Of a stretch of DNA of 32,035 nucleotides, positions 1 through 32,035 are shown one piece after another; the stretch's first letter is position 1, and each line of letters starts with the position of its first letter. The stretch is from Bacillota bacterium. Its GTDB lineage: Bacteria > Bacillota > Bacilli > Alicyclobacillales > SLC66. Both the position numbers and the translations under genes were made by a program. The notes under the pieces were generated by a model. That model saw nothing but the letters and a program-made list of their open reading frames with translations. It had not been told where the DNA came from and did no database searches. The DNA is taken from positions 1 through 32,035 of the forward strand of contig JAJZCB010000041.1 of NCBI GenBank assembly GCA_021846285.1. Direction: 5' to 3'.

Positions 1-76
<76 letters not shown>

Positions 77-96
77 GCGAAATCGCAACGGATATA

Positions 97-126
97 AAAT
101 TAACACATCCTCATCACCACTGTCAA
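97..126 (-). promoter_or_regulatory. Sigma-A type promoter of tRNA-Thr
   Basis: On the minus strand a perfect -35 TTGACA (126-121) is followed after 17-18 bases by a TTAATT/TAATTT -10 element (103-97), preceded by TG as in an extended -10. Transcription would start about 10-15 bases before the mature tRNA 5' end. The strong -35 beside a weaker -10 is compatible with a stable-RNA promoter. Confidence 0.6.
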
Positions 127-324
127 CGTGAAAAAATTGCTCCAAGTTATATTCGGCAACGGCCCCAGAATGCTTGACACTACCGTTCCCCTACAAAGCG
201 GTAAATAAGTCCTTACGCCACGACGCCGGGATGCGGCGAAACCCTGCGGTTCCCTTTCCATAGCCCTACTGGCCTTCAACCCTAACGCGCGTGCACTCCC
301 CCGACCCTGCACCGGAACCGTTCC

Positions 325-362
325 GAGCAGGATGGCGATGCCATTGTCACCATCCTGTGCTC
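325..362 (-). terminator. Hairpin downstream of hfq, possible terminator
   Basis: Arms 325-335 and 350-362 pair over 11 bases with a two-base bulge (GAGCA-GGATGG against CCATCC-TGCTC); the loop is about 14 bases. It starts 22 bases after the hfq stop codon. No U-run follows, so it could be a transcript-end stabiliser rather than a classic intrinsic terminator. Confidence 0.45.
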
Positions 363-384
363 ACCGTGATCATCCTGTACAGGG

Positions 385-627
385 CTACTGTTGCGGAGTT
401 TCCATGTCAAAACGGACGTTTCGGCTTGGTGTAAATGTAGAAACTGCATGCTTGTAGATCAGTTGCTGCTTTCCCTCCGATTCGATCACGACGGTAAAGT
501 TGTCAAATCCCTTAACCAATCCGCGGATTTGGAATCCGTTGATCAGGTATACAACTACCGGGATGTTGTCCTTGCGAATCTGATTCAGGAAATTATCCTG
601 AATATTGATCGTTTTGCCTGTTGTCAC
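385..627 (-). CDS. hfq: RNA chaperone Hfq
   Basis: This is a small Sm-like RNA-binding protein that forms a hexameric ring and helps small RNAs pair with mRNAs. The sequence shows the Bacillus-type Hfq core: [12 protein letters not shown], the Sm1 segment [19 protein letters not shown], and the Sm2 motif YKHAVSTF. I prefer the GTG at 627 as start (80 residues) because a G-rich Shine-Dalgarno-like run lies seven bases before it and the known B. subtilis protein begins just before NIQDQF; a TTG at 645 in the same frame would add six residues but has no ribosome site. It is the last gene of the miaB-mutS-mutL-miaA-hfq run, the same order as in Bacillus. The function in Gram-positives is often subtle. 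Confidence 0.93.
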
Positions 628-716
628 TCGTTTGCCCCCCGCCAAAATCCCATCTGTATACCTCTACTGCGTATGCTCGGCGGCACAATGCTGTCCGCGT
701 CGAACAGTCCCACTCC

Positions 717-1673
717 CTAGCTTCTCCTATGGCCAAGCCGGTCGCTGATGCGTAACACAAGTTCGGATGACGACAACATCATATCATCTTCTTGAAGCGC
801 ATACCACTCAATCCGACGATCCGCCCTAAACCATGACAATTGCCTCTTCGCGTATCGTCGACTTGCCTGCTTGATCCCGTTGACCGCATCCTCCCGACTG
901 CACTCCCCGCGCACATAGGATACCAGTTCCTTGTAGCCGATGGCCTGCATGGAAGTGTGCTCTGACGTGCATCCCATGTTCAGCAGTGCGCGCACCTCGT
1001 CCTCCAATCCCTGCTCCATCATCGCATCCACTCTTTGATTGATGCGTTCATATAAGTCCGTTCGCGGGGCGTCCAATCCAACCATCACAGGCATAATCTG
1101 GACATCGGACTCGTTTTGAGGTCGATAGTTCTCCCGCACAGGTTGCCCCGAGCCGAGGACGATCTCCAATGCGCGGATGATTCGCCTGGCGTCATTCGGA
1201 TGAATTTTCGCCGCGGCGTCCGGGTCAAGCGCACGCAGTCGATCATGCAAATGAGGGCTGCCGTACGTTACGCTCTCCGCCTCCAGCTCCGTTCTCAGAG
1301 CGTTGTTCCGACTGGTTGCCGTAAAATCATAGCCGTCCACCAGCGCCCGTATATAAAGACCCGTACCCCCCACCACGACAGGAACCTGGCCGCGCCGGGC
1401 TATATCCGCCACAGCCGTTCTGGCCGCGATCGCATAGTCATGCACCGTGAACAGTTCCCATGGTTCCGCGACGTCCAGCATGTGGTGAACAATGCCGCGC
1501 CGCGCGTGCGATGGAAGTTTCGCTGTGCCTATATTCATGTGCCGATACACTTGCATCGAGTCCGCCGACACGATCTCGCTCCCGAGATACTCCGCAACCT
1601 GCAGGCTAAGTTCTGTTTTTCCGACGGCAGTGGGTCCGACAATACAAACGACAGGCGTACATGGCGTGTTCAT
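717..1673 (-). CDS. miaA: tRNA dimethylallyltransferase MiaA
   Basis: The enzyme transfers a dimethylallyl group to N6 of A37 in tRNAs reading UNN codons, giving i6A; MiaB, encoded upstream in this run, then methylthiolates it. The N-terminus has the P-loop GPTAVGKT, followed by SADSMQVYRHMNIGTAK and the conserved VVGGTGLYI segment; the C-terminal part has the QAIGYKEL and RRYAKRQLSWFR motifs typical of the family. Length (318 residues) is normal. I chose the ATG at 1673 because MNTPCTPVV aligns with the start of known MiaA; a GTG at 1688 would add five residues. It lies between mutL (54-base gap) and hfq (89-base gap). Confidence 0.95.
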   Translation of the reverse strand: MNTPCTPVVCIVGPTAVGKTELSLQVAEYLGSEIVSADSMQVYRHMNIGTAKLPSHARRGIVHHMLDVAEPWELFTVHDYAIAARTAVADIARRGQVPVVVGGTGLYIRALVDGYDFTATSRNNALRTELEAESVTYGSPHLHDRLRALDPDAAAKIHPNDARRIIRALEIVLGSGQPVRENYRPQNESDVQIMPVMVGLDAPRTDLYERINQRVDAMMEQGLEDEVRALLNMGCTSEHTSMQAIGYKELVSYVRGECSREDAVNGIKQASRRYAKRQLSWFRADRRIEWYALQEDDMMLSSSELVLRISDRLGHRRS

Positions 1674-1727
1674 GTGTTCACCGCACACACTTTCCTTGGT
1701 TTGCTGCGCCTCATTTGCACAGGCCTC

Positions 1728-3638
1728 TCATAGCGTCCGCCTGAACTCGCGCTCCAACTGTTCCCGAGTAATGCGAACGGCCGTCGGCCTGCCATGCGGA
1801 CAGGTAAACGGATTGTCCAAGGTGGACAGGGCGTCGAGCAGCGCGTCCATTTCCGGTTGACTGAGGGTCTGGTTTGCCTTCACGGCCGCTTTACAGGCCT
1901 TCATGATCACCTTGTCCTCAATTTGTTCACGCACCGAAGACGACCGTCCTTCGATCAAATCAGACAGCAGATCACGCGACAGCCCCTCGGTATCCAGACC
2001 CTCCCAGATCGCTGGAACGCTTGTGATCTTCAACGCGTCTTCGCCAAATGGTTCAAATGCCAGTCCAACCGCCTTCGCATCGGGCACACGTGTCATCAAC
2101 TCCTGCAACTGGTGTGGACGCAGGCCAATGGTGATCGGCACCAATAATTCCTCCGCGCGCACACGATCCTCATTCATGCGTTTGCGAAACTTTTCATAAA
2201 GCACGCGCTCGTGTGCTGCGTGCTGGTCAATGAGATACAGGTCGCGACCGTCTTCGGCTACGATCACCAACTTGAGCGCCTGGGCTACTGCGCGCAGCGC
2301 CGGCTTCCCGTCAAGCGGCTGTCGCGCCTCGTTTAGCGCGTCGTCGTTACTCACGGAGTCGCGAGCTGCCGGTCTGTGCAGATCGAGCGCCATCTGCCGT
2401 TGCTCCGCGTGGTCGGCATCCGGCATGCGTACCCGCAGTGCTTGTCCACTGCGCCAGCGACTGACCGCGTCGCGTTCCTGGTACCCCCCGGAACCTTCAT
2501 GAGCCGCTGCGGTTTCCCTGACCGTCGCCCCATCCCGCATGATTGGCAATCCGTCGCGCGCTTTTGCACCCTCGCCTGACGCGCCACTGTCCACCACGCT
2601 CTGTTCATGCGCCCGCGGATCGCTCCATGAAGTGATGGTAGGCGTCCCCATATTGACCTGCATCGCCTGCCGAACACTGTCTGTCACCACTCGAACGACA
2701 TCGCGTTCCTCACTGAAACGCACCTCGAGCTTTCCGGGATGGACATTGACATCAACCAAACCCGCATCCATGCTGAGGTGAAGAAAGCAGACCGGGAATC
2801 TGCCCTTTGGCAGGAGAGTATGATACCCGTCAATGACGGCCCCGCCCAGTGGCAGACTGCGAATTGGTCGACCATTCACGGCGAACCACATCCCGAGTCG
2901 CGACGAACGCGCGTGTTCCGGCGCCGCGATCAACCCCGCCACACTATAATCCGCTGAACTGGCGATCGCAGCATAGGACTGCCTGGCGATCACAACACCG
3001 TAGATCGCCGTATACACCGACACGACAAGCCCATCGCCCGGTGTCGACAGCGCCAGACGATCATCGATTTGCAGACGAAACGCAATATCAGGCCTGGCCA
3101 TAGCAGCGCGGCTCACCACATCCACGATGTGCGAGTTTTCCGTTGACAGTGAGCGCACGAACTTTAGTCTTGCCGGTGTATTGTAAAATAGGTCCCGCAC
3201 CATAATGCGCGTTCCCTGGGGACACCCAACCGGTTGCCTTTCACGTAACGCGCCGGCCTCCAACTGCATCTCCGTGCCCGCCTCGTCTTGCGCCGTGCGA
3301 GTGCGCAGTGTCAACCGACTCACCGCGGCTATCGAAGGCAACGCCTCACCACGAAACCCCAACTGTGAAAGGCGAGTCAAATCCGCCAGAGAGCGCAGTT
3401 TGCTTGTCGCGTGACGCAGGAAAGCAGGCTCAATATCGTCCTGCTCGATGCCCTGACCGTTGTCCTGCACATCAATGAGGGCCAAACCGCCCTCCCTTGT
3501 CTGCACGCGAATTTCAGCGGCTCCAGCGTCAATGGCATTTTCAATCAATTCTTTCACGGCTGCGGCCGGACGTTCCACTACTTCCCCCGCGGCGATTTGA
3601 TTTGCGACGAGATTGTCCAGAACCCGAATCATTCCCAT
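1728..3638 (-). CDS. mutL: DNA mismatch repair protein MutL
   Basis: MutL is the ATPase that couples mismatch recognition by MutS to strand removal. The N-terminal GHKL ATPase motifs are all visible: ENAIDAG (about residues 33-39), DNGQGI (59-64), ATSKL (77-81) and GFRGEAL (94-100). The C-terminal domain carries the endonuclease motif DQHAAHERVLYE from residue 471, the ACKAAVKAN segment near 581 and CPHGRP near 613. These indicate the nicking type of MutL found in bacteria without MutH. The middle linker (about 340-440) is polar and of low conservation, as usual. The ATG start lies three bases after the mutS stop with AAGGGA eight bases ahead, so the two genes are translated as a pair. Confidence 0.97.
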   Translation of the reverse strand: MGMIRVLDNLVANQIAAGEVVERPAAAVKELIENAIDAGAAEIRVQTREGGLALIDVQDNGQGIEQDDIEPAFLRHATSKLRSLADLTRLSQLGFRGEALPSIAAVSRLTLRTRTAQDEAGTEMQLEAGALRERQPVGCPQGTRIMVRDLFYNTPARLKFVRSLSTENSHIVDVVSRAAMARPDIAFRLQIDDRLALSTPGDGLVVSVYTAIYGVVIARQSYAAIASSADYSVAGLIAAPEHARSSRLGMWFAVNGRPIRSLPLGGAVIDGYHTLLPKGRFPVCFLHLSMDAGLVDVNVHPGKLEVRFSEERDVVRVVTDSVRQAMQVNMGTPTITSWSDPRAHEQSVVDSGASGEGAKARDGLPIMRDGATVRETAAAHEGSGGYQERDAVSRWRSGQALRVRMPDADHAEQRQMALDLHRPAARDSVSNDDALNEARQPLDGKPALRAVAQALKLVIVAEDGRDLYLIDQHAAHERVLYEKFRKRMNEDRVRAEELLVPITIGLRPHQLQELMTRVPDAKAVGLAFEPFGEDALKITSVPAIWEGLDTEGLSRDLLSDLIEGRSSSVREQIEDKVIMKACKAAVKANQTLSQPEMDALLDALSTLDNPFTCPHGRPTAVRITREQLEREFRRTL

Positions 3639-3641
3639 ACA

Positions 3642-6170
3642 CTACGTCCCTTCTGCGCTGCGCGCCTTCAACTCATACAGATAGGCAAGCGCTTCCCGCG
3701 GCGTCCACTCATCAAGCGGCAGACTCGCCAGTTCCGTCCGCAGCGCCTCGCCGTCTTGCGCCGACGGTTCTTCAAAGGCGGCCGCGATCTGCTCTGTATG
3801 CGCGAATGACGCTGGTCCTCCAGTTTCAAGGAGCCGCAAAATGTGTTTCGCGCGCAGAATAACGGATGCGGGGAGCCCTGCGAGTTGGGCCACCTGAATG
3901 CCATAGGATCGATCCGCAGGACGCATCACGATGCGATGCAGGAAGATGATGTCGTCACCCCGTTCTGCGACGGCGACGGAGAGATTGAATACACGCGGCA
4001 AACGCACTGGCAAATTGGTCAACTCATGATAGTGGGTAGCAAATAGAGTTCTCGCGCCCACGCTCTCATGGATGTATTCGATCATGGATTCGGCGATGCT
4101 CATGCCATCGTACGTTGCGGTGCCGCGCCCGATCTCATCCAGTACAATCAGACTGCGACGCGTGGCTCCGCGCAGAATTTCCGCCGCCTCGTTCATCTCC
4201 ACCATGAACGTGCTAAGCCCCGCAGACACATCGTCCGAAGCGCCGATTCGCGTATATAACCTATCCACAATACCCACGCGCGCAGAGTCGGCGGGTACAT
4301 AACTCCCCATCTGCGCCATCAGCACAATCAACGCCACCTGACGCATGTATGTGCTCTTGCCAGCCATGTTGGGACCTGTGATCAGGGCAATTTGCCGCTC
4401 TGTACACGACAGCGCGGCATCATTGGGCACAAAATCGCCGCCCACATGTCGTTCGACGACAGGATGCCGCCCGCCTGTAATGGCGATGTCCAGCGACTCA
4501 TCCACGTTTGGGCGCACATACCTGTACTGACTGGCTGCGGATGACAGGCTGAGCAAGGCGTCAAGCTCGCCCACCGCCTCAGCGCACGCCTGAAGCCCTC
4601 GGATGCACAATCCCGCTTTCTGCACCAACTGCGAAAATATGCTCCATTCAAGTTCCTTCAACTGTTCGTCCGCATGGGCGATCTCTTCTTCCCGTTGCCG
4701 CAATTCACCTGTCACATAGCGTTCCGCACCCGCCAATGTCTGCTTTCGCTCATAATCAGGGGGAACAAGATGCGTATTGGCGCTCGAAACTTCGATATAA
4801 TAGCCAAACACCCGATTGTAGCCAATCTTCAGGGACTTGATCCCGGTGCGCGTACGCTCGGCCTGTTCAAGCGCCACCATATGCGAGCGACCGCCTTGCA
4901 CGATGTCGCGCAGGCGGTCAACCGCCTCGTTCACACCCGGTCGCAGCAGCATCCCGTCTCGCGCATTGACAGACACATCATCCTGGAGGGTGCTGCCAAT
5001 CTCATCGGCCAGATCGGGAAATTTGTCCAATCGCGCAACGATGTCGCGTAACCGCCCGGCCAGCGCCGAAGTGCTGAGAATGGCCTCGATTCTTCCGATT
5101 GCCTTTAGCGAGTGAGCCAACTGCAGCAGGTCGCGCGGCGTCACAGAACCAAATGAGATCCGTGACACAATACGTTCCATGTCGTGCACATCTTTCAATT
5201 CTGCCTGCATTTCCGCAGACTCCCGCGGCAGGGATAACAGTCGAGCGATCGCGTCCTGACGGTCGTAAATGGCGGCAAGATCAGTCAACGGCCGCTCAAT
5301 GATCGTCCTCAGGCATCGTTTCCCCAAACTGCTGCGGGTGAAATCCAGCGCCTCCAATAGCGTTGCGCCCTTGCGCTCCGCCGTGATTGGTCTCAACAGT
5401 TCCAGACTGGACAGCGCGCTTGGCGTCAGCGCCACATAGGCGTCCTCACGTAAGGACACCGGCTCTTTCATGTGGCCGAGCGCGCGCTTACCCGTGTACT
5501 CCAGGTAGCGGACAAGGAGCGCCTGACCAGACAATGCGAGCGTTCCGTCAGACTGGACAGCCGCAGCTGGATCGTCCGCAAATAGTGAGAACACGATCTT
5601 TGTACGCTCAGCATACATCCTGACCATCGCAACCACTTCCGCGTCTGTAAGTCGACTGGCCACGACTTCAGCCACACCCGATTGCGCCAACCATCCGCAT
5701 AACACCTCGAATGGCTCACTGCGCAACCAGATATCGCCAGTCAAGGCGTCTGCAATGGCGGCCCCCCACTCATTCCCTGAGAGAGAGAATGCCGCCACAA
5801 GCGGTCGACTCTGCCCGTCGCGAACAAAATCATACGCCGTACCCGGTGTAATGACGCGCGTCACATCGCGCCTGACCAATCCCTTGGCCGCTCGCGGATC
5901 TTCCACCTGATCGCAAACCGCCACCTTATGGCCTGCTGCAACGAGCCTGCCGATATAGCCGTCAGCAGCGTGATAAGGAACGCCGCACATGGGCATACGC
6001 TGTTCACCTACACCGCGTCCGGTAAGAGTGAGTTCGAGGAGTTCACTGGCAACCTCAGCGTCGCGAAAAAACAGTTCATAAAAATCTCCCAAACGAAAGA
6101 AAAGCAGCGCATCTTCATACGACTGCTTGATGGCCAGATATTGCTCCATCATTGGGGTGCGCTTTGCCAA
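3642..6170 (-). CDS. mutS: DNA mismatch repair protein MutS
   Basis: MutS binds mismatches and small loops and starts repair. The mismatch-reading Phe-x-Glu motif is at residues 30-32 (GDFYELFF), the connector and lever domains follow, and the ABC-type ATPase has Walker A GPNMAGKST at 599-607 and Walker B LIVLDEIGRG near 674-683, then the FATHYHEL switch. The length (842) is usual for MutS1. The start is a TTG at 6170: MAKRTPMMEQYLAIK aligns with the start of B. subtilis MutS, and GAGAGG lies about ten bases upstream; the first ATG would be six codons later. The gap from the miaB stop is 18 bases. Confidence 0.97.
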   Translation of the reverse strand: MAKRTPMMEQYLAIKQSYEDALLFFRLGDFYELFFRDAEVASELLELTLTGRGVGEQRMPMCGVPYHAADGYIGRLVAAGHKVAVCDQVEDPRAAKGLVRRDVTRVITPGTAYDFVRDGQSRPLVAAFSLSGNEWGAAIADALTGDIWLRSEPFEVLCGWLAQSGVAEVVASRLTDAEVVAMVRMYAERTKIVFSLFADDPAAAVQSDGTLALSGQALLVRYLEYTGKRALGHMKEPVSLREDAYVALTPSALSSLELLRPITAERKGATLLEALDFTRSSLGKRCLRTIIERPLTDLAAIYDRQDAIARLLSLPRESAEMQAELKDVHDMERIVSRISFGSVTPRDLLQLAHSLKAIGRIEAILSTSALAGRLRDIVARLDKFPDLADEIGSTLQDDVSVNARDGMLLRPGVNEAVDRLRDIVQGGRSHMVALEQAERTRTGIKSLKIGYNRVFGYYIEVSSANTHLVPPDYERKQTLAGAERYVTGELRQREEEIAHADEQLKELEWSIFSQLVQKAGLCIRGLQACAEAVGELDALLSLSSAASQYRYVRPNVDESLDIAITGGRHPVVERHVGGDFVPNDAALSCTERQIALITGPNMAGKSTYMRQVALIVLMAQMGSYVPADSARVGIVDRLYTRIGASDDVSAGLSTFMVEMNEAAEILRGATRRSLIVLDEIGRGTATYDGMSIAESMIEYIHESVGARTLFATHYHELTNLPVRLPRVFNLSVAVAERGDDIIFLHRIVMRPADRSYGIQVAQLAGLPASVILRAKHILRLLETGGPASFAHTEQIAAAFEEPSAQDGEALRTELASLPLDEWTPREALAYLYELKARSAEGT

Positions 6171-6188
6171 AACGAAGCCGCCTCTCTT

Positions 6189-7664
6189 CTAGGCCGTGGC
6201 CCCTGCCGACACCCCGGCAGGGGTGGAAGGCACCTGTCCACGCAGGGTCCAGGTTTGCGCCGACTCAATGGTCACAGAGACAGTCTGATGGACAATCGTT
6301 TTTGGCGCCTTGAGCAATACGATTTTGTTCGTCCGGGTTCGACCGGCAAGTACATTCTCGTTGGTCCTGCTGACACCTTCGACTAGCACTTCGACTGTCT
6401 GTCCGACAAGGCGCTCGTTGTACGTCCGCGAAATGCCGTTTTGCAGATCCATGAGTCGATTCAGTCGATCCTTTTTCTGTTCTGGCGTGATCGGGTCCTC
6501 AAAGCGTGCTGCCGGAGTTCCCTGTCTGGGTGAATAAATAAACGTATAGGCGACGTCAAACTGCGCGTCGCGAACCAATTCGAGTGTATCCGCAAAGTCT
6601 CTCTCCGTCTCTGTCGGAAACCCTACGATGATATCCGTACTCAAGGCTACGCCTGGAATTGCCGCGCGAATTTTTTGCACGAGCCGCCAGTAGTACTCTG
6701 TTGTATATCCACGATTCATTCTGCGCAGCACCGCGTCACTGCCGGACTGAACAGGTAAATGGATGTGTTCGCAGACCGCCGGCGTCTCGGCAATGGCTGC
6801 GATCACCCGATCTGTAAAGTTCCACGGATTGGACGTCATAAACCGCACCCGCTCAATACCATCCACACGACCCACAGCGCGCAACAAGTCTGCAAAGTCC
6901 GGACCGCCAAGATCAATGCCATAATCGTTGACGTTCTGTCCAAGCACAGTAACTTCCCTGAACCCTGTCTGACCCAGTGCCCTGACTTCCTCCAGTATGC
7001 TGGAAAGTGTACGACTGCGTTCCCGCCCCCGCGTGTAGGGCACCACACAGTACGTACAAAACTTGTTGCATCCGTACTGAATATTCACCCATGCGCGCAC
7101 ACCCTCTTTGCGCGCCTTCGGCAAATCGTCGATCAGATATTGCGCCTTGTCCCACACTTCCATCACTGTGTCCTGACTCGCTCGCGCCATGTCGATCAGT
7201 TCAGGAAGGCGGTGTAGATTATGCGTGCCAAACACCAGGTCAATCCAGGGGTACGTCTTTGCCACCTTAGCCTGAACCGCCTTTTCCTGAGCCATACAAC
7301 CACACAGTCCGATCAACAGTTCCGGATTGCGGTGTTTTAACGGACGCACGCGGCCAACTTCCCCAAAAACCTTGTTTTCTGCGTTTTCGCGAATGGCGCA
7401 CGTGTTAAACAGAATCAGATCGGCGTCCATCTCATCGTGTGCAGGAGAATACCCCATCACCTGCAACAACCCCGCCATCACTTCTGTATCATGTTCGTTC
7501 ATTTGACATCCGTATGTGCGGATGAGGTAACGTTTGCCCGCAAAGGCGCCGACAAGGTCGCTCCTCACGGACGAGGCTATGGCGAATGGGTCACTTTTCT
7601 CTATCAGCGGTCGCCTGACGGCAAGGGCGCTCGCTTCAACTGTTCCAACACCTTCACTCATCAT
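6189..7664 (-). CDS. miaB: tRNA-2-methylthio-N6-dimethylallyladenosine synthase MiaB
   Basis: This radical-SAM methylthiotransferase converts i6A37 to ms2i6A37 in tRNA, acting after MiaA. The N-terminal UPF0004 domain carries the three cysteines of the auxiliary iron-sulfur cluster (YGCQMNEHD, NTCAIRENAENK, GLCGCMAQEK). The radical-SAM domain has the CxxxCxxC motif in YGCNKFCTYCVVPYTRGRERS, and a C-terminal TRAM domain follows (GQTVEVLVEGVSRTNENVLAGRT). The 491-residue length fits the Bacillus-type protein with its N-terminal extension. The start has two adjacent ATGs (7664, 7661) with GAGGT just ahead. It heads the run down to hfq and has a sigma-A type promoter 39 bases upstream. Confidence 0.96.
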   Translation of the reverse strand: MMSEGVGTVEASALAVRRPLIEKSDPFAIASSVRSDLVGAFAGKRYLIRTYGCQMNEHDTEVMAGLLQVMGYSPAHDEMDADLILFNTCAIRENAENKVFGEVGRVRPLKHRNPELLIGLCGCMAQEKAVQAKVAKTYPWIDLVFGTHNLHRLPELIDMARASQDTVMEVWDKAQYLIDDLPKARKEGVRAWVNIQYGCNKFCTYCVVPYTRGRERSRTLSSILEEVRALGQTGFREVTVLGQNVNDYGIDLGGPDFADLLRAVGRVDGIERVRFMTSNPWNFTDRVIAAIAETPAVCEHIHLPVQSGSDAVLRRMNRGYTTEYYWRLVQKIRAAIPGVALSTDIIVGFPTETERDFADTLELVRDAQFDVAYTFIYSPRQGTPAARFEDPITPEQKKDRLNRLMDLQNGISRTYNERLVGQTVEVLVEGVSRTNENVLAGRTRTNKIVLLKAPKTIVHQTVSVTIESAQTWTLRGQVPSTPAGVSAGATA

Positions 7665-7702
7665 GGCTAACCTCGCTTCAATGGCCGGATTGCTTGCTTT
7701 CT

Positions 7703-7731
7703 ATTGTACACAAAGGGCGGCGAAGCGGCAA
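7703..7731 (-). promoter_or_regulatory. Promoter of the miaB-mutS-mutL-miaA-hfq operon
   Basis: Minus-strand -35 TTGCCG (7731-7726), spacer of exactly 17 bases, -10 TACAAT (7708-7703). Transcription should start near 7696, leaving a leader of about 30 bases before the miaB ATG at 7664. Confidence 0.65.
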
Positions 7732-7789
7732 TTTACAGACTGCCCGTATACGACGCCACACGTCAACTGCACTCAGCGGCGCATAAATA

Positions 7790-7808
7790 GAGGGAGCTGC
7801 GCTCCCTC
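7790..7808 (-). terminator. Hairpin between the ATP-grasp operon and miaB
   Basis: A perfect eight-base inverted repeat GAGGGAGC/GCTCCCTC with a three-base loop. On the minus strand it is followed by TATTTATG, a weak U-rich tail. It sits about 80 bases before the miaB promoter and so is well placed to stop transcripts from the upstream ligase operon or the intergenic promoter near 8037-8065. Confidence 0.55.
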
Positions 7809-7837
7809 CACAATAAATCGTATCACGCCTCACGGGT

Positions 7838-8014
7838 TTATATACAGGAATCACCCGCATGTGCCGTAAGGAACGCGTGTTTTCGAACCCGCTCTCGCAG
7901 GTGGGCGACTCCGCGTTTCGGTCTTTGACGTCCCTTCAGTTGCGAGGGCTTGCCAGCACGAAACGGATATCTGTCACCCTTAACACACATACGGTTCAAA
8001 ACAAATGTCCGCAT
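7838..8014 (-). CDS. Possible small basic protein, unrecognised
   Basis: This is a 58-codon frame beginning at ATG 8014 and ending before the hairpin at 7790-7808. The product would be strongly basic (VLNRMCVKGDRYPF, then several Arg/Lys-rich segments ending HAGDSCI) without a membrane segment or signal peptide. A good promoter (8037-8065) lies just upstream, so the region is probably transcribed, but the ribosome site (GCGGTG) is weak and I do not recognise the protein. The transcript may instead be a non-coding RNA. Low certainty. Confidence 0.25.
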   Translation of the reverse strand: MRTFVLNRMCVKGDRYPFRAGKPSQLKGRQRPKRGVAHLRERVRKHAFLTAHAGDSCI

Positions 8015-8036
8015 ACGAGCACCGCAGGTGAAGACT

Positions 8037-8065
8037 ATGATAGCAGGAGAGCCATTCAGTTGCAA
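8037..8065 (-). promoter_or_regulatory. Promoter-like sequence in the intergenic region after the ATP-grasp operon
   Basis: Minus-strand -35 TTGCAA (8065-8060), 17-base spacer, -10 TATCAT (8042-8037). It lies after the stop of the last ligase gene (8133) and before the hairpin at 7790-7808, and would make a transcript of about 250 bases. The 468-base gap 7665-8132 holds this promoter, the possible small frame, the hairpin and the miaB promoter; I see nothing else in it. Confidence 0.5.
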
Positions 8066-8132
8066 CAGGTAATCTGCGACTCTTCTCCGTGCGATGGAGT
8101 GCCCTTTATACTTTGCCCCACTCCGCAACCGC

Positions 8133-9209
8133 TTAACCGCGAGTATCGGCCAGCGCGAGCAGAGCACCGGTCAACCTTCGTTTTGCTTCCCTCTCGATCA
8201 GGGATTCGTCAAATTTCATCGGTTTGGCATTGGTCTCAAACAGACACGGCTCTCCACTCGGCAAGAGCCCCATATCGACAGACAGTTCCGTCCATGTTCC
8301 CGGACTGCGGGCGATCGCATTCGCTGCAAGGACCGCTGTTCCCAGCGCCTGCTCCGCGACCGCGTCGGCGGATTTCCCGAAAACTTCCTCAAGCACGTGA
8401 TGAGCATCGGCAATTTGACCGCCATTTGGCACATGAGTGGTTATGCCCGCCGGAGGAGCGAGTCGTACACCCATGCCTGTAAGGGTAAATGAATCGGGCA
8501 CAGTGCGGTGCAGGAGCAGGCGAAGATCAAAACGGCGATTGCGATACAGAGCCGTATCCGCTTCTTCTTGCAACAGGTAGCGCGCGCAGACGTTCCTGCG
8601 TCGCAGATAGTCCTTGAGTTCCGGCCAGGACAGCCGATCGAAACGCACTACATGCCCCTTTCTCTGTTCCCTCACGGTATAGAAAAAGCCGCCTCGCTCC
8701 ACCCGCAAAATCCCGACTCCCGCCTTGCCGTCGATGGGCTTGACATAGAAGCGTGGATATCGCACGGAAAATGCCCTGACCTGATCGACAGTGCGCAATT
8801 CTTCCGTGTTCAACAACCAGGGGCGAAGCGCTTCCTGCGCACTCCAGCGCTTATGAATCTCGAGTTTAGACAAAAATCCGGGATTCGTGATCACAACGCC
8901 CGCGCGCCCCCACTCGCGAAACAGACGCCGTACATGCGCCTGACGCTCAAGAGTTCGCAGCGGGATGCGATTGTAGAGAACGCCTGGTACATCAGACAGA
9001 CGTACAGCCCGAAACGCACGTCTTCCGTCCGCTTCATGGTAACTAACCGTGCCGCCCGGCTCAATATTGACAACCACACAACCTGCGCCGCGTTCGTGGG
9101 CAGCTCTGGCGATGCGCTGGAAGTTCGCCTGATTGCCGCCAATGCGGTCACGATGGACACTCGTGGTCAAAATCCCGATAGGCCAATCCGTGGCAACATG
9201 CTTTGTCAC
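8133..9209 (-). CDS. YheC/YheD-family ATP-grasp ligase (fifth gene of operon)
   Basis: This 358-residue protein belongs to the spore-associated YheC/YheD group of ATP-grasp enzymes, whose members are expected to join a carboxylate to an amine or similar group using ATP; no substrate is known to me. A Rossmann-like N-terminal part ends with the family motif VLYNRIP (about 77-83). The ATP-grasp part has the nucleotide lysine in FYVKPIDGKAGVGI (K157), the central FDLRLLLHRT strand (about 227-236), and the metal-binding residues in ELSVDMG (D312) and ETNAKP (E325, N327). All key residues are present, so it should be active. Its ATG overlaps the preceding gene's stop by four bases, showing translational coupling. 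It is the last gene of the operon. Confidence 0.9.
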   Translation of the reverse strand: MTKHVATDWPIGILTTSVHRDRIGGNQANFQRIARAAHERGAGCVVVNIEPGGTVSYHEADGRRAFRAVRLSDVPGVLYNRIPLRTLERQAHVRRLFREWGRAGVVITNPGFLSKLEIHKRWSAQEALRPWLLNTEELRTVDQVRAFSVRYPRFYVKPIDGKAGVGILRVERGGFFYTVREQRKGHVVRFDRLSWPELKDYLRRRNVCARYLLQEEADTALYRNRRFDLRLLLHRTVPDSFTLTGMGVRLAPPAGITTHVPNGGQIADAHHVLEEVFGKSADAVAEQALGTAVLAANAIARSPGTWTELSVDMGLLPSGEPCLFETNAKPMKFDESLIEREAKRRLTGALLALADTRG

Positions 9210-10303
9210 CGGGCAACACCTGCCATGGAGTAGTGATCAACCAGAACCTGCGCATACTCAATAACCCTTAGTCTGGACAGCAGACCCGCCCGGCGCAGAG
9301 TCTGATGCGCAAATATGGCGCGCCCTGGTTTCGCGTTCGCTTCAAACAACACCACGCGTCCGTCAGTCGATATCCCCATATCGAGACCGAGTTCACCCAG
9401 GTTTTTATCGAGACGCCGGACCAGCACGCGACAGACGGTGATTGCCGCCGCTTCCAGTTCGTCTCGGACGGCAGGGGCGGTGCGACCGTACCAGTTGGTC
9501 AATACCCGCTCAGCTTCCTCCACTCTCCCGCCGCTGTGGACATGAGTCGTGATGCCGTCACGGCTGCCGACCTTGGCCCCGATCGCCACAACCTCCCAGT
9601 CGTCATTGGTTGTACGATGGAGATGCACGCGAAAGTCGGTCTTACACCCCTCGTGGACCGCGAGTGAGATTTCCTCCTGAACAATGGACTGCGCTCCACC
9701 AAGATGTGACTTGCAAGCCAAAACGCAATCCCTGGCCCGCGAGTAAAAATAACTGCGCACATCAGCCCCCTGGCGCGTATCCAGCCGATATCTGGCGCCA
9801 TCTCTGGACGCTCGGCAGATACCCTCCCCAAAGCTCCCTGCAATCGGTTTGACAAACAGGGCTCCATACTCTTCCAGCCATTGTTCCACCTTCTGCTGAT
9901 TCCACTCGGTCATCGTCATCGGTAAAAATGCCTGCGTTTCGCGTTCATCGCGTAGTACTTTGTCCACCTCGCGTTTATTGAAAAAACGTTCATTGAAATA
10001 GGGAACGCCCCGATCGCGCAGTTGTTGTTTGACCGCCGCCGTCACAGGCAGCATTTCTTCGCGGCGCGTGGGAATGCGATTGTACACAACCGTTGGCATC
10101 GGCTGCATCCGGTATTCAAAGTTGGTCGCCAGTCCATATCCGACGACCGCGTTACCGTCGGGGTTGCGTAGTGCCTGGCTAGTCACGCTGTAGGCGACCA
10201 CACCTCTTTCTTCGGCTGTTCGCAATAATGAGCGGACATAGGGGGAGCGTTCATTTTGTTCGCCGACCAAAATTCCGATGACGCAATCGGTGTCTCGTTT
10301 CAT
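9206..10303 (-). CDS. YheC/YheD-family ATP-grasp ligase (fourth gene of operon)
   Basis: This 365-residue YheC/YheD-type ATP-grasp protein has the family motif VVYNRIPTRREE (about 72-83), the ATP-binding lysine and glycine loop in LFVKPIAGSFGEGI (K152), FRVHLHRT in the middle (about 224-231), a substrate-side THVHSGGR segment, and the metal ligands D308 (GELGLDMG) and E321/N323 (FEANAKPG). All catalytic positions are intact. It starts one base after the stop of the ligase-fusion gene, with AAGGAGG inside that gene's end acting as ribosome site, and its end overlaps the next gene by four bases. It resembles its neighbour at 8133-9209 most closely, suggesting an old tandem duplication. Confidence 0.9.
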   Translation of the reverse strand: MKRDTDCVIGILVGEQNERSPYVRSLLRTAEERGVVAYSVTSQALRNPDGNAVVGYGLATNFEYRMQPMPTVVYNRIPTRREEMLPVTAAVKQQLRDRGVPYFNERFFNKREVDKVLRDERETQAFLPMTMTEWNQQKVEQWLEEYGALFVKPIAGSFGEGICRASRDGARYRLDTRQGADVRSYFYSRARDCVLACKSHLGGAQSIVQEEISLAVHEGCKTDFRVHLHRTTNDDWEVVAIGAKVGSRDGITTHVHSGGRVEEAERVLTNWYGRTAPAVRDELEAAAITVCRVLVRRLDKNLGELGLDMGISTDGRVVLFEANAKPGRAIFAHQTLRRAGLLSRLRVIEYAQVLVDHYSMAGVAR

Positions 10304-10304
10304 G

Positions 10305-11798
10305 TCACCGCCTCCTTATCGCCTGTTCGAAGTAAACCGCCTGACCGCCGCGCCCCTTTGCAGAAGATGTACGCATACTGGCCACCGGAATTTGCCATGC
10401 GGCTCGAAGATCGACCGTTTCATCCCATACCTCGTCGCTCCGGATCATAGAGAATAGCAGATCAATCGCCGATTTGTAATCTTCGTAGGTGCGGGTGGCC
10501 TTAACGTGAGCATACACTTCCTCTGACATAGGCAGTAAATAGTCACGATCACTCTTGTAGAAGGCACGCACGCGATCTGAACTGTGCAAGGGCAAATATG
10601 GCAAATTCTCATGATGCTGCGCCACGATGTACGCCAGTGCCAAAGCGCCCAGTGCGATCGTGGGGTCGAGCACAAAACTGGCTGGCGTTCTATACTCAAA
10701 TCCTCCGTACGACTTGTGCCGGACATCTCCCAGAAATCCATACTTGGGACGCCTGCGCGCCGCTGTCAACGGATCTTCGATCAACATCAGAGGCAAACCC
10801 ACATACACGTCAAGCAGACTCACAATTCTCCCGGTAAACGGAACACCGCTAAAATGGATGTGCCCTCCGATAGGAAAGCGTTCAAACGGAGCGCTTCCTG
10901 CTACCCACTTGGGATTCATTCGTTTCGCCAACTGACCGGCTTCCCGCAAAGTCACTTTAATGTTGGCGCACAGTTGCTCCGGGGTGAGCGCTGGTTTCGG
11001 CCGCAGTTCCGCAAGCGGCCGCCGCGAACGATCGCCTCCAAACGTCCGATCGTCGCAACCGACACTTCCCAATGTGGGAAAATAGCGGGACGCCAGCACC
11101 AGGTTCCCCTGTTTTGACCTCAGCATGAACTCCAGATCTGTGCCCAGCATTATGGCTCTCTTGTCGCCTTTTTTGATGCGCTCTTCCATCTCCAGGTAGG
11201 TATTCGCCGCCTCCGCGTACAATTGCAGGACTCGACCCTTGAGTACGGGAGTTGCAGCGACGTCCAGCACCATCAGTCGCTGATGGACGGTGACACCGAT
11301 GCTCACCAGGCCAAATTCCAGACCTAAGGCATGGATAGAGCGAACGGCCAGAAGACACACTTTGCGGGTTTCATCATCGTACTCCATCGGCACTTCCGAA
11401 AAGGTATCCAGCACCTGGTTGATGCGCTTTGACAGCCACACCGTCTTGGCGTCCGTTCTAAAACACGTCAGCGCCTTGAGGTTGAACACGGGAATTCGAT
11501 AGTGCCGAACAAGCTGCGTGCGCAGTTCAGTCTCATCGTCCTGGCTGCGACTGCGGGGGCAGTTTACACCCGCCCTGCGCAGAGACTTCAGCATAGCTCG
11601 ACGGGATTCCGCCAGGAGCAGAGACTCCCGTCTGTTGATGACCCAGTGTCCGCGATCGGGATCATCGGTGTTGCCGTAGCGGATGACTATATCGTCTGCC
11701 GTAACCATGCGCAGTTCCTGCGCGGGCACAAGGCCGGGCACTTGTCTGGCCAGCCGCTCCGCAGAGGTCTGGCCACTATGCAGCAGATAAAACGTCAC
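10305..11798 (-). CDS. Putative amidoligase: phiEco32-type COOH-NH2 ligase fused to an ATP-grasp-like N-terminal half
   Basis: The 497-residue protein has two parts. Residues about 215-480 match the COOH-NH2 ligase type 2 family (glutamine-synthetase-like fold, first noted in phage phiEco32): LGTDLEFML (218-226), ELRPKP (264-269), GGHIHFSG (311-318), GLPLMLIED (334-342), GFLGDVRHKSYGGFEYRTPAS (354-374). Family members are predicted to form amide bonds using ATP. Residues 1-210 resemble the C-terminal ATP-grasp subdomain of the neighbouring YheC proteins, but the acidic and Asn metal ligands appear replaced (FGLVSIGVT, VLDVAATPV), so this half is probably non-catalytic. The start is GTG at 11798 with GGGAGG eleven bases ahead; 18 bases separate it from the preceding gene. 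No phage genes are nearby. Confidence 0.85.
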   Translation of the reverse strand: MTFYLLHSGQTSAERLARQVPGLVPAQELRMVTADDIVIRYGNTDDPDRGHWVINRRESLLLAESRRAMLKSLRRAGVNCPRSRSQDDETELRTQLVRHYRIPVFNLKALTCFRTDAKTVWLSKRINQVLDTFSEVPMEYDDETRKVCLLAVRSIHALGLEFGLVSIGVTVHQRLMVLDVAATPVLKGRVLQLYAEAANTYLEMEERIKKGDKRAIMLGTDLEFMLRSKQGNLVLASRYFPTLGSVGCDDRTFGGDRSRRPLAELRPKPALTPEQLCANIKVTLREAGQLAKRMNPKWVAGSAPFERFPIGGHIHFSGVPFTGRIVSLLDVYVGLPLMLIEDPLTAARRRPKYGFLGDVRHKSYGGFEYRTPASFVLDPTIALGALALAYIVAQHHENLPYLPLHSSDRVRAFYKSDRDYLLPMSEEVYAHVKATRTYEDYKSAIDLLFSMIRSDEVWDETVDLRAAWQIPVASMRTSSAKGRGGQAVYFEQAIRRR

Positions 11799-11816
11799 AA
11801 CGTATTGCGCCTCCCT

Positions 11817-12974
11817 TCACGCCTGTCTGGTGCCCGCAAGTCTAAGCGCAAAGCGAATCGGTCGCAAAAAGGACAGGTCGACAAGCTCCGGAGATCCATG
11901 CAACGTTGCAGGCGTCTTCCATGGCTTGGAGTTGACTTCGAGAATGTAAATACGGCCAGTTTCAGCAATTCCGAGATCAATGCCGAGTTCGCCGAGCAGT
12001 CGCTGTGAGCCATCTTCAACTACGGATGGGATCAAAGCAGCAAGGGCGTAAATCTGTCTGCGCACCCGCGTTGCCCGAAGTGGGGGGTCGACCTCTGAGA
12101 GAGCTGACAGCGAACACGCTTCTCCACCGGCTGTCAGGTTGGAGATGAACTCACCCTGCGCCGCTACCCTCATGTAGACCTTCGTACGTTTCCATGCACC
12201 AGTTCGATCTTTTTGCATGAGAACTCGAACGTCAAATGGCCGTTGCCCCCATTGCACGAGCGGAACGCCCTCCTGCACGATATGCGGAGTGCTCATGACG
12301 CGGGCCCGATATCGCCGGTAAATCTCCCTCATGCTGTCAGCGCGAAATTCTTCAGCAAGCCCCTGTTTGGTGCGAAGCGTCGCACCAAACCCGCCCTGGT
12401 CACGACTGATCTTGAGAATTCCCACACCCAGACTGCCATGAATCGGTTTCACGAACACAGTGTGATGGGATTTTGCAAATTCGTTCAGGACCTGGGGTCC
12501 GGTAACAAGAGCGGTACGCGGGAGAAACGTCCGCAGACGCGGATCCGATTGCAGCCAGGATGTAACCTCCCACTTGTCAAAGTACCCCCCATTGAACACA
12601 AAAGTTGCTTGTTGCAAGTACTCTCGCATCTTCAGACATGTCTCGCTGCGTTCGTAGCGACGCGAGACGATCTGATCGTAAATGACTGGGGGAATCCCAA
12701 GATCAGCCTTTTCCACCCTGGGCTGTCCTTGATCCCCACCATCGACAAGGATGAACCCGCGAAGGCGATGGCAAGCGACATCAACGGCCGCGGGATCAAA
12801 GACGCAGGCCAGGACGCCTTCCCCCTTTGCCGTCTCCAGATAACGCTGCAACACCGGGCCCTGCTTGCCCTGAAACACGCCATTGACGACTCGCGGCCTT
12901 GCCATGACGCCCATTTTCGGCAATCGCAACTGTCGGACTTCGGAGCATTGTAACAGCGAGGAATGCACAGTCAT
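11817..12974 (-). CDS. YheC/YheD-family ATP-grasp ligase (second gene of operon)
   Basis: This 385-residue member has a short N-terminal part ending in VIYDQIVSRRYE (about 97-108, the equivalent of the VxYNRIP motif), then the ATP-grasp core: VFVKPIHGSLGVGI (K176), FDVRVLMQKD (247-256), ELGIDLGI (D333) and ILEVNSKPW (E346, N348). Catalytic positions look complete. Its ATG overlaps the stop of the first operon gene by four bases (ATGA). The family is known from Bacillus as spore-coat-associated proteins of unknown reaction. The position two genes after cotE supports a role in the spore envelope; the substrate remains unknown. Confidence 0.9.
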   Translation of the reverse strand: MTVHSSLLQCSEVRQLRLPKMGVMARPRVVNGVFQGKQGPVLQRYLETAKGEGVLACVFDPAAVDVACHRLRGFILVDGGDQGQPRVEKADLGIPPVIYDQIVSRRYERSETCLKMREYLQQATFVFNGGYFDKWEVTSWLQSDPRLRTFLPRTALVTGPQVLNEFAKSHHTVFVKPIHGSLGVGILKISRDQGGFGATLRTKQGLAEEFRADSMREIYRRYRARVMSTPHIVQEGVPLVQWGQRPFDVRVLMQKDRTGAWKRTKVYMRVAAQGEFISNLTAGGEACSLSALSEVDPPLRATRVRRQIYALAALIPSVVEDGSQRLLGELGIDLGIAETGRIYILEVNSKPWKTPATLHGSPELVDLSFLRPIRFALRLAGTRQA

Positions 12975-14437
12975 GCTCCGCCTTCCCCTTTCGCGATCAG
13001 GTGAAAACCCGTGCTAAACACAGCATATTCAAGGACCCTTTGCAGTGACAAACGCCTTGCCTCGGGATCGATCAGGCGAAACATCTGACGACCCGGACAG
13101 GGATTGACCTCCAGAATATAGGCCCGTCCGAATCGATCCAGGGCTACGTCAACACCAAGTTCCGTCAGGGATGGATGATCAGCGGCCACTGCAGAAAATG
13201 CGGCCAGCGCAGCCGTTCGACCTGTACGCACACCATGCCGGAATTGGGAAATCTGCTCTCTATGCAAATACTGCTCGACAGCCGTCAACGAGAGCGCCTT
13301 GGCGCCGGTGTGAAGATTCGTGGTGACAGCGTCAGGGCGGCCGACTCTCGCGACGCTGCCCGTACAGTCAGCCTGTCCACCAGGGCGCGCCTGCACCAAA
13401 AAACGCAAATCAATCGGAGCGCCCGTCACGGTGCGCATCAATTCCACAGTTCCTTGTGCAATCCATGCAAATTCCGATGTCGCCGCGGTGAATCGGCGCA
13501 GCAGCGCTTCATCGTCCTTGAGAATCTCGCCGCCGCGATTCCGTTGCGCCTCTTTTAACAACAGATACCCTGGATGGAGAGCCACGATCCGCGTGATCTT
13601 CTGGCCCTGAGTGCCGCGCGCCGGTTTGAGGTAAACGTCGCCAAGCACCTTGACGGCCTGCAGTAGGTCTTCGGCAGAACGAATCGGGTACATCGGCGGC
13701 AAAAAGGGCTGAACACCTGGCGCCGAGGACAACACGTTATGCAAGAGCCATTTTTCACTCTTTTGTCTGGGTAGTGTACCAAGCACCGATGTTGCAAGCA
13801 GCAATTCTTCGTCGCGGCTCATCATCTTCCGCACCCGGGCAGGCCGCAAAACAGTTCTGCGCCACACAAAATCCGGCCACGGACAGTCTTCGAGAACCCA
13901 TTTTGAGCGGCTTGGGTAGTAACGATAGGCGCGTGTTTCTTGACTTCTGGCGCGCAGACGCCCCGGCGCCAACACGAAAAAATCGACGTGTGCTTCGCGC
14001 GCCAAAATCGCCATATCTGCAAACAGCCGCGTCTGCGGTCCGAACAGACTCGTGGCGCCCGGCATGGCATAGACTGCGATTGCCGGCCCCAACCGTATCG
14101 TATCGCCATCGAGAAAGGCGCGAACTGGGTAGTTTGGCAAATGGAGTCGAGAACACGTCGACGCACTGAGTTCGATAGACGGCGGTTCCGCTCTGATCAT
14201 TTGCCACAACCGCGCCCTGATGACATCCATTCCATGGGGGTAAGACGGTCCTCCGGCCCCTTGTGGAGCGCTCGACACCGTATCGGCGCGCAACGGCGCC
14301 GTTCGCAACCCGTACTGCACAACGCGAGGAGTGTCTCCTTCTCCATACAGTCCACTGGTTCTAACCATGAGAGTGTCCAGTTGGATCCGAAGACCACCAC
14401 GGCGGGCATTCCGAACGCGGCGCAAAACCCGATTCAT
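12971..14437 (-). CDS. YheD-like ATP-grasp ligase, long form (first gene of operon)
   Basis: This 488-residue protein is the long YheD-like form. The first about 110 residues resemble the beta-rich N-terminal domain of YheD (a segment RIQLDTLMVRTSGLYG and the polar stretch after it), then LGPAIAVYAMPGATSLFG and VDFFVLAPG of the pre-ATP-grasp domain. The ATP-grasp core has VYLKPARGTQGQKI (K271; the last glycine of the loop is changed), IDLRFLVQARPG (342-353), ELGVDVAL (D430) and ILEVNPCPG (E443, N445). I chose the ATG at 14437 because AAGGTGG lies just before it; a frame-extended ATG at 14485 has only a badly spaced ribosome site. It follows the cotE terminator, so the operon probably has its own promoter, which I could not identify. 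Confidence 0.88.
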   Translation of the reverse strand: MNRVLRRVRNARRGGLRIQLDTLMVRTSGLYGEGDTPRVVQYGLRTAPLRADTVSSAPQGAGGPSYPHGMDVIRARLWQMIRAEPPSIELSASTCSRLHLPNYPVRAFLDGDTIRLGPAIAVYAMPGATSLFGPQTRLFADMAILAREAHVDFFVLAPGRLRARSQETRAYRYYPSRSKWVLEDCPWPDFVWRRTVLRPARVRKMMSRDEELLLATSVLGTLPRQKSEKWLLHNVLSSAPGVQPFLPPMYPIRSAEDLLQAVKVLGDVYLKPARGTQGQKITRIVALHPGYLLLKEAQRNRGGEILKDDEALLRRFTAATSEFAWIAQGTVELMRTVTGAPIDLRFLVQARPGGQADCTGSVARVGRPDAVTTNLHTGAKALSLTAVEQYLHREQISQFRHGVRTGRTAALAAFSAVAADHPSLTELGVDVALDRFGRAYILEVNPCPGRQMFRLIDPEARRLSLQRVLEYAVFSTGFHLIAKGEGGA

Positions 14438-14571
14438 GGTACCACCACCTTGGCGACGCACCTGTTTGAGGCGGGCCTCATCCATTCCTCAGCAGCAGCC
14501 CGCGTCGCCCAATGATCGCCTGATCCTAGTTGGCCCGCCAATAACGCGATGCTGACAGATCCCCGCTTTAT
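14438..14571. other. Leader of the ATP-grasp operon
   Basis: The 134 bases between the cotE terminator and the first ligase start should contain the operon promoter. I found no convincing sigma-A, sigma-E, sigma-K or sigma-G type pair of boxes. The rule used was a recognisable -10 (TATAAT-, CATANNNTA- or CATACTA-like) with a plausible -35. Confidence 0.4.
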
Positions 14572-14595
14572 AAAAAAAGGGGCGCTAAGCGCCCC
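14572..14595 (-). terminator. Strong intrinsic terminator of cotE
   Basis: On the minus strand the perfect stem GGGGCGC/GCGCCCC (14595-14579, loop TTA) is followed directly by seven T. It lies 33 bases after the cotE stop codon and separates cotE from the ligase operon. Confidence 0.92.
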
Positions 14596-14628
14596 GCATC
14601 GTTAGCGACCATTGGTGTGCGGGTATAC

Positions 14629-15153
14629 TCACAGTTGCGAGTCCTCGTCGACGGAACTGTCGTCTTCCTCGAAACTCTCTTTTTTGTCCCTCGGTTCGCA
14701 CGTCATTACCCATACTTTCGTGCGACCAACCACTTCGACAGCCAGTTCCGCTTCAACGCGAACCGCAATTTCCGTTCCGCCATCCACAACGGTTGCATCC
14801 AGACAGTTGGGTTGTTGAACAACTTTCACGGTGACATCGAGGTCATCATGGAAGCAATGAGGATCCAGGTCGCTCAGCGCAACGTGCTCGACATAAGACA
14901 TCGTGTCCTTGGCAACGGCCGTCTCACTGTTACCGTTATAGGAGTGCCACACATTGATGTCAAAACGTCCATGAATCTCCACCACATCTCCCACAAGAGA
15001 GCCCTCGCACGAATGGTTCATCACCCAGCAACCGCCAATCGTTGTCGGACGATTGGCCGGACGAATCGTATACGTGCTTTGGGAGTATTTCGTTCCCTTG
15101 CCGCATACGGCACTGGTGATGATCTCGCGGCACCCGGTATCTGTTGCGAGCAT
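14629..15153 (-). CDS. cotE: Outer spore coat morphogenetic protein CotE
   Basis: CotE builds the layer on which the outer coat of the endospore assembles. The 174 residues match Bacillus CotE throughout: CREIITSAVCGKGTKYSQST (8-27) at the start, then WVMNHSCEG, FDINVWHSY, KVVQQPNCLDATV and the AVEVVGRTKVWV segment, ending in an acidic tail (FEEDDSSVDEDS), a hallmark of the family. The start is the ATG at 15153; AGGAGGT lies nine bases upstream. A GTG one codon earlier is also possible, and a longer frame up to 15210 has no homology. It is monocistronic: a strong terminator follows. It neighbours miaB and mutS in Bacillus too; here the ligase operon lies between. Confidence 0.95.
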   Translation of the reverse strand: MLATDTGCREIITSAVCGKGTKYSQSTYTIRPANRPTTIGGCWVMNHSCEGSLVGDVVEIHGRFDINVWHSYNGNSETAVAKDTMSYVEHVALSDLDPHCFHDDLDVTVKVVQQPNCLDATVVDGGTEIAVRVEAELAVEVVGRTKVWVMTCEPRDKKESFEEDDSSVDEDSQL

Positions 15154-15423
15154 CACTCTGCTACCTCCTCGTTTTCGTTTCAGAATCACAGTTGGGCGGG
15201 TGACAGCCATGGCAACAGTCCAGCCGGTTTCTGTACTCCATCTGTATGCCGTTCGCCCACTATTGGTGAGAACGGCCTAACGGCCTTTGCCCACGCCCAC
15301 AGTCTCCATATGGTATGTACGGAACATGCGCGTTGACACGCAAACGAGCGCCCAAAATCGGACGCCCGCATCACGGGTATGGGTCTGATCGCTTGCGCGT
15401 GAGGAACAATCGGCGACAGAGGC
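15154..15423. other. cotE upstream region
   Basis: The 270 bases contain a sporulation-type -10 candidate (15309-15317), a tandem eight-base repeat aacggcct-aacggcct (15271-15286), and the cotE ribosome site. No clear terminator for the upstream dipeptidase gene is visible. Confidence 0.4.
15309..15317 (-). promoter_or_regulatory. Possible sigma-K/sigma-E -10 element for cotE
   Basis: Minus-strand CATACCATA fits the sigma-K -10 pattern CATANNNTA and is close to the sigma-E pattern. A GTCAAC about 14 bases upstream could be the -35 but the spacing is short. In B. subtilis cotE is read by both sigma-E and sigma-K, which motivates the call. Confidence 0.35.
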
Positions 15424-16377
15424 CTACTGCGCCGGCAGAATTTGCGAGAACACTCGCAACCAATTCCCGCCGGCCATCTTGGCCAATACATCAGACCCGT
15501 ATCGGCGTTCCAGTTTCTCCAGCAATTGCGGATAGTCGGATCCATGGCGAAGATCCGTCAGTGTCGTATCGATCCCGTCAAAGTCAGAGCCGAGCGCCAC
15601 GCCGTCAGGGCCGGCGACGGTCAGTAAATGGTCGATATGCCGGAGCAAATCCTCGCTGGTGAGCATGGCTCTATCACCCACAAAACTGGGCACAAACGTG
15701 GCGCCGACGAGTCCACCGGTGGCGGCAATGCCGCGAATCTGATCATCACTCAGATTGCGCCGATGGGCGTGAACCGCCGCGGCGTTGCTGTGCGACGCAA
15801 CGACAGGTCCCCCATAAATCTCAAGCACATCCCAAACTCCGCGCTCGGCTAGATGAGAGACGTCAACAACCATGCCAAGCGTACGCATGGTCAGCACTAC
15901 CTCGCGACCAAAATGGGTAAGACCTGCGCCGCGCGCTTCCCCCACCCCATCCGCTACGCTATTGGCGCCGTTCCATGTCAGTCCGATCAATCGCACGCCA
16001 AGGCGAAACAGGGTATGGAGCACCCCAATCCGCCCTGCCAGCGCATCCGCACCCTCCAATGACAAAATGGCGCCACGATGCCCGCTTTGAAGCACCGCTT
16101 TGAGATCAGAAACCGAGAAGACAGGAGTGACGACCCCTGGTTTTTCCACTTCACGATAAAATCGATCCAGTGAGGCCAGAACCTTGTACAGTTGCTCGCT
16201 TGGAGACAGACTGGGTTCCACAAAAGTGACAAACACCTGCACATCAATGCCACTGGCCTCCATATGTAAGTAACTCTGCTGCAACCTCGAATCCGGGTCG
16301 TAAAATCCCAGTCCTTCCCCCTCCATGCGATACAGAATATCCGCATGCCCGTCCACCACCACATGCCCGTTATACAT
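15424..16377 (-). CDS. Membrane dipeptidase (renal dipeptidase family, peptidase M19)
   Basis: Family members are zinc amidohydrolases that split dipeptides, including ones with a D-residue at the C-terminus. The 317-residue sequence shows the metal-ligand pattern in order: DGHADIL (H and D, about residues 9-15), LSLEGADAL (bridging Glu), VDVSHLAERG (His), VASHSNAAAVHAHRRNLSD (His and the conserved His-Arg segment) and GSDFDG (Asp). No signal peptide is present, so it is probably cytoplasmic. The ATG at 16377 has GGGGGAG about eight bases ahead. It follows ymdB by 35 bases and probably shares its transcript. In spore formers it could recycle cortex or wall peptides; this is inference. Confidence 0.9.
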   Translation of the reverse strand: MYNGHVVVDGHADILYRMEGEGLGFYDPDSRLQQSYLHMEASGIDVQVFVTFVEPSLSPSEQLYKVLASLDRFYREVEKPGVVTPVFSVSDLKAVLQSGHRGAILSLEGADALAGRIGVLHTLFRLGVRLIGLTWNGANSVADGVGEARGAGLTHFGREVVLTMRTLGMVVDVSHLAERGVWDVLEIYGGPVVASHSNAAAVHAHRRNLSDDQIRGIAATGGLVGATFVPSFVGDRAMLTSEDLLRHIDHLLTVAGPDGVALGSDFDGIDTTLTDLRHGSDYPQLLEKLERRYGSDVLAKMAGGNWLRVFSQILPAQ

Positions 16378-16412
16378 GGCCCAATGCTCCCCCTTCTGTT
16401 CATGCCGCCGCC

Positions 16413-17189
16413 CTATTCGGCTATGGCAATTCGCTCGATCTGTGTCGCACGCCCGCCAGAGGCAACCGTCAATAGAACTGCCGACAGTTGCCTCGGACCA
16501 TCCGCCACTGAAAATCTGGCTGGCATTTGATCGATAAACCGCCTGATCACCGTGGCGCGCTCCACACCAAGAATGCCGTCTCGGGGACCGGTCATGCCGA
16601 CATCCGTAAGAAATGCGGTGCCATCAGGCAAAATACGTTCGTCTGCCGTTTGAACGTGCGTATGCGTTCCGATGACGGCTGACACCCGCCCGGCCGCATA
16701 CCATCCCATGGCCAATTTCTCCGAAGTGGCTTCGGCGTGAAAGTCCACAAATATATGATCCGTGACGGAAGCCAATTGGTCAACAATGTGATCCAATGTT
16801 CGAAAAGGGCAATCAGACAAATTCATAAATGTGCGCCCAATGAGACTAACAACCGCAACTGGCTGCACCCCCACCTGCACAACCGTATATCCCTGCCCCG
16901 GCGCCTCCGGATGCAGATTGGCAGGCCGGCAGATACGCCGATCACCCGACAGCAGTGAGAAGATCTCTTTCTGGTCCCATACGTGGTTGCCCAAGGTGAT
17001 GAGATCAACGCCACTGTCATATAGATGCTCCGCTGCCGCTTCGGTGACACCGCGCCCGTTTGCCGCGGAATTCTCACCATTGGCCACCACCAGGTCTGGC
17101 GCGTAATGTCGACGCAAATTTGGAAGCAACTCCCTCACGTACATGAGGCCCTGCTTCCCCGTCACATCTCCAATGAACAATATCCTCAC
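16413..17189 (-). CDS. ymdB: YmdB family 2',3'-cyclic nucleotide 2'-phosphodiesterase
   Basis: This calcineurin-like metallophosphoesterase hydrolyses 2',3'-cyclic nucleotides and in B. subtilis influences biofilm and motility gene expression. Conserved motifs: RILFIGDVTGKQG, VVANGENSAANGRGVT, TLGNHVWDQKEIF, FVDFHAEATSEKLAMGWY, VIGTHTHVQTADERIL and FLTDVGMTGPRDGILG. The family normally starts at M/V-RILFIGDV; here that corresponds to the GTG at 17189, nine bases after AAGGAG. The ATG at 17198 is only directly adjacent to the Shine-Dalgarno sequence and is unlikely. The 258-residue length is normal. It lies downstream of rny as in Bacillus, but an intrinsic terminator separates them. Confidence 0.93.
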   Translation of the reverse strand: MRILFIGDVTGKQGLMYVRELLPNLRRHYAPDLVVANGENSAANGRGVTEAAAEHLYDSGVDLITLGNHVWDQKEIFSLLSGDRRICRPANLHPEAPGQGYTVVQVGVQPVAVVSLIGRTFMNLSDCPFRTLDHIVDQLASVTDHIFVDFHAEATSEKLAMGWYAAGRVSAVIGTHTHVQTADERILPDGTAFLTDVGMTGPRDGILGVERATVIRRFIDQMPARFSVADGPRQLSAVLLTVASGGRATQIERIAIAE

Positions 17190-17271
17190 CAAACGCATCT
17201 CCTTGTCGCTTCCGCGAATCGCTGCTCAACCTGCCGCTCGAGACCAGACCTACTTTGCAACCACTATGGAG

Positions 17272-17304
17272 AAAAATAAGGGCAGCCAAAAGGCCGCCGT
17301 TATT
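17272..17304 (-). terminator. Intrinsic terminator after rny
   Basis: Minus-strand AATAAcGGCgGCC pairs with GGCtGCCcTTATT (13 positions, two mismatches) around a TTTT loop, followed by TTTTTC. It overlaps the last bases of the rny stop region and should end most rny transcripts before ymdB, which would then need partial readthrough or a promoter in the short gap. Confidence 0.8.
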
Positions 17305-18853
17305 TTGCGTATTCTACTGCCCGTGTCTCGCGGATGACTGTGACCTTGATTTGCCCTGGATAATCGAGTTCGTTCTCAATACGTTTCGATATCTCCCGGG
17401 CCACCCTAACTGACTCAGCGTCGTCAACCTGCTCAGGCTTCACTATAATGCGGATCTCTCTCCCCGCCTGAATGGCGTACGACTTGTCCACGCCACTAAA
17501 GGAGCAGGCGATTTCCTCTAGTCTTTCGAGTCTCTTCAAATATACGTCAAGCGACTCCCTTCGCGCTCCCGGACGCGCCGCAGAAAGTGCATCTGCCGCG
17601 CCGACCAAAACTGATATGGAAGACGTATACTCGATATCTCCGTGATGAGCGCCGATTGCGTTAACCACGACCGGATGCTCCTTATATTTTCTGGCCAAAT
17701 CTACACCAATCTCCACATGGGATCCTTCGACCTCATGCGTAATGGCCTTGCCCACATCGTGCAAAAGCCCGCCGCGTTTCGCGAGATTAACGTCAAGCCC
17801 CAGTTCAGCGGCCATCAGTCCTGCCAAATGCGCCACTTCAATGGAGTGTTTAAGCACATTTTGCCCGTAACTGGTACGATACTTAAGCCGACCCAGAATC
17901 TTTACCAGATCGGGATGGATACCGTGAATCCCCGTCTCAAATGTGGCCTGTTCGCCTTCTTCACGAACGCGCTCATCGACCTCTCGTCTGGCCTTTTCCA
18001 CCATTTCCTCAATACGCGCGGGATGAATTCGCCCATCAGCTACAAGTTTCTCCAACGCAATCCGCGCCACTTCACGACGAATCGGATCGAACCCTGACAA
18101 AATAACGGCTTCCGGCGTATCATCAATAATCAAATCCACGCCTGTCAGGGTTTCCAGAGTGCGAATGTTCCGGCCTTCACGCCCGATAATCCGACCCTTC
18201 ATTTCATCACTGGGAAGAGCCACGACGGACACCGTGGTCTCAGCCACATGATCGGCCGCACAACGTTGAATCGCAGTAGCGATAATCTCTTTCGCCTTGC
18301 GCTCCGCCTCTTCCTTCGCCTGTTGCTCGATTTCCTTCATCAACAAAGCGGCGTCATGTTTGCATTCGGAACGTACTTGGGCCAAAATCAGTTCTCTGGC
18401 CTCTGCACCCGTCAGTCCAGATATCCGTTCCAGTTCCTCGACCTGACGTCTGGACGTTTCTTCCAAGTGACGCCGTTGTTCTCCGAGAATTCGTTCGTCA
18501 GCACTCAAGCTCTCACTGCGTCTCTCGAGAGCCTCAGTTTTCCGGTCCAAGGCTTCTTCTTTTTGTAATAGCCTGCGCTCAAGTCTTTGAATCTCCATTC
18601 GCCGTTCTCGCAACTCACGCTCCGCGTCGTTGCGAATGCGGTGGCCTTCTTCCTTTGCCTCCAGCACAGCTTCCTTTATCTTATTCTCCGCCGTGTGGCG
18701 CGCAGACTCGATCATCTGTTCTGCTTGAGCTCGCGCTCCAGCCAAGGACATCTCCACAGACTTGGCGCGCATCGTAGTCCAAACAAACATTCCCCCGCCC
18801 ACCACTACGGCCGTTATCAGAAGCGCAATGATGAACACCAAGGAGGATACCAT
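17300..18853 (-). CDS. rny: Ribonuclease Y
   Basis: RNase Y is the membrane-bound endoribonuclease that starts mRNA decay in many Firmicutes. The N-terminus is a single membrane segment ([20 protein letters not shown]), followed by a long coiled coil with heptads rich in E, R and L (about residues 30-190), a KH RNA-binding domain ([21 protein letters not shown]), and an HD domain with [18 protein letters not shown] and AIGAHHGD. The 517 residues match the usual length when translation starts at the ATG at 18853; GGGAGG is 11 bases ahead. A longer frame to 18901 is not supported. A textbook promoter lies 120 bases upstream. Confidence 0.96.
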
Positions 18854-18979
18854 ACTTGCATCTGCCTCCCACCTCACCCCGAGAGGGACGCTGAGCAACA
18901 TTCAGGATGTAACGGATTGCTCCAGGCACTTCCAACCGCTATCACACATACAATTGACACAGCAGGTATACGCACCTTA

Positions 18980-19008
18980 ATTATATGATACATGTAAATC
19001 CCTGTCAA
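18980..19008 (-). promoter_or_regulatory. Consensus sigma-A promoter of rny
   Basis: Minus strand: TTGACA (19008-19003), 17-base spacer, TATAAT (18985-18980), both boxes perfect. It lies in the 208-base gap between recX and rny and gives an untranslated leader of about 120 bases. Confidence 0.9.
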
Positions 19009-19061
19009 CCACCCAATCCCATCCATTTTGACGATTGGTGCCATCGTGAACATTCTTGCCA

Positions 19062-19763
19062 CTATGAGTCTTCGTCCTGCAGCAATTTGCGCAGAGTCAC
19101 CCGTACAGTGTCCCCCGCATATCCTTTACGATACAAGTAGCCGGCCAAAAGTTCCCGACGCTTTCGATTCCGCTCCTTATCGCTTAATGCGACGGAACCG
19201 CGGGAGAGCTTTCTGTCAATCTCCGCAAGTTTGCGATGAGCGTCCTTAACGGCCCCCTCCGATTCGTCGTACTGACTGGCGCCAATGACCTGACGCACCT
19301 GATCGGAAGAAACCCCCCGCGACAGCAGGCGTTGCGCCAAGTCCCGCTTGCTGCGCGTCGTTCCACTGGCCACCGTCTGTTCGACATAGCGTTCGGTGAG
19401 CTTCCCGTCGTCCAGTAGACTCTGTTCCTTAAGCCAACGCACCACTTCCTCTGACACCGAAACATGATAGGAATGTCGAGTCAGATACCGCTTCACCTCG
19501 ACCTCCGTACGAGAGCGTCGAGCCAGATACCCGATGCTCAGTTCACGCGCCGCAGCAACCGAGTCAGAACGCAACAGTTGCTGCAGAACCGCTTCGGTCA
19601 ACACTGTTCCGGCATGTACGTTCTGTTGCAACAAACTCACGGCCAGGAAGGGGCCTGAGACCGTTCCGTCGGACAGACGCAGCATCCGCCGCAGCGGGTT
19701 TTCCGGATCGGGTTCCTTGCCTATCACCGTCAAATCGCCATCGTGAGCCACTTCGAGGATCAC
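19062..19763 (-). CDS. recX: Regulatory protein RecX
   Basis: RecX binds RecA filaments and modulates recombination. The 233-residue frame has an N-terminal beta-rich part of the Bacillus type (GDLTVIGKEPDPENPLRR...) and three tandem three-helix RecX repeats, e.g. ELSIGYLARRSRTEVEVKRYL, VVRWLKEQSLLDDGKLTERYV and RDLAQRLLSRGVSSDQV. The assigned start is a GTG at 19763 with the GGGAGG only two bases ahead; a GTG at 19751 (VAHDGDL) is an alternative. It follows recA by 42 bases in the same direction, so it is probably co-expressed with it, unlike B. subtilis, where recX is elsewhere. Confidence 0.88.
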   Translation of the reverse strand: MILEVAHDGDLTVIGKEPDPENPLRRMLRLSDGTVSGPFLAVSLLQQNVHAGTVLTEAVLQQLLRSDSVAAARELSIGYLARRSRTEVEVKRYLTRHSYHVSVSEEVVRWLKEQSLLDDGKLTERYVEQTVASGTTRSKRDLAQRLLSRGVSSDQVRQVIGASQYDESEGAVKDAHRKLAEIDRKLSRGSVALSDKERNRKRRELLAGYLYRKGYAGDTVRVTLRKLLQDEDS

Positions 19764-19805
19764 TCCCTCCCAACACTCCGCCGACAGCTTCCGAACACAG
19801 CTGGA

Positions 19806-20861
19806 TTACTCTTCAAATTCAAAGTCGTCGTCATCTTCCGCCTCATTGGGCACGACCACAACGCCGGGAGACGTGATGCTCAGTTCTCGAATCTTGGCGT
19901 CAATCTGATTGGCCATAGCCGGATGTTCCTTCAGAAACTGTTTGGCATTTTCCTTGCCCTGACCCAAGCGTTCATCCCCGTAGGAGTACCATGCGCCGCT
20001 CTTCTGGATGATCTCCAGTTCAGTTCCAATGTCTACAAGGCTTCCTACGCGAGAAATCCCCTCGCCAAACATGATATCCACTTCAACCTGTTTGAAAGGC
20101 GGAGCCACCTTGTTTTTTACAACCTTGATCTTTGTCCGATTGCCAACGAGGTCGTTCCCTTGTTTCAATGCTTCTCCCCGGCGGACTTCAAGCCTGATGG
20201 TGGAATAAAACTTGAGTGCGCGACCTCCGGTCGTGGTCTCTGGATTGCCAAACATAACGCCGACTTTTTCGCGTATCTGATTGATGAAAATCGCAATGGT
20301 CTTTGATTTGTTGATCGCGCCGCTGAGTTTACGAAGTGCCTGGGACATCAGGCGCGCGTGCAGTCCCACGTGAGAATCTCCCATTTCCCCTTCGATCTCA
20401 GCCTTCGGCACAAGAGCGGCCACGGAGTCGATGACAATAATTTCTACGGCGCCGCTTCGCACAAGCGCCTCAGCGATTTCCAGAGCCTGTTCTCCCGTGT
20501 CGGGTTGGGAAATGAGCATCTCATCGATGTTGACTCCAAGATTTTTCGCGTACAGCGGATCCAGCGCATGCTCTGCGTCGATGAACGCTGCCTGCCCCCC
20601 CTGTCGCTGCACCTCTGCGATCGCATGCAATGCAACAGTTGTCTTTCCGGAAGACTCCGGTCCGTAAATCTCAATAATCCTGCCCCTGGGCAACCCACCC
20701 ACACCGAGAGCGATGTCCAGCGCCAATGAACCCGATGAAATGGTCTCCACATTCATCGTTGCGCTCGCCTCTCCGAGTCGCATGATCGAACCTTTGCCAA
20801 ACTGCTTTTCAATCTGTTTCAATGCCTGGTCTAATGCGCTCTTCCGATCCGCCACACACAT
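19806..20861 (-). CDS. recA: Recombinase RecA
   Basis: RecA forms filaments on single-stranded DNA, promotes strand exchange, and activates LexA cleavage. Seen here: [20 protein letters not shown] at the N-terminus, Walker [10 protein letters not shown], Walker [24 protein letters not shown], the L2 loop [28 protein letters not shown], and an acidic C-terminal tail ([10 protein letters not shown]). I chose the ATG at 20861 (351 residues) because homology begins there and AAGGTGGG precedes it; the frame continues to a GTG at 20948 with a fair ribosome site but the added 29 residues have no RecA character. It is the last but one gene before rny and has a LexA-controlled-looking promoter. Confidence 0.97.
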
Positions 20862-20876
20862 TCCCACCTTCTGCAA

Positions 20877-20897
20877 GGTTGTTCGTACTGGATTAGA
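20877..20897. repeat. Direct repeat copy next to recA ribosome site
   Basis: Twenty-one bases (plus strand core GTTCGTACTGGATTAGA) identical to 21033-21053. On the transcript this copy lies 15 bases before the recA start codon region. Confidence 0.85.
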
Positions 20898-20959
20898 ACT
20901 CCGCAGCGGGCTGCTTGGTCGGCGCTTCTGAAGGGCTCGGTCATGCACCTGTGTGCACT

Positions 20960-20983
20960 CCCTCTCCCTTCCTCCCGTCTCCC
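20960..20983 (-). other. Putative G-quadruplex motif in the recA leader
   Basis: On the transcript strand there are four GGG runs separated by loops of 4, 5 and 3 bases (AGAC, AGGAA, AGA), meeting the common G3-N1-7 rule. It lies about 100 bases before the recA start codon. Folding is not demonstrated. Confidence 0.6.
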
Positions 20984-21032
20984 GCGCATCCCTTGCGTCT
21001 TACCTAATCCATCCCGAACTTCGATTCAAGCT

Positions 21033-21053
21033 GGTTGTTCGTACTGGATTAGA
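21033..21053. repeat. Direct repeat copy at the recA transcript 5' end
   Basis: Identical over 21 bases to 20877-20897; the two copies are offset by 156 bases. It also forms a hairpin with the imperfect inverted copy at 21003-21017 (12 of 15 positions match). Confidence 0.85.
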
Positions 21054-21061
21054 CTATCATT

Positions 21062-21090
21062 ATTGTACTAGCTCACGTCGCAAAACACAA
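21062..21090 (-). promoter_or_regulatory. recA promoter
   Basis: Minus strand: -35 TTGTGT (21090-21085), 17-base spacer, -10 TACAAT (21067-21062). The LexA-like box overlaps the -35, as expected for an SOS-controlled gene. Confidence 0.7.
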
Positions 21091-21101
21091 ACATTTGTTC
21101 G
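21088..21101. promoter_or_regulatory. LexA (DinR) operator-like SOS box
   Basis: CAAACATTTGTTCG matches the Gram-positive LexA consensus CGAAC-N4-GTTCG at every fixed position except one (A for G). It overlaps the -35 box of the recA promoter, so LexA bound here would block RNA polymerase. Confidence 0.75.
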
Positions 21102-21160
21102 GACATGTGCAATCGTAGCAAGACACCGCTTAGCACTTTGGAAGTTACCGCTCCCGATAG

Positions 21161-21185
21161 AAAAAGGCAAGGTGGCAACCCTGCC
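21161..21185 (-). terminator. Intrinsic terminator of the sigma factor/zinc-finger pair
   Basis: Minus strand GGCAGGGT pairs with ACCTTGCC (one G-U pair) around a TGCC loop, followed by TTTTT. It lies 27 bases after the zinc-finger gene and insulates recA from it. Confidence 0.82.
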
Positions 21186-21211
21186 AGAGATCATTAAACA
21201 AACGTTAACAA

Positions 21212-21385
21212 CTATTTTGATGTGCGGTGCTCCTCCAAGATTTTTACACATGCTTCCACACACTCTTTACAAATGAAAACGCCAGGCCCCGCTACTATTT
21301 GCGAAACATCGTCTTGGTGTTTTCGGCAAAATGAGCATCTAATCCCTGGTCGTTCATCTTGTTCAGTGCTTGGCTGGGTCGTCAT
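21212..21385 (-). CDS. Stand-alone ClpX-type C4 zinc-finger protein
   Basis: The 57-residue product is almost only the zinc-binding domain known from the N-terminus of ClpX: CSFCRKHQDDVSQIVAGPGVFICKECVEACVKIL, with two CxxC pairs and the conserved AGPG turn. In ClpX this domain forms dimers and binds substrates and adaptors; here the ATPase part is absent. The ATG at 21385 has AAGGGGAGTG six bases ahead, and the gene overlaps the sigma factor end by 23 bases, so the two are translated as a pair. Possible roles are binding the sigma factor, or acting on ClpX or its adaptors by mixed dimers; neither is shown. It is a separate gene, not a broken clpX, because its stop is followed by a terminator. 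Confidence 0.85.
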   Translation of the reverse strand: MTTQPSTEQDERPGIRCSFCRKHQDDVSQIVAGPGVFICKECVEACVKILEEHRTSK

Positions 21386-21905
21386 CAATAACACTCCCCT
21401 TTTCGAGTATGTTTTTCAGTGAACTCAAAGATTTGCTCAGCCTCCATCGAACCGTACTTGCTACCCTCCCTTGCAACTCGGCAATTTCGGCTGAACTCCA
21501 ACCTTCGAAGTAGTGTAGCCTGATAGCTTCACGGTCAGAAGGAGACAGCAATTCCAACGCCTCACCCATGTCGATTGTCAACTCGACCTGCGCTGTGTAT
21601 TCCGTATTGTTGGGTTCCCAAATGCGAGGGAAAATAGCTGTCTCCGCATAACGTTTACGGTGCCATTGCATTGCACGATTGTACGCGATGGTTCTGATCC
21701 ACTTCCCAAATACTTCTGGCTTGCGTAGTCCGTCTAACCCTATATATGCTTGCAACAACACATCCTGTACAACATCGTCAATGTCGCCAGAAGGTAAAAC
21801 ACGTTTTACCACTTGAAGAATACTCGCAATGTGCTTCTCCAACAGCCTTTCGAGTGCTTCTGTATCGCCCTCCTTCGCTCGCACAACGTCCTCCTCGTCA
21901 TTCAC
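21363..21905 (-). CDS. RNA polymerase sigma factor, ECF type
   Basis: A 180-residue sigma-70 family protein with only regions 2 and 4. Region 2 covers DIDDVVQDVLLQAYIGLDGL and FGKWIRTIAYNRAMQWHRKR (about residues 41-85); region 4 is the helix-turn-helix LSPSDREAIRLHYFEGWSSAEIAELQGRVASTVRWRLSKSL (about 118-160). Start is GTG at 21905 with AAGGAGGTGA six bases ahead, an unusually complete Shine-Dalgarno sequence. No membrane anti-sigma gene lies next to it; the partner is the overlapping zinc-finger gene. The base composition looks lower in GC than the flanking genes. Its regulon cannot be read from the window. Confidence 0.9.
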   Translation of the reverse strand: MNDEEDVVRAKEGDTEALERLLEKHIASILQVVKRVLPSGDIDDVVQDVLLQAYIGLDGLRKPEVFGKWIRTIAYNRAMQWHRKRYAETAIFPRIWEPNNTEYTAQVELTIDMGEALELLSPSDREAIRLHYFEGWSSAEIAELQGRVASTVRWRLSKSLSSLKNILEKGSVIDDDPAKH

Positions 21906-21991
21906 GCCAACTCACCTCCTTGTCACCTATTTAAGTCGCTCGTGGGCATACAACTGTTGGGTCAAAGCTTACTTCATCATTTTGGCTAGAG

Positions 21992-22039
21992 CGGTGAGAG
22001 CCGTGGCAGGCGCACTGGCGCCCACCACGGCTCTCACCG
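21992..22039. repeat. Long perfect inverted repeat between helicase and sigma genes
   Basis: Arms 21992-22006 and 22025-22039 are perfectly complementary over 15 bases (CGGTGAGAGCCGTGG and partner), and an inner GGCGC/GCGCC pair (22009-22013, 22018-22022) extends the stem to 20 pairs with two mismatched positions. It follows the helicase stop by 90 bases. No U-run follows, so it may be a terminator without tail, an RNA-stabilising stem or a protein site. Confidence 0.8.
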
Positions 22040-22128
22040 TGCATTTGATCACAGTCCTGCCAGCGCAACTCACCAGCCGCTCCCTGCACCGGGCACGGCG
22101 GAGAAAAGACACTGCACACCACGCGCGC

Positions 22129-23739
22129 TCAGTCTTGACGTCCGCCATAGCGGCGCGGTGAACTTCCCATGCCACGGGGTTTCGCAGGTTCCAAATTGAC
22201 CCGATAGCCGTTAACCCGCGCCTGGCGCAGTGCCTCAAACACGAATGGCGCAGACTCTTCCTCGACTTCGACGAAGGTAAACTTCTCAAAGATGTCGATC
22301 TTGCCGACTGCGGCGCTGGGGATTCCCGACTCTTCCGAAATCATCCGGACCAGATCGCCAGGGCCCATCCGGGCGCTGCGGCCAATGTTGACAAAGAACC
22401 GAACCATACCCGGCGCTCCGCCGGTATCTCCGAAATCATACTGACCCGCTTCTTCCGATTCCAGTTCGCCGGCGGAAGCAAGCTTCAGCGCCGCGGCGGC
22501 GAGATCCACCGGATCCAGTTCATCCACCAATTTGCCAAGCAGGGCCCGGTAGTGCCCCAGCCCGCCCTCCTGGACAGTGGCCTGCAAACGATCGCGCCAA
22601 ATCTCCGCTTGCCGCTCCGCGACATCCGCCAGCGACGGCACTTCACGACCTTCGATGGACGCCTTCGTTTCACGCTGAATTGTTTTTAGCAACTTGAATT
22701 CACGGGGCGTTACCAGGGTGATCGCCAAACCGCGTTTGCCCGCCCGCCCCGTTCGTCCGACGCGATGGACGTACGCTTCGGTGTCCTGTGGGATGTCATA
22801 GTTGACGACATGCGTCACGTTGCCGACATCGATACCGCGAGCGGCCACGTCAGTCGCCACCAACAGCTCGATTTCACCGCCGCGAAACTTCTTCATCACG
22901 CGATCGCGCTGCGCCTGGCTCAGGTCGCCGTGAAGGCCGTCAGCCAGATACCCTCGCGATATCAGCGCTTCTGTCAATTCATCGACGCCCCGCTTGGTGC
23001 GGCAGAAAATTATGCCCAGCGTGACATCCTCACTGTCGATCACCCGACACATACTGTCCAGTTTTGTGCGCTCGAGAACCTTGTAGAACACCTGATCGAT
23101 CTGTGGCACGGTCATTTCGCCGTGTGTCATCTGAACGTGTTCAGGCGCTTTCATATAGCGGTTCGCGAGACGGCGAACTTCAGGAGGAATGGTGGCGGAG
23201 AACAGGAGTGTCTGCCGCTCTGTGGGAATCGTTTGCAGAATCGACTCGATATCCTCGATAAATCCCATGTCCAACATTTCGTCGGCTTCGTCCAGTACGA
23301 CCGTCTGTACTTTATCAAGCTTGAGCGTTCCGCGGCGCAGATGGTCGAGAACCCGCCCTGGCGTTCCAATAACAATATTGACACCCTGTTCCAGAGCGCG
23401 AATCTGATGTCCAATGGACTGCCCGCCGTAAATGGGCAGTGTACGCACACGTTTAAATTTGGCGATCTTGCGCATTTCACCAGCAACCTGAATCGCCAGT
23501 TCACGCGTGGGCAACAGAACGATCGACTGCACATGGCGACCCGTTCCCGCGATCTCCACAAGCGGAATGCCAAACGCAGCCGTCTTCCCGGTGCCTGTCT
23601 GAGCCTGTCCAATGACATCCTTGCCGTCCAAAATCAGAGGAATACACGTACTCTGAATCGGAGACGGCTCCTCATAGCCCATTTCATCGATGGCTTCCTG
23701 CAGTTTTCTACTCAAAGCAAATTCTAAAAAAGTCGTCAT
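22129..23739 (-). CDS. DEAD-box ATP-dependent RNA helicase with DbpA-type RNA-binding domain
   Basis: A 536-residue CshA/DeaD-type helicase that unwinds short RNA duplexes, probably in ribosome assembly or mRNA turnover. Motifs in order: Q motif (YEEPSPIQ), I AQTGTGKT, Ia PTRELAIQ, II VLDEADEMLD, III SAT, IV-V (IIFCRTKRG, ATDVAARGIDV) and VI HRVGRTGRAG. A DbpA-like RNA-binding domain follows near the C-terminus (MVRFFVNIGRSARMGPGDLVRMISEESG...KFTFVEVEEE), ending in a short Arg/Gly tail. It begins 10 bases after the cinA stop with GAGGGTGA as ribosome site and is probably co-transcribed with it. cinA and recA are direct neighbours in B. subtilis; this gene lies between them here. Confidence 0.94.
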   Translation of the reverse strand: MTTFLEFALSRKLQEAIDEMGYEEPSPIQSTCIPLILDGKDVIGQAQTGTGKTAAFGIPLVEIAGTGRHVQSIVLLPTRELAIQVAGEMRKIAKFKRVRTLPIYGGQSIGHQIRALEQGVNIVIGTPGRVLDHLRRGTLKLDKVQTVVLDEADEMLDMGFIEDIESILQTIPTERQTLLFSATIPPEVRRLANRYMKAPEHVQMTHGEMTVPQIDQVFYKVLERTKLDSMCRVIDSEDVTLGIIFCRTKRGVDELTEALISRGYLADGLHGDLSQAQRDRVMKKFRGGEIELLVATDVAARGIDVGNVTHVVNYDIPQDTEAYVHRVGRTGRAGKRGLAITLVTPREFKLLKTIQRETKASIEGREVPSLADVAERQAEIWRDRLQATVQEGGLGHYRALLGKLVDELDPVDLAAAALKLASAGELESEEAGQYDFGDTGGAPGMVRFFVNIGRSARMGPGDLVRMISEESGIPSAAVGKIDIFEKFTFVEVEEESAPFVFEALRQARVNGYRVNLEPAKPRGMGSSPRRYGGRQD

Positions 23740-23749
23740 TCCATCACCC

Positions 23750-24994
23750 TCATAATTGTTTTAACTCTTGCAGCAGCAAATGAAGCGCCGCCTTTGCCGC
23801 TCGAATCCGGACCTGCGTCCGGTCACCCGAAAATACACGTTTCTTCACGATCACGCCGCGTTCGCCCGCAACTGCCAGATACACGAGCCCCACCGGTTTG
23901 TCAGGCGTACCTCCGGCTGGTCCGGCTATCCCCGTCACACTCACCGCATAATCAGCGGCCATCAGCCGACGGGCTCCCAAAGCCATCTCCCGGGCAACCT
24001 CAGCGCTGACTGCGCCGTGAGCCATGAGAGTTTCGGGCGCCACGCCAAGCAGGCGTTCCTTCACGTCATTGTCATAAGAGACAACGCTCCCGTGAACACA
24101 GTCGGAACTGCCGGGAATGTCAACCAACAGCGAAGTCAGCAAGCCCCCCGTACAACTCTCGGCAAATGCAGCGCGCGCGCGTTTGTCGCGCAGCGCCTGC
24201 AGGACTGTATGAGCAAGCGTATCATCGTCAAATCCATAGACGTATTGTCCCAGCCTCTCGAGCAACACAGATTCGACGGGAGCGATCATCGCTCTGGCTG
24301 TCCGTATGGTATCAGCCCGAGCCGTGATGCGCAACGCCATCTCCCCTTCCGACGCCAGCGGCGCGATGGTCGGATTGGACTGCGTGCGCAAGATGTCTCT
24401 TACCCGCTCATGCGCCTCAGACTCGCCAATCCCGTAGAGACGAATCATGCGACTGACAATCGCCTCGCCCCCTGCGAGCGAGGCCAGTACGGGACGCACC
24501 GACTCCTGGTACATGGGTTGCGTCTCGAGCGGTGGTCCAGGCAGAAGAAAAATGTGTCGGCCATTCCACTCCACATACTGACCCGGCGCCGTTCCCCGAG
24601 CGTTGGGCAAAAACGCCGCCGTACCGATGCGCATGGCCTGCCGTCGGTTCGTGTCCGCCGGAATGCGCCCCACGCGCACAAAATACGGTGCGACATGCGA
24701 ATCAAACGCTTCCTGGGAAAACACCAGAGGCAATCCGCAAGCCTCGGCCACGGCTTCACGAGTCAAGTCATCGTCCGTGGGTCCCAGGCCGCCGGTCACT
24801 ATGACCACCTGAGACCGCTCCAGGGCTAGTGTAACGGTGTTCATCAGACGTTCTCTATTATCGCCAACCGCAGAGTGAAAATAGACAGCCACTCCCAATG
24901 ACGCCAAATCGAGCGACAGGTACCGCGCGTGCGTGTTGTCAATTTGACCAAGCAAAATCTCTGTGCCCACTGCGATAATTTCAGCGGTGATCAT
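23750..24994 (-). CDS. cinA: Competence/damage-inducible protein CinA
   Basis: The 414-residue protein has two domains. The N-terminal molybdopterin-binding-like domain (AEIIAVGTEILLGQIDNTHARYLS; VIVTGGLGPTDDDLTREAVAEA) is a COG1058-type domain linked to ADP-ribose pyrophosphatase activity in the family. The C-terminal CinA domain (FAESCTGGLLTSLLVDIPGSS; AVSVTGIAGPAGGTPDKPVGLVYLAV) is the nicotinamide-mononucleotide deamidase type. The ATG at 24994 has GGGGGTGG close by. The gap from pgsA is 39 bases. In several bacteria cinA is co-expressed with recA; here the two are separated. Confidence 0.94.
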   Translation of the reverse strand: MITAEIIAVGTEILLGQIDNTHARYLSLDLASLGVAVYFHSAVGDNRERLMNTVTLALERSQVVIVTGGLGPTDDDLTREAVAEACGLPLVFSQEAFDSHVAPYFVRVGRIPADTNRRQAMRIGTAAFLPNARGTAPGQYVEWNGRHIFLLPGPPLETQPMYQESVRPVLASLAGGEAIVSRMIRLYGIGESEAHERVRDILRTQSNPTIAPLASEGEMALRITARADTIRTARAMIAPVESVLLERLGQYVYGFDDDTLAHTVLQALRDKRARAAFAESCTGGLLTSLLVDIPGSSDCVHGSVVSYDNDVKERLLGVAPETLMAHGAVSAEVAREMALGARRLMAADYAVSVTGIAGPAGGTPDKPVGLVYLAVAGERGVIVKKRVFSGDRTQVRIRAAKAALHLLLQELKQL

Positions 24995-25033
24995 CCCGCC
25001 ACCCCCGAGCCGCTCATTCAGTGCTCTGGACCA

Positions 25034-25612
25034 TCAATGACCCGCGTCGATCACTTGACGATTCTTTACGAAGTAATCGACACCGCTAAGTATCGTCATC
25101 AGAACGGCTGCATACATACTCAGCGTTGCAAACGGGAATCCAATGTAAACAAATGGCCAGTTGTCAATCATGATCGCCACCAGAGCGACCATTTGTAAGG
25201 CGGTTTTCCATTTGGCCAATCCGCTCGCGGCAATCACACGACCCTGCGTCGAGGCAATCGCGCGAAGACCCGTAACGGCAAACTCGCGGGCAATCACCAC
25301 GATCGCTATCCACGCCGGAATGCGCTGCATTGCGACGAGTGAAATCAGCGCCGTCGATACCAGCAGTTTATCCGCAAGAGGATCCATAAACTTGCCAAAA
25401 TCAGTAATCAACTGATGTTTGCGCGCTATATATCCATCCAGGCTGTCAGTACTGGCCGCAATCACAAAAACCAGAGCAGCCAAGATTTCTCCGCCTGTGA
25501 TTGTCTCACCTGCCGCGCGCACTTGAAAGAGGGGCAAGGGCACAAGCAGAAACAGCATGACCACGGGCACCAAGATCATTCTGGCTATGGTGATTCGATT
25601 AGCCAGATTCAC
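25034..25612 (-). CDS. pgsA: Phosphatidylglycerophosphate synthase PgsA
   Basis: CDP-diacylglycerol-glycerol-3-phosphate phosphatidyltransferase makes the precursor of phosphatidylglycerol in the cytoplasmic membrane. The CDP-alcohol phosphotransferase motif is complete: TDSLDGYIARKHQLITDFGKFMDPLADK (the D..DG..AR...G...D...D pattern). Several membrane segments are visible. The start is a GTG that follows the rimO stop directly, with GGAGGT seven bases ahead, so translation is coupled to rimO. The 192-residue length is typical. The position before cinA is as in Bacillus. Confidence 0.95.
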   Translation of the reverse strand: MNLANRITIARMILVPVVMLFLLVPLPLFQVRAAGETITGGEILAALVFVIAASTDSLDGYIARKHQLITDFGKFMDPLADKLLVSTALISLVAMQRIPAWIAIVVIAREFAVTGLRAIASTQGRVIAASGLAKWKTALQMVALVAIMIDNWPFVYIGFPFATLSMYAAVLMTILSGVDYFVKNRQVIDAGH

Positions 25613-26935
25613 CTAGACGACCTCCCCAACAAGGTCAAATTCAAACGCATGTGAAATGCGAACCGACACGATCGACCCGAGTCTCAAGCCGATTCCCGTT
25701 ACGTATACGACGCCGTCGATCTCCCGCGCATCGTACGGAGTGCGGCCGATGTATCCCGACTCTCCCGCCTCATCCACACTCTCAATCAGCACGGGTACAG
25801 TCTCGCCCACAAAACGGGCCATACGCTTACCGGCAACTTCCCGGGCCGCCTCCATCAGTTCGCTCGCGCGCCGTTCCTTTGTCTGCTCATCCACATGCAG
25901 CGGAAACGCTGCGGATGACGCCGTATCTTCCCGCGAATACGTGAACACCCCAACATGGTCGAATTCCAGATCCCTGACAAATGCTTTGAGATTCTGGAAC
26001 TCCTCTTCCGTTTCGCCCGGAAAGCCAACGATGAACGAAGTGCGAATGACGACACCCGGAATCCGCGCTCGCATTTTCGCCAGGAGGACGCGAATCTGCT
26101 TTTGCCGACCCGGCCGTTGCATCGCCCGCAAAATGCGATCTTCAGAGTGCTGGAGCGGCAGGTCGATATATTTGACCATCTTGTCCAGATCCCGGAAGGC
26201 GTCGATCAATTCGTCGCTGAAGTAACCGGGATACGAGTAGTGCAGGCGGATCCACTGCAGATCCGGAACATCGTTGAGCGCCCGCAACAAATCCGGGAGA
26301 CGTCTTCGGCCGTACAGGTCCAGCCCGTACTGCGTCGAATCCTGCGCGATCAGGTTAACCTCCCTGACACCGGCGGAAACCAGGTTGCGAGCTTCCTGAA
26401 CCACGCTCTCGATGGTCCGGGAGCGAAATCCACCCCGCATTTGCGGGATCACGCAAAAGGTGCACTTGTGATCGCAGCCCTCCGCAATCTTGATATAGGC
26501 AGAGGGCGCATCGGGCGCCTTGCGGGGGGTCAATTCGTCGTAGATGTAGACCGGATTGCCGATCCACTTCGGGCGCTCTCCCCGTCCTGCCCTTTCGATG
26601 AGTTCAGTGATCCGCGCAAATTCACCCGTTCCTACAATTCCGTCAATTTCGGGAATCTCCGCCAGCAATTGATCTGCATAGCGTTGGGACATGCAGCCGG
26701 CCACCAACAAGGTTTTGCCGCCTGTCTTTCTGCTTGCGGCGCCGAGAATCGCATCAACTGATTCCTGCTTCGCTGCGTCAATGAAAGCGCACGTATTTAC
26801 AATGACGACATCCGCGTCGTCGGGATCGTCTGTTAAGGTATAGCCCTTTTGTTCGATCAATCCGACCATAACTTCAGAGTCAACCGCGTTTTTTTCGCAT
26901 CCGAGTGTGATGATCGATACTCGTCGAGCCGTCAT
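25613..26935 (-). CDS. rimO: Ribosomal protein S12 methylthiotransferase RimO
   Basis: RimO is a radical-SAM enzyme that methylthiolates an aspartate of ribosomal protein S12. It is the paralogue of MiaB encoded elsewhere in this window, and the start sequence VSIITLGCEKNAVDSEVM is RimO-type. The N-terminal cysteines are in LGCEKN, VNTCAFIDAAKQES and LVAGCMSQRYA; the SAM cluster motif is CDHKCTFCVIPQMRGGFRSR; the C-terminal TRAM domain ends the 440 residues. I chose the ATG at 26935 (GTGGAGG nine bases ahead); the frame up to 27010 has no homology. It is the first gene of the rimO-pgsA-cinA-helicase run and has a perfect promoter. Confidence 0.94.
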   Translation of the reverse strand: MTARRVSIITLGCEKNAVDSEVMVGLIEQKGYTLTDDPDDADVVIVNTCAFIDAAKQESVDAILGAASRKTGGKTLLVAGCMSQRYADQLLAEIPEIDGIVGTGEFARITELIERAGRGERPKWIGNPVYIYDELTPRKAPDAPSAYIKIAEGCDHKCTFCVIPQMRGGFRSRTIESVVQEARNLVSAGVREVNLIAQDSTQYGLDLYGRRRLPDLLRALNDVPDLQWIRLHYSYPGYFSDELIDAFRDLDKMVKYIDLPLQHSEDRILRAMQRPGRQKQIRVLLAKMRARIPGVVIRTSFIVGFPGETEEEFQNLKAFVRDLEFDHVGVFTYSREDTASSAAFPLHVDEQTKERRASELMEAAREVAGKRMARFVGETVPVLIESVDEAGESGYIGRTPYDAREIDGVVYVTGIGLRLGSIVSVRISHAFEFDLVGEVV

Positions 26936-27024
26936 TGCGCCTGTCCTCCACATCACGTCAAGGCAAAAAAATTGCAGCGGAAGAGTCCCGCTACCAAACC
27001 ATGCGCCCATTTCACTCTGTTAGA

Positions 27025-27053
27025 ATTATATAGCTTCCCGCGGCGTCTGTCAA
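27025..27053 (-). promoter_or_regulatory. Consensus sigma-A promoter of rimO operon
   Basis: Minus strand: TTGACA (27053-27048), 17-base spacer, TATAAT (27030-27025), both perfect. It lies in the gap between yajQ and rimO and gives a leader of about 80 bases. Confidence 0.9.
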
Positions 27054-27079
27054 AGCACCCGATTTTACGGCAACCGGGC

Positions 27080-27571
27080 TCACCGATAATTCACAAATTG
27101 GAGGTCAGCCGAAAAATCGCGCTCCCGCAATGTCTGAATGACCAATTGCAGATCGTCTCTGCTTTTTCCGGTTACGCGAACCTGGTCACCCTGTACGGAA
27201 ACCTGTACCTTGAGTTTCGCATCTTTGATGACTTTGACAATCTCCCTGGCCAACTCCTGATCCAATCCCTGTTTGACCTTCACCGTCTGCCTGACAGTTC
27301 CCTGCGCCGCCGATTCAATCACGCCATACTCAAAACTCTTTAAAGACACACTGCGCTTGACCAATTTGCTCTGCATAATATCGACGACGTTAGACAACTT
27401 GTACTCATCGTCACTCACGATCACAAGTTCATCATCCCGCAGAGCAATGTCACTCTTGCTGCCCTTGAAATCGAAACGCGTCTCCAGTTCCTTTTGGGCC
27501 TGGTGGACGGCGTTTGCCACTTCCTGCATATCAGTCTTTGACACGACATCAAATGAGGCTTCCTTGGCCAT
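27080..27571 (-). CDS. yajQ: YajQ family nucleotide-binding protein
   Basis: The 163-residue protein belongs to the YajQ (DUF520) family of small RRM-like proteins, reported to bind nucleic acids or cyclic di-GMP in some bacteria. Typical segments: ASFDVVSKTDMQEVANAV, ETRFDFKGSKSDIAL, and KVIKDAKLKVQVSVQGDQVRVTGKSRDDLQ, ending DFSADLQFVNYR. The ATG has GAGGAGG eleven bases ahead, and it starts 17 bases after rodZ. The function in this host is unknown. Confidence 0.94.
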   Translation of the reverse strand: MAKEASFDVVSKTDMQEVANAVHQAQKELETRFDFKGSKSDIALRDDELVIVSDDEYKLSNVVDIMQSKLVKRSVSLKSFEYGVIESAAQGTVRQTVKVKQGLDQELAREIVKVIKDAKLKVQVSVQGDQVRVTGKSRDDLQLVIQTLRERDFSADLQFVNYR

Positions 27572-27588
27572 CGATACGTTCTCCTCCT

Positions 27589-28542
27589 CTACTTGCGCTC
27601 AAACGAATACGTATATCCGCCAAGCGCACTCGCAACCAAAGGCACTGGCAACCCATTTATCGTCATGGAGATATTGCGACTGGCGCCGGCGTCTATGGAT
27701 AGTGAATTGACAGCGCGGAACATCTGCACCTGTCCCTGCGTCACAAAGGCGCTCGGAACGATGTTCTTGCCATCAGCATAGACTTGAATCCAGCATCTTC
27801 CGGAGGTTCCTGTCACCTTTAAGACCAAAGGCGCAGCGGCCGTCACCTGAAACTTTGATGTATATCCCGATGAGCCAAGACTTGCTAAAGACACCGTCTG
27901 CGTCGACTGCTTGGCAGGAGACGTATTCGGTTGCGATTGCGCCTGCCCGGTCGTACCCTTCGTTGACCCTGAAGCCACAGCAGGTGATTTCGGCGTTGCC
28001 GCGGATACCCCGCCCGGAGGACTGGCGACATGCTTCGCCAAGCTCGAATAGAACAACACGGCGATCGTAAAGACCGCCAAAACCAACGCTGTTGCGCCGA
28101 GGGTGCGATTGAAGACGGAACCGCTTCGGCGCCCGCGCTGTCGGGCGCCGCGGCGCCCGCCCGGCGAAGAGGCTCGCCGCTCGAAGTCCGCCGACGGGTT
28201 GCGCGCAGACCCTTGACGCCCTGAAGCTGACGCTCCTGACGAAATGCTGTCATCTGAGGCCACGGGCCCAAGATACTGCGTGGCCAGCTTGTTGCCGTCC
28301 AGTCCCAAGAAATCGGCGTAGCTGCGCACGAACCCCCGGGCGTATACGATCCCCGGCAACACACGCACGTCTCCCTGCTCGATGGCCTGCAAATAGCGAT
28401 TTCTCACTTTCGTGGCCTCTACAGCCTGCTCAAGAGTAACACCGCGAAACTCCCGCGTGCGGCGCAGATACTCTCCCAACTCGCGCAGGCGCGCCGCTTC
28501 CTGGTCGGCTCCCAATGATGAACCAGATCCATTTGCTTGCAA
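27589..28542 (-). CDS. rodZ: Cell-shape protein RodZ
   Basis: RodZ anchors MreB filaments at the membrane. The 317 residues have the standard layout: an N-terminal Xre-like helix-turn-helix (LGEYLRRTREFRGVTLEQAVEATKVRNRYLQAIEQGD), a basic linker (Arg/Gly-rich, about residues 115-140), one transmembrane segment (ATALVLAVFTIAVLFYSSL), a Ser/Thr/Pro-rich external linker and a C-terminal DUF4115 beta domain (APLVLKVTGTSGRCWIQVYADG). Translation starts at a TTG, decided by a clear GAGGAGGT seven bases ahead. The gene begins 35 bases after the DUF3388 gene, as in B. subtilis ymfK-ymfM. Confidence 0.92.
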   Translation of the reverse strand: MQANGSGSSLGADQEAARLRELGEYLRRTREFRGVTLEQAVEATKVRNRYLQAIEQGDVRVLPGIVYARGFVRSYADFLGLDGNKLATQYLGPVASDDSISSGASASGRQGSARNPSADFERRASSPGGRRGARQRGRRSGSVFNRTLGATALVLAVFTIAVLFYSSLAKHVASPPGGVSAATPKSPAVASGSTKGTTGQAQSQPNTSPAKQSTQTVSLASLGSSGYTSKFQVTAAAPLVLKVTGTSGRCWIQVYADGKNIVPSAFVTQGQVQMFRAVNSLSIDAGASRNISMTINGLPVPLVASALGGYTYSFERK

Positions 28543-28577
28543 TTACGATACCTCCTCGAAACTCCCGAGCGCTGCAG

Positions 28578-29357
28578 CTAGCGTCCCGTAATGTCATGTT
28601 CCAGCCCTTCATAGCTAATTTCCTCATCCGGGTGGTTGCGAAGTTCGATGACGCGATCAAACAGTTCCCAGGAAAATTCCGATCGTTGCACAAATATATC
28701 AGGGTGCTCAATAATCTTTGGAGCGTTGAGTCGAAGAATTCGACGCACAAGCCGCAGATGATCCTCACTGCCTCTCATTGTCGACACAATGCCGTCAATG
28801 ATATACACGTGATCATCGAGATTAAATTCATCTTCGTCCAGGTCTGTACGCAGTGTTTGCTTTAACAACGTGGAGGATATGAACGTCCACCGTTTTCTTG
28901 CATAAACACTCGCTGCAACCAGAGACTCTGTCTTGCCGACCCGCGGCATGCCGCGAATACCCATCACCTGGTTGCCGGGCCGCTTCAGGTGCTCACCGAT
29001 AAAATCAACGAGGATTCCCAGATCGTCGCGAGTGAATTTGTAAGTCTTGCAGTTCCCAAGCTCCGTCTCCCGTTCAATCAGACGTCCGTGTCGGAGCGCC
29101 AGGCGATCCAGAAGCGTCGGAGGTCGCAACGCTGTCACAGTGATATTGTCGACCTGACGCAACAGTTCCTGCAGAGTGTCAATCCGCGCAGGATCTTCCA
29201 CTCGCAACAAAAAACCGCGTTTGCGATCCTCAACGCCACTTAGTGTGACGATATTGATCGATAACATTCCAAGTACTGAAGCGATGTCACCCAATAGCCC
29301 AAAGCGGTCCTTATAAATATAGTATTCGAAATACCACTCACCCATGTGATCGGTCAT
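28578..29357 (-). CDS. DUF3388 protein, YmfK-like
   Basis: The 259-residue protein matches B. subtilis YmfK along its length: WYFEYYIYKDRFGLLGDIASVLGMLSINIVTLSGVE (an ACT-like ligand domain), then a P-loop-like GIRGMPRVGKTES, WTFISSTLLKQTLR, DHVYIIDGIVSTMRGSE, EHPDIFVQRSEFSW and ELRNHPDEEISYEGLEHDI. The first domain and the Lys-Thr-containing loop suggest a regulatory nucleotide-binding protein, but no function is established. The ATG at 29357 has only a weak ribosome site; an internal ATG at 29345 (MGEWYFEY) fits the known start better. It is upstream of rodZ in the same direction. Confidence 0.88.
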   Translation of the reverse strand: MTDHMGEWYFEYYIYKDRFGLLGDIASVLGMLSINIVTLSGVEDRKRGFLLRVEDPARIDTLQELLRQVDNITVTALRPPTLLDRLALRHGRLIERETELGNCKTYKFTRDDLGILVDFIGEHLKRPGNQVMGIRGMPRVGKTESLVAASVYARKRWTFISSTLLKQTLRTDLDEDEFNLDDHVYIIDGIVSTMRGSEDHLRLVRRILRLNAPKIIEHPDIFVQRSEFSWELFDRVIELRNHPDEEISYEGLEHDITGR

Positions 29358-29427
29358 TGGCGCACATTCCCGCGCGAGCGCGCCGGAACTTTAACACCCC
29401 TATCCTGAAAATGTTCCGTTCCTGCCC

Positions 29428-29502
29428 GCCGGAATCGTATGCTGCGCCGCTTCTCAAACACGGCTGCGCCGAACTCGCCTCGGCACAGCATACGATTCCG
29501 GC
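29428..29502. repeat. Inverted repeat between DUF3388 and lipoprotein genes
   Basis: Seventeen-base arms (29428-29444, 29486-29502) are perfectly complementary, with a 41-base middle that itself holds a GCCGA/TCGGC stem. Copies of the ten-base word ttcctgcccg stand at 29419-29428 and 29514-29523. Confidence 0.8.
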
Positions 29503-29544
29503 CAAGCGGGTTTTTCCTGCCCGGTTGTTGGTGCTGCGTAGCGC

Positions 29545-29568
29545 TGAGATTTTGCTTCGCAAAACTCA
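29545..29568 (-). terminator. Hairpin after the BMP lipoprotein gene, possible terminator
   Basis: TGAG-TTTTGC pairs with GCAAAA-CTCA around GAA on the minus strand, with one mismatch. It begins 12 bases after the lipoprotein gene's stop. The U-run is inside the stem, so it may work in both directions. Confidence 0.5.
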
Positions 29569-29579
29569 GACATGAAAGT

Positions 29580-30674
29580 CTATCCGGAAACATTGCTTCT
29601 GCCAGCCGGCTGCCCCTGAAAATGGTTTGCCGAACCGATCGCTGTTCCTGCGCCTGAGATCGGACGCAGTGCGGCAGGAACCGGAAGACCTAACGCACTT
29701 GCGCTTGCGGGTGAAGGCGCAGCCACCGTAAATTGGTCGGGCGCGACATTACCCTGGGCCAGCGCTGCCTGATAAGCGGCCACCCCGGCGACTCCCTGCC
29801 ATCCACGATACCCTGACGCCGTCAAATCGCGCGCCGAACCGCTCACCAACTGGGGAGGCAAAGCACGCCCATGCGCCAGAATCGAAAAAACGCTGGCCAA
29901 GCCTGCGGCAGTAAAACGCCCATCCGCAATTCGCCCGAGTTCCCTACCCGTGAGTGGCGCGCCTGCCCCAAGGTTTAGTGCGATAAAGGGAACACCACTC
30001 CGCTGAATGTCGAGCATGGTTTGGGCCGCCACCTGCCCAATCACGATGTACGCCCGCACCCCGTAGGAACTGACAATACCCGTCGCGGGCGTTTGCGGGC
30101 CAGCATCGACAACAGTGGCTACGGCCCTTGAATAGGCTGTATGAATGCCGGAAGAAACGGCGGCCACGACAGTGCCGGGATTGAAACTGGCTGGGAGTTG
30201 ACCGAGAACGACAGCAACCGGTCGACCGTAACCTTGAATTCCGCCCGCCAGGTACCCTGCAACTGAAGCTAGAGACTCCACATTGGGCACTACCCATGTC
30301 ACGTTGGGCACAACTGGCGCAGGACCGTCATAGCCAATCCACACAAACCGCTTTTGCGGCATCTGCGTCGCGAGTTCCTGCAACGCTGCCGTTGGGTGCA
30401 GAAACACGACCACTTGCGCCTGCGACCTTTGGAGGTCGCTTCTGATGGCCGTCGCTGTGCCTGCAGTGAGCCCAACAACGCTGACACCCTGATGACTCGT
30501 GGACATCGTCGCATCAACGGTTGCGGACGCAAGCAAGGAAGCCGGAGCGAAAACCGCCACACCCGTCTTTACAATGTCGGGGGTCAGCGTCCGAACATCA
30601 GCAAACCCGCATCCAGTCAAACACATGCCAACCATGCCGCAAAGCCATACGGACAACACGCGAAACCTTGTCAT
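29580..30674 (-). CDS. BMP-family substrate-binding lipoprotein (PnrA/Med-like)
   Basis: The protein begins with a signal peptide and a lipobox (RFRVLSVWLCGMVGMCLTGCG), so it should be anchored to the outer face of the membrane after Cys modification. The rest shows the BMP-like pattern: VVFLHPTAALQELATQMPQKRFVWIGYDGP, VESLASVAGYLAGGI, and DIQRSGVPFIALNLGAGAPL, ending in a Ser/Gly/Pro-rich tail. Relatives bind nucleosides for ABC transporters; B. subtilis Med is a related regulatory lipoprotein. No transporter genes are adjacent, so a sensor-like role is possible. I prefer the ATG at 30674 (MTRFRVL); 30695 is the alternative. Confidence 0.75.
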   Translation of the reverse strand: MTRFRVLSVWLCGMVGMCLTGCGFADVRTLTPDIVKTGVAVFAPASLLASATVDATMSTSHQGVSVVGLTAGTATAIRSDLQRSQAQVVVFLHPTAALQELATQMPQKRFVWIGYDGPAPVVPNVTWVVPNVESLASVAGYLAGGIQGYGRPVAVVLGQLPASFNPGTVVAAVSSGIHTAYSRAVATVVDAGPQTPATGIVSSYGVRAYIVIGQVAAQTMLDIQRSGVPFIALNLGAGAPLTGRELGRIADGRFTAAGLASVFSILAHGRALPPQLVSGSARDLTASGYRGWQGVAGVAAYQAALAQGNVAPDQFTVAAPSPASASALGLPVPAALRPISGAGTAIGSANHFQGQPAGRSNVSG

Positions 30675-30712
30675 AAACGCGGATGCACACTCCATGCGAT
30701 GCTGATTCTTTT

Positions 30713-30740
30713 ATTGTACCATTTACGCAAATGGGTGCAA
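30713..30740 (-). promoter_or_regulatory. Promoter of the BMP lipoprotein gene with palindromic spacer
   Basis: Minus strand: -35 TTGCAC (30740-30735), 16-base spacer, -10 TACAAT (30718-30713). The spacer CCATTTGCGTAAATGG is itself an inverted repeat (CCATTT/AAATGG), a possible operator. Confidence 0.6.
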
Positions 30741-30757
30741 CTCACTCTGTTCCTCTC

Positions 30758-30786
30758 TTGCGAGAATGCGCCCAAACCATCATAAT
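30758..30786 (+). promoter_or_regulatory. Promoter of the small plus-strand gene
   Basis: Plus strand: -35 TTGCGA (30758-30763), 17-base spacer, -10 CATAAT (30781-30786). Transcription would start about 12 bases before the ATG at 30806. Confidence 0.7.
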
Positions 30787-30805
30787 AGGTTCGAGGTGTA
30801 TGGGC

Positions 30806-31147
30806 ATGAGTTCGAGCAGTGATCATCGTTCCGTGGCACAGGCGCTCTACCAGTTGGATTTTTACCTGCATACAATCCACGCTCCATTTTCGATCAAGGA
30901 CCTTTATCGAGGAGCTTACGAAGAACGACGTGGGGAGAGATACGACGACGCTTGGCTCGATCATCTGGAAGATGATCCGCACATTCCAGAGTGCCTGGAG
31001 CAGTCGTTTACCGCCCACACGATCGTGGAGACCCTTTTGCAAACGGGACACGAGGCCATTTTGCGACAGTTGATAAAACGGATTCGCAAAGAGGGCATCG
31101 GTTTTACCCAAGCCTACATTTCCGGAGTCGGCCGCCGCAGACCTTAG
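30806..31147 (+). CDS. Unrecognised small protein on the plus strand
   Basis: The 113-residue product (MSSSSDHRSVAQALYQLDFYL...) is rich in charged residues and has predicted helices without membrane segment or signal peptide. I do not recognise the family. The ATG at 30806 has GAGGTG seven bases ahead and a well-formed promoter just upstream, and frame extension to 30683 has no such support. It is the only plus-strand gene in the window, divergent from the BMP lipoprotein gene and convergent with the gene at 31186-31848. The promoter supports a real gene. Confidence 0.65.
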   Translation: MSSSSDHRSVAQALYQLDFYLHTIHAPFSIKDLYRGAYEERRGERYDDAWLDHLEDDPHIPECLEQSFTAHTIVETLLQTGHEAILRQLIKRIRKEGIGFTQAYISGVGRRRP

Positions 31148-31185
31148 GGCATGACAGACAGTTTTCAAAACCGCTCTCGATACGT

Positions 31186-31848
31186 TTATAGTCCTTGATA
31201 CTGCGCAAATGCCTGCGTCGAATACGGGGCCGTGAAACGATTGATGCGCTGTAAATCCCGCGTGAGCGCAAGACCTTCATCCGGTGCAAACGTTTCCAGG
31301 GAAAGCGCCTGCGCCTCCTTGGCGCCGAGCCCCACGGCCATGACATACCTCCCCTGTTCCTCTGTATAAAGCGCCGCAAAATCCACTTTGATACCAGGGA
31401 GTCTGTAGGCAGTCAACAAGAATCGGCTTGATGCGTCTGCGGCCACCGTGTAAATATGCGGAAACCCTCGCAGCGTGGCTGTCGCCACAATCGCAACTCC
31501 TCCCGTGGCGAGCCCCTGCACATACACCTCTTCCAATCCAGGAACCGCCGCTGTGAGCGCCAATGCTATCTCCCGCTCCTGACTGTTGCTGACCGCTCGC
31601 GCGGCATACTGATCGTTCACAAGAGGAGCGGGAGATGGCCCCACGGCAGGTGTCGCGCCTGCTCGAACCGTGAGTGGCACAGCGCTGTGCTCCGCACCCC
31701 CCCGCGCAAACAACAGTCCATGCTCCTGCACCCACGCAACTGCAATCGCAAGCGCAATCGCCAGTGCGACCGCCCCGGCCCACAATGCCAAAAACCGTCT
31801 CGATCCCGAACTTCTCGCCCCGCTGCGAAACCGCGCATGCCGGTTCAT
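31186..31848 (-). CDS. Unrecognised membrane-anchored protein
   Basis: The 220-residue product has a basic N-terminus and one transmembrane segment (FLALWAGAVALAIALAIAVAWV, about residues 19-40) with the rest outside the membrane, so it is probably an anchored external protein. The external part has alternating beta/alpha character (EREIALALTAAVPGLEEVYVQGL; HIYTVAADASS) but no motif I recognise. The start is the ATG at 31848, seven bases after GAGGGGTG; a GTG directly before it is possible. It is read in the same direction as the preceding spoIIIE/ftsK gene, 77 bases after its stop. Confidence 0.7.
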   Translation of the reverse strand: MNRHARFRSGARSSGSRRFLALWAGAVALAIALAIAVAWVQEHGLLFARGGAEHSAVPLTVRAGATPAVGPSPAPLVNDQYAARAVSNSQEREIALALTAAVPGLEEVYVQGLATGGVAIVATATLRGFPHIYTVAADASSRFLLTAYRLPGIKVDFAALYTEEQGRYVMAVGLGAKEAQALSLETFAPDEGLALTRDLQRINRFTAPYSTQAFAQYQGL

Positions 31849-31925
31849 CACTAAACACCCCTCGCCGATGTTGAGGTTGTCCTCTTTTCATCTTACGCGG
31901 CAAAAGGGAGATCATGTCCGAATCA

Positions 31926-32035
31926 TTAGCCGAGCGGCGTCTGGCGCGCTAACCACTCTTCTCTGGTCATCAATACTTCTCGCGGTTTGCTGTTTTCAAA
32001 CGGACCCACAATACCGAGCTGTTCTAACGAATCCA
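31926..32035 (-). CDS. 3' end of spoIIIE/ftsK DNA translocase (partial)
   Basis: The last 35 codons before a TAA stop read DSLEQLGIVGPFENSKPREVLMTREEWL..., matching the C-terminal end of the gamma domain of SpoIIIE/FtsK proteins (IVGPxxGSKPREVLM). The protein pumps DNA at the division septum, in spore formers into the forespore. The start lies outside the window. In B. subtilis spoIIIE also lies upstream of the ymf genes, so spoIIIE is more likely than a second ftsK. Confidence 0.8.
   Translation of the reverse strand, partial: DSLEQLGIVGPFENSKPREVLMTREEWLARQTPLG

Follow-up and report, generated by a model that had tools for sequence, protein, structure and literature searches.

What is the substrate of five amide-ligase genes that lie directly behind cotE, the gene of an outer spore coat morphogenetic protein? 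This question is raised by a 32,035-nucleotide stretch of DNA from a Bacillota bacterium of the order Alicyclobacillales (GCA_021846285.1, contig JAJZCB010000041.1), hereafter the window. To our knowledge, YheC/YheD and phiEco32-type ligases have no known substrate. We propose that the genes form a mother-cell amide-ligase operon that modifies the spore coat, its likeliest target being the acidic tail at the C-terminus of CotE; we give this reading slightly less than an even chance.

Organization of the locus

The five ligase genes are all carried on the minus strand and are spaced by -4, +18, +1 and -4 bases, in agreement with the original prediction. The latter also placed a phiEco32-type ligase domain in one gene, and PF14395 indeed matches gene 3. 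The features are as follows:

8133..9209, minus strand: gene 5 (LigD), ATP-grasp, clade of the fourth gene in separate yhe arrays (PF14398, E 4.6e-46)
9206..10303, minus strand: gene 4 (LigC), ATP-grasp, YheD-position clade (PF14398, E 5e-62)
10305..11798, minus strand: gene 3 (Fus), fusion of an ATP-grasp remnant and a COOH-NH2 ligase (PF14395, E 6.5e-92)
10389..11159, minus strand: C-terminal half of Fus, residues 214-470, GS/GCS-like COOH-NH2 ligase (profile, alignment and fold matches)
11178..11798, minus strand: N-terminal half of Fus, residues 1-207, RimK/LysX-like fold without the ATP-binding middle (model and alignment)
11817..12974, minus strand: gene 2 (LigB), YheC/D-type ATP-grasp (PF14398, E 4.4e-65)
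12971..14437, minus strand: gene 1 (LigA), YheC/D-type ATP-grasp with a long N-terminal part (PF14398, E 4e-47); alternative ORF start at 14485
14572..14595, minus strand: terminator-like hairpin GGGGCGC-TTA-GCGCCCC followed by T7 (sequence)
14629..15156, minus strand: cotE (PF10628, E 2.1e-57)
14680..14685, minus strand: pair of lysine codons (KK) within CotE's acidic tail at the C-terminus, proposed acceptor site (tail table)

The PF10628 profile match places cotE directly upstream of the ligase genes. Its probable start, judged by eye, is a GTG at 15156 with GAGGAGGT as ribosome-binding-type site before it, while the longest ORF extends back to 15210. The hairpin and its T-run lie between cotE and gene 1, and the stem is identical in two sibling loci (L109 and L110) and in two loci of another genus of the same family (L118 and L160). 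Therefore, cotE and the ligase genes are perhaps not a single full-level transcript in this family.

Conservation of the cotE-ligase neighbourhood

In all 49 genomes of the order, the ligase and CotE are encoded on one contig, at most about 9.5 kb apart, and at least one ATP-grasp gene lies beside the ligase together with CotE (49/49). The full gene order was read in 29 of them, including the window; among these, one locus (L128) has a fragment as third ATP-grasp and another (G044) has a ligase interrupted by contig ends. The gene before cotE in the order encodes an M19 dipeptidase, and a GNAT-type gene is found 3' of the array in some families. In a sample of 299 genomes from the phylum, CotE and ligase genes lie within the same distance on one contig in 22 of the 23 genomes encoding both, and in 10 of 11 families, and they occur together in 73 of 80 named loci. 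With 49 of 49 genomes in the order, the association of cotE, ligase and ATP-grasps exceeds chance. The search for the fusion family beside cotE that was suggested with the original prediction therefore finds strong conservation, well beyond the strain in which the arrangement was noticed.

The ATP-grasps are less constant partners. In the class outside the order, where one locus was retained per genus, 43 of the 52 genera sampled have the ligase at cotE without ATP-grasps; the remaining nine have ATP-grasps there. In six ligase-only genomes examined, ATP-grasp arrays are located at other sites. Since the ligase stands alone at cotE in most genera, the COOH-NH2 ligase looks like the core of the system and the ATP-grasps like add-ons.

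The enzymes might also act on another component of the coat or cortex, the adjacency to cotE reflecting only shared timing in the mother cell; we consider this rather unlikely. It would account for the YheD-type arrays found away from cotE in nine Paenibacillus- or Bacillus-like genomes examined. Furthermore, CotE was not detected in 16 of the 39 ligase-positive genomes of the phylum sample (10 in family f23, four in f53, one weak match in f102 and, in f25, the fragmented record G199), so that CotE cannot be the sole partner. In a two-hybrid test, YheD did not bind morphogenetic proteins (PMC7911427). However, outside the class, the link between cotE and the ligase persists despite changes in flanks and gene order.

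Four ATP-grasps and a predicted GS-like ligase

PF14398 matches genes 1, 2, 4 and 5 with 157.6-219.9 bits (curated cut-off 26.8). The claim that these four genes have complete ATP-grasp catalytic residues holds: K-P, GxxG, Q, D-x-R, E/D and E-x-N are invariant in an alignment including all four (A3), and the same columns are kept in a second one including genes 2, 4 and 5 (A2). The phylogeny that had been called for separates them. Gene 1 forms a clade of its own in both a quick and a careful tree; of the 99 rows in the quick tree, 33 are absent from the careful one, either because their branches were long or because their loci had been excluded by size. In the careful tree, gene 2 falls in the clade of array position 2 (support 100/99) and gene 5 groups with the fourth gene of separate yhe arrays (100/95). 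Gene 4 shares a clade with the gene that occupies the YheD position in Bacillus-like genomes, with a support of 98/86 in the careful tree, 99/92 when rows from outside the class are counted in, and 95 in the quick tree; YheD is assigned here by gene order and size rather than by accession.

The LigC model (pLDDT 93.4) has RimK (Z 24.5), LysX/ArgX (23.9), glutathione synthetase (22.4) and TTLL6 (21.0) as nearest folds, and D-Ala ligase is also among the near ones. The substrates of RimK, LysX/ArgX and TTLL are acidic protein tails. The modelled LigC resembles these enzymes in fold (Z about 20-24.5), and an acidic tail is encoded by the adjoining gene. However, it shares only about 12-22% identity with them, its activity is predicted, and its operon combines several copies with a GS-like ligase.

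Alternatively, the enzymes could have no protein substrate and instead make a small molecule for storage in the spore, a non-ribosomal peptide or an amide serving as pigment, protectant or cross-linker. In such pathways, peptide ligases encoded side by side often work one after another, as described for other ATP-grasps (PMC4431377); glutathione synthetase and D-Ala ligase are among the near folds, and the GNAT-type and M19 dipeptidase genes would suit such a pathway. However, the top-scoring folds are those of protein-tail ligases, and the recurrent neighbours that were scanned or named include no gene for the synthesis or export of an amino acid. A small-molecule product is unlikely.

The original prediction described gene 3 as a fusion of an ATP-grasp and a COOH-NH2 ligase. 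The ligase half stands, with a PF14395 match of 307.8 bits (curated cut-off 25); the other half is a remnant lacking key residues. In the AF2 model of Fus (pLDDT 91.6, pTM 0.90), the N-terminal half matches RimK/LysX/ArgX with Z 15.4-16.1 over 182-195 residues. The alignment lacks its glycine/lysine part and shows no conservation of the metal-binding E/N pair. This half is probably a binding domain. Since it looks non-catalytic, the set would consist of four ATP-grasps and one GS-like ligase.

The alignment, of 33 proteins, contains 27 invariant columns; those of the C-terminal half include D221, E223, E264, R266, H313, H315, R349, R350, R360, E368 and R370. Fold matches of this half are YbdK-type enzymes (Z 17.3), plant GCL (15.5), Dop (15.2) and PafA (15.0). 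The modelled GS/GCS-like fold and the conserved acidic, histidine and arginine residues fit a predicted COOH-NH2 ligase of type 2. Fus would thus share a GS-like fold with PafA/Dop and gamma-glutamyl ligases, from which it differs by low identity (9-16%) and by its fused ATP-grasp remnant. Fus was also compared with the bifunctional glutathione synthetase GshF, and this identity was rejected: in GshF the GCS domain comes first and an intact ATP-grasp second, whereas Fus has the reverse order and an ATP-grasp half from which the ATP-binding middle is missing.

A lysine in the CotE tail accompanies the ligase

In the class genomes read, a lysine lies within the first 20 residues of the CotE tail in 84 of 85 ligase-positive genomes versus 4 of 28 ligase-free ones, a criterion set, like the stricter one below, after the tails had been inspected. 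The only negative (G004) has its KK tail past an element that splits cotE. Lysines are dense in the first 20 residues (120/1681) and scarce beyond residue 20 (4/906). Outside the class, the trend is weaker, with an early lysine in 11 of 16 ligase-positive and 2 of 5 ligase-free genomes. These tables use the longer tail where a genome has two CotE genes, include five rows added by hand and omit G202 and G087, whose CotE end was unusable.

A stricter motif, [DE]x?K, was found in 35 of 54 genomes with ATP-grasps at cotE, 45 of 46 ligase-only genomes and 4 of 34 ligase-free genomes; it fits worse, and the plain criterion was therefore adopted. One genome (G490), in which cotE-grasp-grasp-Fus reaches the contig edge, is ligase-positive in the 84/85 count and ligase-free in the stricter one.

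On a CotE core tree of 129 rows, the ligase state changes four times and the lysine state 12 times, and an independent-pairs test of ligase versus tail lysine yields 2-4 pairs and is not significant. The link between lysine and ligase therefore rests on few events. It nevertheless argues against a target other than CotE. Of the two targets that had been proposed, coat and cortex, we favour the coat, given the constant presence of CotE as partner and the way in which its tail lysine tracks the ligase.

Sporulation context

Upstream of cotE, the sigma-E-like CATACANT is present in 15 of 35 ligase-only loci (0.5 expected) and in just 6 of 72 cluster loci (1.1 expected). These expectations come from first-order Markov shuffles and the loci are related and partly redundant, so that the excess is not a probability. 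In the promoter scan of cluster loci, sigma-K-like boxes occur mostly in Tumebacillus-type genomes, and none was found in the window's family. In B. subtilis, YheD surrounds the forespore as a shell, and its synthesis is under sigma-E/SpoIIID control (PMC7911427, PMC517825). The operon would likewise be expressed during sporulation in the organism studied here.

Proposed function

The spore coat is very probably the site of action. That the CotE tail is the substrate is somewhat less than an even bet, and the tail lysine is put forward as acceptor more tentatively still. The GS-like COOH-NH2 ligase would activate a carboxylate and couple it with an amine, for which the epsilon-amine of the conserved lysine(s) in the tail is a plausible candidate. 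Next, ATP-grasps of the RimK/TTLL-like kind might add more amino acids, or close cross-links, at acidic side chains or on the new branch; this order of steps is conjectural, as is the original suggestion that each enzyme adds one unit. In its boldest and rather doubtful form, the proposal is that an isopeptide branch is initiated by the COOH-NH2 ligase at the conserved lysine in the disordered acidic tail of CotE and that the YheC/D enzymes lengthen or cross-link it, giving a TTLL- or Pup-like tail code of the coat of which B. subtilis yheC-yheD would be a remnant.

Cross-linking of coat proteins by isopeptide bonds, with the ligases replacing the transglutaminase Tgl, is improbable and kept as a weak rival: PF20085 has no match in the window's genome (an assembly of 164 contigs) and, in the 52 one-per-genus class loci, Tgl matches none of the nine with ATP-grasps at cotE versus 8 of the 43 ligase-only ones above cut-off, but the 50 Tgl-positive genomes among 200 of the class, a sample in which CotE and ligase were listed twice independently of each other, comprise 36 of 117 ligase-positive and 14 of 83 ligase-free genomes, so that there is no one-for-other exchange.

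Relation to known systems

Iyer et al. reportedly predicted in 2009 a neighbourhood of CotE, YheC/D and COOH-NH2 ligase type 2, with a role in the spore coat; the families and the neighbourhood would be the same as here. The Pfam notes of PF14395 and PF14398 reportedly also place these families in the CotE neighbourhood. Our literature search, whose scope did not extend to Iyer et al. 2009, retrieved no publication dealing with this operon. To the 2009 prediction, the present analysis adds the counts in the order, class and phylum, the phylogenetic link to YheD, the recognition of an ATP-grasp remnant in Fus, the lysine in the tail of CotE and the conserved hairpin. With B. subtilis yheC-yheD, the operon shares the clade of gene 4 and of the YheD-position gene. 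The ligase-free Bacillus-like genomes checked differ in carrying none (G226), two (G176), three (G293) or four (G432) yhe-type genes, away from cotE.

Taken with the candidate residue and the YheD-clade gene, the conserved neighbour CotE would narrow the target of these ligases to one candidate protein. If true, an ATP-driven covalent modification of a coat tail, distinct from transglutaminase cross-links, would exist in many spore-formers that do not belong to the Bacillaceae-like families, including Alicyclobacillus and Paenibacillus.

The operon and its surroundings

The five-gene operon of the original prediction was recovered at 8133-14437 on the minus strand, behind cotE, with the same spacings (-4, +18, +1 and -4 nucleotides). 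As proposed, Pfam assigns genes 1, 2, 4 and 5 (LigA to LigD) to the YheC/D ATP-grasps (PF14398), gene 3 (Fus) to the phiEco32-like COOH-NH2 ligases (PF14395) and the upstream gene to CotE, and the ATP-grasp residues described as complete in four genes are invariant in an alignment covering all four. None of these six proteins matches an NCBIfam model above cut-off. Between cotE and gene 1 lies a hairpin followed by a T-run; its stem is identical in two sibling loci (L109, L110) and in two loci from another genus of the same family (L118, L160). Over the cluster loci (ATP-grasps plus ligase by cotE), 80 of 95 cotE-to-ligase distances measured fall at -50 to +169 nt, these values being rough since the longest possible ORF starts were used and some genomes were counted twice.

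The window corresponds to contig 158 in a 3.9 Mb genome of 164 contigs, which encodes one COOH-NH2 ligase and three more YheC/D genes outside the window. Among the best 80 of 565 relatives, the closest named loci belong to Bacillota MAGs, followed by Sulfoacidibacillus thermotolerans, with Ferroacidibacillus ranking lower. An M19 membrane-dipeptidase gene (15424-16377; PF01244, E 3e-90) lies just upstream of cotE, as in 28 of 61 loci compared (window included), all within the order; it is a possible peptide-cleaving partner of the ligases. Positions 25613-27010 encode a second MiaB-like protein (239 bits against the window's MiaB).

Conservation of the ligase-CotE link

The predicted spore-coat amide-ligase system is real and widely kept. 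PF14395, PF14398 and CotE are all present in the 49 genomes sampled from the order (completeness at least 90%, 2 families, 21 genera), and position comparison places ligase and CotE on one contig, at most about 9.5 kb apart, in 49/49, including G044, where a contig end cuts the ligase in two. Gene order, read in 29 of them (window included), comprises five genes in loci of family f1 and four in those of f2. In the class sample (200 genomes), 117 encode the ligase, 147 CotE and 50 Tgl (49 above cut-off). Across the phylum (299 genomes), the ligase occurs in 39 genomes, CotE in 39 (35 above cut-off) and both in 23, from 11 families; in 22 of these 23 a single contig carries the two no more than about 8 kb apart, the exception being G332, with a broken ligase 27 kb from CotE. 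CotE occurs without ligase in 16 genomes, and the ligase without detected CotE in 16: ten of family f23, four of f53, one of f102 (a weak match) and G199 of f25 (a 5.3 kb contig). CotE adjoins the ligase in 73 of the 80 named loci, which lean towards close kin; of the other seven, three end near the ligase (L171, L189, L221) and four are of Syntrophomonadaceae type (L220, L222, L223, L237).

A 2012 survey reports that CotE was not observed in clostridia and places YheD in the base layer (PMC3533761). CotE-family genes adjoin ligases outside the window's class in families f19, f25, f44, f57, f59, f76, f99 and f105. In five loci (L081, L096, L098, L099, L100) the ligases are accompanied by two neighbouring CotE-like genes, of which one has an acidic tail and the other hardly any. 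Syntrophomonadaceae-type (f23) ligases without detected CotE (L082, L083, L084, L089, L090, L095) adjoin a gene forming one cluster, whose L095 copy is AstE/M99-like by Pfam, and the two aligned f23 ligases (L082, L084) bear Ser/Asn/Arg-rich C-terminal extensions.

Two layouts of the locus

Thermoactinomyces, Paenibacillus, Brevibacillus, Ammoniphilus and others have the order cotE-ligase-mutS, often preceded by miaB, with a junction free of ATP-grasps; in L236, one ATP-grasp lies upstream of cotE. Outside the order, at one locus per genus, ATP-grasps stand beside cotE in 9 of 52 ligase loci (L271, L272, L274, L277, L284, L286, L302, L304, L314), L272 having a single one. Ten genomes were checked for PF14398: nine, six of them ligase-only (COOH-NH2 ligase alone by cotE), have two to five YheC/D genes arrayed in tandem at a separate locus, and G226 has no YheC/D gene. 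Families outside the class show either CotE-g1-ligase-g2-g3-g4 (L091, L092, L101, L107) or CotE(s)-grasps-ligase (L081, L093, L096-L100), with L102 and L105 as variants. Directly 3' of the array, L091, L092, L101, L107 and L108 share a related gene of 145-178 aa, a GNAT acetyltransferase by Pfam in L107. Second ligase copies occur in very long frames of about 870-960 aa (locus L085; genomes G414, G425, G408, G470, G345), that of L085 matching both Fus and ATP-grasp.

In quick (99 rows) and careful (66 rows) trees, array positions fall into separate clades. Gene 4 belongs to the clade of array position 3, whose members include a Bacillus-like genome's YheD-position gene (98/86), YheD being identified by gene order and size rather than accession; position 3 genes from outside the class join this clade (99/92). 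Gene 5 groups with array position 4 (100/95), gene 2 forms its own clade (100/99) neighbouring array position 1 (93/87), and gene 1 stands alone (100/99). Such position-wise clades suggest that the cotE-linked cluster and the arrays elsewhere derive from a single ancestral set. YheD and YheC are treated in PMC7911427 and PMC517825.

Of the 35 ligase-only loci, 15 have the sigma-E-like pattern CATACANT upstream of cotE (expectation 0.5); of the 72 cluster loci, only 6 do (expectation 1.1). For a sigma-K-like box the counts are 9 of 72 cluster loci (expectation 0.6), mainly Tumebacillus-type and none from the window's family, and 4 of 35 ligase-only loci (expectation 0.3). One control pattern was at or below expectation; the other gave 7 hits for cluster loci, where 3.3 were expected, and 3 for ligase-only loci, where 2.8 were expected. 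By eye, the region upstream of the window's cotE holds only CATACCATA, without a well-spaced -35.

Predicted structures

The AF2 model of Fus (pLDDT 91.6, pTM 0.90; 33 homologues) matches RimK/LysX/ArgX over residues 1-207 (Z 15.4-16.1, 182-195 aligned) and, over residues 214-470, YbdK-type ligases (Z 17.3), plant GCL (15.5), Dop (15.2) and PafA (15.0). In the alignment of 33 proteins, the N-terminal half lacks the glycine/lysine segment and its metal pair is unconserved, which suggests that this half is probably non-catalytic. The nearest folds to LigC (pLDDT 93.4) are RimK (Z 24.5), LysX/ArgX (23.9), glutathione synthetase (22.4) and TTLL6 (21.0). Acidic protein tails are substrates of RimK, LysX/ArgX and TTLL. 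Related literature includes PMC4431377, which bears on other ATP-grasps, and PMC8939145.

A lysine in the acidic tail of CotE

When a single CotE is counted for each genome and G490, whose ligase runs off the contig, is taken as ligase-positive, 95 of 101 ligase-positive genomes have a lysine among the first 20 residues of the tail, versus 6 of 33 ligase-free ones, a pattern noticed first and counted afterwards. The positives include G413, whose tail looks frame-shifted and counts through chance lysines only. Within the class, the figures are 84/85 (76/76 genera) versus 4/28 (4/20 genera); outside it, 11/16 versus 2/5. Lysine density in ligase-positive class tails falls from 120/1681 in the first 20 residues to 4/906 beyond, whereas ligase-free tails show the reverse (6/559, then 23/497). 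With G490 taken as ligase-free, KK is found in 37 of 54 tails where the locus includes ATP-grasps, in a single one of 46 from ligase-only genomes and in none of 34 from ligase-free genomes, and [DE]W occupies the corresponding place in 22/34 ligase-free versus 6/100 ligase-positive tails. The CotE core tree shows 4 switches of ligase state and 12 of lysine presence, too few for an independent test of the association.

In four genomes, cotE is interrupted just before the tail by an element of 2.9-5.0 kb (L377 in G007, L378 in G008, L379 in G014, L123 in G004), and the KK tail is an open stretch adjoining LigA. The first three of these elements encode a large serine recombinase (Pfam), and the element looks like a putative skin-type intervening element. 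PMC4178626 treats cotE mutants.

Relation to earlier work

Iyer in 2009 reportedly described a CotE/YheC-D/COOH-NH2 ligase neighbourhood, and the ligase-cotE neighbourhood had probably already been predicted in print. The present analysis adds a hypothesis on the tail lysine and the grouping of the window's operon with YheD.
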